From Pseudomonadota bacterium (lineage in GTDB: Bacteria > Desulfobacterota > Binatia > Binatales > Binataceae): a stretch of 64,000 nucleotides of DNA. The DNA is taken from positions 248,001-312,000 of the forward strand of contig JAJPIF010000011.1 of the NCBI GenBank assembly GCA_021324885.1, read 5' to 3'. A program made the position numbers and the translations under genes. Each line of letters opens with the position of its first letter. Positions within the stretch are counted from its first letter, which is position 1. The notes under the pieces were generated by a model. It was not told the origin of the DNA, ran no database searches, and saw nothing but the letters and a program-made list of their open reading frames with translations. Below are positions 1 through 64,000 of the stretch, one piece after another.

Positions 1-205
1 ATTCTTTATGCAGAAATCGGCCGGCTCCTGCGACTCTATGTGATATGCTTGCCGCCATAATAACCCCGGAGCAACCATCGTTTTTGGTGAGAGCCTAATG
101 GATCCGCTCTGAGGCCGAAGCTTCTCCAAAAGTTCGGTGATTGTAAAGCTCGCCGTCTCCCTGCCGTTTCGCTACTCGATGAAAGTTCCGAAAAACGACC
201 GCTGA

Positions 206-1501
206 TTAAAACACGTAAATCAGGCTGAGCGAGAAGAAATTAATCACCGTGTTGGTGAACTGCCCGCCAAGCGTGGTACCCGTGATTCTCGATTGCTGCA
301 GCGGCATCTTGCCTTCCCACAGGAATTCGTAAGCAAACCCGGTCTTCAGGCGTTCCGTCCACTGGTATTGGATACCGGCGGCATAGCGGTATTGAGCGCC
401 AACGGGAGCGCTCACCGTGCGATTGCCGTCGCTAACCATCGAGCTGTCGTACGCAAATCCGGCCGAGAGCATTAGCGGGACAGATACCTGGTACTGCAAT
501 CCAGCCGCGATTTGCCAGGTATCCTGATAATTGAAATTTTGGGTCAGACTGCGCGGATTTGCGGAGTTGACGTTGATTCCGACCAGGCCGAACTGGCTCC
601 AGTTTTGCCAGTTCACACTGCCCAGCAGCGCCAAGCGGCCGGTTATCTGCCGGTACGCGCTCAGCATTACCATTTGCGGTACGGTGATTCCCAGGTCCAC
701 CGGAGCGCCGAGAAGTCCGCGACGGCGCAACAGTGTCATTAAAATCGGCCCGGTTCCTCTGAAATGCGGAATAGAACTGAAGTTGAGATCGACCGGGGTC
801 AGGTAAGTTATGCCGATCCGGGTTTTTTCGTCCGGCTGGATCATCAGGCCAATATCCCCGCCAACGCCGGCGGTGTAGTCCTGATACTTAACCTGTCCGT
901 CCCTGCCCGGCAGCAGGTTTCTAACTCCCGCCTTCTCGCGCAGATATCCCAGCATCACGTTCACGCCGCCGCCCACCGACAGCCAATCATTAACCCGGTA
1001 GGCGACGGCGGGAATAAACGACAGGCCGAGGATGGTCGCTCCCTGGAGAAAGTACCTGCCGACCCAGTTCAGGTTGTACTCCAAAGCGCCGCCGAAATAG
1101 TCACACATGGCGAAGCCGAATTTAAGCCGGCTGTTCAGGCTGTAAACATAAAAGAAGCTGCCGGCGGGCAGCGGAACCAGCGCGTTGCCGCCGTCGGTTC
1201 CCCGCGTCGTCGTGCTTGTGTCGGGTGCGAAATTAAGATGGGTGTAAATCGGCTGAATGCCGGTCAAAAGCTGCGAATGATCGAGCAGAGCCATCCCGGC
1301 TGGATTGCTGAACACAGTGGAGGCGTCCTGCGCGCGCGCGCCGTAGCCGGCGCTGGCGAGCCCCACGTCCGGGGTGCCCATCTCGTACAGGAAGAAGCCG
1401 CCGGCCAAAGCCGAACCCGGCCGCCATGTCATCAACAGCGAGATGGCGAGCGCGCCGAACCAGACGATACTGCAGGTCCGCACGAATTGCATCCTGGCCA
1501 T
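206..1501 (-). CDS. FadL/OmpP1-family outer membrane transporter
   Basis: A 431-residue secreted protein. It has a hydrophobic signal peptide (about residues 8-33, ending around ALA) and then the FadL-type N-terminal plug region, including the hallmark NPAGMA segment near residues 67-72. The rest has the alternating aromatic/polar pattern of beta strands and ends in Phe, as outer-membrane barrels do. FadL/TodX/XylN relatives bring fatty acids and aromatic hydrocarbons across the outer membrane; the substrate here is not visible. It is the second gene of a minus-strand pair, 27 bases after another predicted barrel. Start ATG 1501 has GAGAGGATGA-like purines just upstream. The family call is confident; the substrate is not. 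Confidence 0.88.
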   Translation of the reverse strand: MARMQFVRTCSIVWFGALAISLLMTWRPGSALAGGFFLYEMGTPDVGLASAGYGARAQDASTVFSNPAGMALLDHSQLLTGIQPIYTHLNFAPDTSTTTRGTDGGNALVPLPAGSFFYVYSLNSRLKFGFAMCDYFGGALEYNLNWVGRYFLQGATILGLSFIPAVAYRVNDWLSVGGGVNVMLGYLREKAGVRNLLPGRDGQVKYQDYTAGVGGDIGLMIQPDEKTRIGITYLTPVDLNFSSIPHFRGTGPILMTLLRRRGLLGAPVDLGITVPQMVMLSAYRQITGRLALLGSVNWQNWSQFGLVGINVNSANPRSLTQNFNYQDTWQIAAGLQYQVSVPLMLSAGFAYDSSMVSDGNRTVSAPVGAQYRYAAGIQYQWTERLKTGFAYEFLWEGKMPLQQSRITGTTLGGQFTNTVINFFSLSLIYVF

Positions 1502-1528
1502 TCATCCTCTCCACTCCGCCGGCTCCTG

Positions 1529-2392
1529 TCAGAGTTCCACCCGCGGCAATATTACCGTTATCTGAAACTTCAGAATGAACTGTGGAGCCTTCGGATCGAA
1601 TTGGCGGTAAGTTATCCACTCGCCGACGATTGATGCGTTAATGTCACGATCTTCAGCAACCTGCCATACCTTGCCGATACCGGCGCTGAGCGAAATTTCG
1701 GTCGAGGTGTTATGACGTAAATTGAATGTCCAGGTCGCGTCCCGGGATCTCAGATACCAGCCTTGTCCCAACTGGTAAACGAAGAACGGCTGAAACGTGA
1801 GCTGTGTTACTGGTCTGCGATCGGGCGCGGTGTAAGCAAAAGAGGTGCCCTGTTGAAAAAGGCCGCCAACCAGAAGCCCCGGTATGCCGCGATAGGTTGC
1901 GGCCGCCGCCGGGCCGATCTGCCAGGTGCCGGACCCCGCGGCCCGCGTGGTTGCGGTGGGAACAACGAGATACGGCCCGACACCCCAACGCAGTCCCGTC
2001 ACCAGGAAATCGGGACGCCGTGCCACGAACAAGTCGAGAAACTGAGTATCGCCGAACTGTGTATTGGTCGAGGGCCCAGGGCCGTTTGGAATTGTGGCAA
2101 CCTTAAAAGTTGGGCGCAGCAGTTGCTGCCATGGAATGAACCAAAACGGCCGCACGGGAATAACGGGCTGGATAACGAGTGTGTTGGGTTCGGCCTCGCT
2201 ATGAAACTGGCTGGTCGTGTAGTCATCTTCGATTTTCAATTGCGCCAGTATTGCGGTCGGATCATTCGAATTTGTTGTCAGTTCCTCCAGCGACTGGTGC
2301 GGCGCGATTTGGGCCGCAAGTTGGGGACACACCCCGGCCGCGGTCAAAATCAGGCTTGAGACCAGGATTGTGGTAAATACCAATCGCGTCAT
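1529..2392 (-). CDS. Predicted outer membrane beta-barrel protein (MetA/phenol-degradation-porin-like)
   Basis: A 287-residue protein with a signal peptide (residues 1-27, cleavage near LAAQ). A short linker follows, then about 200 residues of alternating Gly/aromatic beta-strand pattern (GVGPYLVVPT, FQPFFVYQLG, LSAGIGKVW, ILKFQITVILP). This layout resembles the small 'transporter' barrels near aromatic-compound genes (MetA-pathway-of-phenol-degradation type). That assignment is by appearance only. It precedes the FadL-like gene on the minus strand by 27 bases, so the two probably form an operon that moves one class of hydrophobic substrate across the outer membrane. Confidence 0.6.
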   Translation of the reverse strand: MTRLVFTTILVSSLILTAAGVCPQLAAQIAPHQSLEELTTNSNDPTAILAQLKIEDDYTTSQFHSEAEPNTLVIQPVIPVRPFWFIPWQQLLRPTFKVATIPNGPGPSTNTQFGDTQFLDLFVARRPDFLVTGLRWGVGPYLVVPTATTRAAGSGTWQIGPAAAATYRGIPGLLVGGLFQQGTSFAYTAPDRRPVTQLTFQPFFVYQLGQGWYLRSRDATWTFNLRHNTSTEISLSAGIGKVWQVAEDRDINASIVGEWITYRQFDPKAPQFILKFQITVILPRVEL

Positions 2393-2778
2393 TAATGATG
2401 CTCAGCAGACCGCCGCCAGGTTTTTTCAAGCCGAGTTCCAGAAAAGCCGGGTGATTCAGTCCGATTCAAGCGTCGATAGCCGCAAAGCAACGGGCGCGGG
2501 CTGAAAAAGTAGCCCGTTGCTTTTCTGTTCGGTTACTGTCCCTGGTGTTCCTTGATCATGTCCTGTGCGCGATCCTTGATTGCCGATAGATACAAGCTGG
2601 CCAGCGCTTGCATGGGCGGATACTCTCCGGTGACAGCGACCTTGTTAACCAGCCGAGTCTGTTCTCTGCTCCGCTTTGTTGGCCGTCCATGCGAATCTCC
2701 GAATGTGCCACGCAAGTGTCAGCCATATCGCAGTGTTGTGATTTTGCCGACTGCCGGACATGCTTGCCTACACAATGC
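2393..2778. other. Intergenic region with terminator and a possible 60-residue ORF
   Basis: 386 bases between the DUF3313 gene and the barrel pair. It holds a strong hairpin at 2484-2523. It also holds a minus-strand reading frame (2715-2533) of 60 residues whose stop lies 9 bases before the hairpin. The last 35 residues of that frame look like an ordinary amphipathic helix (MQALASLYLSAIKDRAQDM), but no start signal or known family is recognisable. It may be a small gene or the tail of a decayed one. Confidence 0.4.
2484..2523 (-). terminator. Perfect 12-bp stem-loop, likely terminator
   Basis: AAAGCAACGGGC at 2484-2495 pairs exactly with GCCCGTTGCTTT at 2512-2523, with a 16-base loop. It is flanked by T-rich sequence (TTTTCTGTT) on the plus side and gives a short T run on the minus side. 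It sits after the DUF3313 gene and before the barrel operon, so it probably separates their transcripts and could act in either direction. An alternative inner stem (CGGGCT/AGCCCG, 2497-2516) shares the loop. Confidence 0.65.
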
Positions 2779-3585
2779 TTACTGGAGGGCCGCCGACGGC
2801 GATTCTGGCGCAGTGATCCCGACTCCCAAGGTGACAAAGCGCTGATCCAGACCGTTGGCCCAGTAATTCATCGCGTGCTCGGCATCGCCCCACTGCCAGA
2901 CGGTGGCGTTTTTAACCGCAGCGGTGCCAAACTGCCTGTCAGCCCAGGCCGCGAGTAATTGCCCCGTCATCGAATCCGTAAGCTTCGCCTCACCAGTGGC
3001 GGAACCGACGAATGCGTAGGTGCCGGTTGCTGCCATCTTGATCACGTTCAGTGCATGGGCCTGAGGTACGACGACTGATACGGTGCGCAACACCGGCACC
3101 GCTGAAGTCGCATCGGTAAGTGCTACTGCAAGCCTTACCGTATCAGGGCCCGGGTCGGTTACGATCTGATAGTTTTTGCTGAAGGCTTTCACCAGAACGT
3201 CATCGAAATAGTTGCAGAGCACCTGCTGCTGATTTGCCGGAAGCGTGGAATCGCTATCCGCCCAGTATGTGACCGGGTCGATTATGACCTTGTTATACTG
3301 CGAGAAATTGACACCGGGCGCGACATACGCCAGCGCCGCCTGTTGTTCCTGGTTGCCAACAATAGACGGAGCGTTAGGGTCCTGACTCTTGGGTGTTAGC
3401 AAAGCATAGTCGGCGCCCAAAAACCCGCTTGGAGGCGGGGCCGGGGCGGCGGTTTCACCCTGCGCGCGCTCGACAACGTTTGGCTGTGCCGACGAGGTCT
3501 GCGAGCAGCCGGCCAGAGCGCACGCCCCGAGGACAACGGCCAGCAGGGCCGCAACCAGTTTAGTGTTTGTTTCCGTTCGATTCAT
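2779..3585 (-). CDS. DUF3313 family lipoprotein
   Basis: 268 residues. The N-terminus has a lysine followed by a hydrophobic stretch and a lipobox (LAGC, Cys near residue 27), so this is probably a lipoprotein. The body matches the DUF3313 layout: a YAL-x-P-like segment, then a KVIIDPV-type strand, and a C-terminal stretch with the adenine/tryptophan-rich GEAKLTDSMTGQLLAAWADR pattern typical of this family. The molecular function is unknown. The gene stands alone on the minus strand, with a long upstream region that carries operator copy A at 3701-3747. Confidence 0.8.
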   Translation of the reverse strand: MNRTETNTKLVAALLAVVLGACALAGCSQTSSAQPNVVERAQGETAAPAPPPSGFLGADYALLTPKSQDPNAPSIVGNQEQQAALAYVAPGVNFSQYNKVIIDPVTYWADSDSTLPANQQQVLCNYFDDVLVKAFSKNYQIVTDPGPDTVRLAVALTDATSAVPVLRTVSVVVPQAHALNVIKMAATGTYAFVGSATGEAKLTDSMTGQLLAAWADRQFGTAAVKNATVWQWGDAEHAMNYWANGLDQRFVTLGVGITAPESPSAALQ

Positions 3586-3700
3586 GTCTCAGCTCTCCTG
3601 TTGTTGTATTAACAACCTTTTAACGCTCCGGGGTCTGAATTGCCCGGCGAGCCACCTTAACAATGGACCGATTGTGATAAGGCGGGTGAAACCTGTCTAT

Positions 3701-3747
3701 TGTACCTTGGTTCAATACGACCGCTAGCCGAATTGGACCAAAGTGCA
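3701..3747. promoter_or_regulatory. Operator copy A: bipartite inverted repeat
   Basis: Left arm TGTACCTTGGTTCAAT (3701-3716) and right arm ATTGGACCAAAGTGCA (3732-3747) are inverted copies (13 of 16 positions), separated by 15 bases. The same structure, with the same 16-15-16 spacing, occurs at 7360-7406. Each arm also holds its own TTGG-N-CCAA-like dyad, so two protein dimers 31 bases (about three helical turns) apart could bind. It lies about 115 bases upstream of the DUF3313 start. The binding protein is inferred only; the nearby FixJ-type regulator is the obvious candidate. Confidence 0.65.
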
Positions 3748-4052
3748 GCGACGCGATCGCCTTTTTCTTCGAATAGAGGAACTGTGCGCGCGGACGACAA
3801 GCGAACGCTTCGATATTCTGGACGCACTTTCGCAGCAGGCATCAACGGACGCGAATCGACTGTCCGCTTTTTAACCTCATCGCAATCGCAATTGCGAGAT
3901 GCAAAATTGTTTTACCGCGAAATAGGTGTCGGGTCGCGGCGGTTCGGATCTGTTGATTCTCATAAGGTGTGTGAAGGCGAGCGACTCACTACCGAATGAA
4001 TAACAGCTGCGAGAAGGAGGTGTCAGGGCAATAGCGGCAAGCCAGATACGTT

Positions 4053-4079
4053 CGCGAGTGGGACGGACTGTCCCACGCG
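4053..4079. repeat. Perfect 7-bp inverted repeat (hairpin or operator)
   Basis: GTGGGAC (4058-4064) and GTCCCAC (4070-4076) flank a 5-base centre, with an outer CGC/GCG extension. It lies about 45 bases downstream of the DUF1254 stop codon. There is no T run on the minus strand, so it is not a classical terminator. It could be an mRNA 3'-end hairpin or a regulator site. Confidence 0.45.
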
Positions 4080-4123
4080 GGCGCTGATCCTTCGGGAACG
4101 AACCTGTCAGAAGCGCGTAAAAC

Positions 4124-5488
4124 CTAAACTGCCCTTACGCGCGCGATCGGCGGTGGATTCCATTGTCCGGTTAGCGCCGCGGGTTTGGGGGCATAAATGC
4201 GCATGGTCAAGTTAAACGGGCTCCTCGGGGTCGGGAGCCAGTTTACTTCTTTATCCCTGCCCGGACTCTCATTGTAAAAGTAAAGGTCGAGCGATCCGTC
4301 TGGATTGTACTTGAACGGCATCCAATTGCTGAGGGCAAATCGATTCAAAGGATTGGCTACCTGGTAGCCTTCCGAATCATATAACGTAACTGACCAGAAG
4401 GCGTTTGCGGGCGGCGTATCACCTTTCTGGAAGTGAAGTATGTATTTGTTGGTTCCGTCGAGCGGTTTCCCGGATTCGTCCGAAAGACTTAAAGGGTATA
4501 TGGCGTCTTCGGGCACGTTCGCACCAAGACCGACCTGAGCGACGATCGCGCGTTTAAGATAATAGTTGCCGTACACGCCCATGGTATCGGTATTCATCGA
4601 CCAGCCATTCACCACCCGCGCGATAGTAGGCAGCTTCCATGCCATCAATTGCTGCGCCTCTTGGGGGGCAGTGGCCAAGCCGTTGCGGATAGCTGGATCG
4701 GCGTTGTTCAGGTCGAAGCTTTTGCCGGGTTCGATGCCGACCTTCTTTAATTGGGCGACCATCGGCTGGTCGGTAAGGTGCGGCGGATTGAGCTTGAGGA
4801 GATCGGCCGCATAGGAAAAGAACGCGGTGGCGGGCATGTTATCGACCTGCACTTTCGGCGGCGTTTTCATGTCTATGGCAGGGTCGATCTTCGCGGCTGG
4901 AATAACGGGGGTTTTGCTCCGTTTCGACAACGGAGTGACTTGGTAGGCGGCCTGTATCTTGTGAACTGCGTCGTAGTCCCCGGGACCGTCGGTCCTGGTG
5001 CGGCCTATTATCCATACGAATGGCGTCGGCGCGCTGATTTGCGTCAGCCCCGCAGGGATATTTCCGCTCCAACCCGGTGGGCTGATCAGGAAGTGTCCCG
5101 CTTTGGTCCCCGTGGTCCGCCATCCAGGCGATGCAAAGACGTCGGTCCACATATCAAGCATCGGCAGCAGATAATAGCGGCCAGCGGTGTCTGGCGCGGA
5201 CACAATCATCGGCTCTGTGGTCAGGTCGAGATAGGCGCTCGAATACAGCGTGTCGAAATTGGGCCGAACCACGGTCTTGAATTCGGCGGCGGGATATGCG
5301 GCGAAGCTGTGAAACATGTTGGCAGGGCCGAGGCCGGATATTGTTTCCGACTCGATGTTGGTCGCCAATTTCCGCGTGATCTCCATTGAGACCAGGGGAT
5401 AAAAGTAAAGATAGGCGTCGACACCGATGGCGTGCGCCTCCTGCTCGGTGAGGGCCCGGCGATCTTCCGCTTGATTGAGTATAGCCAT
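4124..5488 (-). CDS. DUF1254/DUF1214 domain protein
   Basis: 454 residues with no signal peptide. The N-terminal DUF1254 domain (about residues 20-170) opens with the family's VDAYLYFYPLV helix and a VRPNFDTLYSSAYLDL segment. The DUF1214 domain (about 320-440) includes the HFQKGDTPPANAFWSVTLYD block. These two-domain proteins are widespread and biochemically undefined, and often sit beside sulfatases or porins, as here. The gene is 168 bases downstream of the arylsulfatase on the same strand and is probably cotranscribed with it. The absence of an export signal is unusual, because many DUF1254 proteins are periplasmic. Confidence 0.88.
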   Translation of the reverse strand: MAILNQAEDRRALTEQEAHAIGVDAYLYFYPLVSMEITRKLATNIESETISGLGPANMFHSFAAYPAAEFKTVVRPNFDTLYSSAYLDLTTEPMIVSAPDTAGRYYLLPMLDMWTDVFASPGWRTTGTKAGHFLISPPGWSGNIPAGLTQISAPTPFVWIIGRTRTDGPGDYDAVHKIQAAYQVTPLSKRSKTPVIPAAKIDPAIDMKTPPKVQVDNMPATAFFSYAADLLKLNPPHLTDQPMVAQLKKVGIEPGKSFDLNNADPAIRNGLATAPQEAQQLMAWKLPTIARVVNGWSMNTDTMGVYGNYYLKRAIVAQVGLGANVPEDAIYPLSLSDESGKPLDGTNKYILHFQKGDTPPANAFWSVTLYDSEGYQVANPLNRFALSNWMPFKYNPDGSLDLYFYNESPGRDKEVNWLPTPRSPFNLTMRIYAPKPAALTGQWNPPPIARVRAV

Positions 5489-5656
5489 TTTGTCAATACT
5501 CTAAGAACGTTTTTTCTTTAATGCCGAATACAGGATTACTACTGATTTTTCGCCTTGGTAAAGCGTGAACAGCTTCACCCGCCGTGTCAGCAGGCCAAAC
5601 TACAGCCGGCTTTTATCTGAATTGCGGTGGGCTGCGGTATGAGTCGGGTTTCTCGC

Positions 5657-7150
5657 TCAGTGGTAACCGCCGCCTGAAGCGTCCGTGATCTGCCGCAGCA
5701 CGGCATCCAGATTGAACGACGCGGGTTTCTGCCGCGGCGGGAACTTCTCAAAGTCGTCAATTTGCCGGGCGACGATCGCCTGCATCCCGTAAAGAAGATA
5801 AGCGTGGGAGATGACCCAATCCCAGTAGGTGTTGGAGTTTTCGTCGGCGCGTTCGAACGGATCGCGCCGGAGGTTGAACATCTTGGGCGCCCGCAGCTTC
5901 ACGAAGGGCTCGAACCAGCACATCAACTGTTTGGCCCGCTGTTCCATCAACACCAGTTTCCAGTCGCCCATTCGCAGGGCCAGGATATCTCCATCATCGC
6001 TGATATAGAAGAAGAACTTGCGCGGGCTTTCTTTCGCTTCCCCGCTCAAATAGGGCAGCAGGTTGTAGCCGTCGATATGGACCTTGTAATTCCGCTCGCC
6101 GATCCTGTGACCCTGGAGAAGCTTCGCGGTGATGTCAGCATCTCCGGCGGCCGCCAGCAAGGTCGGCAGCCAGTCCTGATGCGACACGATATCGTTGAAG
6201 ACCGAACCGGGTTTGATTTTGCCCGGCCAGCGCACGAAAAAGGGCACGCGCCAGCCGCCTTCCCAGTTGGTGTTTTTTTCGCTGCGAAACGGCGTAATGG
6301 CCGCGTCCGGCCAACTGTTGAAGTGCGGCCCGTTATCGGTTGAATAGACGACGATGGTGTTATCGGCGATACCCAACTCGTCCAGTTTGGCAACCATCCT
6401 GCCGACATCCTCGTCGTGCGCGACCATCACGTCATTGTAGGGCCCCTGGCCGCTCTTGCCTCTGTGCTTTTCGGCGCAGTGGGTGCGAAAATGCATCGCG
6501 GTGGTGTTGTACCAGAGGAAAAACGGCTTGCCGTCGTTGTGCGTCTTGCCGATGAAATTGAGCGCATGATCGGTGACCTCGTCATCGATGGTTTCCATGC
6601 GCTTGCGGTTGAGAGGGCCCGTATCCTCAACCTTCTGGCCGCCGCGGCCGTCCGCCCAACTATGGAGTACGCCTCGGGGGCCGAAGCGCTTCTTGAAGGC
6701 CGGGTCCTTCGGATAGTCGGGGTCTTCCGGCTCTTCCTCGGCGTTGAGGTGATACAGGTTGCCGAAGAATTCATCAAAGCCATGCATCGTGGGCAAAAAC
6801 TCGTCTTTGTCTCCGAGATGATTCTTGCCGAAGTGCCCGGTCATGTAACCCATGGGCTTGAGCAATTCCGCGATAGTCGGGTCATCCGCGCGCAGACCAA
6901 CATTGGCGCCGGGCATGCCGACCTTGGTCAAGCCGGTGCGAATCGGATTCTGGCCGGTAATAAAGGCGGCCCGGCCGGCGGTGCAGCTCTGCTGGCCATA
7001 ATAGTCGGTAAAGGCGGCGCCTTCGTTGGCGATGCGATCGATGTTACGGGTCCAATAACCCATCTGCCCGCGATTGTTGTAGCTGATGTTCCACCATCCG
7101 ATATCGTCGCCCCAGAGAATAAGAATGTTCGGGCTGCCAGCTTTTGGCAT
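5657..7150 (-). CDS. Arylsulfatase (type I, formylglycine-dependent)
   Basis: 497 residues of the alkaline-phosphatase/sulfatase superfamily. Metal ligands are in WGDDIGWW (Asp15, Asp16). The active-site signature is C-T-A-G-R (Cys56-Arg60) within QQSCTAGRAAFITGQ; Cys56 would be converted to formylglycine. The later VVYSTDNGPHFNSW block supplies the second Asp/Asn pair. Ala replaces the usual Pro of C-x-P-x-R, a variant known in this family. There is no signal peptide, so the enzyme should be cytoplasmic and act on an imported sulfate ester. No formylglycine-generating enzyme is in the window. Upstream on the same gap is operator copy B. Confidence 0.9.
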   Translation of the reverse strand: MPKAGSPNILILWGDDIGWWNISYNNRGQMGYWTRNIDRIANEGAAFTDYYGQQSCTAGRAAFITGQNPIRTGLTKVGMPGANVGLRADDPTIAELLKPMGYMTGHFGKNHLGDKDEFLPTMHGFDEFFGNLYHLNAEEEPEDPDYPKDPAFKKRFGPRGVLHSWADGRGGQKVEDTGPLNRKRMETIDDEVTDHALNFIGKTHNDGKPFFLWYNTTAMHFRTHCAEKHRGKSGQGPYNDVMVAHDEDVGRMVAKLDELGIADNTIVVYSTDNGPHFNSWPDAAITPFRSEKNTNWEGGWRVPFFVRWPGKIKPGSVFNDIVSHQDWLPTLLAAAGDADITAKLLQGHRIGERNYKVHIDGYNLLPYLSGEAKESPRKFFFYISDDGDILALRMGDWKLVLMEQRAKQLMCWFEPFVKLRAPKMFNLRRDPFERADENSNTYWDWVISHAYLLYGMQAIVARQIDDFEKFPPRQKPASFNLDAVLRQITDASGGGYH

Positions 7151-7490
7151 TCTGGTTTCCTCCTGTTGGCTCGGTGTTTAGACGGCGTGCCGCCACCGCC
7201 CGGCGCGACCGTTTTCGAAGCCGCAACAGCCTGATGATGAGAGCAGCGGCTGATGGGTTGAGCCGAAGCGCGTCCGGCGGTTGCATCCAATCCCTGCGTG
7301 GCTCGCGGCAAAAGATCCCATAGACGTGAAACAAACCGATCTATCGGCAGGCCGTCAATGGTACTTTGGTTCAATACCCCGCTGCCGATTCTTGGACCAA
7401 GGTACAATGGTGCGAAGGCGGCGCAACGGCGGAGAATGCCGGCGACTCCCTGTTGCTTAAATGGAGAACCGCTCACCAGAGGCCTGAGGC
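7151..7490. other. Divergent control region between sulfatase and regulator
   Basis: 340 bases between two divergent genes. The recognisable element is operator copy B (7360-7406), about 85 bases upstream of the response regulator and 210 upstream of the sulfatase. A purine-rich Shine-Dalgarno (CTCCT on the plus strand, 7160-7164) serves the sulfatase, and GAGG at about 7480-7487 serves the regulator. Nothing else stands out. Confidence 0.55.
7360..7406. promoter_or_regulatory. Operator copy B: bipartite inverted repeat
   Basis: Left arm GGTACTTTGGTTCAAT (7360-7375) and right arm CTTGGACCAAGGTACA (7391-7406), again with a 15-base spacer. Arms match copy A at 14/16 (left) and 13/16 (right) positions, while the spacer is poorly conserved in register. 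Conserved arms with a diverged spacer argue for a functional binding site. Its position between the sulfatase and the receiver gene suggests control of both, including autoregulation of the signalling genes. Confidence 0.68.
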
Positions 7491-7868
7491 ATGCCGGACA
7501 AATCGAAAGGGACCGTCCTGGTGGTCGATGATGACCTGTCATTGCTGCGCGCGCTGACCCGTTTGCTGCTGCAGTTCGGCTTCGACGTGCGGTCGTTCCA
7601 AAGCGCCGAGGCTTTTCTTTCCACCCGGATACCCGCGGGCAAGGTATGTGCCTTGGTGGATATTTATCTGCCGGGAATGAGCGGAATCCAATTGTGCGCC
7701 GCGCTGGCCGCGGCCCGGCGCGCCATTCCCTTAATTCTGATGAGCGCGCGCGACGATGAGGGTACGAAGAGGAAAGCAAGCCAGTCCGGCGCAGTCGCAA
7801 CGCTTTACAAGCCGATTGACGAGGGAGTGCTGCTCGCCGCACTCGGACGGGCGCTTGGCGATAAATAG
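7491..7868 (+). CDS. Single-domain response regulator (receiver only)
   Basis: 125 residues, just a CheY-like receiver related to FixJ N-terminal domains. Acidic pocket VVDDD (residues 11-15), phospho-acceptor Asp57 in VDIYLPGMSG, Ser in LMSAR, and the conserved Lys in YKPI. There is no output domain. It is the first gene of a three-gene signalling set (receiver, kinase, FixJ-type regulator), 162 bases before the kinase. It could be a phosphate sink or an intermediate in a relay that tunes the second regulator. Confidence 0.85.
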   Translation: MPDKSKGTVLVVDDDLSLLRALTRLLLQFGFDVRSFQSAEAFLSTRIPAGKVCALVDIYLPGMSGIQLCAALAAARRAIPLILMSARDDEGTKRKASQSGAVATLYKPIDEGVLLAALGRALGDK

Positions 7869-8030
7869 AACGCCAATCGAAATTACTGCTGAAATGACAT
7901 GATCGGACGCGATCGGCTGTGTGGTCTTGAAATGCCTTGAATTTAGTCTTGCGGATGAGCGTGAACTGAGTGAAAATAGCTTCCGGTTCGGTCTCCCTGG
8001 AGCAGCTATCACCTGCGAGGCAAGGGCTTC

Positions 8031-9344
8031 ATGTTGAAGGGCGAAACTTTGGACCGCCAAAGGCGGGGAAAAGCGCGGTCCTCGAAAGCCCGCAGGGCTC
8101 ATCAATCTGAAAGATTCGAAACCCTACTCGATGAAATGTCGGGCGCGATGTCGCGAGTCCCGGGCCACGAGATCGACGGGGCGATCGAGCGATGGCTGCG
8201 GGAAATTGTGCTTGCCCTGGAGATTGACCGCAGCACCGTTTGGGAAAAAGCCTCAGCCGAGCTGGGCTTCGCGGCCACTCATTGGTGGGCGCGTCCGGGA
8301 ATCCCAAAACTTCCCCGTAAAATGGTCTCGATGCGGATTTCGCCCTGGTTGACGGCCGAAGCCTTGGCGGGCAGGCCAGTGATGTATTCAAGCCCGGCCG
8401 ATCTGCCCACGCAGGAGCGATCGCTGAAGCGCTTCCTGGCGGCCCATGGTCCCGAGGCGCAGTTGATGCTGCCTTTGGAAATCGGCGGAGCGGTGGTCGG
8501 CGGCTTGACCTTCGGCAAGTTTCGGGGCCGGTGGAATTGGCCGCCGGCGCTGGTCCGACGCTTGCGTGTCGTCGCACAGATAATCGCCGGCGCGCTCGAT
8601 CGCAAACGCACCTTCATACAGGGCCGCAAGCTGCGCGAAGAGGTCACCGTGGCGGCACGCCGGGCGATGATGGGTCAATTGGCGGCGTCGATCGCGCACG
8701 AACTCAACCAGCCGCTGAGCGCGGTGCTGAGCAATGTCAACGCCGTCCGGCGCATGATCTCGGGCGCCAGCTTCGACCGCAAAGAAGCGGTGGCAGCGCT
8801 CAGCGATGTTGCCGAAGACACCAAACGCGCCGCCGACATTATCCGCCGCGTCAGGGCGCTCTTCCAGGACAATCTCTCGCCCAACGGGAATCTTGAGATT
8901 GGCGCGCTGCTTTCCGAGCTGGAAGGCTTGTTGCGCAGTGAAGCGATGCTGCGACGCGTATCGTTGCGCATTGAAGCCGCGCCGTGCCTGCCCAGCGTGA
9001 CCGGAGACCGCGTCCAACTGCAGCAATGCGTGCTGAACCTCGTGCTGAACGCCTTCGACTCGATCCCGCCTGACAGCACCCGGCGCGAAGTGCTGATCAG
9101 AGCGGTTCAGGAGGAGTCGGAGTGGGTGACGGTTGCAGTCCGTGACACCGGCCGTGGGATAGACGATTCAGTGGCGGGGAGGCTGTTTGAACCCTTCGTT
9201 ACGACCAAGGCCAACGGGATGGGTATGGGCTTGCTGGTGACGCGTTGTATCCTGGAACGGCACGGGGGAAGGGTGTGCGGCAATTCCAACGCCGACCTGG
9301 GAGCGACCTTCAAGTTCACGCTCCCGGCGATTGCCAAACCGTAA
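8031..9344 (+). CDS. Cytoplasmic GAF-domain sensor histidine kinase
   Basis: 437 residues without membrane segments. A GAF-like sensory domain covers about residues 28-195 (predicted from sequence layout). The HisKA dimerisation domain carries the phosphorylated His223 in SIAHELNQPLSAV. The HATPase domain has the N box (LVLNAFDSI), a G1 box (VRDTGRGID) and G2 (TTKANGMGMGLLVTR). This HELNQPL type belongs with FixL/TodS-like kinases that pair with FixJ-like regulators. The soluble sensor implies an intracellular signal, possibly a catabolite of the sulfate ester or hydrocarbon handled by the adjacent genes (inference). Confidence 0.87.
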   Translation: MLKGETLDRQRRGKARSSKARRAHQSERFETLLDEMSGAMSRVPGHEIDGAIERWLREIVLALEIDRSTVWEKASAELGFAATHWWARPGIPKLPRKMVSMRISPWLTAEALAGRPVMYSSPADLPTQERSLKRFLAAHGPEAQLMLPLEIGGAVVGGLTFGKFRGRWNWPPALVRRLRVVAQIIAGALDRKRTFIQGRKLREEVTVAARRAMMGQLAASIAHELNQPLSAVLSNVNAVRRMISGASFDRKEAVAALSDVAEDTKRAADIIRRVRALFQDNLSPNGNLEIGALLSELEGLLRSEAMLRRVSLRIEAAPCLPSVTGDRVQLQQCVLNLVLNAFDSIPPDSTRREVLIRAVQEESEWVTVAVRDTGRGIDDSVAGRLFEPFVTTKANGMGMGLLVTRCILERHGGRVCGNSNADLGATFKFTLPAIAKP

Positions 9345-9360
9345 AATCGGACTAGACCTG

Positions 9361-10038
9361 ATGAATCATGAAAGCATGGTCGCGGTAATCGATGACGATG
9401 AGCCGGCGCGCCGCGCCTTGCTGCGCCAGCTCAATTGCGCCGGTTTTCGGGCCGTCGGTTTCGCTGGTGGAATCGAGTTCGTGAACGCGGCGGCGCACAG
9501 GGATTTCGATTGTGTAGTGGCCGACATGTATCTTCCCATCATGGACGGGCTCCAGCTGCAGGCGGAGATCAAACGAATCAGCCCTGACCTCTCCATCGTA
9601 TTCATTACCGGGCATGGGGATTTATCAGTGGGTCTTGCGGCGATGAAACAGGGCGCGGTCGATTTTTTGGAAAAACCGCTTCATGAGGACGCGCTGATCG
9701 AGGCGGTGCGGCGCGGCGCCGATCTTTGCCGGCAACGGCGCGCAGCCCAGGCCAGGCGCGTCCAACTTGAGGGCCGTTACGAGACCCTCACCCGGCGCGA
9801 ACGCGAGGTGTTCGACCTGGTTGCGGCGGGCCGGTTGAACAAGCAGGCCGGCGCCGACTTGGGTATCACCGAGAGAACGATCAAGGTCCACAGGGGACGC
9901 GTGATGCAAAAGATGGGCGCGGACTCGCTGGCGACGTTGGTGCGGATGGCGATCATATTGGAAATCCGCTCGCTTCCTCATAATCCAGATGCCCCCAGGC
10001 CTCAGTTGAACGCACTTGAACTGAACAACGGCCGTTGA
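9361..10038 (+). CDS. FixJ/NarL-type DNA-binding response regulator
   Basis: 225 residues. The receiver domain has DDDE at 11-14, phospho-acceptor Asp55 (VADMYLP), Thr in FITGHGD and Lys in FLEKPLHEDAL. The C-terminal LuxR-type helix-turn-helix is LTRREREVFDLVAAG, then ITERTIKVHRGRVMQKM. I chose ATG 9361, 16 bases after the kinase stop; an in-frame start at 9331 would overlap the kinase. It is the likely binder of the twin operators at 3701 and 7360, which is an inference from proximity. Confidence 0.88.
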   Translation: MNHESMVAVIDDDEPARRALLRQLNCAGFRAVGFAGGIEFVNAAAHRDFDCVVADMYLPIMDGLQLQAEIKRISPDLSIVFITGHGDLSVGLAAMKQGAVDFLEKPLHEDALIEAVRRGADLCRQRRAAQARRVQLEGRYETLTRREREVFDLVAAGRLNKQAGADLGITERTIKVHRGRVMQKMGADSLATLVRMAIILEIRSLPHNPDAPRPQLNALELNNGR

Positions 10039-10161
10039 ACTCGGCATCCCAATCAGTTTGTTCGCGCAGTGCGGCCCCTGCCATCGACGGGAGTTCAAAT
10101 TGTGGATCGGCTCGCGACGCAGTTCCCGCCGGTCCCAGGCGAAAGCGCCGGTTTTCCGCGG

Positions 10162-11388
10162 TCAGCGCGGTTGATTCAAAGCTCCCGTGGTTTTCAGAAA
10201 TGAATAGATTCGCGACGCGATTTCGTCCGAGAATTCAGCATTGTAGTGTGATCCGTCCACATAGAGATTGCGTCTTTCGCCCTCCTGCAGGCCGGCGAGA
10301 TCGAGAAAGTTCCCGTCCAGGTGTCCTTCGCGCGCCAGCTTCTCGATGGCCGGATAGACGGCGGGTACCCAGCTCTCGCTTTGAAGAACAGTTCGCGGGA
10401 ATTTGAAATAACGGAGATCGTATTTGTAGGCGGCGACCGGCTGCCAGACGAAATCAGCCGTCACACCATAGCCGCGGCTCAAAATCTCGATCACTTTTTT
10501 GTTCCGGAGCCAGCGATCCACGATATACGCGGGTACATCCGGCGGCGGCGGTTGAAGGTCGTCGGTATGGCGGTCGATACCGAACCGCTCGGCGATCGAT
10601 CTGGCAAACCCGGCCATCGGGATGGCCTGGAGCAAAAGCATGTAGGTGTTTTGCGACCGTTTGGCATTTTCGATCGCGGTGTACACGTATTCGTCAGGCC
10701 AGTGCGCGCCGAGGGGCGGATTAGACGTCCATTCCTGACATTCATTGAGACCATCGATGAAGACCGCGACATTCGGCACGAATCCGCCGCGCAGAAGAGA
10801 AAGATAGAGCAGTAATTCCTGGGTCGAGGTATAGCCAGGCCGTCCGAAATTGTACACGTTGACACGCGCGCGATCCGCGCCGTCCGCATGTTGCTGCAGG
10901 TAGGACGCTATAGTCTGATCGTCCGCGACCAGAAAGCCGAAAGTGGTGGAACCGCCGAACACAAATATATTCAACGCTGAGCGGTCGGGGGGCCATGGAC
11001 CCTGATCCCGCACCCGCCTGAATCCGCCCGCTTCGACGTTTACGTAGCGCCCATGCAAAGGCCGCAGCCGAAGCTGCGTGATCGGATCATAGTCGTAGTT
11101 GCGAAGCATCACCGCGGCGAAGCTCTCGGCCGTAAGGGTGCGATTGCGCCAGGCAGGATTGCCGCCCGCGCCGGGACCGGATTTCGAATCCTGCGCCAGC
11201 AGCGGGTGAAAATGGCGCGCGACGCGGGAGTAGCCGAGCAGAAGCAGGTTGAAGCAAATCAGCAGCATCAGGAAGTTCGTGAGCATGAGCGCGAAGGATT
11301 TGTAAAACGACCTCATATACGGCCCGATCATTAGCGCGTACCAGCCATCAAGGAAACTTATGAGCGGCAGCAAAGCCCCGGCACGCAT
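10162..11388 (-). CDS. Membrane-anchored SGNH/GDSL hydrolase-like protein
   Basis: 408 residues from ATG 11388. There is one strong transmembrane helix at about residues 29-52, then an extracytoplasmic domain with the SGNH blocks: nucleophile Ser in FGGSTTFG, block II Gly in FGRPGYTS, block III Asn in DGLNEC, and catalytic Asp/His in VDGSHYN near the C-terminus. Such proteins act as acyl-esterases or O-acyl transferases on glycans and lipids. It is divergent from the oligosaccharyltransferase gene (192-base gap), which suggests a role in glycan modification. An open frame extends upstream to 12204, but that part is antisense to the neighbour and I excluded it. Confidence 0.78.
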   Translation of the reverse strand: MRAGALLPLISFLDGWYALMIGPYMRSFYKSFALMLTNFLMLLICFNLLLLGYSRVARHFHPLLAQDSKSGPGAGGNPAWRNRTLTAESFAAVMLRNYDYDPITQLRLRPLHGRYVNVEAGGFRRVRDQGPWPPDRSALNIFVFGGSTTFGFLVADDQTIASYLQQHADGADRARVNVYNFGRPGYTSTQELLLYLSLLRGGFVPNVAVFIDGLNECQEWTSNPPLGAHWPDEYVYTAIENAKRSQNTYMLLLQAIPMAGFARSIAERFGIDRHTDDLQPPPPDVPAYIVDRWLRNKKVIEILSRGYGVTADFVWQPVAAYKYDLRYFKFPRTVLQSESWVPAVYPAIEKLAREGHLDGNFLDLAGLQEGERRNLYVDGSHYNAEFSDEIASRIYSFLKTTGALNQPR

Positions 11389-11580
11389 CGTACGGACAGC
11401 GGACGGAGGCGGACGCCAGCGTCGCGTTGAAGCCGGCCAGAATGGGGACGGCGGTTTTAGGTTGGCGCAATGGACGGCGGCAAAGGTGGTTTGCGCGCGT
11501 GCGCTACTGTGCTGTATTTTTGCCGGCATGCCATTTTCTGCGGCGCGCCTGCTGGAAAACTCCGCCCGGGAGTCTCGCGT

Positions 11581-14499
11581 GTGAAAATTCGCCAGGCTGG
11601 TGGGAGCAGCCAAACCGGTGCGGAGTCTGCCCGCAGGGCTTTGCCTGAGGCTGCTTTGCCTGCCGCTTCGCGCGCGGGGATTGCGGCCCTGAGCGTACCC
11701 GCCTGGATACTGGCAATCGGCACCGCCGCACTGGTTATCTGGATTCGTCTGCTGCCGCTTTCGGTAGGCGACCTTGACGATGTCGCGGCCTCGCTGATTT
11801 CCCTGCGCTACGCCCGCATGATTGCGAGCAGCCTGCCGCCCAATACGCCTGTGGCGCAGGGACGCGCAGAGGTGCATCACAAGCTGGATCGATGGCGAGA
11901 GGAACATCGCGCCGGATATGACGCCCAGATCAGGCAAGTGGCGGCGGTTCTGAAGTCGCAGCTCAGCTATCGCGGTGAGGATGGTGTCGAGCGGATCATT
12001 CTGGGCGACATCGACAGCTATCACTGGCTGCGGATGGCGCGCAATTACCTGCAAACGGGGACCACCTGCGACGCCGTAGTCGGCGGCCAATGCCGCGACA
12101 CTTATGCCAATGCGCCGGTGGGCCGGCGCAATATCTATAATCGCTCGCTCCACATTGCCGCGATTATCGCGGTCGATCGCACGATCACCCGTTTCAAGCC
12201 GCATTATCCGTTGCCGGCCGCCTCTTTTCTGGTTCCCGTGATTGCCGGCGCGCTGGCGGTCTTTCCCGCTTTTGCGATCGGAGCGCGGCTCGCCGGACCG
12301 CTGGGCGGTTTGTGCGCCGCCCTGCTGATATCCGTCAATCCTCTGTTCCTGGAGCGCAGCCTGGGCAGCGACGACGACGTTTGGAATATCGTGCTGCCGC
12401 TATTCATGGTCTGGGCCGCGCTTGAGGCGCTTGGCGCATCGCGCCGGTCCGCCCAGATCGCCTTCGCGGCGCTGGCGGGTTTGTTCGTGGCTCTGCATGC
12501 CGTCACCTGGAGCGGATGGAGTTTCAATTACGCTGTGGTGCTGGCGGGGATGATGGCGACGGTGGCGCTGGAACTGGTTGGATGGTTGGCGAGCGCCCGC
12601 TCGGGCAGGTCATGGGAGCCGAGCAATCTGCAACGGGCCGCGCTGGTGACGGCGGTCTTTTACGTTGCCGGCGGATTGTTTGCGGCTGCTTTCGGAGTTC
12701 GGGGATATTTCAGTGCGCCGCTGTCGATGATCAAGCCGCTGATCTTTGCTTCCCATTCCTCAGCGGCCGCTCCAGACAACGCCTTTTGGCCCGACACCTT
12801 TGCCACTGTCGCTGAACTTGTTCCTCAAAACCTCAGGAGTATTGCGGCCACGATGGGAGGGGCGGTCTTTTTCGGCGCAAGCTGGCTTGGACTGGCGATG
12901 CTGGTGGCGCCGCGAGGGGGACCGAAGCTGGCGGTCCTCGCGCTGATTACCGGCGGCGAATACCTCTATTGGTTGCGGCTTTCCACGGCCCCGCCGGGCA
13001 GACTCGGCGTGCTGCTTTTGCTCGGCTTGCCGCTGCTGGCCGCGGTCCTGATCGATACGCTTGCAAAGCGGGATTTGTCGCGCGAGCTGGGGGCCGTGAT
13101 GATAATCCTGGCCTGGTTTTTCGCCGCTCTGTTCATTGCCTGGGACGCGCGCCGCCTGGTCATGCTGATGATCCCGCCCTTCGCGATCGCGTTCGGGGTC
13201 GCGCTGGGACGGCTGCAACAATGGGCGGACGCGGCAATTCGCCGGCTGCTTCCCGCCGCAGCCCGAATTGCGCGTCCGGTGCTGTTCGCGGTGCTCGCCG
13301 CGGTCTTGATCGGTCCCGTCTGGCAGGGCTACAAACGCGCCCGCAGTTACGTTCCCCATATGAACGCCGCCTGGTGGGACACCTTGACTTTTCTGCGCCA
13401 GCAGTCGCCCCCCAACGCGATCGTCAATACCTGGTGGGACTACGGCTACTGGGTCAAGTTCGTGGCCAGGCGGCGCGTCAACAATGACGGCGGCTCGCTG
13501 CGGACCCATATCCCCTATTGGACTGCCAGAGCGCTGGATGCTCCATCGGGAAGGGAAAGCGCCGGCCTGCTGCGCATGCTCGACTGCGCCTCGGATGCCA
13601 CGCCCGAGCCGGAGGGGAAGCAGGGCGCATACGGCAAGCTGCTTGCTTACGATATGGATGAGATCAAGGCGCAGCAAATGGTCTCGGCGCTGGCGCGAAT
13701 GGGCCGCAGGCAGGCGCAGGCTTATCTGGCCGAGCAAGGGCTTGACGCATCGGCGCAGAACGACATCCTGCGCTCCACCCATTGCGATCCGCCGCCTTCA
13801 TACCTGCTTCTGAGCACCGCGATGGAACCAATGCCGGCGTGGCGGTTTCTCGCCAACTGGGATTTCGAGCGCGCCTATGTGGTCAGGCGCGCGCGCCTGA
13901 TGCCGCGCAAGCTGGCGATGGCCGATCTGGTATCGCGTTTCGGCCTGTCCGGCGAGCAGGCGCGTTCATTGCTCAATCGGTCGGATTCCGTTACCTCAGC
14001 ACCTGCCGAACGTAACTTCATCGAACCCGGATTCAGCAAGTTGCGTTCGGGCCTGTGGAGATGCGATCGGGCGGGCGCGGCGCTGACGTGCAATTTGAGT
14101 GCGCGAATCGATCCGGCCACCGTCGTCCGCCAGGTTATCTTCAATCCCGCCAATCCGGACGCAACCCGCATGACTGCGATCCACGAGCAGCCCGGCCAAA
14201 GACCTTCGTGGATCCAGCTTGCGCCGGCGCTTTTGCTGATCGCGGATTACGACGGGATACGGGAAGTGTCAAATCCCAACGCGAAAAACTCCCATTTGGC
14301 AGTCCTGATCGATCTTCCACGCTCGTTAGTGAGGCTCGCCACACCTGATTACCTGCGCTCGACCTACAACAACCTGATGTACCTTGACGGCAGGTACACG
14401 CCCTTTTTCGAAAAGGTGCGCCAGGAAATCGGGTTTCGCGGCGAGCGCGTGACGCTGTGGCGAATCAACTGGCAGAGGCTCGAAGCGCTTGATCAGTGA
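11581..14499 (+). CDS. STT3/PglB/AglB-type oligosaccharyltransferase
   Basis: 972 residues from GTG 11581, which has GGGAG 8 bases upstream; an in-frame ATG lies at 11470. The first 560 residues contain many membrane helices. A first acidic motif, GDIDSYHW (142-149), and a second, GSDDDVW (262-268), match the metal/lipid-donor loops of STT3. The soluble C-terminal domain opens with the diagnostic catalytic motif WWDYG (618-622) in NTWWDYGYWVKF. Family members transfer lipid-linked glycans to Asn of periplasmic proteins. Bacterial examples are scarce outside Campylobacterota and some Desulfobacterota. It is followed at once by a glycosyltransferase remnant. Confidence 0.9.
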   Translation: MKIRQAGGSSQTGAESARRALPEAALPAASRAGIAALSVPAWILAIGTAALVIWIRLLPLSVGDLDDVAASLISLRYARMIASSLPPNTPVAQGRAEVHHKLDRWREEHRAGYDAQIRQVAAVLKSQLSYRGEDGVERIILGDIDSYHWLRMARNYLQTGTTCDAVVGGQCRDTYANAPVGRRNIYNRSLHIAAIIAVDRTITRFKPHYPLPAASFLVPVIAGALAVFPAFAIGARLAGPLGGLCAALLISVNPLFLERSLGSDDDVWNIVLPLFMVWAALEALGASRRSAQIAFAALAGLFVALHAVTWSGWSFNYAVVLAGMMATVALELVGWLASARSGRSWEPSNLQRAALVTAVFYVAGGLFAAAFGVRGYFSAPLSMIKPLIFASHSSAAAPDNAFWPDTFATVAELVPQNLRSIAATMGGAVFFGASWLGLAMLVAPRGGPKLAVLALITGGEYLYWLRLSTAPPGRLGVLLLLGLPLLAAVLIDTLAKRDLSRELGAVMIILAWFFAALFIAWDARRLVMLMIPPFAIAFGVALGRLQQWADAAIRRLLPAAARIARPVLFAVLAAVLIGPVWQGYKRARSYVPHMNAAWWDTLTFLRQQSPPNAIVNTWWDYGYWVKFVARRRVNNDGGSLRTHIPYWTARALDAPSGRESAGLLRMLDCASDATPEPEGKQGAYGKLLAYDMDEIKAQQMVSALARMGRRQAQAYLAEQGLDASAQNDILRSTHCDPPPSYLLLSTAMEPMPAWRFLANWDFERAYVVRRARLMPRKLAMADLVSRFGLSGEQARSLLNRSDSVTSAPAERNFIEPGFSKLRSGLWRCDRAGAALTCNLSARIDPATVVRQVIFNPANPDATRMTAIHEQPGQRPSWIQLAPALLLIADYDGIREVSNPNAKNSHLAVLIDLPRSLVRLATPDYLRSTYNNLMYLDGRYTPFFEKVRQEIGFRGERVTLWRINWQRLEALDQ

Positions 14500-14515
14500 A
14501 ACAGACGGCTCCGCT

Positions 14516-14686
14516 GTGAAGCGCGTTCTGATGGTCCAGCCTTCGCTCAATCCTCCCGGCGGCAACGGCGTCGCGGCGTGGATGATTGAGGCGCTGAGGC
14601 CCGGTCATCGAGTGTCGCTGCTCGCGTGGGAAGCCCCGCAACTTGATTTAGTCAACCGCTTTTGCGGGACCTCGCTGAGCGGCTGA
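14516..14686 (+). pseudogene. Truncated glycosyltransferase (N-terminal fragment)
   Basis: Only about 56 codons: the start VKRVLMVQPSLNPPGGNGVAAW is the canonical first strand and glycine loop of a GT-B (family 4) glycosyltransferase, followed by LRPGHRVSLLAWE. The frame then stops, where a full enzyme would run to about 370 residues. No continuation appears in any frame before the MFS gene at 14766. It begins 16 bases after the oligosaccharyltransferase stop (GTG 14516; TTG 14489 also possible), so the two were probably one operon before a deletion. Confidence 0.65.
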
Positions 14687-14765
14687 TTTCCCGACCAGCC
14701 GTTTTGCGCCTCGCTCTCGATCGATTCACTGGCGCATATCGATCATCGGCTGCTATTTTGGGCCG

Positions 14766-16004
14766 ATGGAAAATCAAAGTGCCGGCGTATGGCCCGTGAT
14801 TTGGAGCCTGGCGCTCGTGCAGTTTATCCTGCTTGGCCCGACTTATGGCACTTTGGGCTATTTCTACGCGCCCTGGATCAGTGAATTCGGCTGGGACCAT
14901 GCCAGGGTCGCGCTGACCACCGCCGCTTTTCTCTTCGCCCAGGGCGCCGTCAGCCCGCTGGTTGGATGGCTGCTGGACCGCGTCCCGGCGCAGATTGTCA
15001 TGACTGTCGCCGCAGTGGCGGTTGTGATCGGATACCTGTGGGCCAGCACTATCCACTCCTTTGTCCCGATGGTCGCCGCGTTCGCCTTGATTGGCGCCGG
15101 CGTCAGCGCGTCAACCTATGTGCCGTGCATGATGGTGGCGGCGAACTGGGCCACGCAGCGCCGCAGTCTCGCCCTGGGAATCGTGCTGGCCGGCGCCGCG
15201 ATGGGAGGCACTGTGCTGGCGCCGGTCTTCGAAGTACTCCTGGTTCATTTCGGATGGCGCGCGGCGATGGTATGGCTGACTGTTCCGATGTGGCTCGTCG
15301 CAATCCCGCTGATCCTGCTCATGATCCGCACCCGTCCGCCCTCGGCCGCAGGTGTCAGAAGCGTCAAGGAGGAAGCCCAGAGTCTAAGCGGCCTGGATTT
15401 GGGTCCGGCGCTGATGTCGGCGGCGTTCTGGATGCTGGTAGCCACCGAGTTCATCTACAACATGGGCTACCAGGGTTTTGTGCATCACCTGATGACGTAT
15501 TACATCGGCGCGGGCTTCCGCCCGCAGCGGGCCGCGATTATCCTGGCGTTTCTGACGCTGTTCACGATGGTCGGAGCGATCGCGCTGGGCGAGTTCGCCG
15601 ATAAACGCGGGATCCGAATCGTGCTGATCGGGTCGCTGATCGGGCTGGCCGCCAGCTTCCTGGTGGTGTTGGGCGCCACCTCGCGCGATTTTGGCACTGC
15701 TTTCGCCGTCGCTTCAATGATCGGCGCGGGTTTGAGCGTGGGCGCTTCCGCCACGCTGCTGCCCGCAATCCTGGCCGAAGCGCTGGGACTGCGGCGCTAC
15801 GGCACCTTATGGGGTATCGTCAGGCTGATCGGATGGATCGGAGGAGGGTTCGGGCCGTTTTTGAGCGGTCAGATTTTCGACCGTACCGGAACCTACCGGC
15901 TGTCCTTCGAGTTCTGCGCGGCTTGTATGCTGGTCGGCGCGTGCGCAGCGGCGATGATCAGACCGGCCGAGGGCGCCGTTTCCCAACCGGTCCCCGCGGC
16001 CTGA
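14766..16004 (+). CDS. MFS transporter
   Basis: 412 residues with twelve predicted hydrophobic helices. The loop 2-3 MFS signature is present as GWLLDRVPAQ, and a second-half counterpart as GEFADKRGIR. Overall it resembles the oxalate/formate-type and monocarboxylate-type MFS porters (LGPTYGTLGYFYAPWISEFGW at the N-terminus). Substrate unknown. It is convergent with the indoleamine dioxygenase gene, with 24 bases between stops and a small GAGCAG/CTGCTC hairpin (16003-16020). Confidence 0.88.
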   Translation: MENQSAGVWPVIWSLALVQFILLGPTYGTLGYFYAPWISEFGWDHARVALTTAAFLFAQGAVSPLVGWLLDRVPAQIVMTVAAVAVVIGYLWASTIHSFVPMVAAFALIGAGVSASTYVPCMMVAANWATQRRSLALGIVLAGAAMGGTVLAPVFEVLLVHFGWRAAMVWLTVPMWLVAIPLILLMIRTRPPSAAGVRSVKEEAQSLSGLDLGPALMSAAFWMLVATEFIYNMGYQGFVHHLMTYYIGAGFRPQRAAIILAFLTLFTMVGAIALGEFADKRGIRIVLIGSLIGLAASFLVVLGATSRDFGTAFAVASMIGAGLSVGASATLLPAILAEALGLRRYGTLWGIVRLIGWIGGGFGPFLSGQIFDRTGTYRLSFEFCAACMLVGACAAAMIRPAEGAVSQPVPAA

Positions 16005-16028
16005 GCAGGCCCGGCTGCTCTGATTGCG

Positions 16029-17192
16029 TCAGGCAATCTTGTAGGCGCGAGTCTCGTCGATAAGCTGTTGCAGCCACTGCATGTAAGGCGTGCCGCCGGT
16101 GCCGCGCGGATCGTCAGTCCATCGATTTATGTATTCCTGGGCCCATCCATAATGGATCGACCGGAACTCCGCCATCGCGTCCAGCACCGCATTGAAGGCG
16201 TGCTTGTCGCACACCTCACGTATGCTCGGCATCGCCTCGACGGATTCGATCAGCGCTCGATGCTCCGCCGGCATGTAATTGCGCATATCGGCCAGATGGT
16301 TGGTTAGCAGCGAAGGTTGGTGCGGGATTTTCATGAAGGCGACAAGAGTGGGCATGATACTGCTCTGGGCGCCGGTTTCGCCGCGGAAATTCATCTCGAT
16401 CGGCCCGCGGAGCCGGCCGCCGTTGCGTTCGACGCCTTCGTACACCACGTTTTCGAAAAAGCGGATGTATGGCCGGAAGGTCCTGTAATACAGCTTCGGA
16501 TCCATCTTTTCCGGTATCCGCCTCAGAACCCTGATTTGTTCCCGGATCGCATCGGCGATGATCCACACCGATTCATTCACCGCGGGCAGGTCGCCGTTAT
16601 TCAACGACTCCTGGACACGGGCGATCGCGTCGAGAATCCGCGCGGCATGGGCCTCGATCTCGACATGAACCAGGATAAACCAGTGCTCGTCGTAGAGATG
16701 AACAAAGTTCTGAATCGTATCGATGTTACCCAGCGCGATCGGTCCGTTGCGTCGAAAGCGCTTCCAGTTGTAGAGCGCGTATCCGTCATAGCTCAGGATC
16801 GGCGGCCGCTTGAGCAGTTCACAGACCTGACATAACGGAACCGCCAGGTTGGCCGGCAACAGCCGGGCGGGTTCCTCGCCAACCTGATTGACGTAGGCCG
16901 AGGCGAGAAATCCCACCCGAACGTAATACAGCCGCAGTTGCGGCAAATTGCGTGTGCCGTGGGGCCATGGTGGGATCTTTAAGGTGCGCGCATATTGGCG
17001 GAATCCGCGATCCTGGAGCAGGCTGGGCAAATCGCGGCCGATTTCATCGAGCAACGCGAATTCGGAGTCCGCAGGAAAACTGGCGAGCGGATCGGGATCG
17101 GGCAGGAAACCTCGTTTACGCAGCTGCGGTCCGATAACCGGATGCGTCGCGCCGCCCGTCTCAACCCGCTCTCGCCTCAGGTCGGTACGCAT
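16029..17192 (-). CDS. Indoleamine 2,3-dioxygenase-like heme protein
   Basis: 387 residues, matching the IDO family along its length. The N-terminal RGFLPDPDPL is followed by LPANLAVPLCQVCELLKRPPILSYDGYALYNW, GETGAQSSIMP, MRNYMPAEHRALIE and the GTGGTPYMQWL active-site loop. His347, in SIHYGWAQEYI, aligns with the proximal heme ligand of human IDO1 (His346). The family oxidises L-tryptophan, or related indoles, to N-formylkynurenine. Neither formamidase nor kynureninase is adjacent, so the physiological indole substrate is open. GAGGAGG upstream of ATG 17192 supports the start. Gene spacing suggests a single-gene transcript. Confidence 0.88.
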   Translation of the reverse strand: MRTDLRRERVETGGATHPVIGPQLRKRGFLPDPDPLASFPADSEFALLDEIGRDLPSLLQDRGFRQYARTLKIPPWPHGTRNLPQLRLYYVRVGFLASAYVNQVGEEPARLLPANLAVPLCQVCELLKRPPILSYDGYALYNWKRFRRNGPIALGNIDTIQNFVHLYDEHWFILVHVEIEAHAARILDAIARVQESLNNGDLPAVNESVWIIADAIREQIRVLRRIPEKMDPKLYYRTFRPYIRFFENVVYEGVERNGGRLRGPIEMNFRGETGAQSSIMPTLVAFMKIPHQPSLLTNHLADMRNYMPAEHRALIESVEAMPSIREVCDKHAFNAVLDAMAEFRSIHYGWAQEYINRWTDDPRGTGGTPYMQWLQQLIDETRAYKIA

Positions 17193-17606
17193 CAGATTCG
17201 CGCCTCCTCACCCGTGAGCATCAACAGCCCCTGTCAATATGGTAACCCCCGCACCGATCAGCGCGCCAGTACGAGCATCGCGGCGGCCGCCGCCTGTCGA
17301 CAACCAGGACGGCCCCTCGTTCGATCCGCTCCCATGCTTGCGGTCCGGACGGAATTTTTGCACCGCGGCATTGTCGTCGGCCAAAATGCCGGCTGGCAAG
17401 CCTTTGGTTTTAAAATCCACGTGCTAATATACGGCCCGCTTGCAGGGTGGCCGGCCGTGCGGGTTATCGCACAAGAGCGCCGCCGGCAGGTTCTCCGGCG
17501 CTGCTCGGGGCAAATCATTGATGGGGATGAGCGACGTGAAACACAGCTTTATGCGGGGCAAATCGCGGTCTTGCGCGGATCAGGCGGGATTCGAGGTGGG
17601 GCACTA
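17193..17606. other. Divergent control region, IDO / MMPL transporter
   Basis: 414 bases. A possible sigma-70 promoter reads toward the transporter (TTTGGT 17403-17408, 16-base gap, TAATAT 17425-17430). A 28-codon ORF (17521-17607) ends in TAATG, overlapping the transporter start. The open frame of the transporter extends far upstream, but that stretch lacks coding character and I excluded it. Confidence 0.35.
17403..17430 (+). promoter_or_regulatory. Possible sigma-70 promoter for the first MMPL gene
   Basis: TTTGGT (17403-17408) and TAATAT (17425-17430), 16 bases apart, in an otherwise GC-rich stretch. The first lies about 177 bases before the coding start. It is a weak match at -35, and the call is tentative. 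Confidence 0.28.
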
Positions 17607-17607
17607 A
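17521..17607 (+). CDS. Possible 28-residue leader peptide
   Basis: Starts ATG 17521 and encodes 28 residues ending EVGH; its TAA shares its last A with the transporter ATG (TAATG). This arrangement is typical of translational coupling. The peptide has no recognisable family. It could be a chance ORF. Confidence 0.25.
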   Translation: MGMSDVKHSFMRGKSRSCADQAGFEVGH

Positions 17608-20045
17608 TGGCAGCTGCAGACGGCCATCATACCGGCGGTATCGGCAGATTCATCATCACCTATCGCGCGCCGATCGGAATTCTTCTTATTGCCGTGACCG
17701 CATTCATGGCGTACTGGGCGGCGCATGCGCAGGTCGGCACACAGTTCAACAATTTCTTCCCGGTCAATCATCCGGACACAAAGCTTTATCGCAAATTCCA
17801 GTACCAGTACGGCGGCGCCCAGACCCTCGTCATCCTGATGCGGCTGAAGCACGGCGACATCTTCAACGCCAAAATGTTGCATAAGATCCAGGACGTCACG
17901 TTCGACGCCAATGCCCTGCCCGGCGTCAATCACAACGAGATTTTCTCGCTCGCCTCGCTGCGCAACGTTTACGCCGAAGCGGAGCCGGGCGCGATCATAT
18001 CCAAGTGCTTCATGTATCCCTGGGTGCCCGAAACGCCTGAAGGTATCGCCAGACTCAAGAGCATCGTCGAAAGCCATCGCGAGTCCATCACCCCGTTTGT
18101 CAACTATGACAATCGCGGCGCGGTGGTCACCGCCAGTTTCGTCGAGGACAAGCTCGACTACAAAGCCCTGTTCGACGGCATCCAGAACATCATTCACAAG
18201 TACCAGGATGACAACACGGAGTTTTATGTCGCCGGACTGCCCGTGATCGCCGGGTGGGGTTACCACTATCTGCCGCGCATCATGCTGATCTTTGTCGTTT
18301 CGATCGCGCTGATGCTCATCATCCTCTACCTGAGCCTGGGCCAGCGCAGCAGTTGGTGGGCGCCCATCCTGACCGGCTCGTTCTCAGCCATCTGGGGCCT
18401 CGGCTTCATCGGCCTGATGGGTTACAACTTCGACCCCGTGATGCTGGTGATTCCGTTCATTCTGACCGCGCGCGATTTAAGTCACGGCATCCAATGGCAG
18501 GGACGCTACTACAACGAACTGGACGCGCTGGATGACAAGACCCTGGCGTGCATCACGACCACCAACGTGATGCTGCCGCCGGGGTTGCTGTCAATTCTCG
18601 CCGATATCGCGGGGATCATCTTCATATCGCTCGGCGGTATCCCGGTGCTCAAGGAAATCGGATTCGGCGGCGCGGTATGGCTCGCCGGCAGCGTGACGAT
18701 GGTTTTCGTGTTCCAGCCGATCTTCATGAGTTACCTGCCGCGTCCGCGGGTCAGGGAGCGGCGATGGTGGCAGAGGCAGGGGCGCCGGCCGCGCCGCACG
18801 CCGATTCATGCTTTTGCGCAATGGCTGGTCAAAGTCCCTGTTACCCCCGGCGCTTTTCGCACCGCGCTGCTGGTGGGCGGGGCGCTGTTTATCGTGTGGG
18901 GTATCTCCTCGGGCCAGCGCGCGCGGATCGGCTATCAGCAACCGGGAACTCCGCTGTACAAGCCTGGCTCCAAGGTTAACCAGGACATGGACGTGATCAG
19001 CCATTATCTGCCCACCGATGAAGGATGGGTGGTGCTGAAGACGCCCGATTTTCCCAGCCCGCAATCCAGTATCGCGCCCAACGTGATGCGGATGGTCAAC
19101 GACATGCAGGACTACCTGCTCAATCGCGGCGACGTGCTGGCGGTGGTCAGCTTCGCCGGCGTCGGCATCGCGCCGATCAACCAGATGTTTCATAACGGTC
19201 ATCCCAAGTACCGCAACGTACCCTCCTCGATTAAACTGGCGGGCGCGCTCTGGTATATGTTCCTGGGCGGGACGGCGCCTGGAGAAATCGAACGCTTTTT
19301 CGCCTACAGTCCCAAGATGACCAGCTCCTGTATCCGCCTGATGCTCAAGGATCACACCTATGACCGGCTCAACCGCGTCAGGCAGGAACTCCGGGATTTC
19401 GTGGCTACTCACGTCAGGACCAATCCCGAACTGAGCCATGTCCAGGTCGAGTTCCTGGGCGGCGACTCCGGACTTTACCTGGCCGCCAATGACGTGTTGT
19501 ACCGTCTCGACCTGATTAACATCACGTTCGTGCTGCTGGTCATCTATTTGTGTTGTACTTTTTCGTTCCGCTCGCCGGTCGCGGGCGCGCTCTTTATCGT
19601 GTCGGCGGTGATGGCCAACTTTGGCGCCTTCATTTATATGAATGCGCGCGGCATCGGTCTGACGATCGACACCATTCCGGTGATTTCGCTCGGCATCGGA
19701 CTTGGAATCGACTACGGAATCTATGTGGTCGCTCGCATCCAGGACGAGGTCATCGGGGGCGCGACGATCGAAGAGGCGGTGACCACCGCGCTGAGCACGA
19801 CCGGCGCCGCGGTCTTCAGCACATTCGCCGTGATGGTCGGCGGCATTTTGCCGTGGGCGTTTTCGCCGCTGCTGTTCCATAACGAGATGAGCGTGCTGCT
19901 GATTTTCCTGATGGGCACCAACATGATCGCCGGCTGCCTGATCCTCCCGTCGTTCATTGCCTGGTACCGTCCGCATTTCATCAGCCGTTTCCTGCATCCG
20001 CGCGAAGCCAAACCGGCGCCCGCTGATCGTGCCGTAATCAGTTAA
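17607..20045 (+). CDS. MMPL/RND-superfamily transporter (first paralogue)
   Basis: 812 residues. The layout is the RND double repeat: one helix (residues about 21-40), a large periplasmic domain, five helices (about 225-380), a cytoplasmic linker, then the same pattern again, ending with five helices (about 640-790). Conserved blocks include FILTARDLSHGIQW in the first half and LGIGLGIDYGIYVVAR in the second, which carry the membrane acidic residues for proton coupling. There is no membrane-fusion or outer-membrane partner nearby, fitting the MMPL branch that exports lipids or hydrophobic compounds. ATG 17607 has GAGGTGGGG upstream. It is homologous along its length to the 23025-25439 gene. 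Confidence 0.88.
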   Translation: MAAADGHHTGGIGRFIITYRAPIGILLIAVTAFMAYWAAHAQVGTQFNNFFPVNHPDTKLYRKFQYQYGGAQTLVILMRLKHGDIFNAKMLHKIQDVTFDANALPGVNHNEIFSLASLRNVYAEAEPGAIISKCFMYPWVPETPEGIARLKSIVESHRESITPFVNYDNRGAVVTASFVEDKLDYKALFDGIQNIIHKYQDDNTEFYVAGLPVIAGWGYHYLPRIMLIFVVSIALMLIILYLSLGQRSSWWAPILTGSFSAIWGLGFIGLMGYNFDPVMLVIPFILTARDLSHGIQWQGRYYNELDALDDKTLACITTTNVMLPPGLLSILADIAGIIFISLGGIPVLKEIGFGGAVWLAGSVTMVFVFQPIFMSYLPRPRVRERRWWQRQGRRPRRTPIHAFAQWLVKVPVTPGAFRTALLVGGALFIVWGISSGQRARIGYQQPGTPLYKPGSKVNQDMDVISHYLPTDEGWVVLKTPDFPSPQSSIAPNVMRMVNDMQDYLLNRGDVLAVVSFAGVGIAPINQMFHNGHPKYRNVPSSIKLAGALWYMFLGGTAPGEIERFFAYSPKMTSSCIRLMLKDHTYDRLNRVRQELRDFVATHVRTNPELSHVQVEFLGGDSGLYLAANDVLYRLDLINITFVLLVIYLCCTFSFRSPVAGALFIVSAVMANFGAFIYMNARGIGLTIDTIPVISLGIGLGIDYGIYVVARIQDEVIGGATIEEAVTTALSTTGAAVFSTFAVMVGGILPWAFSPLLFHNEMSVLLIFLMGTNMIAGCLILPSFIAWYRPHFISRFLHPREAKPAPADRAVIS

Positions 20046-20101
20046 ACGCTTGGACAACGCGCCCGTTTTGGCGCTAATTCTAGAGGCAGGAGGATCCCCC
20101 C

Positions 20102-21736
20102 ATGGCAAAGATCGACGGCAACTCGCTGGTTGTCAGAGCCTTGAAGGATGAAGGGGTCGATACGGTCTTCTATCTTACTGGGGGCCCGATGGTCGACGTC
20201 GGCGCCCGCTGCATCGAAGCCGGGTTTCGCACCATCGACTGCCGTCACGAACAGGCCGCCGCGATGGCCGCGCATGCGTACAGCCGCGTGATCGGCAAGC
20301 CGGGTGTATGCTTCGCCGCCTCCGGACCGGGCACGACCAACCTGATTACCGGAATCGGCAACGCCTATCTCGACGCCATCCCGGTGGTTGCGCTGGGCGG
20401 CGCCAGTCCGCTGTCCGAGGTTGGCAAGGGCGCCTTCCAGGAGATGGACCAGGTCGCGATGTTCAAGCCGATTACCAAATGGTCCGAACGCGTGATGCAC
20501 GTCAGCCGCATCCCGGAGATTATCAACAAGGCGTTCCGCATCGCGACCGGCGGCCAACCGGGTCCGGTTTATATCGATCTGCCGGCCGACGTTTTGTACA
20601 ACGTCGCCGAGGAGAGCAAGGTGCTGTTCCCCAAGCAGCCCCATCGGCTGGCGCGCATCAGCGGGGATCCCGAGATGATCAAACGGGCGATCGCGCTGCT
20701 CAAGCAGGCGCAGCGTCCCGTTATCCTGACCGGCACAGGCATTTTCTGGTCGGGCGCGATGGCGGAACTCAAGCAGTTCGTCGAGCTCACCGGTATTCCC
20801 TTCTACGCGACGCCGCAGGGCCGCGGCGTTATCCCGGAGGACCATCCGCTCAGCTTCCTTGGCGCGCGCAACCAGGCGTGGAAGGAGGCGGACGTCGTCC
20901 TGGTCCTGGGCACGCGGCTTAACTTCATCGCCGGCTATGGGATGCCGCCGCGATGGGCCGCCGATCTCAAGGTCATCCAGGTCGATATCTGCGACGAGGA
21001 AATCGGCCGCAATCGCCCGGTCGATGTGCCCATCGTGGGCGATTGCAAAATGGTGCTGCGCCAACTGCTCGAGGAAGGCCGCGACGCCTTCAGGGGACGC
21101 AAGGAATTGCCGTGGATCGAGACTCTGCGCGGCTACAATCAGCGCTCGATCGAGAAGTCGGCCGCGCTGCTCAATTCCGACGCCGTCCCGATCCATCCGC
21201 TGCGCCTGTGCAAGGAGGTGCGCGATTTCATGGATCGCGACGCGATCATCATCGTCGACGGCCACGAAATCCTGAATTTCGCGCGCCAGTCAATTCCGAT
21301 CTTCGCCCCGGGCCATTCAGTCAACGCCGGGCCCAACGGATGTATGGGCGTTGCGGTGCCGTTCGGGATGGGGGCGAAGGTGGCCAAACCCGGGACCCAG
21401 GTAATCGTGCTCAGCGGCGACGGTTCCTTCGGCTTCAATGGCATCGAAGTTGATACCATGATTCGCCACAAGATTCCGGCGATGATCGTGATCAGCAATA
21501 ACGGCGGATGGGCCTCGCTGGGCGGGATGAGCGCCGGGCGCGATCTTGATTTCAGCCGCTACGACAAGATGGCCGAAGTCTTTGGCGCGCATGGCGAATT
21601 CGTGGAGAAGCCCCAGGACATCCGCCCCGCGCTGGAGCGGGCCAAGGCCTCGGGCAAAGTGTCGGTAGTCAACGTGATTACCGATCCGAAGGCGCGCTCG
21701 GCCACGACCGCCTTCGCGAACTACCGGGCGATTTGA
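20102..21736 (+). CDS. Thiamine-diphosphate-dependent enzyme (acetolactate synthase-like)
   Basis: 544 residues with the three-domain ThDP fold. Glu50, in DCRHEQAA, is the cofactor-activating glutamate. The central domain is a nucleotide-binding-like fold. The C-terminal ThDP/Mg motif runs from GDGS (439-442) to ISNN (about 464-467). It belongs to the broad AHAS/oxalyl-CoA decarboxylase/benzoylformate decarboxylase group; the reaction, C-C cleavage or ligation of a 2-keto acid or acyl-CoA, cannot be narrowed. A textbook GCAGGAGG Shine-Dalgarno precedes ATG 20102. It is flanked by the transporter (56 bases) and the amidohydrolase (88 bases), so they are probably cotranscribed. Confidence 0.87.
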   Translation: MAKIDGNSLVVRALKDEGVDTVFYLTGGPMVDVGARCIEAGFRTIDCRHEQAAAMAAHAYSRVIGKPGVCFAASGPGTTNLITGIGNAYLDAIPVVALGGASPLSEVGKGAFQEMDQVAMFKPITKWSERVMHVSRIPEIINKAFRIATGGQPGPVYIDLPADVLYNVAEESKVLFPKQPHRLARISGDPEMIKRAIALLKQAQRPVILTGTGIFWSGAMAELKQFVELTGIPFYATPQGRGVIPEDHPLSFLGARNQAWKEADVVLVLGTRLNFIAGYGMPPRWAADLKVIQVDICDEEIGRNRPVDVPIVGDCKMVLRQLLEEGRDAFRGRKELPWIETLRGYNQRSIEKSAALLNSDAVPIHPLRLCKEVRDFMDRDAIIIVDGHEILNFARQSIPIFAPGHSVNAGPNGCMGVAVPFGMGAKVAKPGTQVIVLSGDGSFGFNGIEVDTMIRHKIPAMIVISNNGGWASLGGMSAGRDLDFSRYDKMAEVFGAHGEFVEKPQDIRPALERAKASGKVSVVNVITDPKARSATTAFANYRAI

Positions 21737-21748
21737 CGCGCTTGCAAT

Positions 21749-21779
21749 CTCGCGCCGCGCACACCTTCGCGGGCGCGAG
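21749..21779. repeat. 8-bp stem-loop between ThDP enzyme and amidohydrolase
   Basis: CTCGCGCC (21749-21756) pairs with GGCGCGAG (21772-21779). There is no T run, so it may be an intercistronic mRNA hairpin that changes the stoichiometry of the two products rather than a terminator. Confidence 0.35.
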
Positions 21780-21824
21780 AGTAAACTGTGCCCGGATGTT
21801 AGACTGAATTTCAGGAGTGAACTT

Positions 21825-22967
21825 ATGTCAGCGCTTAAAGTGATATCAGCGGACTCTCACATGATGGAGCCGGGAGATTTATGGGTTGAGCGCCTGGATC
21901 GCAAATTCAAGGACCGCGCGCCCCGCGTGATCGTACAGGGCAAAAAAGAGCAGCCGGTGTTTTCCGCCCCCGGCATGCAGCCCTATCCGGTCGCGGTGGC
22001 GTTCGCGGCCGGACGCAGCGGGAAGGAGATGCAGGAATTTGTCGATCATGCCACCGAGGAACAGGCCCAGCGCTATCGCGATCCGGCCCTGCGCATCGAG
22101 GATCAGGACCGCGACGGCGTCAGCGCCGAAGTCCTGTACACGTCGCTGGGAATGTCGCTGTTCGGACTGGAAGATGCCGAGCTTCAACTGGCCTGCTTTC
22201 GCGCGTACAACGACTGGGTGAGCGAGTTCTGCTCCCATAACCCGAAGCGTTTCGTTGGCATCGCGCTGATCCCGCTTGCGGATGTCGAACAGGGTGCCGC
22301 GGAACTGCGGCGCGCGGCCAAGGCCGGGCTCAAAGGAGCGATGATCTGGGGCGCGGCGCCGCCGGACAAGCCGTTCTGGCATCCGTTGTATGACCCGTTC
22401 TGGAGTGCGGCGCAGGAGCTTTCGATGCCGCTGTCGCTGCACGTGATAACCGGCGCGCCAGGCACCAGTGGCCGCAAGCCGGAGGCGGAGCGCGCACCCC
22501 TGAAGCTCAAGGGCGCCACCCGCGTCACGCGTTACATGAAACTGCCGCTGGACGCGCAGGCTTCGTTGACGGACATGATTTTGGGCGGAGTCCTGATGCG
22601 ATTTCCGCGCCTGAAGCTGGTGTCGGCGGAAAACGACAGCGGATGGATCGCGCATTACATGTACCGGCTGGATCACGCCTTCGAGAAGTTCGGCGTGTTC
22701 CTTGAGACGAACCTGGACATGAAGCCCAGCGATTACGTGCGCCGCCAGCTCTGGGCGACCTTCCAGGACGATCCGATCGGTCCGCTGACCTGGCAGTACT
22801 TCGGCGAGGAACGCTTCATGTGGGCGTCGGACTACCCCCACACGGATTCGACGTTCCCCCATTCGCGCGAGGTCATCGAGCGCGATTTCGCCAATATCCC
22901 GCAAGCGGTCAAGCGCAAGATAGTCTGCGACAACGCGGCGCAATTGTATGGCGTGCCGTTGAGCTGA
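21825..22967 (+). CDS. Amidohydrolase-2 family metal-dependent hydrolase/decarboxylase
   Basis: 380 residues of the ACMSD-like TIM-barrel family. The strand-1 metal motif is ADSH (Asp10, His12). His is present in the SLHVITGAPG strand, and the late Asp lies in MWASDYPHTDSTFPHS, the family's conserved ending. Members hydrolyse or decarboxylate ring-cleavage and aromatic acids. Neighbours are the ThDP enzyme upstream and the second MMPL transporter, convergent, downstream. CAGGAG lies before ATG 21825. The substrate is unknown. Confidence 0.87.
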   Translation: MSALKVISADSHMMEPGDLWVERLDRKFKDRAPRVIVQGKKEQPVFSAPGMQPYPVAVAFAAGRSGKEMQEFVDHATEEQAQRYRDPALRIEDQDRDGVSAEVLYTSLGMSLFGLEDAELQLACFRAYNDWVSEFCSHNPKRFVGIALIPLADVEQGAAELRRAAKAGLKGAMIWGAAPPDKPFWHPLYDPFWSAAQELSMPLSLHVITGAPGTSGRKPEAERAPLKLKGATRVTRYMKLPLDAQASLTDMILGGVLMRFPRLKLVSAENDSGWIAHYMYRLDHAFEKFGVFLETNLDMKPSDYVRRQLWATFQDDPIGPLTWQYFGEERFMWASDYPHTDSTFPHSREVIERDFANIPQAVKRKIVCDNAAQLYGVPLS

Positions 22968-23024
22968 CAGGATCGCATTTGGCGCGAGGACGTGGCGAAG
23001 GCTTCGTCTTCAAGCGTTTGAACT

Positions 23025-25439
23025 TCAGCTGATTGCGAGGCCTTCGGCGGCGGCGATGCGGCGCTCGATCGCTTCCTCGCGCGCCCATTCGTGGCGCGTG
23101 ATGAATCCCGGTCCGGACCATGAGATGAACGCCGGGATGAGCCATACTCCGGCCAGCACGTTGGTTGCCAACAGAATAGTCAGCAGCATCGCCATATGGT
23201 GATGGAACTGGGCGGGAGAGAACACCCATGGCAGGATGCCGCCAATCATTACGCAGAACGTACTGAGGACGCTTTCTCCGGCGCTCTTGAGCGCCAGCCT
23301 GACGGCGTCGTCCAGTTGATGGCCGGCCATCACTTCAGCGCGCATGCGCGAGACCGTCGAAATGCCGTAGTCGATTCCCAGCCCCATCGCCAGCGAGATC
23401 ACCGGCACCGAATCGATCGTCAGTTGAATGCCGCGCAGATACATGTAGCTGAAGGCGGTGAAGTTGGCCAGGATGCACGCGAACACCAGCAGGAAACCGG
23501 CCAGCCATGACCCGAACAGGGCGGTGCAAAAGATAAAGACGCAGGCCAGAACCAACCCGATGTTCACCATCGTGACCCGGTACAGGACGTCGTCGGCCGC
23601 GGCGTACAGCCCCGCGAGCCCCGCCATATAAAGGACATTGACTTTGGCGAACGCCGGCTTGCCGTCAGTGTAGGAGTGGAGAAAGCCGGCGATCTCGCGC
23701 TGAACCCGATTCAGGGTCGGCGCAGTGTGATCGGTGAGCATGACGCGGATGCAGGTTTCCTTGGCCTCGGTATTGGAGATGTAATGCTCCATGTCGCCGG
23801 GCGCCGTGCCGCCGAGGAACAGATACCATAGATTTCCCGCCTGTTGCGGGTTTTTGGGGATGCCGAAAAATTTCGGATGTCCATAATGGAACATCTGGTT
23901 GAAGGGCGCGATCACGGTGGAAGCGAAAGAGATGACCTGCTTGACGGCGGAATCATTGAGCAGATAGCCGCGCATATGATCAGCCATCCTCAGCACATTG
24001 GGCGCCAATACTGATTGCTGATCGGGGTAAGGCGGGGTAACCAGCAGCACCCAGGCCTCATCGACGGGGAATTTCCGCCCGATAGCCTCGGCGTCGGTAT
24101 TGACCTTGGCATCGGGGCGGTAAAGCGGGGTGCCGGCATGATTATAGCCGACCTGGATTTTGTATGCCGAAATGACGCCGAGAATCAGCAATCCCAACGA
24201 TGCGGAAAGCAGCAGCTTGCGGCGCCATCCGGGCGTGACCGGCACTTCCACGATCCGATCGATCACCGGCTCCAGGCGGCGCGCCAATTCGCGATTGCGC
24301 TCGAACTTCCAGGTATGGCGGGGGGGCGGCAGATAGCTCATCACAATGGGCTGGAAAATAAACACCATCAGCACGCTGGCGCCCAACCATACCGTCCCTG
24401 CGCGCGCGATGTGATCGAGCACCGGAATTCCGGAAAAAGAGATAAATACAATTCCACTGATATCCGCCGCGACCGCGACCAGTCCCGGAACCAGCATCAG
24501 GTTGGTGGTCTTGACGCAGGCCTCGTGCCGATCCTCCACTTCGTTAAGCACGGTGTAATAGCGCCGCTGCCATCCGATCGCATGACTCATATCGCGCGCG
24601 GTCAGGATGAACGGCACCACCAGCATCAGGGGGTCGAACCCGTAGCCCATCAGACCCACGAAACCCATGCCCCACACCGCCGAGCAGCATCCCGTCAGCG
24701 CCGGCACCCACCACGACGTGTATGCGCCGAGGTTGGCATAGAGCACCAGTACGATTATCAGGCAGGCGATCACGAAAATGCTGATGATGGCGGGCAGATA
24801 GTAAAAGTCGTAACCCCGCACCACCGGCTCGCCGGCGATAAATATCTGATGGTTGGCGTCCTGATTTTCAGCCACTATCTGGCGGATGCGCTTGAAGAGC
24901 TGGCGATAATCCAGCCCGTCCTCGTTGAATGACGCGGTAATCAGCGTGCTTTTGTTGTCGTCGCTGATCAAATGGCGCAGCTGCTCGCGATGGGCAAAGA
25001 CGCGCTGCTTGAGCGCTTCGATATCGGCCTGGGTTTCGGGGACCGAAGGATACATGAAGGGCTTGACGTTCAACCCTCCCGGTACGGCCTGCGCATAGGC
25101 GACGCGATAAGAGGACAGCGAGAAAACTTCCTGATGGTTGACGCCGGGTAGCCAGTCAACCTCCTTGCTGATTTCCTGGATTTTGCGCAGCGTATCCAGA
25201 TTGAAGATATCGCCGTGCTTTACCTGGAGCATCACCACCAAAGCCTGAGCGCCGCCAAATTCATGGAAACGCTTGGCGAGAATTACGTTGCGATGCTGCG
25301 CGGGAAAGAAATCGATGAATCGAGTTGAGATATTAACTTTGGCCGCCGCGTATGCCATCAACAGCGTGGCCGCGATCAGAACCGCTCCAATCTCCCTGCG
25401 AAACCCCAGTATTACGTCGCCTGCGCTAGTGCATTTCAC
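23025..25439 (-). CDS. MMPL/RND-superfamily transporter (second paralogue)
   Basis: 804 residues, sharing the double 6-helix repeat and motif order with the 17607-20045 gene: FFPAQH/FFPVNH near residue 45, FGGAQALVVMLQVKHGDIFN, PFILTARDMSHAIGW, GYNHAGTPLYRPDAKVN, LFLGGTAPGDMEHYI and LAMGLGIDYGISTVSR. The two paralogues face each other across the ThDP enzyme and amidohydrolase. No accessory export subunits are visible. It probably moves a hydrophobic or amphiphilic substrate between membrane and periplasm. It is transcribed from the 25.4-25.7 kb gap, divergent from the alpha/beta hydrolase. Confidence 0.87.
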   Translation of the reverse strand: MKCTSAGDVILGFRREIGAVLIAATLLMAYAAAKVNISTRFIDFFPAQHRNVILAKRFHEFGGAQALVVMLQVKHGDIFNLDTLRKIQEISKEVDWLPGVNHQEVFSLSSYRVAYAQAVPGGLNVKPFMYPSVPETQADIEALKQRVFAHREQLRHLISDDNKSTLITASFNEDGLDYRQLFKRIRQIVAENQDANHQIFIAGEPVVRGYDFYYLPAIISIFVIACLIIVLVLYANLGAYTSWWVPALTGCCSAVWGMGFVGLMGYGFDPLMLVVPFILTARDMSHAIGWQRRYYTVLNEVEDRHEACVKTTNLMLVPGLVAVAADISGIVFISFSGIPVLDHIARAGTVWLGASVLMVFIFQPIVMSYLPPPRHTWKFERNRELARRLEPVIDRIVEVPVTPGWRRKLLLSASLGLLILGVISAYKIQVGYNHAGTPLYRPDAKVNTDAEAIGRKFPVDEAWVLLVTPPYPDQQSVLAPNVLRMADHMRGYLLNDSAVKQVISFASTVIAPFNQMFHYGHPKFFGIPKNPQQAGNLWYLFLGGTAPGDMEHYISNTEAKETCIRVMLTDHTAPTLNRVQREIAGFLHSYTDGKPAFAKVNVLYMAGLAGLYAAADDVLYRVTMVNIGLVLACVFIFCTALFGSWLAGFLLVFACILANFTAFSYMYLRGIQLTIDSVPVISLAMGLGIDYGISTVSRMRAEVMAGHQLDDAVRLALKSAGESVLSTFCVMIGGILPWVFSPAQFHHHMAMLLTILLATNVLAGVWLIPAFISWSGPGFITRHEWAREEAIERRIAAAEGLAIS

Positions 25440-25740
25440 GGTTTGCCGCTCGCATTCTGATGTCCATCGATGGCCGCCGCCATCCGGACAACACGCAATT
25501 TATCCCCAGCCCAGCCCCACGACCGACATCCACTGAGAAAGCGCCCATCCAATCCGGACGCAACCAGCCACCCGAATTGCCGGTGAGGGAACAAAGCCTA
25601 GTAATCACACCCCTGCAATTTTTTCAAGGCGCAGGCGCGCTAAGCTGGTCAATGCGCAGCCGTGGCGCCTGAAGTTCTGGACGGCGGCAAATCTGGTTGT
25701 TATAAGCGGTCCAAATTCCCACGAGAGGGGCCGCCTTCCA
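25440..25740. other. Divergent intergenic region, nothing recognised
   Basis: 301 bases between the second MMPL gene and the alpha/beta hydrolase. I see no convincing ORF, hairpin or operator. It must hold the two divergent promoters. A GAGAGGGG stretch near 25723-25730 may serve as a distant Shine-Dalgarno for the hydrolase. Confidence 0.35.
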
Positions 25741-26655
25741 GTGTTTGACCCAGCCGAACAGCTTGAACATCTCCAAATGGCCGTGCAGGTCGCCGGCGTG
25801 GAAGTTTCCGAAATCGTGCTGCCCGAAGACCGCGATATAAAGGTCGGTGCTCTGCGTCTGCATTACTTGGACTGGGGCAACCCGGATCGGCCGCCGCTGG
25901 TCTTTCTCCATGGGGGCGCGCTGACCGCCCACACCTGGGACGTGGTCTGCCTGGCGCTGCGCGACCAGTATCATTGTCTGGCGCTGGATCAGCGCGGCCA
26001 CGGCGACAGCGATTGGGCGGATGATTACAGCCACGAGCGGCACTGTGAAGATATCACGGGGTTTATCGAGCAGCTTGGAATTGATCGCACGGTTATGATC
26101 GGCCAGTCGATGGGCGGCCTCAACTCGATTGTTTATGCGGGCGGCAGCACCAGGCGGCTGGCGGCGTTGGTGATCGTGGACGTCGGTCCCGAGTTGAACC
26201 TCGGGGGCACCCGGCGAATCGGCGACTTTATTCGCGATACACCGGAAGCGGAGAGCATCGACGCGTTCATTGAAAAGGCGATGGCATTCAATCCGCGCCG
26301 CGACCCGCTCCTGCTGCGCCGCAGCCTGCTCCATAACCTGCGCCAGCAGCCCAACGGCAAATGGACCTGGAAATGGGATCCGAACCGTATGCGCGACGGC
26401 GCCAGCCGAATCGAGGATCATATAGAAGCGATGCGCCGGCTATGGACTCACGTGGAGCGGATCGACTGTCCGGTGCTGGTGATGCGCGGGGGCAAAAGCG
26501 ACGTCTTTTCCGACGCAAATGCGCAGAAGCTCGCCGCTACGTTGCCGCAGGGACGATGGGTCCGGATAGACGACGCGGGCCATACGGTCCAGGGCGACAA
26601 TCCGCGCGATATGGTGCGTGTGCTGCGCGAATTTTTCCGCGAAATTCAGTATTAA
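25741..26655 (+). CDS. Alpha/beta hydrolase
   Basis: 304 residues, complete fold. Oxyanion loop in FLHGGALTAHTW; nucleophile Ser in the elbow GQSMGG; acid Asp in VMRGGKSDVFS; catalytic His in DDAGHTVQGDNP. The LDQRGHGDSDW block is typical of the epoxide-hydrolase/esterase/C-C hydrolase group. GTG 25741 is used as start; ATG 25777 is possible. Downstream, 116 bases away, is an acyl-CoA dehydrogenase, so it may form part of the same catabolic unit. Substrate unknown. Confidence 0.85.
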   Translation: MFDPAEQLEHLQMAVQVAGVEVSEIVLPEDRDIKVGALRLHYLDWGNPDRPPLVFLHGGALTAHTWDVVCLALRDQYHCLALDQRGHGDSDWADDYSHERHCEDITGFIEQLGIDRTVMIGQSMGGLNSIVYAGGSTRRLAALVIVDVGPELNLGGTRRIGDFIRDTPEAESIDAFIEKAMAFNPRRDPLLLRRSLLHNLRQQPNGKWTWKWDPNRMRDGASRIEDHIEAMRRLWTHVERIDCPVLVMRGGKSDVFSDANAQKLAATLPQGRWVRIDDAGHTVQGDNPRDMVRVLREFFREIQY

Positions 26656-26771
26656 GGCCGCCGGCCCGGTTTTCAGATGGGCGCCGCCACGTCCGCTTGC
26701 GTGAGCCGAAGCCCCAATGGTAGCTGATACGAATGCCGGTCTCAGTCGGTGCCGGCAGTGGAGGACAAGCA

Positions 26772-27911
26772 ATGGATTTCGGGTTTTCGGAAGAGCAAGA
26801 GATGCTGCGGGACGCGGCCAAACGCTTTCTGGCCGACAATTGCCCGACCACGTTCGTGCGCAAGATGATGGCGCATGAGACTGCCCACGACGCCGACTTC
26901 TACAAAAAACTGGTGGAACTCGGATGGCCCGGCCTCCTGATTCCAGACCAATACGGCGGTACCGGCGGGACCTTTCTTGATCTTACCGTTATTATGGAAG
27001 AGGCTGGCAAGGCGTTGCTGCCCGGTCCGTTCTTTGCCACCGCTTTGCTGGGCGCGCCGCTGATTCTCGAAGGCGGCTCCGACGCGCAAAAGAAGGAGCT
27101 TTTACCAAAAATAGCTGCCGGCGACCTGCTCGCTACTTTGGCCATCGCCGAGCCTTCGGGACGCTTCGATCCCGGCGGCATCACGCTCAAGGCGGAAAAA
27201 AAGGGCAAAAGTTACGTGCTTTCAGGCGAGAAGCTGTTTGTTCCGGATGCTCACGTCGCCAATTGCATCGCGGTCGCCGCGCGCACGCGGCAGGAGCCAA
27301 ATCCAGAGCAGGGTATCAGTCTCTTCCTCGTCCCTGCCGGTTCCAAAGGATTGACCGTTACGCAACTGAAGACCGTGGATATGACGCGCCGCCTGTGCCA
27401 TCTCAAGTTCGAGGGCGTCGAAGTCGGCGCCGATGGTCTGGTCGGCGCGGAGAATCAGGGCTGGCCGATCCTGCGCCGCACGCTGGACGTCGCGATCGCC
27501 GGGCTTTGCGCCGAAATCGTCGGCACCGCGCAGCGCGCGCTGGACATGTCGGTTGATTACGCCAAGACCCGTGTCCAGTTCGGCAAACCGATCGGCGCAT
27601 TCCAGGCCATCAAACACAAGTGCGTGGACATGATGGTGGCGGTCGAGAATGCGCGCTCGCTCACCTACTATGCCTGCTGGACGGTTGACGAGCGCGTGCC
27701 GGAGGCAGCGACCGCAGTGCCGATGGCCAAGGCGTACGCGTCGGACATGGGTAAGAACGTGACCAGCGAAGCGATCCAGGTCCATGGCGGAATCGGCTTT
27801 ACCTGGGAGCATGACATGCATCTGTTCCATCGCCGGGCCCTGGCGGGTGAAGCCAACTTCGGCAACGCTCCCGTCCATCGGGAGACCGTGGCCAAATCCC
27901 TGGCGCTGTGA
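26772..27911 (+). CDS. Acyl-CoA dehydrogenase
   Basis: 379 residues from ATG 26772 (GGAGGACAAGCA upstream). The N-terminal helical domain begins MDFGFSEEQEMLRDAAKRF. The central beta domain has LAIAEPSGRFDPGGI, and the C-terminal FAD/CoA helical domain contains RVQFGKPIGAFQAIKH and ends with IQVHGGIGFTWEHDMHLFHRR, the usual flavin-binding stretch. The chain type resembles dehydrogenases for modified or branched acyl-CoAs. No ETF is nearby; instead it overlaps a cytochrome c gene by 4 bases, an unusual redox pairing. Confidence 0.9.
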   Translation: MDFGFSEEQEMLRDAAKRFLADNCPTTFVRKMMAHETAHDADFYKKLVELGWPGLLIPDQYGGTGGTFLDLTVIMEEAGKALLPGPFFATALLGAPLILEGGSDAQKKELLPKIAAGDLLATLAIAEPSGRFDPGGITLKAEKKGKSYVLSGEKLFVPDAHVANCIAVAARTRQEPNPEQGISLFLVPAGSKGLTVTQLKTVDMTRRLCHLKFEGVEVGADGLVGAENQGWPILRRTLDVAIAGLCAEIVGTAQRALDMSVDYAKTRVQFGKPIGAFQAIKHKCVDMMVAVENARSLTYYACWTVDERVPEAATAVPMAKAYASDMGKNVTSEAIQVHGGIGFTWEHDMHLFHRRALAGEANFGNAPVHRETVAKSLAL

Positions 27912-28306
27912 GTTCGCTTACCTCCGCCTCCCGAAGCGAACCAATCACAGCGATGGTCGCCGCCGTCCTGATCATAGCGCTGGGACTTGCCGTGCTGGCT
28001 GGTCCAGTGGCGGCGGGCGACGCCGCGGCGGGCAGGAAGATCTTCGAAGAACGATGCGCGCGTTGCCACGGAGCGAACGGCACGGGGAACGGCCCCGATC
28101 TGGCCAAGCTGCATCCCACTTCCAGTCCCGTTAACTGGACCAATCCGGTGGTGATGCGGCAATGGTCGGACCAGGAGATCGTCGATATCATTACCAAGGG
28201 CGGCAAAGCGGTGGGGAGTTCTCCAGTGATGCCTCGTTTTGGAGGCAAGCTGAGCGACGCCCAAATCCACGATTTGCTCGCTTTTATCCGAACCCTGGCG
28301 AAATAG
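27908..28306 (+). CDS. Monoheme class I cytochrome c
   Basis: 132 residues. A hydrophobic N-terminal segment (about 16-36) acts as signal or anchor, with AAG after it. The heme motif is CARCH (Cys50, Cys53, His54), and Met in SSPVMPRFGG is the probable sixth ligand. The C-terminal helix is DLLAFIRTLAK. GTG 27908 overlaps the TGA of the acyl-CoA dehydrogenase, so translation is coupled; an ATG at 27953 would shorten the leader. It is periplasmic or membrane-anchored, so it cannot contact the cytoplasmic dehydrogenase directly. Confidence 0.87.
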   Translation: MSSLTSASRSEPITAMVAAVLIIALGLAVLAGPVAAGDAAAGRKIFEERCARCHGANGTGNGPDLAKLHPTSSPVNWTNPVVMRQWSDQEIVDIITKGGKAVGSSPVMPRFGGKLSDAQIHDLLAFIRTLAK

Positions 28307-28389
28307 CACTTCGCTTTGGGCGCTCAGGACTTTAGCAGGGATTAAATCGCGCAGGAGTCAGCCCCGCGCCCTCGCGCGGATATGCTTCG

Positions 28390-29076
28390 ATGTTCAGCGA
28401 GATTTGGCACCAGATGCAGGGGGTGCACGGCGTCTATCTCCAATGGGGGACGGCGCTGGAATGGAACATCCTTTTCACTTTCGTGCTATGCGTCCTGATC
28501 CTGGTCTGCATCGGGCTGTCGCTGGTGCTCTATCGCGGGCGGCAGACCGAAGGCAACGCGCTGTGGCTGCATCTGCTGGGACTGTGTATCTTCCCGCTGT
28601 TCCTGCTGCCGTTCGCCAATTTCACGGTGTTCGAGTACTCCAAGCAGGAGCGGTTTTGCGCCTCCTGTCATGCTTCGATGGATCCCTATGTCGCGGACAT
28701 GACGGCGCCGGACGGCAAATCGCTGGCCGCCAGCCATTATCAGGACCGCTTCGCGCCGGGCGAGGAATGTTACGCGTGCCATGCCAATTACGGCGTGCAC
28801 GGCACCTTCACCGCCAAATTGCTCGGTCTTAGAGACGCCTGGCGCGAGCTTACGGGCACTTACACGGTGCCGATCAAGATGACTCTGCCGTTTCCAAACA
28901 GCCTCTGCCTCAAGTGCCACAATGGCGCCCGCAATTTCATGAAGGAGGATTCGCATACCGATCCCGGTGGCGTGGTGGCCAGGGATATACTTGAGGACAA
29001 GACGCTGTGCACCGATTGTCACCTGCCTGGCCATATGATTGCGGGTCAACCGAAGGGGGCGATGAAGGCGAGTTGA
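28390..29076 (+). CDS. Tetraheme NapC/NrfH-like cytochrome c
   Basis: 228 residues. Two hydrophobic segments (about 29-48 and 58-79), where NapC has one, then a heme domain with four CxxCH motifs: CASCH (90-94), CYACH (127-131), CLKCH (173-177) and CTDCH (207-211). The HASMDPY stretch after heme 1 resembles the quinol-site region of NapC/NrfH. The family takes electrons from membrane quinol and passes them to periplasmic partners, here plausibly the monoheme cytochrome encoded just upstream. No terminal reductase is adjacent. Confidence 0.87.
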   Translation: MFSEIWHQMQGVHGVYLQWGTALEWNILFTFVLCVLILVCIGLSLVLYRGRQTEGNALWLHLLGLCIFPLFLLPFANFTVFEYSKQERFCASCHASMDPYVADMTAPDGKSLAASHYQDRFAPGEECYACHANYGVHGTFTAKLLGLRDAWRELTGTYTVPIKMTLPFPNSLCLKCHNGARNFMKEDSHTDPGGVVARDILEDKTLCTDCHLPGHMIAGQPKGAMKAS

Positions 29077-29078
29077 CG

Positions 29079-29633
29079 ATGGCGCCATTGAAAAAGTTGT
29101 TCCGCGGTGACTGGCCTGCGCGATTGCTCGCTTTGGCGCAGATCCTGATAGGATCCGTCGCCGTTATCGGAATCGCGACGGTGGTCACGCTCAATACCTA
29201 CCTTCTGCTCGGCTTTGCCGCGATGCAGGTGTTGATCGTCGCCGGCGTTGTTCTGTTCGTAGTCGTTGCGATGCTGGCGCAGCGCGGGATGGTGCTGGAG
29301 CACTTCGGCCCGGGCGAGACCGTAATCAGGCAAGGCGATCCCGGGCGCAACGTCTATGTAATCAAGTCAGGAACAGTCGAAATCGTAACCACCCGGCCCG
29401 ACGGTTCGATGGAGGTCGCGGATCGCCTGGGGCCGGGGGACCATTTCGGTGATGTCGCCCTGTTGCATCACAGTCTACCCCAGCGCTTCACGGTGCGAAC
29501 CGCAACGCCGGCGCAGATCTTCCGCATCAGCCCGGCCACCTTTGTGCAGCTTTACAGCAATCTGCCGGAGTTCCGCGAATACCTGCGCCAGAGGAAAGAA
29601 CCGCATCTGCGCCAGCTCGAGCGGATGAAGTAA
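29079..29633 (+). CDS. Membrane-anchored cyclic-nucleotide-binding (Crp-like sensor) protein
   Basis: 184 residues from ATG 29079, 2 bases after the tetraheme cytochrome stop. Two hydrophobic segments (about 15-35 and 42-66) lead to a cNMP-binding beta-roll (about 74-165): FGPGETVIRQGDPGRNVYVIKSG, then GPGDHFGDVALLHHSLPQRFTVR, which matches the phosphate-binding cassette except for substitutions around the usual Arg. No DNA-binding domain is present. The tight packing suggests it regulates or scaffolds the redox proteins upstream. Confidence 0.75.
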   Translation: MAPLKKLFRGDWPARLLALAQILIGSVAVIGIATVVTLNTYLLLGFAAMQVLIVAGVVLFVVVAMLAQRGMVLEHFGPGETVIRQGDPGRNVYVIKSGTVEIVTTRPDGSMEVADRLGPGDHFGDVALLHHSLPQRFTVRTATPAQIFRISPATFVQLYSNLPEFREYLRQRKEPHLRQLERMK

Positions 29634-29651
29634 AGATCCGCTGCGACGCGG

Positions 29652-30038
29652 CTAATGCGTAAGATGAGGCTCTTCTTTGGCCGCAGGCTGGTGCTCGTGC
29701 TCGGAGCGGGCCTCGGCCACCATGTCCTGAATTTCCTCGGCTGCCTGCGCCACTACCTCGATTGCGCTGTAGCCCGCCCGCACGACAGCCTTGAGCGCGG
29801 GACGCAAAGTGGTAGCGGCAATTTTCGGCATCCGGCTCGACAGCAAGGCTACGCCGGCTCCCAATGCCATTCCGGTCAGCAGTTCCGGCTGAAGCAGAGC
29901 TATTCCACCCAGGACGAGCGCTGTGGTGGCCAGCGATCCCGTTTCGAGTGAAGATTCCTGTGTGGCGTCAGAACCGCGGTGTTCCCTGGTCCCGCTGTGT
30001 TCCGAATGGGTTTCACCGTTACGAGTGCGGTTGGCCAT
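29652..30038 (-). CDS. Small membrane-associated protein (DUF5132-like)
   Basis: 128 residues: a polar N-terminus, a hydrophobic Gly/Ala-rich hairpin (about 34-66, LATTALVLGGIALLQPELLTGMALGAG), then amphipathic helices and a charged tail rich in His and Glu. It resembles DUF5132-type proteins by pattern, not by any firm motif. Convergent with the cNMP protein (18 bases between stops). Function unknown. Confidence 0.5.
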   Translation of the reverse strand: MANRTRNGETHSEHSGTREHRGSDATQESSLETGSLATTALVLGGIALLQPELLTGMALGAGVALLSSRMPKIAATTLRPALKAVVRAGYSAIEVVAQAAEEIQDMVAEARSEHEHQPAAKEEPHLTH

Positions 30039-30302
30039 CTGGGAAACGGCTCCTTTGATTGCAACGCTCCTAACGAGAATAACACAATCAGCTCGAACGT
30101 AAACTCCGTCAGCGCTGTTTGGCGGCTGCCGGTTCCGCTCCGCTATCGATTATCGCAAGTCCTTGAGAAAATTGGATTCAAACGGCTGGGCAAAACACAA
30201 CTCGCCTCGTCGATAAAGCCCCGGCTTTGCCAAAGCCCGAACTGTTTGTCGCGGCGAATGCGCAGTAAGGGTTGGATTTTATGCCGAAAAATTGCCTCTG
30301 AG

Positions 30303-31373
30303 CTACGACGAGAACGCGGCTTCTTCGTTGTTGCGGCCGACGTAGGTGGGGACGCCGGTTTTATCGACTACCGCCTTTTGCAGTGCGTTCATGTCCACCT
30401 GATCCTGCAGGCCCAGTTTCTCGACCAACTGCATGGTGTGGTTCCACAGCCCCGGATACATCCCGTAGGTATCGTCATGCACCTCGACGTAAAGCCGGTT
30501 AGCGCGCCATCCGAACTTGACCGGCTGGTATACGAAATCTCCCGGCGTTCCTACCCGCACCATGTGAAAGAGCACTTCGATATCTTCGGGATACAGCCGC
30601 ACGCATCCGTGACTGACGTTCATCCCGACCCCCCACGGAACGTTGGTGCCGTGGATTCCGTATTCGGGCAGGCTTAACTCGAGGCGGTAATGGCCCAGCG
30701 GATTGTCGGGGTCGCCGCCCGGGATTACGTGTTCCGCCTCGCCGTCGCGTTCCAGGTGCTCCTCGTAGATGTCCTGCGGCACAACCCAGGTCGGGTTCTT
30801 GGTTTTGCCGCGGACCGTAAACGGCCCTACCGGCGTTTTCCAGTCAAACCGTCCGAGTCCGACAGGAAAGGTATAAACCACCCTCGCTGTTTCGGCGGCG
30901 GCGACGACGGTCTTCTTATGCTTGCCTCTACCCTTGAGAGCGACCGGCGTTGGATAATAGTAGATGCGCATTTCGGGAATGTTCATCACAATTCCCTTGC
31001 GCGGCCCGGCCGGCAGAATGTGCTGAGTGGGCAGGATGATCTCGCGGCCCACGGGTGGCAGCCACCAGTCCATGTGCCCGTTGGCGTCCGACACTTCCTT
31101 GCCGGACAGGTCATAATAGCGACCCACGTCAAGCAGCGTGTCGCCCTTCTTGATTTTGTAGGTTAGAATTTCACCGATGATATTATCGCGTCCCGGCGGC
31201 AGTGGATACGCGACCAGCGGACGATGTTCGAAATCCGCATCGGTCCAGCCCAATGCTCCTGAAGCGGCCGCGATGACCACGAGCATCACGCAGAGCAGGC
31301 CAGCGATACCGGCTCCAGGTTGCCGCCTGGAAGTTAGCCCGCGCCCAAACTCGACCCCTCGTCGTGTACGCAT
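30303..31373 (-). CDS. L,D-transpeptidase (YkuD) with LysM-like domain
   Basis: 356 residues from ATG 31373 (AAGGGTGGTG upstream). Signal/anchor helix near 20-42, then a LysM-like repeat (YKIKKGDTLLDVGRYYDL) and the YkuD catalytic domain with HGTN and the active site SHGCVRLYPEDIE (His, Cys, Arg). The enzyme cross-links peptidoglycan peptides (3-3) or attaches proteins to it, in the periplasm. Its start lies 35 bases after the UvrD stop, so both are probably on one transcript. An in-frame upstream start (31418) would overlap uvrD. Confidence 0.9.
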   Translation of the reverse strand: MRTRRGVEFGRGLTSRRQPGAGIAGLLCVMLVVIAAASGALGWTDADFEHRPLVAYPLPPGRDNIIGEILTYKIKKGDTLLDVGRYYDLSGKEVSDANGHMDWWLPPVGREIILPTQHILPAGPRKGIVMNIPEMRIYYYPTPVALKGRGKHKKTVVAAAETARVVYTFPVGLGRFDWKTPVGPFTVRGKTKNPTWVVPQDIYEEHLERDGEAEHVIPGGDPDNPLGHYRLELSLPEYGIHGTNVPWGVGMNVSHGCVRLYPEDIEVLFHMVRVGTPGDFVYQPVKFGWRANRLYVEVHDDTYGMYPGLWNHTMQLVEKLGLQDQVDMNALQKAVVDKTGVPTYVGRNNEEAAFSS

Positions 31374-31407
31374 TTCACCACCCTTGGCGATCATAAATGA
31401 TGACCTC

Positions 31408-33576
31408 TTACTGGGCAATCAGGCGTAGCTTCGCAAACTTGAGCATTAACAGCTTGGTTCCAGCCCGATCGAAATGAACCCACGCCTTGGCCCCTTCGCC
31501 TCGCCCTTCCCGGCGCCGCACGACGCCGGCGCCGAAGGTGGGATGCTCGACGCGCGCGCCGACTGCGAGTTCACCGTTGGTTTCGTGCGCAATCTGGCTC
31601 TCCGAATAATCGATGTAGGGCTCAGTGGACGGCATCCGGATTGGCTCGTTGCGCGGAGCCAAAGCAGCGCGGCGGATCAGGCCCGGATCGATCTCGGCCA
31701 GAAAGCGCGAGGGACGCGATTCCTGCCGCCGTCCGAACAGTTCGCGGCTCAGCGCGTTGGTCAGATAGAGCAGGCGCCGCGCCCGCGTCATCCCGACGTA
31801 CAGTAAACGCCGCTCTTCTTCCAGTTCGCCGGGCCCCTGCGCGCGGCTATGCGGAAACAACTCCTCTTCCATTCCGGCGACGAACACGACCGGATATTCC
31901 AGGCCCTTGCACGTATGCAGCGTCATCAGCGCGACGCTGCCGCCTTTGGCCGATACCTGATCGGCGTCGCTGATCAGCGAGACCCGCTCCAGGAAATCGC
32001 CCAGACCGCCCGGACCGCCGAAATCGGCGTCAAAGATATCCGCCGCCGAGAGCAGTTCCGACACGCTTTCGCGCCGCGCGGTGCCGTCGATCAGCCCTTC
32101 GAGATACTTGAGGAAGCCGCTGCTATCGATTACTTCCTCCAAAATCGCCCGCACGGTCATCGTCGATGCTCGCGCGATCAGATCGCGCAGCCATTCATGC
32201 AGCGCGGTTATCTGACGCGAGATGCGCAGGGCGATCGACGATTCGCTCTCGGCGCGGCCCATGGCGTCGAACAGCGTCATCCCTTCGCGTGCAGCCAGCT
32301 CTTCCATCGCCTCGATGCTGCGCGCGCCGATGCCGCGCGGCGGCGTCCCGATCAGACGCGTCAGACTGAGGGCGTCGGCGGAATTGGAGATGACGCGCAA
32401 ATAGGCGAGCAGGTCCTTGATTTCGCGCTGATCGTAAAAACGCAGCCCGCCGACGACATAATAAGGAATCCGCCGCCGCACCAGCGCTTCCTCGATTACC
32501 CGGCTCTGCGCATTGGTGCGATAGAACACGACCACGTCCGCGGGCTTGTATGACTCCCGGCACAGTCGCGCGATTTCACGGCCGATGAAATCGGCCTCGT
32601 CGCGTTCGGTATTGCCGGTGAACGCGGTGATCGGATCGCCGGACTCGTTGTTGGTCCACAGCTCCTTTTCCTTGCGCTCGGTGTTATGGACGATCAGCGT
32701 ATGCGCTGCGGCCAGGATGGTTTTGGTGGAGCGGTAGTTTTGTTCGAGCTTGAAGATGCGCGCCGCGGGAAAATCGCGCTCGAATTCCAGGATGTTGCGG
32801 ATATCCGCCCCGCGCCATCGATAGATCGACTGATCCTCGTCGCCGACCACACAGATGTTGTCCTTGCCGGCGGCGAGCGCGCGCAGCAGCAGGTACTGGA
32901 CCCGGTTGGTGTCCTGATATTCGTCCACCAGCAGGTAATTGAAGCGCTCGCGCCATCGTCGCAGCACCTCAGGGTGCGACTGGAACAACTGATGGGTCAG
33001 CAGCAGCAAATCGCCGAAATCAACCGCGTTCAGTTCGTGCAGCCGCTGTTGGTAGAGGCGATAGATGTCCGCGATCACGGCGTCATTGGGACCTTCGGAG
33101 GCGGCCAAATCCTGGGGCGTCAGCCCCTCGTTTTTGGCCTGGTCGATCCGCACCCGGATCGCGCCGAGATTGGGCGCGCCGGGCAGATTGGCCGCTTCGA
33201 TCGCGCGGCTCAGGGTCGAGGCGGCATCCGATTCGTCATAGACCGTGAAATTGCGCCGGTAGCCCAGCCGCTCGATATCCTGCCGCAGGATTCGCGCGCA
33301 GGCGGAATGGAACGTCGAAATCCACAGGCGTGAAGCCTGCGGCCCTAGCAGCGTCTGCAAGCGTTCGCGCATTTCCGCGGCCGCCTTGTTGGTGAAGGTT
33401 ACCGCCAGCAGCTCCTCGGCTGCCAGCTTTTGCTCTGAAAGGAGGTAAGCAATACGATATGTAAGGACGCGGGTCTTGCCCGAGCCGGCCCCGGCCAGAA
33501 TAAGAATCGGACCGTCGCCGGCAGTAACCGCCTCGCGTTGAGCGGGATTTAAGGCATCGAGATTTAGTGGAACCAT
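31408..33576 (-). CDS. uvrD: UvrD/PcrA-family 3'-5' DNA helicase
   Basis: 722 residues, full superfamily-1A set: motif I AGAGSGKT, motif Ia FTNKAAAEMRER, motif II DEYQ, motif III GDEDQSIYRWRGA, QNYRS of motif IV, motif V TLHTCKGLEYPVVF and motif VI YVGMTRARR. The C-terminal tail has a Tudor-like VEHPTFGAGVV segment, as in PcrA. It unwinds DNA in nucleotide excision and mismatch repair. I chose ATG 33576 because the protein proper begins at LNPAQREAV; the upstream 33 codons are unlike any family member. Divergent from rlmE by 124 bases. Confidence 0.92.
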   Translation of the reverse strand: MVPLNLDALNPAQREAVTAGDGPILILAGAGSGKTRVLTYRIAYLLSEQKLAAEELLAVTFTNKAAAEMRERLQTLLGPQASRLWISTFHSACARILRQDIERLGYRRNFTVYDESDAASTLSRAIEAANLPGAPNLGAIRVRIDQAKNEGLTPQDLAASEGPNDAVIADIYRLYQQRLHELNAVDFGDLLLLTHQLFQSHPEVLRRWRERFNYLLVDEYQDTNRVQYLLLRALAAGKDNICVVGDEDQSIYRWRGADIRNILEFERDFPAARIFKLEQNYRSTKTILAAAHTLIVHNTERKEKELWTNNESGDPITAFTGNTERDEADFIGREIARLCRESYKPADVVVFYRTNAQSRVIEEALVRRRIPYYVVGGLRFYDQREIKDLLAYLRVISNSADALSLTRLIGTPPRGIGARSIEAMEELAAREGMTLFDAMGRAESESSIALRISRQITALHEWLRDLIARASTMTVRAILEEVIDSSGFLKYLEGLIDGTARRESVSELLSAADIFDADFGGPGGLGDFLERVSLISDADQVSAKGGSVALMTLHTCKGLEYPVVFVAGMEEELFPHSRAQGPGELEEERRLLYVGMTRARRLLYLTNALSRELFGRRQESRPSRFLAEIDPGLIRRAALAPRNEPIRMPSTEPYIDYSESQIAHETNGELAVGARVEHPTFGAGVVRRREGRGEGAKAWVHFDRAGTKLLMLKFAKLRLIAQ

Positions 33577-33700
33577 CAAACCTATAGCCGGTAAAAATAT
33601 AAATGGGGATGGATGGATGATCAAAATAGCGGCTTTGAGCTCCCGCTCAAAGCGGATGGCGCGATTTTGATCCACAATCGCTGATCCACGAATCAGATCG

Positions 33701-34330
33701 ATGGCGCATTATCAGCCGCAGGACAGATACTTCAAACAGGCGCGGGCGCAGGGCCTGCCCTCGCGCGCAGCTTTCAAATTGAGCGAACTGCTCCAGCGTT
33801 ATCATCTGCCTGGCCCGCGCGCGCGCGTGCTCGATCTGGGATGCGCGCCCGGCGGATGGCTGGCCGTGCTCGGCCGGATGGCCGGTGATGAAACCCGGAT
33901 TGTCGGCGTCGACCTTGTTCCGTGTCCCGCGATGTCGCCCAAAGCGACCGTGCTCACCGGAGATGTGGCCGATCCCAAGGTGCGGCGCGCCGCGCGCGAT
34001 CTGCTCGGCGCTCACGCCGACCTGATCGTTTCCGACATGGCGCCCAAACTCAGCGGCATCAGGGCGCGCGACGAGGCGCGCTGCGAAGAACTGCTGGAAT
34101 TGAGTCTGCGAGTCGCGGCGGAGATGCTCAAGCCGGGCGGCGCCATGATCGCAAAGGCATTTATGAGCGGAGGCTTTACGCAAATCCTGGGCTCCTTTCG
34201 CGCCCGCTTCCGCAAAGTCGACGTCGTGCATACGGCCGCAACCAGGCCCGGATCGCGCGAGCTGTACCTGGTCGCACGCGGCTTTCGTCCTGCCGCTGTG
34301 GATGGAACCGGAAAAGATTGCCAGGGTTAG
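33701..34330 (+). CDS. rlmE: 23S rRNA 2'-O-methyltransferase (RlmE/FtsJ)
   Basis: 209 residues. N-terminal RAAFKL, SAM-binding LDLGCAPGGW, and the K-D-K-E catalytic set: Lys in AAFKL, Asp in VSDMAPK, Lys in MIAKAF, and Glu in GSRELYLV. It methylates U2552 of 23S rRNA, a late step in 50S assembly. It lies 9 bases before a lipoprotein gene. Confidence 0.93.
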   Translation: MAHYQPQDRYFKQARAQGLPSRAAFKLSELLQRYHLPGPRARVLDLGCAPGGWLAVLGRMAGDETRIVGVDLVPCPAMSPKATVLTGDVADPKVRRAARDLLGAHADLIVSDMAPKLSGIRARDEARCEELLELSLRVAAEMLKPGGAMIAKAFMSGGFTQILGSFRARFRKVDVVHTAATRPGSRELYLVARGFRPAAVDGTGKDCQG

Positions 34331-34339
34331 GAGCCGAAG

Positions 34340-35128
34340 ATGGTGAAATCGATAGGATTATTGACGGCACTGTGCGCGGCCGCGGCCGTGATGGCTGCTT
34401 GCGCGTCCAACCGCGGACCCGCTTCCAGCTCAGTCAAAGTCCAGGTCGCCAATGTCGGCGTGGACAAGCAGGGCTTGCCCTACGTCGTGCTGGCGGACGC
34501 CGCCGGTGATCGTGTGCTGCCGATCGTAATCGGCGAAAGCGAAGCGCAGGCGATTGCGATGCAGCTGCGGGGCGTCAATCCAGGGCGTCCGCTGACCTAC
34601 GACCTTATCCGCAACCTGCTCGAGACCACCGGTAATCATGTCGAAAGCGTCGAAGTTAACGATCTGCGCGATCAGACCTATTATGCGACGATCTTCCTGG
34701 ATCAAGGCCGCTATCACGTCGACGCCCGGCCCAGCGACGCGATCGCCCTGGCGCTGGCCACCCATGCGCCAATTTACGTCGAGGCCCGACTGTTCGAAGC
34801 GGGAACCGCCAATGTCAGCGCGCACGGGGCAGTGCCACCCGCGGTCCGCGGGCTTGGAATCACGGTCCAGGAATTGTCGCCCGCTATAGCGCGATACTTC
34901 TCCGCCACGGCCGGCAGCGCATTGCTGGTCGCCGACGTTTCAGGACCGGCGGATGACGCCGGCGTCGCCCGCGGCGATCTCATCACCAGGGTCGGGCAGG
35001 TTGAAGTCCACACCCTTCCCGATTTCATGCACGGTATCGCGCAGGCGAAGTACAATGGCCGCATCACGCTCGTGATCGAGCGCAACGGCCGTTTCCACGA
35101 CGTCACCCTGCGTGCAACGCAGCGGTAG
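34340..35128 (+). CDS. Lipoprotein with bifunctional-nuclease (DUF151) and PDZ domains
   Basis: 262 residues. A lipobox AAC at Cys21 follows a hydrophobic leader. Residues about 33-155 form a BFN/DUF151 domain (VLPIVIGESEAQAIAMQLRGV, RPLTYDLIRNLL, DARPSDAIALALAT), and residues about 170-258 a PDZ domain (LLVADVSGPADDAGVARGDLITRVG). The BFN family is normally soluble and cytoplasmic. Export plus a PDZ tail is unusual and suggests a surface or periplasmic peptide-binding role rather than nuclease activity. The neighbour is rlmE, 9 bases upstream. Confidence 0.85.
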   Translation: MVKSIGLLTALCAAAAVMAACASNRGPASSSVKVQVANVGVDKQGLPYVVLADAAGDRVLPIVIGESEAQAIAMQLRGVNPGRPLTYDLIRNLLETTGNHVESVEVNDLRDQTYYATIFLDQGRYHVDARPSDAIALALATHAPIYVEARLFEAGTANVSAHGAVPPAVRGLGITVQELSPAIARYFSATAGSALLVADVSGPADDAGVARGDLITRVGQVEVHTLPDFMHGIAQAKYNGRITLVIERNGRFHDVTLRATQR

Positions 35129-35139
35129 CGTCCGATGGT

Positions 35140-36239
35140 TTATTCCTCCAGGCGCGGTGCAAAGGCAGGGTCGTGTTTTAGCCTCGGCAGTATTTTTTCC
35201 GCGGTGAGCCGCAAACTGCGCTGCGCCTTGGACAACGGCAAACCGCCGTGGCTGAAGCCAAACAGGAAATGATCGGTTCCCATCCGCTGCTGGATATACT
35301 CCAGCTTCTCCAGGCATTGTTTGGGCGTGCCGATCACCGACAGGTTCAGGTAATGCTGCAGGGCCTTTTTCTGAATCTCTTCGGGTGAAGACGTGAGCTT
35401 GGCGTACGTCTTCGCCATCCTGGCGTGAAACTCGTATCCCTTCACGCCCTGCAGCGCGCCGCGCGTGTGTCCGTAATGGTTGTCGATGGCTCTGAAGGTC
35501 TCGGCCTGATAGCGATAGGCGTCGTCCCACGCCTCCTGTTCGCTCTCCGCCACTGAGACCTGCGTCTGAACGATCGGCAGCCGCGGCTTGAGTCCGATAC
35601 TGCGGGCGATCTCCCGGTATCGCACCAGGTCCTCGCGCGCGGCGTCCCAGTCCTTTTGTGCGATGATGAAAACGCCCAGACCCAGCCGCGCCATCATCTC
35701 ACCCGATTCCGGACTGACGCGGCGGCATAGAGGCGCTCGACGGGATTGGAGACCGGCCGCGGCCGAATCTGGATTTCGGGGATCTGGAAGAATTTGCCGT
35801 TGTAGGAAAAGCTTTCCTGGGTAAGTCCTTTGACGACGATTTCGCAGGTTTCCTTGAAGCGCTCGCGCGCCTCCTCCATCGGGATACGGAAACCCTCGTA
35901 CTCGGTGCGCGCTGCGCCGCGGCCAAAGCCGAAGATGGTGCGCCCTTCCGACAACACGTCGAGCATCGCCATCTCCTCAGCCACGCGCACCGGATCATGC
36001 CAAGGCAATACGATTACGGTGGTGACGAGCGTCAGCCGTTTGGTGCGGCCCGCCATGTAGGTCAGCAACTGCACGCAATTGGGGATCATGGCGTAGCCGG
36101 TAAAATGATGCTCAACGGCGCCCAGCGAATCGAAGCCCAACGGTTCGGCGAGGTCCGCGATCGCCAGTTCGTCGCGATAAATTTCCTCGTCGCGCTTGCC
36201 GCTGGTGTTGATCATAGTAATCGATACGCCGACCTTCAT
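35140..36239 (-). pseudogene. LLM-class flavin-dependent oxidoreductase, one-base frameshift
   Basis: Two abutting frames together make one luciferase-like protein. The N-terminal part (36239-35694) has MKVGVSITM..., VEHHFTGYAMIPN and LPWHDPVRVAEE; the C-terminal part (35697-35140) continues MARLGLGVFIIAQKDW to the end. The shift lies near 35714-35720, where one base appears missing between codons for YAAAS and PESGE. Everything else looks intact, so a sequencing or assembly error is as likely as a genuine lesion. Such enzymes oxidise hydrocarbons, sulfonates or aldehydes with FMN or F420. Confidence 0.82.
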
Positions 36240-36342
36240 CTGCCCTGACTCCTCACCGAGGAATGAACTGGCTCCTAATTGACTCGATCCCCGATGCCGC
36301 CGTCAAGCCGTTGACAGCGGCCGGGGAGGGCGCGCCGATAAT

Positions 36343-37137
36343 TTATCGCTCGCAATCCGCCGCCGCAGGGGCAGGATTGGCGCGCGCAAACAGATCACGC
36401 ACCGCCTGTTCGAGTTGACGCGTCAACTGGTTGCGCTCGGTGCCTGGTAGTGAATCGGTGAAAATCGGTGCGCCCAGTGTCAGGTGCATGGTGCGGCCTG
36501 GCACCACGATTTTGGCGCCCCGCGGCATCATCGCGGCACTGCCACTGATCGCCATCGGCACGCACGGTAAACGGCAAAGCAGCGCGAGCCAGGCGGCGCC
36601 GGGATTGAAGCGATGGATCCGGCCGTCGTTGAAGCGATGACCTTCGGCGAAAAATACGATACAGATGCCGGAATTTGCGACTTCGACCGCCTTGCGCACC
36701 GTTTGTCCACCCTGCTGGCGATCGATCAGGATGTGGCCGCCGTTTTTGAGCGCATAACCAAATACCGGAATCTTGAGAAGTTCCTTTTTGGCCACAAAAC
36801 GCACCGGACGCGGAAACCAGGCGAGCAGCGCCAGGATATCGATCAGGCTTTGATGGTTGGCGACCAGCACGAAAGAGTTAAGCTTTTCAATGTGCTCGAG
36901 GCCGTCGACTTCGACCCTGATTCCGGCGGTACCGAGGATCATTCGCGCCCACCAGCGTCCGATCCAGGCAACGCCCTGCGGCTTGCCGATTAACGCAGAC
37001 AAAGCCGCGAAAATGGACAATACCGCGGTATAAAGAACAGCCAGCCCGGTCGCCGCCACTCCCCAGCAAAATCGCGCCAGCGATTCGCCTTGCGGTTGGG
37101 ATATGGCAGCGTTCGAGCTTTGCGTCTCCTCGTTCAT
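36343..37137 (-). CDS. 1-acyl-glycerol-3-phosphate acyltransferase (PlsC-like)
   Basis: 264 residues from ATG 37137. Hydrophobic segment about 27-50, then the catalytic NHQSLID (His95, Asp100) motif, FVAKKELLKIPVFG (motif II), FFAEGHRFNDG (motif III-like) and VPMAISGS (motif IV). It transfers an acyl chain to lysophosphatidic acid in the inner membrane. The HxxxxD signature and spacing make the family certain, but the exact acceptor is not. It is downstream of the FTR1 gene by 149 bases. Confidence 0.87.
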   Translation of the reverse strand: MNEETQSSNAAISQPQGESLARFCWGVAATGLAVLYTAVLSIFAALSALIGKPQGVAWIGRWWARMILGTAGIRVEVDGLEHIEKLNSFVLVANHQSLIDILALLAWFPRPVRFVAKKELLKIPVFGYALKNGGHILIDRQQGGQTVRKAVEVANSGICIVFFAEGHRFNDGRIHRFNPGAAWLALLCRLPCVPMAISGSAAMMPRGAKIVVPGRTMHLTLGAPIFTDSLPGTERNQLTRQLEQAVRDLFARANPAPAAADCER

Positions 37138-37258
37138 GGCGTGGCGCTGATTCTGACTGGAAGGGCTTATACTTGGCGCTCCGGCGGCGGGCAAGCCGGA
37201 CCAGAGTCGCCGTTACCCGCGTAAACCATTGCTGCCATGGATGGGCGGGCAGAGTCGG

Positions 37259-37284
37259 ACCGCCAAGCCTTGCGGGCGGTTTTT
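37259..37284 (+). terminator. Stem-loop with T run next to the FTR1 stop
   Basis: ACCGCC (37259-37264) pairs with GGCGGT (37275-37280), followed by TTTT (37281-37284) on the plus strand. No plus-strand gene is nearby, so on the minus strand it would be a weak 3'-end hairpin of the FTR1 message, without a T run. Confidence 0.4.
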
Positions 37285-37285
37285 G

Positions 37286-38179
37286 TCAGGAGGCCGACGA
37301 GACGGCCTGAGAATCGTGCTTCGCGGATGCCGCCATCCCATGCGCACCCGGCTTCATTCCGAGTGCGAGTTTACGGCCGCGGCCGGTAATCCGATCCTGC
37401 CATCCGGGAAACAGGAAAGCTCCGGCCGAGAAAGCAAACAAGGCCAACTGTGCAGCCATCGTCTGGACGGTCGGGAAAATACCCAGCACTTTGATGGTCG
37501 GAGCATGCGGTATGAAGGTGGCCCCGACCACGCTGGCTTCCTGCAAACTGGCGATACCCTGTCCGGCGAAAATGATCGCCAGACCATACAACAGGATGGA
37601 AGTGACGCGGAAAAACGGTCCGAGCGGGATCCGAACCAGGAATTGCTGAAGAGTGAAAAAGACCACCAGCAAAATGAGCGCCGCCAGGCCCATCCCGGCC
37701 CAGATAGCGTGTTGCTCGGCGCCCGGGGACGCTCCCGCCAACAGTGCCTGAAAGAATACTATCGTCTCCCCACCTTCACGCAGGACCGCGAGGAAGGCCG
37801 CCAGGCCCATTGCAAAGGGCAGGGCGCCTCGGCCCGCTTCCTTAAGTCCCGAGAACAGAAATTCACGCCAGCGGTTGGCCTGGGTTTTCGCCGTAAGCCA
37901 TGAACTGACGTAAAACAGCATCCCGGCTGCAATCAGTTGAAAGATGCCCTCCATGGTATCGCCGGCATCATCCGAGATTACCGCCTGGACCGCCCAGGCC
38001 ATCAGAATACTGGCCGCAACCGCCAACGCTGCGCCGACATAAATCTCGCGCACCCGGCGGCTTTGGCCCATCTGTTTGACCCCGGCGGCCAGTGCGACCA
38101 CGACCAGCATGGCCTCGGTGCCTTCACGCAGCAGAATTCCCAAGGCATAAAAGAAATAGGGTACAGGCGTTTGCGTCAT
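37286..38179 (-). CDS. FTR1/EfeU-family iron permease
   Basis: 297 residues, seven predicted helices. Two R-E-x-x-E iron motifs: REGTE at about 18-22 and REGGE in helix 4, the hallmark of the family. It carries ferric or ferrous ions across the inner membrane. I chose ATG 38179 because the first motif then sits at the standard depth; the frame extends upstream to 38245. A Fur-box-like 15-mer lies 15 bases upstream (38194-38208), fitting iron repression. No EfeO/EfeB partners are visible. Confidence 0.88.
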   Translation of the reverse strand: MTQTPVPYFFYALGILLREGTEAMLVVVALAAGVKQMGQSRRVREIYVGAALAVAASILMAWAVQAVISDDAGDTMEGIFQLIAAGMLFYVSSWLTAKTQANRWREFLFSGLKEAGRGALPFAMGLAAFLAVLREGGETIVFFQALLAGASPGAEQHAIWAGMGLAALILLVVFFTLQQFLVRIPLGPFFRVTSILLYGLAIIFAGQGIASLQEASVVGATFIPHAPTIKVLGIFPTVQTMAAQLALFAFSAGAFLFPGWQDRITGRGRKLALGMKPGAHGMAASAKHDSQAVSSAS

Positions 38180-38193
38180 CGGAGTTGCTCTAT

Positions 38194-38208
38194 TGAAATT
38201 GATTCTCA
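38194..38208 (-). promoter_or_regulatory. Fur-box-like site upstream of the FTR1 gene
   Basis: Read on the minus strand, TGAGAATCAATTTCA matches 11 of 14 defined positions of the 7-1-7 Fur consensus TGATAATNATTATCA. It sits 15 bases before the start codon, which implies a transcript start very close to the gene. Confidence 0.6.
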
Positions 38209-38408
38209 ATTTATTCCAGTCGACCCCGGCCGTCAACTGCCGCACTCCAGCTCTGGATTAGTCACCTTGCTGCTCCGAATTAGGCGGTGTAAATTGAGCG
38301 GTGTGACTTCCGGGACCGTTGCCGTTCTTAATCCTGGCCCAGTAATCCTGAGGGTACCACGAGCCGCCTTCAGCATTTCGCAACGGCGGTTTCGTTAGGG
38401 GCCAATAA

Positions 38409-38747
38409 ATGCGTTGCGCATTTTGCCAGACGAGAACGATTTTATTCCGCAAAATCTGCCCAATTTGCGCCAAAGTCATCTCGATTGTTGATAACGCCGC
38501 TGGCCAGGTCGGTATGGGCGAATTGGTCGACTTGTTTATCGCCGCGGGCCTGACACGCGAACAGGTCGACCGGGTGCTGGACGCCGAAGTCGGCGATCAG
38601 CCCACGATTCGCGACCGCCTTACCTCGCGATTGACCAATGCGCTGATGCAGGGCTTAGGAATGCCGGGTCGCCAATCGCCCGAGGATGTCAGGCGCGTCC
38701 GGCTCGCAACCGCTGCAGGCGGGCAGGGAAGTTGGAGGGGCCGCTAG
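38409..38747 (+). CDS. Small zinc-ribbon-like hypothetical protein
   Basis: 112 residues. Two CxxC pairs near the N-terminus (CAFC, residues 3-6; CPIC, 17-20) would bind one zinc. The rest is helical, with an acidic/arginine middle (LTREQVDRVLDAEVGD) and a basic C-terminal tail. No family is recognised. It is divergent from the FTR1 gene and precedes the hydroxyacyl-CoA dehydrogenase by about 100 bases. Confidence 0.6.
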   Translation: MRCAFCQTRTILFRKICPICAKVISIVDNAAGQVGMGELVDLFIAAGLTREQVDRVLDAEVGDQPTIRDRLTSRLTNALMQGLGMPGRQSPEDVRRVRLATAAGGQGSWRGR

Positions 38748-38845
38748 GTGTTCGGCTATCCTCGTGCGGTGGTTTGCTCCTCTTTGAGCCTTTATATTAA
38801 GGGCTCAGCTATTGACCAGCTACTCTAGACGGTTTCGGGGTATTG

Positions 38846-39727
38846 ATGAGTATCCGCACGATTGGAATCGTTGGCGCCGGTCAGATGGGCGCGGGTATTG
38901 CCCAGGTGGCGGCGCAGGCCGGACTCGACGTGATCCTGCACGATGTCAGTGATGACGTGCTTAAGCGCAGCCTGGAGGGGATCGAGCGCAACGTCGACCG
39001 CATGATCGCACGAGGTCGCATTAAACCTGAGCAACGCGATACCATTCTGAGGCGCATCAGGACCAGCGCTCGGCTGGAGGATCTGGGCGAGAGCGACTTC
39101 ATTATCGAAGCGATCCTGGAGGACGAGGATGCCAAGATCGCGCTGCTCAAAAAGCTGGATCAGATCTGCCCGCCAACAACCATTTTCGCCTCCAACACCT
39201 CGTCGATTTCGATCACCAGGATGGGAGCGAGGACCAGCCGGGCCGATCGCGTGATCGGGATGCATTTCATGAACCCGGTGCCGGCGATGCGGCTGGTCGA
39301 GATCATCCGCGGCCTGGCTACTTCGCAGCAGACCTACGACGCCACCCGCGAGCTGGCCGAGCGTTTGGGCAAGACCACGATGGTGGCTGAGGACTTTCCC
39401 GGCTTTATCGTCAATCGCGTACTGCTGCCGATGATCAACGAGGCGATATACACGCTGTATGAAGGCGTGGGGCGAGTCACCGATATCGACACCGCGATGA
39501 AGCTGGGCACCAACCAGCCGATGGGTCCGCTCGAACTGGCCGATCTGATTGGGCTGGATACCTGTTTGGCGATTATGGAAGTGATGCATCGGGTGCTGGG
39601 CGATGACAAGTACCGGCCCTGCCCGCTGCTCAAAAAATACGTGGACGCCGGTTATCTCGGGCGCAAAGTCGGCCGCGGCTTTTACAGTTACGACCAACAG
39701 GGCAATCTGATTCCGCCTCAGTCGTGA
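38846..39727 (+). CDS. 3-hydroxybutyryl-CoA dehydrogenase
   Basis: 293 residues. Rossmann motif GIVGAGQMGAGIAQ at the N-terminus; FASNTSSISIT; catalytic His in IGMHFMNPVP; and the C-terminal NRVLLPMINEAIYTLYEGVG and DLIGLD helices. It oxidises (S)-3-hydroxyacyl-CoA with NAD in fatty-acid or butyrate-type metabolism. It lacks the crotonase domain of FadB, so it is a stand-alone HBD-type enzyme. ATG 38846 is preferred over TTG 38843. Confidence 0.92.
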   Translation: MSIRTIGIVGAGQMGAGIAQVAAQAGLDVILHDVSDDVLKRSLEGIERNVDRMIARGRIKPEQRDTILRRIRTSARLEDLGESDFIIEAILEDEDAKIALLKKLDQICPPTTIFASNTSSISITRMGARTSRADRVIGMHFMNPVPAMRLVEIIRGLATSQQTYDATRELAERLGKTTMVAEDFPGFIVNRVLLPMINEAIYTLYEGVGRVTDIDTAMKLGTNQPMGPLELADLIGLDTCLAIMEVMHRVLGDDKYRPCPLLKKYVDAGYLGRKVGRGFYSYDQQGNLIPPQS

Positions 39728-39799
39728 ACTGCGCACTCTTTGTCCGCTGCTGAGCGCTGCCACAAGCTGGGGCACAAATCAGTGAGAAGGGTCTTCGAT

Positions 39800-40033
39800 A
39801 TGACCGTCAAAGCCTTCATCCTAATTGACACCTCCCCGGGCAAGGCCAAGGAGGTGGTGCAAAAACTGCGCGGGGTTAAGGGCGTCATTGATGCGCATAC
39901 CGTAACCGGGCCCCATGATATAATCGCGTTGGTGGAATCGGGCGACGTGTCTTCCCTGGGGGAACTGGTGGTTCACAATATCCAGAGCGTGCCCGGGGTT
40001 AACCGCAGCCTGACGTCGATCGTGGCCGACTAG
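39800..40033 (+). CDS. Stand-alone Lrp/AsnC effector (RAM) domain protein
   Basis: 77 residues from ATG 39800 (GAGAAGG upstream). The whole chain is one AsnC C-terminal ligand domain: KAFILIDTSPGKAKEVVQKL, VIDAHTVTGPHDIIALVE and NIQSVPGVNRSLTSIV. There is no DNA-binding domain. Such SARD/RAM proteins bind amino acids and may modulate full-length Lrp partners. It is between the dehydrogenase and greA. Confidence 0.85.
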   Translation: MTVKAFILIDTSPGKAKEVVQKLRGVKGVIDAHTVTGPHDIIALVESGDVSSLGELVVHNIQSVPGVNRSLTSIVAD

Positions 40034-40222
40034 GTACAGGCAGCCCCTCCTTTATGTTATAGAGCGAGGGGAGGAGATCGGACGCAGGCGCAAGCCCGTT
40101 TCGAATTTTTGCAGCCACCGTCTCGCGCGCAGATTAATGATTGCCCTGCCTCGCTGATCAGCACGTGATGTGGCGGTATTACACTGGCAGGTGCAACGAC
40201 GAGGCGGTGGGGGATAGAAAGC

Positions 40223-40726
40223 ATGGCGGAATTACCTGTTGTCAAACGGCTACGCAAAGAGATGGAGAATCTCAAGCGCGAACTTACCGTCGATTTGCCC
40301 AAAGAGCTGGAACGCGCGCGCGCACACGGCGATCTGTCCGAAAACGCGGAATGGGCAATGGCCAAGCAGCGCCAGGAATTTTTGCGCGCGCGCCTGTCCA
40401 ATTACGAGGTCCGGATTGCGGAACTGGCTCGCATCAATCTCGACTCCGTGCCGCGCGACACCGTGGGCCTGGGCAGCAAGGTCGAAATCGAGGACCTCGA
40501 CGAGGGAACGCGCACCGAATACGAGATCGTGGTTCCCGAAGAAGTGGACGCTTCGCTGAATCGAATTTCGCTCGCTTCGCCGCTGGGCAAGGCGATGATC
40601 GGGCGCGGCGAAGGCGACGAATTCGAAGTGCAAACGCCCAAGGGCAAACGCTCCTACGTGGTCACGCGCCTGCTCACGATTCATGACCTGATCGAAGCGA
40701 GCAACGGCGATGGCGCGGACAAATAG
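40223..40726 (+). CDS. greA: Transcription elongation factor GreA
   Basis: 167 residues. The N-terminal coiled coil carries the tip acids in HGDLSENAE (Asp37, Glu40, matching Asp41/Glu44 of the E. coli protein). The C-terminal globular domain has SPLGKAMIGRGEGDEFEVQTPKG. It binds the RNA polymerase secondary channel and stimulates transcript cleavage in stalled complexes. Confidence 0.93.
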   Translation: MAELPVVKRLRKEMENLKRELTVDLPKELERARAHGDLSENAEWAMAKQRQEFLRARLSNYEVRIAELARINLDSVPRDTVGLGSKVEIEDLDEGTRTEYEIVVPEEVDASLNRISLASPLGKAMIGRGEGDEFEVQTPKGKRSYVVTRLLTIHDLIEASNGDGADK

Positions 40727-40814
40727 CGGGCGCGCCCTCAACCTCCCAACGCACCGGCGCCAAAGCCGGCGCTGAAAGCCGGCGGCGATGCCGGCGCGTG
40801 CAAGGAGCAAGCCC

Positions 40815-42482
40815 ATGGCTGTAGACCTGTTGATTCGCAATGGCCTGGTGGTTGATGGTACCGGCGGCCCCGCTTATCGCGCCGATATCGCCGTACAGCA
40901 GGGATATATCGCTGAAATCGGCAAGGTCAGCGAAACGGCGCGCCGCACCATCGACGCCTCTGACCTGATCGTGGCGCCCGGATTTATCGATCCGCACACC
41001 CACTACGATGCCCAGATCTGCTGGGATCCTCTGGTTAGCTGCTCGTCATGGCATGGCGTAACCACCGTCATCATGGGCAATTGCGGGGTTGGCCTGGCGC
41101 CCTGCAGACCGCAGTCGCGCGAAGTCGCCACCTGGGACCTGGTTAACGTTGAATCGATCCCGTTCGACGTCTTGAACAAGGGCATAAAGTGGGAATGGGA
41201 GACGTTTCCGCAGTTCATGGACGCGGCGCAGCGGCGCGGCAGCGGGCTTAACCTGGGTTTCCTGGCACCGCTGACGCCGCTGCGCCATTACGTGATGGGC
41301 GGCGAGTCGAATGAACGCGCGGCCACCACCGCCGAAACGGCGCAGATCCGGGCTTTGATTAAAGAAGCCGTCGCCGCCGGCGCGATGGGTTTTTCCACCA
41401 GCCAGGTGCCCAATCATATCGGCTATCAGGGCAAGCCGCTGGGCAGCAGGCTGGCCAGCCGCGAGGAGTTGCGCGAATACTGCAGCGTGCTCAAGGAACT
41501 GGGCAAGGGCGTGGTTGAAATCGCGCCGCGCACCGGAGGAGCCAGCGAAGAGGATTTCCAGACCCTGGAAACCATGCTCGAAGCCAGCGGTGGGCGTGTG
41601 ACCTGGCTGGCGATTATCAAGCGCTATGACATCCCCGACGCTCACATCCGGCTGATCAACCGCCTGGAGCCGCTGGTGGCGCGCGGCGGACGTCCCCAAC
41701 TGCTCGCCGTTCCGCTGATCGGCGACATCGACCTGCGCTCGCCCTTCATGTTCTCGCCCTATCCGTGCTGGAATGCGGCCTTCAACCAGCCGCCCGAGGT
41801 GCAAAAGCGCTTGTATCGCGATCCGCTCTTCCGCCAGAAATTTCATGAGGAACTCAAGACCCATCGCAACTGGCATGGCAACCTGAACATGGTGTGGGTC
41901 AACGAGACCGCCAGCGCGCAGCATCAGCCGCTGATCGGCAAGTCGGTGGCGGAGATTGCGGCGCAGCGCAATCGCGACCCGCTCGACACGCTGCTCGATT
42001 TGGCGCTCGAGGCCGACCTCGATATGCGTTTTTCCGCTGCCCGCTTTGAGGTCGCCGATGAATTGCTGGGCGATCCGCGTGTGATGTTGGGATTGTCCGA
42101 CGGCGGTGCGCATGTCGATCTGTTCTGCGACGCCGGTTATTGCACGGAGTTGCTTGGCAAATGGGTGCGCGAAAAACAGCGCCTCACTCTGGAGCTGGCT
42201 GTTAAAAGGATCACGTCGGAACCGGCGGACTTCTTTGGCCTCAGGGACCGTGGCCGGTTGCTGCCTGGGATGGCGGCCGACTTTGCGATCTTCGACTTCA
42301 ACACCGTCGGCTCGGATGCGCAGCGCCCTGAGGTCCGCTTCGATTTGCCCGGGGGAGGCCGCCGCGTCGTGGTGCCTGCCACAGGGATGGAATACTCGGT
42401 AGTCAACGGTCAGGTACTTTACGAACATGGCAAAGCCAACGACTGCCTGCCGGGCAAAGTCCTGCGCTCATCGGCGGCCTGA
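40815..42482 (+). CDS. D-aminoacylase-like amidohydrolase
   Basis: 555 residues from ATG 40815 (AAGGAG upstream). An N-terminal beta-sandwich strand LLIRNGLVVDGTG, the metal motif PGFIDPHTHYD (His61, His63), and the dihydroorotase/N-acyl-D-amino-acid deacylase pattern GVTTVIMGNCGVGLAP. Near the C-terminus are MLGLSDGGAHVD and RGRLLPGMAADFAIFD. It probably hydrolyses an N-acyl-D-amino acid or related amide. A hairpin (42500-42521) follows the stop. Confidence 0.87.
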   Translation: MAVDLLIRNGLVVDGTGGPAYRADIAVQQGYIAEIGKVSETARRTIDASDLIVAPGFIDPHTHYDAQICWDPLVSCSSWHGVTTVIMGNCGVGLAPCRPQSREVATWDLVNVESIPFDVLNKGIKWEWETFPQFMDAAQRRGSGLNLGFLAPLTPLRHYVMGGESNERAATTAETAQIRALIKEAVAAGAMGFSTSQVPNHIGYQGKPLGSRLASREELREYCSVLKELGKGVVEIAPRTGGASEEDFQTLETMLEASGGRVTWLAIIKRYDIPDAHIRLINRLEPLVARGGRPQLLAVPLIGDIDLRSPFMFSPYPCWNAAFNQPPEVQKRLYRDPLFRQKFHEELKTHRNWHGNLNMVWVNETASAQHQPLIGKSVAEIAAQRNRDPLDTLLDLALEADLDMRFSAARFEVADELLGDPRVMLGLSDGGAHVDLFCDAGYCTELLGKWVREKQRLTLELAVKRITSEPADFFGLRDRGRLLPGMAADFAIFDFNTVGSDAQRPEVRFDLPGGGRRVVVPATGMEYSVVNGQVLYEHGKANDCLPGKVLRSSAA

Positions 42483-42499
42483 CACCTGACCTCGAAGCT

Positions 42500-42521
42500 C
42501 CCTTTCCCCGCTGGGGAAGGG
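42500..42521 (+). terminator. GC-rich hairpin after the aminoacylase gene
   Basis: CCCTTTCCCC (42500-42509) and GGGGAAGGG (42513-42521) pair with one bulged T and a 3-base loop, followed by a TTTTGG stretch. It probably ends the aminoacylase transcript before the ATPase operon. Similar CCCTxxCCCC/GGGGxxAGGG palindromes are common intergenic elements. Confidence 0.5.
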
Positions 42522-42582
42522 CTGCGGTTTTGGTGTCTTCCAATTGGCTCGATCGGAGACATCTGAGCACCGGCCGTTGTGA

Positions 42583-44118
<1,536 letters not shown>

Positions 44119-44120
44119 AG

Positions 44121-44558
44121 ATGCGGTTGATCATCACCACGCCGGTAGCGGTGGTCGCGGACGTCAACGACGTCGTGCATGTGCGCGCGGAAGACGAGAC
44201 TGGCTCTTTCGGAATTCTGGAACATCATGACGAATTCCTTACCGCATTGAGCGTCTCAGTGGTGAGCTGGCGCCGCGCGGACGGCAGCGAGGCGCATTGC
44301 GCGGTCCGAGGCGGCTTGCTGTCGGTTTCAGGCGGCAAGGAAGTCGCAATCGCAACGCGCCAGGCAATCGTCAGCGATAATCTGGAACAGCTGGCCGACA
44401 AGGTGGTCGCCGAACTCAAACGCAGCGCCGAGCAGGAAGAAGCCGCATGGACCCATTCGGCGCGGATGCGTCTGCGCGTGCTGCGCGAGCTTTCGCGCTC
44501 GGCCGCGGCGACTGACGGCGCCCGCCCGCGCCATCCCTTTGGCGGCGAAGAGCCATGA
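44121..44558 (+). CDS. atpC: N-ATPase F1 epsilon subunit
   Basis: 145 residues. The N-terminal beta-sandwich (LIITTPVAVVADVNDVVHVRAEDETGSFGILEHHDEFLTAL) is followed by VRGGLLSVSGGKEVAIAT and a helical tail. It links the rotor and may inhibit. Two bases separate it from atpD and it overlaps atpQ by 4 bases. Confidence 0.88.
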   Translation: MRLIITTPVAVVADVNDVVHVRAEDETGSFGILEHHDEFLTALSVSVVSWRRADGSEAHCAVRGGLLSVSGGKEVAIATRQAIVSDNLEQLADKVVAELKRSAEQEEAAWTHSARMRLRVLRELSRSAAATDGARPRHPFGGEEP

Positions 44559-44911
44559 CCCCCGCGCCCTCACATCCGAAAAAGCCCCCTCCGCCGCGGT
44601 CGGCCGCTGAATTGCGTTCGGACAACCTTCAGCGTCAGGCGCGCTTGCGGGGCCAGCGGCGCGCGCGATTCGAGCGCGAGGGCGAACGGCCAATCGGCAG
44701 GAATCTGGCGCTGATGGGCTCGCTCGGTTGGCTGATCGTGATCCCAACGCTGGCCGGAATCGCCGCCGGTGTCTGGCTGGATCGGACCTTCGCGACCGGC
44801 GTGTTCTGGAGTGGCGCGCTGCTGACTGCCGGTTTGGCACTGGGATGCTGGCTGGCCTGGCAACGGGTGATGGAGGAGCAGAAAGACAAATGGAAGAAGC
44901 CGTCAAAATAG
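44555..44911 (+). CDS. atpQ: N-ATPase AtpQ (AtpI-like) membrane protein
   Basis: 118 residues. A long, positively charged N-terminus (RLRGQRRARFEREGER) precedes two hydrophobic helices (about 50-70 and 82-103), then a charged tail. This fits AtpI-like subunits that assist c-ring assembly; in the N-type operon this position is atpQ. It overlaps atpR by 22 bases. Confidence 0.78.
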   Translation: MTPAPSHPKKPPPPRSAAELRSDNLQRQARLRGQRRARFEREGERPIGRNLALMGSLGWLIVIPTLAGIAAGVWLDRTFATGVFWSGALLTAGLALGCWLAWQRVMEEQKDKWKKPSK

Positions 44912-45159
44912 CGATTTTTCTGCTCGGTGGTCTGCTCGCCGGCTGCGTCCATTTCGCGCTGCTGCGCCGCAACATCGATTTGATTATCGCGGGAAAATCC
45001 GCGCTGGTTGCGGTTTTGGTGACGGTCGGGAGACTGGCGCTTACAATCGCGGTCTTTGCTGTGGCCACTGTCCTCTTCGGTGTCGGGGTGCTGTGGATGC
45101 TGGCGGGATTCCTTGCCGCTCGTTTCGCCGCGGTCCAAATTGTGCGCGCGAGGGCTTAG
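44890..45159 (+). CDS. atpR: N-ATPase AtpR membrane protein
   Basis: 89 residues from ATG 44890, overlapping the atpQ end. Three hydrophobic helices: IAIFLLGGLLAGCVHFALL, SALVAVLVTVGRLALTIAVFAVATVLF and GVLWMLAGFLAARFAAV, with Arg in the middle helix (VTVGRLAL). This three-helix protein with buried charge is the AtpR subunit restricted to N-type operons. Its role is undetermined; assembly of the c ring is proposed. Confidence 0.8.
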   Translation: MEEAVKIAIFLLGGLLAGCVHFALLRRNIDLIIAGKSALVAVLVTVGRLALTIAVFAVATVLFGVGVLWMLAGFLAARFAAVQIVRARA

Positions 45160-45828
45160 ATGCGATCTCCGTTGCAGACGCCGATCGTCTTTTGCGCCGG
45201 ACCCATCCCGATTACCGAGCCGGTCGTCGTGACCTGGGGAATCATGTTCGTGATGGTGGCGGGTGCGTTTTTGGCGCGGCGGCGGCTGACTCTGCGGCCC
45301 GGTAATGGACAAGCGATGCTGGAGCTGGCGATCGAAACCATTCACAGGCAGCTTTCCGATGCCATGGGAGTGGACGCGACACGTTATTTCCCGCTGCTCG
45401 CGACCCTGTTTTTGTACCTGCTCGTCGCCAATCTGTGCGGGATGGTTCCGGGAATCACGCCGCCGACTGCCTTTGTGCAGACGCCCGCCGCTCTCGCGCT
45501 GATCGTTTTCTTTGCCGTCCACTATTACGGGGTGCGCAGCATGGGCCTGGCCGGATACCTGAAAAGCTTCGCCAAACCGACGGTTCTGATGCTCCCGCTC
45601 AATGTTGTCGGCCAGATTACGCGCACCTTCTCGCTGATGGTGCGGCTGTTCGGCAATATCATGAGCGGCGAATTCATGATCGGGATTATCCTGGCGTTTG
45701 CCGGATTGTTCCTGCCGATCCCGCTTTTGGCGCTCGAAATCGTGGTCGGGGTCGTGCAGGCCTACATTTTTACCGTGCTCGCCGCCGTATTTATCGCTGC
45801 CGGCGTGGGCGCGGTCGAAGCTGGATGA
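45160..45828 (+). CDS. atpB: N-ATPase Fo subunit a
   Basis: 222 residues, starting directly after the atpR stop. Hydrophobic helices match subunit a, and the essential stator Arg lies in [17 protein letters not shown]. Asn and Glu in that segment are also conserved. It forms the two ion half-channels. An N-terminal [20 protein letters not shown] leads into the first helix. Confidence 0.92.
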
Positions 45829-45838
45829 GGAGGATTTG

Positions 45839-46081
45839 ATGACGGTTCAGATGATCAGCATCATTTGCGCGGCGTTTGCCGTGGCCGTGGGCTCTTTGAT
45901 GCCGGCCTTTGCCGAGGGACGCGCGGTGGCTTCCGCGATGGAGGCGATTGCGCGCCAGCCCGAAGCTTCGGGCACCATCTCGCGCACACTGTTCGTGGGC
46001 CTCGCAATGATCGAAACGATGGCGATTTACTGCCTGGTGGTCGCGTTGATCGTGCTTTTCGCCAATCCGTTTTTACACTGA
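45839..46081 (+). CDS. atpE: N-ATPase Fo subunit c (two-carboxylate type)
   Basis: 80 residues, two helices joined by the polar loop ARQPE (38-42). Helix 2 has the ion-binding Glu59, followed by Thr60 (MIETMAIY). In helix 1, Glu26 sits where sodium-type c subunits have Gln32 (Ilyobacter numbering), giving a two-carboxylate site as in Fusobacterium nucleatum. The helix-1 GxGxGxG packing motif is replaced by S-L-M-P-A-F-A (19-25), which could favour a wider ring. Ion choice (H+ or Na+) cannot be settled here. GGAGGATTTG precedes the ATG. Confidence 0.92.
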
Positions 46082-46088
46082 GGGCGCG

Positions 46089-46847
46089 ATGAACTGGTGG
46101 ACGCTCGCCTTTCAGACCGTCAATTTTCTAATCCTGGTCTGGTTGCTTCAGTATTTCCTGTACCAGCCGGTACGGGAGATAATGGAGCGGCGCAAGCGCG
46201 AAATTGACGCCGCCTATCAACAGGCGGCGGCGGCGCAGGCGGCCGCCGATTCCGCTCGCAGGCAATACGAGGCGATGCGCGCCGAGGCGGCAAAAGCCGC
46301 TGCCCGGATGATTGATGAAGCCCGGGAGGCGGCGGAGCGCGAGCGCGACACGATTGTGCGTCAGGCGCGTAAAGATGCCGAAAATATTGCCGCTGCGGCC
46401 AGCGATCGGATTGCGCGCGAGCGCCAGACGGCCGAACTTCAGTTGCGCGAAAGGATTGCCCGCCTCGGCGTCGAGGTCGCCCGCACCCTGCTACGCCAGT
46501 CCGCCGTAAACGGCGCCACCCCGACGCTGGCCGATCGCGCGCTGCGGATGCTGGAGGAAATGCCGCCTGAGCAGCGCCGGCAGATGGCTGCCGATCTGGG
46601 CGAATCCGGACTGCAGGTGGCCAGCGCCGCTCCTCTGCCCGCGCTCCAGGCCGACGCGCTGCGCAAGCGGATCAAGGCCGTGTTCGGAGGCGAACTGCAG
46701 GTCGACTTTACCCAGGATCCGGATCTGATCGCCGGCGTCGAATTGCGTCTGCCGCACTCGGTTGTTGGATGCAGTTGGAAACAGAGCCTCGACGAGGCGC
46801 TTAAAGTGCTGTTGGAGAGCGATGGGAACGCTGCTCGACAAAGTTGA
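46089..46847 (+). CDS. atpF: N-ATPase subunit b with delta-like C-terminus
   Basis: 252 residues. An N-terminal membrane helix (about 4-24), a long alanine/arginine-rich coiled coil (about 30-135), and a C-terminal domain ending [32 protein letters not shown], which resembles the end of subunit delta (DPxLIGGV). This fused b-delta explains the lack of an atpH gene. It overlaps atpA by 26 bases. Confidence 0.87.
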
Positions 46848-48393
46848 CGATTGGCTTGCGTCAGTCCCCCAACGGCTCGCTGAACTGGAGCCGCGGGCCG
46901 TGGCCGAGAGCTTCGGCAGCGTCGAAGACGTCGGTGATGGTATCGCCTGGGTCTCGGGCCTTGCCGAAACGCGCCTGGACGAGATCCTGATTTTCGAGGG
47001 GGGCGTCAGGGGAATGGCGACCGACCTGTCGCCCGACCGCGCGGGATGTTTTCTGCTCGGCGATGCGGCGCAGGTAGGGGCGGGAAGCCGTGTGCGCGGG
47101 ACCGGCGCGGTGGTCCGCGTGCCCGTGGGCGAAGGCCTGCTCGGACGCATCATCGACCCGCTGGGCAATGCGCTGGATGAAGGATCGCCGATCGAACCTG
47201 AGCGGATGGATCCGGTCGAGCAGGCCGCTCCCGCCATAATCGATCGCGACCTGGTCACGCAGCAGCTTTACACCGGGCTGACGGTGATTGACGCGATGTT
47301 TCCAATCGGGCGGGGCCAGCGCGAGTTGATAATCGGCGACCGCAGCACCGGCAAAAGCGCAATCGGTATCGATACGATAATCAATCAGCGCGATTCCGAC
47401 GTGGTTTCTGTCTATGTCGCTATCGGTCAACGGTCGTCCTCGGTGCGTCAGGCGATCGAAGCCGTGCGCAACTATGGCGCGATCAGGCGAACCATCTTCG
47501 TCGTGGCCGACGCCGACAGCCCGCCGGGACTGCAATGGCTGGCGCCGTATGCAGGCATGACCATCGCGGAATATTTTCGCGACCGCGGCGGCCACGCGCT
47601 GGTCGTAATCGATGATCTGACCAAGCATGCCGCGGTGCATCGCGAGCTGGCCCTGCTGCTGCGCCGGGCGCCGGGTCGCGAGGCCTATCCGGGCGACATC
47701 TTCTATATTCATGCGCGGCTGCTCGAGCGCGCCGCCAAGCTCAACGAAAAACGCGGCGGCGGCTCGCTTACGGCGCTGCCTATCGCTGAGACCCAGGCCG
47801 GAAACCTCAGCGCTTACATTCCGACCAACCTGATCTCGATTACTGACGGCCAAATCTGCCTGGATTCGAAATTGTTTTATGCCGGGCAGCACCCGGCGGT
47901 CGATGTCGGCAAGAGTGTGTCGCGGGTGGGGGGCAAAACCCAGGCCAACGCGGTGCGGGCGCTGGCCGAACCGTTGCGCCTGTCCTATGCGCAGTTCCTT
48001 GAACTGGAGAGTTTCGCGCGCTTCGGCACGATCATGGACGAGCGCACGCGGCGCGCCCTGGAGCATGGCCGCCGTCTGCGCGCGATCCTGCAGCAGGCGC
48101 AATACGCCCCGCGCCCGATCGAGATCCAGGTCGCGCAACTGCTGGCGCTCCAACAAGGGATCGTCGATCGCGTACCCCTCGCGCAGGTCCCGGCCTTCAT
48201 TGCACGCCTACCGGATTGCCTGACCGCTCAGGCTGGCGAAGCGGCGGCCAGGATAAGGCAAAGCGGTGAGCTGGAGGAATCCGCGCAGTCCGCCTTGATC
48301 GAGGCGATGAGCGCGTTGGCCGCGGAATTGGCGGTCGAGCCGAAGGAGAAGGAACAAACGCAAAGCGAGCATGAGAAAGGAACAGCAGGGTAG
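46822..48393 (+). CDS. atpA: N-ATPase F1 alpha subunit
   Basis: 523 residues from ATG 46822. Walker A is [13 protein letters not shown]; also [16 protein letters not shown], a Walker [12 protein letters not shown] and the [10 protein letters not shown] block. It is the non-catalytic nucleotide-binding subunit. The C-terminal tail is acidic and short. It is separated from atpG by 9 bases. Confidence 0.93.
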
Positions 48394-48402
48394 CAATTCA
48401 GC

Positions 48403-49251
48403 GTGGAACGTTTGTCGGAAATCGAGGCGCGGATTGCCAGTTTTACTCAACTGGAGGATGTGATCGGCGTGATGCGCTCGCTGGCTGCCACGCGGGTGCA
48501 GCAGGCGCAGGATTCTTTGCCGGCGATCCGTTCGTATAGCGATACAATTGGCGCCGCTATCGCGAAGGCTGAGAGCGTTTTGCCTGCTGACGCGAATGGC
48601 CGCGCGAACAACCATAGCGCGGTCCACGGACTGATCGTGTTCAGCGGCGAACATGGTTTTTGCGGCGCGTTCAACGAAAAGCTGATTGAATCGATCTCGG
48701 ATTCGACGCCGACCACGGAGCTTTATATCGTCGGGACCCGCGGCGCGGCGCTGGCTCGGGAGCGGCGGATGGCGCTGACCTGGAGCACCCCGATGGCGAC
48801 CAGTATCGGTTCGGTGCCCGGCGTCGCGCATGTGGTTGCCGAAGCCCTTTACGAGCGTTTCAGCCGCGGCGGGATGGCTGATGTGGTCATGGTCTTCGCC
48901 CGCTACGGCCGCCATGGACATTCAACCATCGAGCGCGAAGTCTTACTGCCCCTGGACCTCGGTCGCTTCCGCGGTTTTCTGACCGGGCCCGCACCCCTGA
49001 GCAATCTGGCGCCCGGCGTTTTGATCGATCGTTTGATTGGCGAATACTTATTTGCCCAACTGGTGCGCGGCGCGACCGAAAGCTTCGCCAGCGAAAATGC
49101 CGCCCGGGTGGCCTTGACCCAGTCCGCGCGCCACGCGATCGAAGGCAAGCTGGAGAACCTCGCCGGCGAGCAGCGCCAAATCCGCCAGCAGGAAATCACC
49201 AGCGAAATCCTCGAAGTGATCGGCGGCTCGGAAGCTCTGGCGCAGCGCTGA
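48403..49251 (+). CDS. atpG: N-ATPase F1 gamma subunit
   Basis: 282 residues, GTG start at 48403. The N-terminal helix (ERLSEIEARIASFTQLEDVIGVMRSLAATRVQQA) and C-terminal helix (ESFASENAARVALTQSARHAIEGKLENL) form the rotor coiled coil; the middle has the VFSGEHGFCGAFNEKL strand. It is the last gene of the operon. Confidence 0.9.
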   Translation: MERLSEIEARIASFTQLEDVIGVMRSLAATRVQQAQDSLPAIRSYSDTIGAAIAKAESVLPADANGRANNHSAVHGLIVFSGEHGFCGAFNEKLIESISDSTPTTELYIVGTRGAALARERRMALTWSTPMATSIGSVPGVAHVVAEALYERFSRGGMADVVMVFARYGRHGHSTIEREVLLPLDLGRFRGFLTGPAPLSNLAPGVLIDRLIGEYLFAQLVRGATESFASENAARVALTQSARHAIEGKLENLAGEQRQIRQQEITSEILEVIGGSEALAQR

Positions 49252-49524
49252 CGCCGTGCTTCAATGCTTTTTTCGACCTTCTTCCTTGTGCGCTGTGCAT
49301 CCGGTTTGCCCGGGTGGATTCGCCGTCAGGCAAATCACGTCGCGCCCGAACCTTACGGTTGACGGTGGGTGTGCGGCGATTGTTATATGGTCGCAGCAAT
49401 TAGTGGTCGCTTTGCGTGCTCTCGCCGTGGAGCGGGCGTTGCTGCCCGCCGTTGTGGGCTGTCCCGCTTGCTCGCGGGCACCGACGTCCGCCCCACCGAA
49501 GGCTGAAAGGTGGATGGCGATCTG

Positions 49525-50775
49525 ATGGATGAAACTGTTAAGCAGAATCTGGCCGGTCTGCGGGTTCTGGATATCACTCAGTATATCGCCGGTCCAACGC
49601 TGGGCCGGATGCTGGCCGACATGGGCGCCGACGTGGTCAAACTGGAAATGCCGCCAGGAGGCGAATTCTCGCGCGCCGGCAGCGTGCCGGAACCGGTCAA
49701 CGGCCAGTCCCCGACTTACGTGTATTACAATCGCGGCAAGCGCAGCCTTTGTATCGACTTCAAGCGTCGGGAAGGCGCCGCGATCGTGGTCGAACTCGCC
49801 CGCCATGTCGACGTGATTATCGAGAACTACACGCCCGGCGTCCTGAGCAAGTACGGACTCTCCTATGAAGCATTCAAGGCGGTTAACCCGCGCGTGATCA
49901 TGTGCTCGGTGTCGGGCTTCGGACAGAAGGGGCCGCGCGCGCATTTTCCCGGCAACGACATGACGGGCCAGGCTTTCTCGGGCCTGCTGTCTCTGACCGG
50001 CAACGATGACGGCACTCTGGTCTATCCGGGGATGTACCTGGCCGACGGCAGCGGCGGCGTCAACGGCGCAACCGCCGTGCTGGCGGCGTTGTACTACCGC
50101 GATCGCACCGGAATTGGACAGTATATCGACGTGGCGCTGTACGAATGCGTTTTTCATATCCACGACATCGTGCTGATGCGCCATCTTTTCACGCACGGCG
50201 AGTTCAATCCCGCTCCCTATGGGCGCCATCGCCCGGGGGCCACCCCCTGCGGACTGTTCCCCACGCGCACCGGCTGGATTGTGCTCACCGTGCTCAATCA
50301 TTACTGGAAACAATTCACCCGGGACATCGGCAAACCGGAACTGGCCAGGGACCCGCGCTTCAACCCGCACATGACGCGATGGGAAAATCGCAAGGCGCTC
50401 GAACCTATCATCGAAGAATGGCTGCAAACGTTTGCCACCCGGGAGGACGCCTTGAAGTGGTTAAGCGACCGTCACTACCTGGCGGCGCCCGTGATGGATC
50501 TGCGCGAGACCGTCGCGATGATTCAAAATGAAGGGCGCGGGGCGCTGCAAACGCTCGAAGTGCCAGGCTACGGCGAAGTGCCGCTGCCCAAGGTGCCGTA
50601 CCTGTTTTCCGAAACCAAAGTGGAGTTCAAACCGATACTGTCGCTGCTGGGACAGGATAATCGCTCAATACTCAGTCAATGGCTCGGATACAGCGAACAG
50701 AAGCTCGATGAGTTGCAGGCTGCAGGAATTCTTATCCAGGATCGGCAGCTGGCCGGGCCGCGCGAACCGACCTGA
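49525..50775 (+). CDS. CaiB/BaiF-family (class III) CoA transferase
   Basis: 416 residues. LRVLDITQYIAGPTLGRMLADMGADVVKLE is the canonical N-terminus; NYTPGVLSKYGLSYEA and VSGFGQKGP follow. The catalytic Asp is in FPGNDMTGQAFSG, and GGVNGATAVLAALYYRDRTGIGQYIDVAL ends the domain. It swaps CoA between a carboxylate and an acyl-CoA. ATG 49525 is preferred (GTG 49510 also in frame). Confidence 0.9.
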   Translation: MDETVKQNLAGLRVLDITQYIAGPTLGRMLADMGADVVKLEMPPGGEFSRAGSVPEPVNGQSPTYVYYNRGKRSLCIDFKRREGAAIVVELARHVDVIIENYTPGVLSKYGLSYEAFKAVNPRVIMCSVSGFGQKGPRAHFPGNDMTGQAFSGLLSLTGNDDGTLVYPGMYLADGSGGVNGATAVLAALYYRDRTGIGQYIDVALYECVFHIHDIVLMRHLFTHGEFNPAPYGRHRPGATPCGLFPTRTGWIVLTVLNHYWKQFTRDIGKPELARDPRFNPHMTRWENRKALEPIIEEWLQTFATREDALKWLSDRHYLAAPVMDLRETVAMIQNEGRGALQTLEVPGYGEVPLPKVPYLFSETKVEFKPILSLLGQDNRSILSQWLGYSEQKLDELQAAGILIQDRQLAGPREPT

Positions 50776-50899
50776 AAAGCTCGGTCAGGCGATCGCGTCA
50801 AGCGCATCGTACATCCTCACTCCTTTGCGCACCGTGCAAAATTGCCGGAGAAGCGAGGGTCGCGGGCGACATTATTTTCGAGTACCCGTAATGAGTCGA

Positions 50900-51513
50900 T
50901 TATGCGGCCGCACCCAATGACAACAGGCGCTTTACCTTGGCGGGAAGATCGGGCGCGTACACCACGTCGCTGATGATGGCGACGGCGTCGGCGCCGGCGG
51001 CCAACAGTTCGGGCACTCTTGCCTCGGTGATACCGCCGATGGCGACGATTGGGATACCCACGGCGGCGCGCACCTCGCGCAGCATCGCCAGGCCTTTGCC
51101 GACCTCGGTCTGTTTGGCTCCGCCGGGATACATCGGACCAAAGCCGATATAATCCGCGCCACCTGCTTCAGCGGCGCGCGCCTGATCGACGCTGGCGGTG
51201 GAAATTCCGATAATGCGGTCGGGACCGAGCAGCTTGCGGGCCGCACGCAATGGAATATCGTTTTGTCCCAGATGGACGCCGGCGGCGCCCGCAAGCATCG
51301 CTACGTCGATACGATCGTTGATCAGCAGCAGCGCCTGTGCGCGCCCGCACAGCTCCTGGATCTCGCGCGCCGCCTTGACGAAATCACGCGCGCAGACCTT
51401 CTTGAGACGCAGCTGCAGCACTCGCGCGCCCGCCTCCAGCATCAATGACGCCAAATCGACCGGATCGTGTCCTGCCAACGGATCGACCATCGCGTAGAAA
51501 TGTGAGGGAAGCT

Positions 51514-51517
<4 letters not shown>
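50900..51517 (-). CDS. thiE: Thiamine-phosphate synthase
   Basis: 205 residues, TIM barrel. Signature LLINDRIDVAMLAGAAGVHLGQNDI, IGISTASVDQARAAEAGGADYIGFGPMYPGGAKQT and VAIGGITEARVPELLAAGADAVAII. It joins HMP-pyrophosphate and THZ-phosphate to thiamine phosphate. ATG 51517 overlaps the ntrC stop by 4 bases, so translation is coupled to a sigma-54 regulator. No TPP riboswitch is visible. Confidence 0.92.
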
Positions 51518-53005
<1,488 letters not shown>

Positions 53006-53016
<11 letters not shown>

Positions 53017-54127
53017 GTTTTGCCTGACTACCGTCCGCCAGGGGTAGTGTAACCTTAAACGTCATTCCGGTCAGTCCGCTTTCGTCGCACCGTTGCGCCC
53101 ATAACTTGCCTCGATGAAGCGCGATAATGCGCTGGCTGAGCACCAGGCCCAGACCGCTGCCCGTAGGCTTGGTGGTGAAGAAAGGAGTAAAGAGTTGCGC
53201 CTCCTGCTCGGGCGACATTCCCGGGCCGCTGTCGCTGACCTCCACGCGCAAGAACCGACGCTGCTCCCGGCCCATCCGGAGCCGGAACTGGCTTTCCATC
53301 CGGGTGCGCAAGCGAATCGTCCCGGCGGCGGGTCCGATGGCCTCGATGGCGTTGCGAAAAAGGTTGAGAAACACGCGTTCCAAAGCGGCCGCGTCACCCA
53401 GCACATCGGGCAGGCTGGGATCGAAAACCTGCTCAACCCGGATCGCACTGGCGCCGGAGGGAAACAAACCCGCCATCCCGAGCGCCCTATGCAACACCAG
53501 GTGAATATTGATCGGTTCCTGTTTAAGGCGCTGCGGGCCGCTGACCGACAGGACCTGCTCAATCAGGTCGGTGATCCGGCTGACGCCATCCATGATCAGC
53601 CCGCAGTATTGCTGCGCGCGATGCTCGGACGGAAAAAGACCTGCCAGCAGTTCCGCCGCGCCCTTGATTCCGGTCAGCGGGTTCTTGATCTCATGCGCCA
53701 GCCCCGAAGGTGAAAGGCCCAGCACGCGGTCGTTTTCGCCGCCGTTTACCGCCACCAGTTCCATGCCTTTTTGATGCGACAGGTCGTGGAGCAGGACGAC
53801 CGCGCCCTTAAATTGCCCCGATTCATTAAGGAGTGGCGCGACTTCTGCCCGTACCGCCAGATTCTGGCCGGCCAGCGCCAAGGTGGCGTCCGCGCAACTG
53901 GATTCCTGCCGCCGTTCCAGGCAATCGCGCACCATTCCCTCCAGCCATTGGTTACGGCTCAGCAACGCCTCGATCATCTCGCGATTGACCTGCGTTCCCA
54001 GTAACGCCTCAGCCGCGGGGTTCTTCAGGACGATATTGAACTGAGGCGACAAAACCAGGACGGCGTCATTAAGGCTGTCGAAGACGTCACGCCAGAGCTT
54101 CAACTTCGGTTGCCGATTCAGTGCCAT
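53006..54127 (-). CDS. NtrB-like PAS sensor histidine kinase
   Basis: 373 residues, no membrane segment. A PAS-like domain (about 10-120; VFDSLNDAVLVLSPQFNIVLKNPAAEALLG) is followed by the H box LAHEIKNPLTGIKGAAELL, with the phospho-His, and ATPase boxes FLNLFRNAIEAI, VSDSGPGMS and TTKPTGSGLGLVLSQ. HEIKNPL plus a cytoplasmic PAS is the NtrB arrangement. It is first in an operon with ntrC and thiE. Confidence 0.9.
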
Positions 54128-54595
54128 TTAAGAATAGCGGGCGCTCCGGATGTATCCAAGGCCGTCGGGGCTATCGCAGTGTTTGGATGCCGTTGCCCAT
54201 CGCAACGATTGGTTCGACTTTTCTGTAACTGGGGAAGGCAAATAAGACCCTGAAACGCGGTCCCCGACAAGCAGAAATATCGACTGGCAACCAGGTTCAG
54301 GCTGATTATCACAAAAACAATTCCGCCAAAAAAGTGGAAAATCCGGAAAAGCACCTTGAGCTGCAGAAGATTTTTCAATCCAGCCTTTCTTCTTCCTCGT
54401 CCGATCATGCTCTGAGACGAACAACCGGAGGACCAGGCTGATTTTGCTCGCGCACACGCAATTTTTACAACAACACCCGCGGATTATTTGTGAAACTCTA
54501 ATATCTAGCTGGCAAGTTATTAGAATTTCTAATGACAATAAAGCTTGCTTTGTCAGCTATCGACCATTAAGGTGCAACGAAGCGTGCGGGGAAGG
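54128..54595. other. AT-rich divergent intergenic region
   Basis: 468 bases between the kinase and the lytic transglycosylase. Minus-strand frames exist but their composition (Cys and Ser rich, no family) is unconvincing. It includes a 15-base palindrome (54519-54533) and a locally AT-rich stretch (about 54480-54545), as expected of a promoter. No clear sigma-54 -24/-12 element was found. Confidence 0.4.
54519..54533. promoter_or_regulatory. ATTAGAA-T-TTCTAAT palindrome
   Basis: A perfect 7-1-7 inverted repeat about 63 bases before the transglycosylase start, in the most AT-rich part of the gap. It could be an operator for a dimeric regulator; no matching regulator is identified. Confidence 0.4.
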
Positions 54596-55498
54596 ATGCG
54601 GTGTAGAAGCTTCATAGTTCTAACTCTTCTGGCACTTGCGCCGGCTTATGCTGCGGCGGCGACACCCTTCGGACAACCGATGGCGAGCAGGCTGCAGTTT
54701 CAGCGCAGTGAACCTCGTAAAGTCGCTCCCTTTCCTTTAGTTCTCAACTCGGCCGTGCAGGCCTATGTCGATTCATATCTGGCCAATTCCGAAGGGCTCA
54801 AGCTCTCCTATGCGCGCAGCGCTCCCTACATAACGCAGATGGTGCAACTGCTGGGCCAATACGGCGTTCCCCCGGATATGGTGTACCTGGCATTTGCCGA
54901 GAGTTCCTTCTCCAAGGCCGGAGCCGGACCGTGGCAGTTGACCAAGGCCACCGCGCGGCGATTCGGGCTGATCGTCAACAAGTTTCTGGATGAACGTCGC
55001 GACCCCTTGAAGTCCACCCGTGCGGCTGCTGAATACCTCGCCCAGTTGCACGACCAAGTCGGTGACTGGCGTCTGACGATTATTGCATGGAACACCGGGG
55101 AGGGGATGCTTTCGCATTTTGTGCGTGATCGGGGCGAGGACTTTGATGCTCTGCTCGCTCATCTGCCAGCCCGTACCCGCTCCCTGCTGACCAGGTTCAT
55201 GGCTGTCGCCTTCATTTCGAAAAACGCGCACGAATTCGGTATCGACGAGGTGGTTTACAAGGAACCTACGCAGTACCTCCGGATCAGCGTTCCCGGCGGT
55301 ACGCCACTGAGCAAAGTTGCCGAGGCCACGCACTCGCAAGTGTACGAAATTCAGCATCTTAATCCGGCCATCCTGACCGATCGTGTGCCGCCGGGCGGCT
55401 ATGACGTCGTCGTTCCGCTGACCAGCAAAATCGACGCGGACAGCGACTGGGCTGAAATCGCGCCCCATCCCCTGTGGCGCGGCGGAATTACCCGCTAA
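54596..55498 (+). CDS. Lytic transglycosylase (MltD-like SLT domain with LysM-like end)
   Basis: 300 residues from ATG 54596. Signal peptide (about 5-22), then an SLT domain with the catalytic Glu in YLAFAESSFSKAGAGPWQLTKATARRFGL and the IIAWNTGEGML stretch. The C-terminal segment (about 225-275, YLRISVPGGTPLSKVAEATHSQVYEIQHLNPAI) looks like a LysM peptidoglycan-binding repeat. It cleaves the MurNAc-GlcNAc bond in the periplasm. The start codon is uncertain. Confidence 0.85.
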   Translation: MRCRSFIVLTLLALAPAYAAAATPFGQPMASRLQFQRSEPRKVAPFPLVLNSAVQAYVDSYLANSEGLKLSYARSAPYITQMVQLLGQYGVPPDMVYLAFAESSFSKAGAGPWQLTKATARRFGLIVNKFLDERRDPLKSTRAAAEYLAQLHDQVGDWRLTIIAWNTGEGMLSHFVRDRGEDFDALLAHLPARTRSLLTRFMAVAFISKNAHEFGIDEVVYKEPTQYLRISVPGGTPLSKVAEATHSQVYEIQHLNPAILTDRVPPGGYDVVVPLTSKIDADSDWAEIAPHPLWRGGITR

Positions 55499-55562
55499 GT
55501 TAAACCCAAATCAATGTCCGGTTGTTGGCCGAACGCCTCAATATCGGTGCGGGCGCGGGTAG

Positions 55563-56342
55563 TTATGTTTCGAGAAGGTCGCGGCGGATAGTGTCGAGGA
55601 CTTTGCGGCTTACGCCGATTTCGTCCATCAGGAACGAATCGATATCGCCGCTTTCGTCGATCAGCTCGAATAACGGCTCGAGTTGCGCGGCTTTGAGCGG
55701 GATTCGGGGAAAGGCGATATTGCTCTGCAGGAAATCCTCCATGATTCTTTCGCGCTCCACCCCCAGCAGCTCCAGCAGCATCGCGGCTCCCACTCCGGTA
55801 CGATCGCGTCCGGCCGAGCAATGGAACAGCAGTGGATAGACTTCCTCCTCGGCCAGCAGCATGAAAAAGGTCTGCCAGGCGTCGCGAAATTCGGTGACCA
55901 GCACCAGGTGCTCGTGACCCGGTTTAATCGGGGCTGGCTTCGCGTCCGCGCTGAACCATTTGTCGCCAATCGGGATATGCTCCCAGCGCACGCTCGCTGC
56001 CAGCGTGCTTTCGAGCCCGCCCAGAACCGAAACCTCCAATTTGCTTTGCAGGGTGATGACGGTCTTGAGATTGAGCGTAGGCACGGCGCTTTCCGGCGGA
56101 AGGGAAGCCAGATGTGCGGAGCGGTAGACGTGCCCGCGTCTGACGCGTTTGCCGTGGCGGGTGGGATGCCCGCCAAGGTCGCGCAGGTTGCGGCCCGCGA
56201 TACGTCTGACGAGCTCGAAATCAACCACCATCTGGCTGTCCTGGGCCTGGGTCGCTTCCACACTGCTCTTTGTTGATGCCAAGATATCCTCCTGATTAGC
56301 AATATCGTGCCGCAGTCGGTATTTGCTGGGCAAGTTCGGCAT
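55563..56342 (-). CDS. Tyrosine/serine protein phosphatase (Y_phosphatase3 type)
   Basis: 259 residues from ATG 56342. N-terminal FELVRRIAGRNLRDLGGHPTRHGKRVRRGHVYRSAHL is the family opening; the P-loop HCSAGRDRTG carries the nucleophilic Cys and Arg. It resembles Mycobacterium PtpB-like phosphatases that act on phospho-amino acids or phosphoinositides. It may be cotranscribed with the coiled-coil protein and trmJ upstream. Confidence 0.87.
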   Translation of the reverse strand: MPNLPSKYRLRHDIANQEDILASTKSSVEATQAQDSQMVVDFELVRRIAGRNLRDLGGHPTRHGKRVRRGHVYRSAHLASLPPESAVPTLNLKTVITLQSKLEVSVLGGLESTLAASVRWEHIPIGDKWFSADAKPAPIKPGHEHLVLVTEFRDAWQTFFMLLAEEEVYPLLFHCSAGRDRTGVGAAMLLELLGVERERIMEDFLQSNIAFPRIPLKAAQLEPLFELIDESGDIDSFLMDEIGVSRKVLDTIRRDLLET

Positions 56343-56454
56343 TGGTTCGGATCGGGGCAGCAACGATTAACACTTGATGAAACCTGCCGATAGAAAACCC
56401 GCGGCAGTGCGGCAGGACGTCAGAGCCCGAGGGCGGCAAGAGCGCGCCGCCGGT

Positions 56455-56703
56455 TTATCCTTCACGTTCAGCGGAGCCGTCCAACAGCAGCACGCCGTAG
56501 CGAAGCATCGCGGCCAGCTTTTCCATCCTGCCGAGCAATTCAACGCGCTCGGCACCAGCCGCGTCACCCAAACGTTCGACCACGGCGGCCAGATTCAGCC
56601 GTATGGTCTCGACTGCGGCTTCCAGGGAGCGACGCTCGCCGGCGGCAGCACGCTGCGCCTCGCGCGCACCGCGGATTTCCGCAAAGTCAATGATCTGTGC
56701 CAC
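56455..56703 (-). CDS. Small coiled-coil hypothetical protein
   Basis: 82 residues from a GTG at 56703, 11 bases after the trmJ stop. Nearly all predicted helix, rich in Glu, Ala, Arg and Leu (RSLEAAVETIRLNLAAVVERLG, VELLGRMEKLAAMLRYG). No family recognised. Position in a minus-strand run with trmJ and the phosphatase, and reasonable codon composition, support it, though no Shine-Dalgarno is clear. Confidence 0.5.
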   Translation of the reverse strand: MAQIIDFAEIRGAREAQRAAAGERRSLEAAVETIRLNLAAVVERLGDAAGAERVELLGRMEKLAAMLRYGVLLLDGSAEREG

Positions 56704-56714
56704 TGCAATACATT

Positions 56715-57500
56715 TTAGCGTATTTTGCGGCCCGAGCGATGCTTCGCCTCGATCACTTCGCGACCGCCCTCGGCAAACCATCCAATCTGATGGGCAATTC
56801 CGTTGAGAATATCGAGTTCGCGCCGATTGAGACCGCTGCGCCCGAAAATTGCGCGCAGCGCGAACATAATTCGTTCGGTGGCGCCCGCAGCCAGAAATCC
56901 GATCGCAACCAGCGCCTTTTCCATCCGCGCCACCATCATTTCAATTTCCGGTACCCGGGCGGCCGCGGTCAGCGAATCGCGCAAGGACGGCTCGCGCGGT
57001 GCGGGCACGGCTGAACTCGCCATGAACAATTCATAGGCGACCAGCATCACAGCCTGGGCCAGATTAATCGACCTGTATTGCGGCGCGGTGGGAATCGTGA
57101 TCAGGCGCTGGCAGTACCTGAGATCGTCGTTGGAAAGGCCGTAATCCTCCGGGCCAAACACGAACGCGACCCGGCCGTCGAACTTGTGCTGAGTCATTTC
57201 AGCTATGGCCGGGCGCAAAGGTTGAGCGCCGCTGCGGTAAAGGCCGGGTCGGCAGGTGGTGCCGATTGACATTACGCAGTCGTGCAGCGCGGCCTCAAGA
57301 TCGGGATAGACGGCGGAATTGCGCAGGACCTCGCGTCCGTGCGCGGCCATCTCCGATGCCACCCGATCCCAGGAAGCGTCGGGCGCGACCAGTCTTAGAT
57401 CGGCCAATCCCATGTTGGCCAGAGCTCGCGCAGCGGCTCCGATATTGCCCGCCGCCTTGGTTCTGACCAGTACGAAGGCAGCCTGATCGTTAACAGCCAT
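56715..57500 (-). CDS. trmJ: TrmJ-like tRNA/rRNA 2'-O-methyltransferase (SPOUT)
   Basis: 261 residues. SPOUT-fold motifs: KAAGNIGAAARALANMGL (motif 1), VFGPEDYGLSNDDL (motif 2) and IPTAPQYRSINLAQAVMLVAYEL (motif 3, knot). It would 2'-O-methylate position 32 of tRNA; the assignment to TrmJ rather than another TrmH relative is by the IPT...SxNL arrangement. Divergent from a phosphoesterase gene, 41 bases apart. Confidence 0.87.
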   Translation of the reverse strand: MAVNDQAAFVLVRTKAAGNIGAAARALANMGLADLRLVAPDASWDRVASEMAAHGREVLRNSAVYPDLEAALHDCVMSIGTTCRPGLYRSGAQPLRPAIAEMTQHKFDGRVAFVFGPEDYGLSNDDLRYCQRLITIPTAPQYRSINLAQAVMLVAYELFMASSAVPAPREPSLRDSLTAAARVPEIEMMVARMEKALVAIGFLAAGATERIMFALRAIFGRSGLNRRELDILNGIAHQIGWFAEGGREVIEAKHRSGRKIR

Positions 57501-57541
57501 GGCGGTATTATATATTTTTGTACGCCAGCAGAGGTCAGCTG

Positions 57542-58198
57542 ATGAAACTGGTGTCCTTTGGCGATGTCCACATGGCGACCGGCAATCTCGCTCGGATGGA
57601 GCACGAGTTGCGCGATACCGATCTGATCGTTATTTCCGGCGATCTAACCAACTTTGGCGGGCCGACCGACGCGTCGAAGGTTCTTGATGCCGCCCGCAAG
57701 GCGTGCCCCAAGGTGCTGGCGCTGCCCGGCAATCTCGATAAACGCGAGATAATTCCGTATCTCGAGCGCGAAGGCGTCGCGCTGCACGGGCAGGGGATGG
57801 TGATAGACGGCGTTGCGATCTTCGGCTGCGGCGGATCTAATCTGACGCCCTTTCATACCCCATTTGAACTTAGCGAAGACGAGATTTACGACACTTTGCA
57901 ACACGGCTATCAGGCGATTAAGGATAAACGGCCGCTGGTGATGGTTTGTCATACGCCGCCGTTTCAAACTAAATGCGACCGACTGATGAACGGAACCGCG
58001 GTGGGAAGCAAGGCGGCGCGCCGCTTTATCGAGGAAGTCAAGCCCGAGGTCTGTATTTCCGGTCACATCCACGAATCGGCGGCCGTCGATCAAATTGGTC
58101 CGACGACGGTATTGAACGCGGGTCCCTTCAAGGGCGGCGGTTATATCGTGGTGCGCTACGAAGACGGAAAGCTCGACGCCCGGCTGGAGTTCCTTTAA
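57542..58198 (+). CDS. Metallophosphoesterase (calcineurin-like)
   Basis: 218 residues. Dimetal motifs: GDVHMATGNL (Asp, His), VISGDLTNFGG, LPGNLDK (in place of the usual GNHD), VCHTPPF and SGHIHESAA. The Leu in GNLD, where a His is common, is a known variant in this branch. Substrate unknown: phosphodiester or phosphoprotein. ATG 57542 gives the standard family start. Confidence 0.87.
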   Translation: MKLVSFGDVHMATGNLARMEHELRDTDLIVISGDLTNFGGPTDASKVLDAARKACPKVLALPGNLDKREIIPYLEREGVALHGQGMVIDGVAIFGCGGSNLTPFHTPFELSEDEIYDTLQHGYQAIKDKRPLVMVCHTPPFQTKCDRLMNGTAVGSKAARRFIEEVKPEVCISGHIHESAAVDQIGPTTVLNAGPFKGGGYIVVRYEDGKLDARLEFL

Positions 58199-58486
58199 GA
58201 TTCCGCCGCTTTCACTGGCCGCACAGTCGATCCGAATCTATGGTGGTAAGATCCGGCACGGATGGCCGTTTATATTAAGGAGCGTGGTTCCGCTAATCCG
58301 GCGCTTTATCCTGTTCAGGAAAGTCCGGCAATAGTTCGTTTAATCCCGCTGGCTGCTCCAGCCGTATCGGCACTCTTCCCCGGCCGTCCGATATCCAGGG
58401 CTTTTTGTGGAAAGGGCGGAGCGAGTGCGCTATTGCAGTGATAGTTCGTGCGTGGCGACACGGCTATTTCGTCAGGAGATTTGGTC

Positions 58487-59932
58487 ATGGCCAGCAAAGC
58501 AGCTTCGATTCGCGCGCGGCTTAACCATCCCGTGATCGATGCGGACGGCCACTGGGTCGAGTTCTCGCCGGTGGTGGCGCAAGAACTGAGGCGAATTGGC
58601 GGGGACAAGGCCGCCCAGGGTTTCAAGGCGGTCGAAGGGATGATCAACCGTATTCTGTCCTTCAGCGACGATGAGCGGCGGATGCGCCGTTCGGCGCAGC
58701 AGGGATGGTGGTCATTTCCCACCGCCAACACGATCGACGGGGCAACCGCGCTGTTCCCGCGTCTTTTGTACGAACGGCTGGATGAACTTGGCATGGACTT
58801 CGCCGTGCTCTATCCAACGGGCGCCCTGGGCATCGCCTTCAACCCTGACGCCGAAACGCGCAATGCCACCTGCCGGGCTTTCAACACCTATATCGCTGAA
58901 GAGTTTGGCGCGCTTTGCGATCGAATTACTCCAGCGGCGGTAATTCCGATGGAAACGCCCGAGGAAGCGATTACCGAACTGGATCACGCAATTGGTACGC
59001 TGGGGCTTAAAGTCGTGGTGATGGCCAGTCTGATGCGCCGTCCGATCGAGGCGGTCGCGCGCAAAAATCCCGATGCGGCCCGGTTCGCATACTGGTTTGA
59101 TCCGGTGGGGCTGGACAGCAAATACAACTACGATCCGGTATGGGCAAAGTGCGAAGAACTTGGCGTTGCGCCGACCTTCCATTCGGGCTCGCGCGGTTTC
59201 GGTTTGCGCACTTCGCCGACCAATTTCGTCTATAACCATATCGGCCATTTTGCCGCCGCCGGCGAAGCGGTCTGCAAGGCCCTGTTCATGGGTGGCGTCA
59301 CGCGGCGTTTCCCCAATCTCAATTTCGCGTTTCTGGAAGGCGGCGTGGGATGGGCGTGCAACCTCTACGCGGACCTGATCGGGCATTGGAAAAAGCGCGG
59401 GCTCCAGGCGCTTGACGCGACCAGACCCGACAATCTCAACCGCAGGCTGCTTTCGGAACTGGCGGCGCGTTACGGCGGTCCGGCGGTGACAGAATATCTG
59501 CGGGAGCGAAACGGCGAAATCGACACGCGCATGCTCACGCGCGATAATGCGCCGCCCCAACTGGACGACTTCGCCGCCTGCGAGATCGGGCGAGCCGAGG
59601 ATATCCGCGATCTTTTCACCACCAACTTCTATTTCGGATGCGAGGCCGACGATCCGATTAACGCCTGGGCCTTCAACCGCAAATTGAATCCATACGGGGC
59701 TCGTCTGAACGCGCTGTTCGGCTCCGACATCGGCCATTTCGACGTGCCCGACATGGGCGAGGTGCTGCCCGAGGCCTATGAACTGGTCGAAGCGGGCCTG
59801 ATCAGCAATGACGACTTTCGCGACTTTGTGTTTGGCAACGCCGTCCGCTTCTGGAGCAGGGGCAATCCCGATTTTTTCAAAGGCACCCGCGTCGAGAAAC
59901 AGGCGTTGGCTGCCAACGCGTCAGCCGCATAG
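58487..59932 (+). CDS. Amidohydrolase-2 family protein (larger type)
   Basis: 481 residues from ATG 58487 (CAGGAG upstream). The first metal motif is IDADGHW (Asp18, Asp20, His22). Later come FHSGSRGFG, YNHIGHFAAAGEAVCKALFMGG, FAFLEGGVGWACNLYADLIGHW and SDIGHFDVPDMGEVLPEAY, where the last Asp lies. It is about 100 residues longer than the 21825-22967 relative and is a distinct branch of the same family, common in uncultured soil bacteria. Substrate unknown. Confidence 0.85.
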   Translation: MASKAASIRARLNHPVIDADGHWVEFSPVVAQELRRIGGDKAAQGFKAVEGMINRILSFSDDERRMRRSAQQGWWSFPTANTIDGATALFPRLLYERLDELGMDFAVLYPTGALGIAFNPDAETRNATCRAFNTYIAEEFGALCDRITPAAVIPMETPEEAITELDHAIGTLGLKVVVMASLMRRPIEAVARKNPDAARFAYWFDPVGLDSKYNYDPVWAKCEELGVAPTFHSGSRGFGLRTSPTNFVYNHIGHFAAAGEAVCKALFMGGVTRRFPNLNFAFLEGGVGWACNLYADLIGHWKKRGLQALDATRPDNLNRRLLSELAARYGGPAVTEYLRERNGEIDTRMLTRDNAPPQLDDFAACEIGRAEDIRDLFTTNFYFGCEADDPINAWAFNRKLNPYGARLNALFGSDIGHFDVPDMGEVLPEAYELVEAGLISNDDFRDFVFGNAVRFWSRGNPDFFKGTRVEKQALAANASAA

Positions 59933-59964
59933 ATGCGCGATGATTGCGCGCACACCGCAGCGTT

Positions 59965-60606
59965 TCAGTAGCCGCCGAGCGTCAGCACGCCGTGGACGAT
60001 GTCCATCACAGCCATCGTCCTGGGATTAACCAGAACGGCGTCGCCATTGTAGAAATAAAGGTTCGAATCCGGCGGCAGCGGACCGAGCCTGCTCACCAAT
60101 TCGGGTGGCGCAGGCACCATGTAGCTGAGATATTCCGGCGGCAGCGGCTGGTTAATCACCAGCTTTTTCTCCAGTCCCGGCGGCAGTTCTCCGGTGCGCT
60201 CCAGGTGCTTGCGCAATCCGGGGGGCAGGCGGTCGATTGCTTCCGGCGTGTAGTAGCTGCGGATGATGGTGACGCGGTCGGGGTTGAAATATGGACCGCC
60301 GTAATACGACGGCTGGACATACGCGCCGTAGTCGTGCCCGTGGTGCTTGCTGCCCGCGTAATAGTTGTAATCGCCACCGTGTCCGTGCTTGCCGTGGTCA
60401 TAGCGATGGTGGTCACCGCCGCCATGGCCGTGCTTGTTACCGTGACCCCCGCCGCCATGGCCGTGGTTGTCATGGTAGCCACCGAAATCGCCCTGGTCGT
60501 TGCCTTCTCCGCCGCCATGCCCTGCGTAAGACCAGCGCGGAAACGCCGCCAGGCTGACGATTACACCCGCGATTACAATTGTGGAAAGCAGCTTGATTCT
60601 AATCAT
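59965..60606 (-). CDS. Secreted His/Gly-rich protein
   Basis: 213 residues. A signal peptide (about 1-28, cleavage near SYA), then about 70 residues of His/Gly/Asp/Tyr repeats (HGGGGHGNKHGHGGGDHH), and a C-terminal domain with LPPGLRKHLERTGELPPGLEKKL, a pattern seen in RcnB-like periplasmic proteins. Metal binding by the histidine cluster is likely but inferred. It is divergent from argJ, 116 bases apart. Confidence 0.72.
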   Translation of the reverse strand: MIRIKLLSTIVIAGVIVSLAAFPRWSYAGHGGGEGNDQGDFGGYHDNHGHGGGGHGNKHGHGGGDHHRYDHGKHGHGGDYNYYAGSKHHGHDYGAYVQPSYYGGPYFNPDRVTIIRSYYTPEAIDRLPPGLRKHLERTGELPPGLEKKLVINQPLPPEYLSYMVPAPPELVSRLGPLPPDSNLYFYNGDAVLVNPRTMAVMDIVHGVLTLGGY

Positions 60607-60722
60607 TTGCCCGCTTTTACTTTAAACCAGTTAGCCTGATATGCAGCCGCGCGTCAAGGTTGCTCACGACCCTTGCCCCACCGCGCAGCCTCTGGTTTAG
60701 ATAGCGCGACGGGAGGTGCGCA

Positions 60723-61919
60723 ATGGAGGTGAGACCGGAGCCGCGGGCGGTTGCGGGATTTCGATTTGCGGGCGTCGCAGCCGGTATGAAAACCGACCCC
60801 ACCCGCAAGGATTTGGGACTGATCGTTGCGGACTCGCCGGCCGCCGCCGCTGCGATCTTCACCACCAACCAGGTCAAGGCCGCGCCGGTCATTTTGGCCG
60901 ATCAGCGTGTGCGCGGCGGCCGCGCACAGGCGATCGCGGCGAACTCGGGCTGTGCCAATTGCTTCACAGGCAGGGATGGGATGAGGCTGGCGATCGCTTC
61001 CTGCGCGCAGGTGGCCGCCAAGCTTGGTTGTGCGGAAAATCTCGTCCTGCCCTGTTCTACCGGCGTGATCGGCCATCTTTATGACTTCGATAAATACCGC
61101 GCCGGCGTGCAGCGCGCCTGCGAGGCCCTTTCCCCTGACGGTCTGGCTGACTTCGCGATGGCGATAATGACCACCGACACGACGCCTAAGATGGCCTCGA
61201 CAACGGTGCGAATCGGGGGCGCGACGGTCACGATCGCAGGCGCCGCTAAGGGCGCGGGCATGATCGCTCCGAACATGGCGACGATGCTTGCCTTTATTGT
61301 GACCGATGCGGCGCTGCCCGCCACTATGCTGAGGCGGGCGCTGGCGCACGCCGCACCATCAAGCTTCAACGCGATCACCGTCGACGGCGATATGTCCACC
61401 AATGACACTTTGATGTTGCTGGCCAGCGGAGCTGCCGCCAACCGCAAATTGTCGGATTCCGAAGCCGTATCATTTGAAAACGCCGTGAGCGCCGTCGCAC
61501 AAAGTCTCGCTCGTCAGTTGGTTTATGACGGCGAGGGCGCCACCAAGTTTGTCAATGTCGAGGTGCGCGGGGCGCGATCCACCACGGAGGCGGCGCGGGT
61601 CGCCCGTCAAATCGCCAATTCCCCGCTGGTCAAGACCGCCTTTTTCGGCGGTGATCCAAACGTCGGACGAATAGCGGCCGCGGCGGGCGCCTGCGGAGTG
61701 CGTTTCGATCCGGATCGGATCGAGCTGTGGGTGGACAAAATCAAAATCGCGGCGCGCGGCATGATTCTGACCAGTGCGTTGCCCGCCGCCGCCCTGGCGA
61801 TGCGCCAGCGGGAGTTCAAGCTGCGGCTCGACCTCAAGCAGGGGTCGGCGCGCTTCAACATGATGACTTGCGACTTGAGTTATGATTACGTCAAAATCAA
61901 CGCCGAATATATCACTTGA
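60723..61919 (+). CDS. argJ: Bifunctional glutamate N-acetyltransferase / amino-acid N-acetyltransferase
   Basis: 398 residues. GAGMIAPNMATMLAF contains the autoproteolytic Ala-Thr bond, where Thr becomes the new nucleophile. Also NSGCANCFTG, MTTDTTPKMAS, NAITVDGDMSTNDT and GDPNVGRIAAAAG. It moves acetyl groups in the arginine pathway (cyclic route). The other arg genes are not in the window. Confidence 0.93.
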   Translation: MEVRPEPRAVAGFRFAGVAAGMKTDPTRKDLGLIVADSPAAAAAIFTTNQVKAAPVILADQRVRGGRAQAIAANSGCANCFTGRDGMRLAIASCAQVAAKLGCAENLVLPCSTGVIGHLYDFDKYRAGVQRACEALSPDGLADFAMAIMTTDTTPKMASTTVRIGGATVTIAGAAKGAGMIAPNMATMLAFIVTDAALPATMLRRALAHAAPSSFNAITVDGDMSTNDTLMLLASGAAANRKLSDSEAVSFENAVSAVAQSLARQLVYDGEGATKFVNVEVRGARSTTEAARVARQIANSPLVKTAFFGGDPNVGRIAAAAGACGVRFDPDRIELWVDKIKIAARGMILTSALPAAALAMRQREFKLRLDLKQGSARFNMMTCDLSYDYVKINAEYIT

Positions 61920-61981
61920 TCGCGGCGACGGTGCGGGCAGCGGCGAATAAACCGGTTGCATCCGGCTGAGAGGGAGCAAGC

Positions 61982-62287
61982 GTGGGTAATCTGGTAAAAG
62001 TCGCAAACGTGGCGGATATCGCCGAAGGCACGGGCAAGCCCTTTGAAGTGGAGGGGACCACGGTCGCCGTGTTCAATGTGGGCGGCAAGTTTTACGCGAT
62101 CAACAACACCTGTCTGCATCGGGGCGGTCCTCTGGGCGAGGGCGACCTGGACGGCAATATCGTCACCTGTCCATGGCACGGATGGTTTTACGACGTCACC
62201 ACCGGCTGTTACATGGAGGACGAGAGCAAGCGCGTGGCGTGCTATCCGGTTAAAGTGGAGGGCGACGCGGTTCTGGTGGAAATCTGA
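61982..62287 (+). CDS. Rieske-type [2Fe-2S] ferredoxin
   Basis: 101 residues, GTG start 61982. Cluster ligands CxH (Cys44, His46, CLHRGGPLGEG) and CxxH (Cys63, His66, CPWHGWFYDV). It matches the soluble BphF/NirD-like Rieske ferredoxins that pass electrons to oxygenases. No oxygenase is adjacent, so the partner is unknown. Confidence 0.92.
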   Translation: MGNLVKVANVADIAEGTGKPFEVEGTTVAVFNVGGKFYAINNTCLHRGGPLGEGDLDGNIVTCPWHGWFYDVTTGCYMEDESKRVACYPVKVEGDAVLVEI

Positions 62288-62296
62288 GCCTTTGCG

Positions 62297-62632
62297 ATGT
62301 TGCTGGCAGTGGCAGAACCAAACCTGGCAAAGGATTGTCAAACCTGGGTTACGTCCGCTGTTGCCGGGTTTGTCGTGCTCGTGTTGCTGCTGTGTGCAAG
62401 CGCATATGCACAGCCATACAGCAACGACGCGGGAATCGTGACGCCTCTTAAAGGGCGGACGGTGGAGCAGATGGTTGCCCAATATGGCCGACCGATCGAG
62501 GCTATTACGCTGTCCGAAACGGGCGGCCGTCTGCTGATTTTCGTGACCCCCCGTGGTGACCGCTACGTCGTCGAAACCGACGTTTCCGGGCACGTCGTCA
62601 GCGCCGCCGTCAAACATCCGGCAAACCGGTAG
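62297..62632 (+). CDS. Small secreted hypothetical protein
   Basis: 111 residues. A long signal peptide (hydrophobic 18-36, cleavage near AYAQ), then a short domain with VEQMVAQYGRPIEAITLSETGGRLLIFVTPRGDRYVVETDVSGHVVSAAV, predicted beta-rich. No family is recognised. It starts 9 bases after the ferredoxin stop. Confidence 0.6.
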   Translation: MLLAVAEPNLAKDCQTWVTSAVAGFVVLVLLLCASAYAQPYSNDAGIVTPLKGRTVEQMVAQYGRPIEAITLSETGGRLLIFVTPRGDRYVVETDVSGHVVSAAVKHPANR

Positions 62633-62738
62633 GGGTCGGACCAGGTCCGTGGGTTTGCCTTGGGTCCGCCCTGTGGGCCAGGGTGGGCGCGATCGCTGCC
62701 GTTCGCCTTAAATCGCGTGCTGGAGTATGCGGTTGAGG

Positions 62739-64000
62739 ATGAGCGGTTGGGACGGGGTGAAACAGAACCTCAGGGAAAGCGAAGACGCAATCGGTTTCAA
62801 TGCGCGGTCGCTGGGAATTTCCTGGCTCAATCGTGATCTCCTCTGGCTCTTCGGGTTGCGCGTTCTGCGCAGCCTTTCGCAGGGTTATCTGGGAATAATT
62901 CTCCCGCTGTACCTGGTTGCGCTGGGTTATGGCGCAGTTGCGCTTGGCACTTTGCTGGCTTTTTCGGCGATTGCGGCGGCGGCGATTTCGATGCTGGTGG
63001 GAGTTTTGGCCGACCGCATCGGGCGCAAGAAATGTCTAATCGGGATTTCCATCTTACTGGGCATCGGCGGAGTTGGTTTCGCCTTCGCCCGGACCTTCAC
63101 GTGGCTGGTAGTTTTTGCCGCCGCCGGATCGATCGGGCGTGGCGGAGCGCTGGCGGGCGGCGCCTGGGGACCGTTTTATCCCGCCGTTCAAGCGCTGGTC
63201 GCTGAACATTCCTCGGACTTCGACCGCACCAGGGTCTTTGGCGCCTTCTCCTTCGTCGGAGTGATAACCGCGGCGCTTGGCACTCTTCTGGCCGGGTTGC
63301 CTTCGCTGCTCGCGCACACCGCCGCGATCCCCGAACTTGTGACCTATCGCGCCTTGTTTGTCGCGGCCGGAGGTTTGGGTTTTGCGATGGTGTTCGCGGC
63401 CTTGCCCCTGCGCGAGTTGCGCGGCCCCATCTATCGCGGGACCGCCGAAGCCTCGCGAGCGCCCGCGCCTGTGACGGTCGATACGCCGCGAAAATTGGGG
63501 CTTTCGCGCCAGTCGTGGCGCCTGGTGCTGCGCTTCATGATCACCAACGCGACCAACGGGCTGGCGATCGGGATGCTTGGTCCAATCGTGGTGTACTGGT
63601 TTTATCGCCGTTTCGGAGTTGACTCCGCCCAATTGGCGGAGGTCTTTTTCGTGCTCAACCTGGTTAGTTCTTTGCCTTACCTGGTAGCGGGACGCGTGGC
63701 ATCGCGGCTGGGCTCCGTGCGCGCGGTAGTGATGACGCGCGCGGTTTCGTCGGTACTGCTGTTCGCCGTTGTTTTGATGCCTACATTTTTATGGGCGGCC
63801 GCGATTTACGGCATCCGGATGCTGTTCAACATCCTGTCGATCCCGGTACGGCAGAGCTACCTGATGGGCGTAATACCGCCGCCGGAGCGTTCCAGCGCGT
63901 CGGGATTTGCGAACTTCCCCTCCCAGGTCATGTCGGCCGTGGGCCCTTATATCGCGGGACTTTTCATGGAGCACCTGTTCATCTCCCTGCCGTTGGAATT
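62739..64000 (+). CDS. MFS transporter (runs off window end)
   Basis: Starts ATG 62739 with TTGAGG just upstream; about 420 codons are present and the frame is still open at 64000. The N-terminus is MSGWDGVKQNLRESEDAIGF, followed by hydrophobic helices. The loop 2-3 signature is GVLADRIGRKKCL, an MFS hallmark. Substrate unknown. Confidence 0.85.
   Translation, partial: MSGWDGVKQNLRESEDAIGFNARSLGISWLNRDLLWLFGLRVLRSLSQGYLGIILPLYLVALGYGAVALGTLLAFSAIAAAAISMLVGVLADRIGRKKCLIGISILLGIGGVGFAFARTFTWLVVFAAAGSIGRGGALAGGAWGPFYPAVQALVAEHSSDFDRTRVFGAFSFVGVITAALGTLLAGLPSLLAHTAAIPELVTYRALFVAAGGLGFAMVFAALPLRELRGPIYRGTAEASRAPAPVTVDTPRKLGLSRQSWRLVLRFMITNATNGLAIGMLGPIVVYWFYRRFGVDSAQLAEVFFVLNLVSSLPYLVAGRVASRLGSVRAVVMTRAVSSVLLFAVVLMPTFLWAAAIYGIRMLFNILSIPVRQSYLMGVIPPPERSSASGFANFPSQVMSAVGPYIAGLFMEHLFISLPLE

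Follow-up and report, generated by a model that had tools for sequence, protein, structure and literature searches.

Two 47-base inverted-repeat elements lie on either side of an arylsulfatase gene and a DUF1254 gene in the window studied here, a 64,000-nucleotide stretch of a Binatia genome, and they raise the question of which protein recognizes them and which genes they serve. A sequence-only reading had taken them as twin bipartite operators of one sulfatase/outer-membrane regulon controlled by the adjacent kinase-regulator pair. Read directly, both elements are real (arm, spacer, and arm at 3701-3716, 3717-3731, and 3732-3747 in element 1 and at 7360-7375, 7376-7390, and 7391-7406 in element 2); the arms match between copies at 14/16 and 13/16 positions, the spacers are both 15 bases long, and the two elements have the same orientation. 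The spacers agree in register at 3/15 positions, as that reading had noted, and a 15-base spacer between 16-base arms places the arm centers 31 bases apart, confirmed in both elements. The two arms of an element repeat each other in inverted orientation (13/16 and 12/16 positions). The TTGG-N-CCAA dyad that had been ascribed to every arm is perfect in the right arms only, the left arms reading TTGGTTCAA. Nor are the spacers unrelated: once gaps are allowed they align (ACGACCGCTAGCCGA with AC-CCCGCT-GCCGA; p 0.002 by shuffling, in a post hoc test), so that an old duplication seems to have given rise to the pair. Their 100-base flanks showed no similarity (p 0.46 and 0.88).

The paired form is rare. 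The pattern TTGGNYCAA-N(12-18)-TTGGNCCAA has two matches across the 4,533,256-base genome, both inside the window (reversed control, 0), and a longer pattern with up to three mismatches found no third copy in the 4.5-Mb genome. With the window's own spacing, the pattern was present in 1 of 96 genomes, namely, the source genome, and elsewhere, including the relatives, mostly single dyads occur; the 47-base bipartite element was therefore rejected as a general operator. Half-sites of 12 bases with up to two mismatches are at chance level in the window (9 versus 8.35 expected), and the four exact ones all belong to the two elements.

The 18-bp dyad and its distance from a -10-like hexamer

What repeats is a dyad of 18 bp, ATTGNACCAARGTNCAAT, with arms ATTGNAC/GTNCAAT around YTTG; every element holds two of them, placed back to back (Table 1). 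TTGG-N-CCAA was rejected as the functional dyad, since the arms conserved across genomes are ATTGNAC/GTNCAAT; the search pattern itself imposes part of this conservation, not the rest. Random occurrence, the outcome that would have told against an operator, was not seen in the window's class: among 148 genomes the exact 16-mer TTGNACYTTGGTNCAA occurs 39 times (both strands) in 20 genomes, compared with 5 matches to the reversed control. Dyads with two mismatches stand near the control level in the window's own genome (26 versus 20), counts too close for a genome-wide target list, which was discarded as unusable.

Table 1. Predicted operators, promoters, and genes around the two elements (positions in the window)
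Feature	Position	Strand	Remarks
Dyad A	3699..3716	-	Predicted operator of leftward DUF3313 promoter; core TTGTACCTTGGTTCAA, 0 mismatches to TTGNACYTTGGTNCAA; 115 bases from DUF3313 start
Probable -10 CACAAT of DUF3313 promoter	3671..3676	-	Offset 40
Dyad B	3732..3749	+	Partly decayed (CTGCAC), 1 mismatch; poor -10 AATAGA; next called gene not codirectional
Dyad C	7358..7375	-	Towards arylsulfatase at 209 bases; 1 mismatch (TGGTAC); poor -10 TTTGTT
Dyad D	7391..7408	+	Putative operator of rightward receiver-kinase-FixJ promoter (autoregulation); 0 mismatches; 84 bases from receiver start
Probable -10 GAGAAT of receiver operon	7432..7437	+	Offset 41
DUF3313 lipoprotein	2779..3585	-	Predicted target gene; PF11769, E 4.5e-44; lipobox-like LAGC in N terminus (by eye)
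DUF1254/DUF1214 protein	4124..5488	-	PF06863, PF06742; perhaps read through from arylsulfatase (operon predicted from order)
Arylsulfatase-like sulfatase	5657..7150	-	PF00884, E 4e-51; CTAGR (formylglycine-type) motif at residue 56
Single-domain receiver	7491..7868	+	PF00072
Histidine kinase	8031..9344	+	PF00512, PF02518; N-terminal part without Pfam match
FixJ/StyR-type response regulator	9331..10038	+	Proposed binder; PF00072 and PF00196; recognition helix ERTIKVHRGR
287-aa protein	1529..2392	-	Possible operon member downstream of DUF3313; no Pfam family; 74% identical homolog in G001
FadL-type porin	206..1501	-	Possible operon member; PF03349, E 2.1e-64; 80% identical homolog in G001

To place the dyad relative to promoters, 129 nonredundant sites with at most one mismatch were aligned by their asymmetric center; the window and Binatia stretches contributed 49 of them, and the matches listed in a scan of named genomes 80. 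In the alignment, one side of the dyad carries a TAnaaT hexamer spanning offsets 40-45: TAnnnT begins at offset 40 in 57/129 sites, compared with about 2 at each other offset (except offset 17, which is the dyad's own flank) and 4/129 on the opposite side. A hold-out, formed from 39 of the 119 motif loci listed and set apart from the 80 analyzed first, behaved alike; of 48 further unused sites, 23 had TAnnnT at offset 40, whereas the remaining offsets had 0.7 each and the opposite side 3. The signal is less pronounced among the Binatia sites (offset 40 in 8/49 and offsets 39-41 in 13/49) than in the remaining set (49/80 and 60/80). A fixed, one-sided hexamer of this kind has what we take to be class II activator geometry, and the dyad center would lie near -43 if TAnnnT is the -10 box. 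The window's own candidates match TATAAT at 4/6 positions in the DUF3313 and receiver promoters and at 3/6 on the arylsulfatase side and in the orphan right half.

Linkage to FixJ/StyR-type regulators and to DUF3313

The regulator encoded in the window combines a receiver (PF00072, E 3.7e-24) with a GerE helix-turn-helix domain (PF00196, E 1.2e-18), which makes it a NarL/FixJ-type protein. StyR/StyS of Pseudomonas fluorescens and the TodT/TmoT group share the receiver and LuxR-type output; the best PDB relative is 1yio (E 2.7e-43), described there as a response regulatory protein and presumably StyR. FixL/FixJ is alike in pairing a receiver with a GerE output, and 5xso is the second PDB relative (E 3.9e-34); the NCBIfam models score below their cutoffs, however, for FixJ (NF006900; 183.3 bits versus 255), for the kinase as FixL (176 versus 850), and for the tetrathionate system TtrS/TtrR, whose regulator is of the same type (NF040749; 146.6 versus 290). 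Phosphorylated StyR is reported to activate transcription when bound at about -40 (PMC2442086), to be compared with a dyad center at about -43 here if TAnnnT is the -10 box (the starts are predicted). The StyR/TodT operator consensus, ATAAACN4GTTTAT (PMC5874301), differs from ATTGNACYTTGGTNCAAT here, with only AC-N4-GT in common. Of the StyR contact residues Lys175, Val176, and His179 (PMC5874301), the first two align with Lys185 and Val186 of the window regulator, whereas His179 is replaced by Gly189; the switching residue discussed below, Arg182 here, is Val in StyR. Unlike the StyR/TodT group, the present system has a separate receiver gene, and its targets are not a catabolic operon. The system is best seen as an uncharacterized branch of a known kind of regulator and is ordinary as such.

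Searching named genomes for TATTGKACYTTGGTMCAAT gave at least 119 stretches, each of at most 8 kb. Among the matches listed (n = 119), a strong FixJ-type regulator lay within 1.5 kb in 22, a receiver gene in 20, and either in 26; 93 of the 119 listed motif loci had neither in the stretch of up to 8 kb. Among the same listed matches, 32 of 36 sites lacking G at position 4 had no regulator nearby, including those of Campylobacter, Sulfurospirillum, and Thiodiazotropha. Some of the loci without a regulator will be chance occurrences, and some may serve another protein. At no fewer than 13 loci, regulator and receiver genes flank the site, each at most 300 bases away from it; these come from Aminicenantes, Burkholderiales, Syntrophaceae, other Deltaproteobacteria metagenome-assembled genomes, Sedimentisphaerales, Hydrogenedentes, and Binatia. 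No such site was near 18 of the 57 regulators in the first tree. Literature searches with dyad 12-mers, 11-mers, and combined terms found, among the titles listed, none on this operator, and those on DUF3313 none about its regulation; most subscription journals lay outside the coverage of both.

Two groups of loci stand apart from this pattern. Exact T-type dyads (TTGTACTTTGGTACAA) occur in Campylobacter and Sulfurospirillum (L252, L254, and L281) with no regulator of the FixJ/StyR type in 8 kb, and they may be chance matches or sites of another regulator. At six loci (L176, L178, L196, L205, L221, and L226), a dyad lies 81 to 107 bases ahead of a very long gene, with cadherin/Big domains in the two scanned (L178 and L196); five of the six adjoin another regulator-like gene, which has a GerE domain in the two scanned.

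Within the class, a match to the regulator reaching E 1e-30 is present in 49 of the 148 genomes. A paired-arm dyad was sought within 700 bases in front of DUF3313 at 30 loci of the window's family, out of 37 matches, and was found in 7/14 loci from regulator-bearing genomes versus 0/16 others (Fisher p 0.0017); three of the seven carry arms other than ATTGNAC. With the strict motif the counts are 5/14 versus 0/16 (p 0.014). The dyad before DUF3313 thus tracks the regulator among relatives, the comparison by which the sequence-only reading had proposed that it might fail, and the per-genome counts (7/11 with the regulator versus 0/12 without) uphold its idea of one regulon tied to the adjacent kinase-FixJ pair.

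The scope of that regulon was borne out in part. DUF3313 and a sulfatase stand together behind a site in two relatives, G001 and G016, whereas DUF1254 and the FadL-type gene would be reached only by read-through and the window's own arylsulfatase-side promoter has a poor -10. In G001, from the same genus, one dyad pair with a 17-base spacer (dyads 33 bases apart) separates DUF3313 from the receiver. A sulfatase sharing 59% identity with that of the window comes after DUF3313 there, between it and the 287-aa homolog, which the FadL homolog adjoins. Single dyads stand between the receiver and DUF3313-sulfatase in G016, where another dyad occurs at a different place in the stretch, and between the receiver and DUF3313 in G025; G040 has four dyads, one before DUF3313. 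The other genome of the genus, G002, gave no regulator match, exact dyad, or DUF3313 match at the thresholds used. At L122 (G020), a perfect palindrome, ATGGCACCTTGGTGCCAT, precedes DUF3313 at 2480-2497, and a regulator-like gene at that locus, with a score of 147 bits, departs from the helix pattern.

Recognition-helix residue and operator base

Regulators adjoining sites mostly have the helix E[K/R]T[IV]K[VA]HR, and the second residue of E-x-T pairs with the base at position 4 of the 16-mer: Lys goes with G (36 pairs) and Arg with T or A (10 pairs), and 0/46 are discordant, where the 46 pairs are not mutually independent and only position 4 was scored. The first set comprised 39 regulator-site pairs (30/30 Lys with G and 9/9 Arg with T or A); all 7 pairs from loci first examined after the rule was written agree, one being an Arg/T pair in Sedimentisphaerales. 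In trees built with the helix residues masked, residue and base traits each change four times. The independent switches all agree (4 in the first tree; in the larger tree 3 on well-supported branches and 4 in all), and the sign test on them is not significant (p 0.125 and 0.25) because they are so few (3 to 4).

Several cases sit at the edges of this rule. The dyads of the window and of G001 are mixed, with T at position 4 and a G-type other half in one dyad per element, and both fit the rule on one dyad half only. A site search that gave 1 match versus 1 in the control over 85 genomes led to L333 (identical to L289), where a fitting regulator lies 10 bases away; a W-type site search of 396 genomes gave 2 matches, neither near a regulator (control, 3). 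The Lys regulator at L232 also has a one-mismatch T-type site more than 2.5 kb away. G-type sites are present in the Aminicenantes genomes G200 and G201, in which no Lys regulator was located. Where Gln follows the conserved Lys, as in the regulators of L125, L128, and L130, the arms are of ATC-N-GAC type, in the own operon in two of the three and several kilobases off in one, a preliminary result. ATTAGAC arms occur at the Lys regulator of L124, and these, like the Gln-regulator arms, retain G beside AC. Dyads of paralogous regulators at L125 (position 400), L130 (8051), and L128 (18382) have the same core and other arms, ATCCGACYTTGGTCCGAT.

Whether these findings describe a portable two-component module spread over several phyla is, in our judgment, evenly balanced. 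Such a module would keep an AC-YTTG-GT core; the choice of Lys or Arg at the helix position three residues ahead of the conserved Lys would select G versus T/A beside AC, and Val/Ala or Gln directly after that Lys would select T versus C two positions outward.

A model for the two elements and the genes they may serve

We observed the motif, its fixed -10 offset, its linkage to and co-occurrence with a regulator, and the agreement between helix residue and base. Each element is very probably a back-to-back promoter pair of one FixJ/StyR-type activator, the regulator at 9331-10038 being the predicted binder. When phosphorylated, this protein would bind each 18-bp dyad as a dimer, the dyad would replace the -35 box, and RNA polymerase would be recruited to the one-sided -10. 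Element 2 (7358-7408) would drive the regulator's own receiver-kinase-FixJ operon rightward and, more weakly, the arylsulfatase-DUF1254 pair leftward. Element 1 (3699-3749) would drive DUF3313 leftward and perhaps, by read-through, the 287-aa protein and the FadL porin; its right half appears to be decaying, because nothing codirectional lies downstream. The pair may have been duplicated as the sulfatase-DUF1254 pair came between the receiver and DUF3313, and the doubling into divergent promoter pairs seems, from the genomes compared, to be a feature of the window's genus.

The adjacent regulator might instead bind the dyads and repress, two dimers three turns apart forming a tetramer that shuts both promoters. 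The distance between dyads, 31 bases in each window element and 33 in G001, would suit such a complex, and StyR is reported to repress PstyA through tetramer formation and a second site located upstream (PMC2442086). We consider this unlikely, however: in other genomes, most sites consist of one dyad at the fixed class II distance, and close pairs among L001-L064 (spacers 10-20) are confined to this genus, apart from weak ones with 8 to 9 mismatches. Slightly less probable still is that another LuxR-type regulator binds the dyads and that linkage to the neighbor reflects hitchhiking. The 93 listed motif loci without a FixJ/StyR-type regulator nearby are compatible with this, as are Sedimenticola and Thiodiazotropha, in which a dyad precedes adhesin-like genes beside a different GerE gene and the receiver match is absent or subthreshold; the 46/46 agreement between helix residue and base argues against it, as does the lack of the dyad in all 12 DUF3313-bearing genomes without the regulator.

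It is very improbable that a mobile or REP-like repeat accounts for the two elements at the ends of the 3.66-kb segment. Similar inverted repeats with related spacers do lie on either side of the sulfatase-DUF1254 pair, but their flanks differ, only two copies exist in the genome, and dyads precede DUF3313 in other genera too.

Beyond the window, two further sites with one mismatch are probable regulon members only, about 2.7 such sites being expected in the genome by chance (hand arithmetic). One (C13:247510; L137 15510-15525, left of the window) precedes a second sulfatase block ending in a bestrophin-like gene; the other (C18:39990; L138) lies 86 bases ahead of a DUF4410 gene. A two-mismatch site (L137 11729-11744) precedes a small protein and DUF2092, followed on the same strand by two PqiA genes, MlaD, and ABC_trans_aux. 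Homologs of DUF2092, the bestrophin-like gene, and MlaD also lie near sites in Burkholderiales records, and in Achromobacter (L230 3839-7898) PqiA, MlaD, and ABC_trans_aux genes come after a regulator-site-receiver arrangement. Further Binatia genes behind sites belong to the OmpA, MlaC, MipA, and EipA families, besides a phosphoketolase and several genes without a family; an Lnb_N gene (L148) was dropped as a target since it points the wrong way. Because envelope families prevail among these genes, the thread of the regulon in the window's class appears to be mostly the cell envelope and not sulfate esters as such. For a Pfam tally, 53 first downstream genes were chosen (within 450 bases, below 1000 aa, longest adhesins excluded), and 46 were scanned, 7 short or open-ended ones being omitted; receivers alone recur (7/46), the other families appearing one to two times (25 of 63 families listed), and no common function outside Binatia therefore follows.

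The points of specialist interest are the cross-phylum operator and the residue-base agreement, through which an odd repeat pair becomes a readable regulatory rule. The operator and its -10 offset make it possible to derive target lists for this regulator branch from the sequences of uncultured groups, the Binatia among them, and DUF3313, DUF1254, and DUF2092 are brought into a common context with lipid-transport components and sulfatases. From the coupled Lys/Arg and G/T changes it is predicted that operator specificity can be switched in a laboratory regulator of StyR type.
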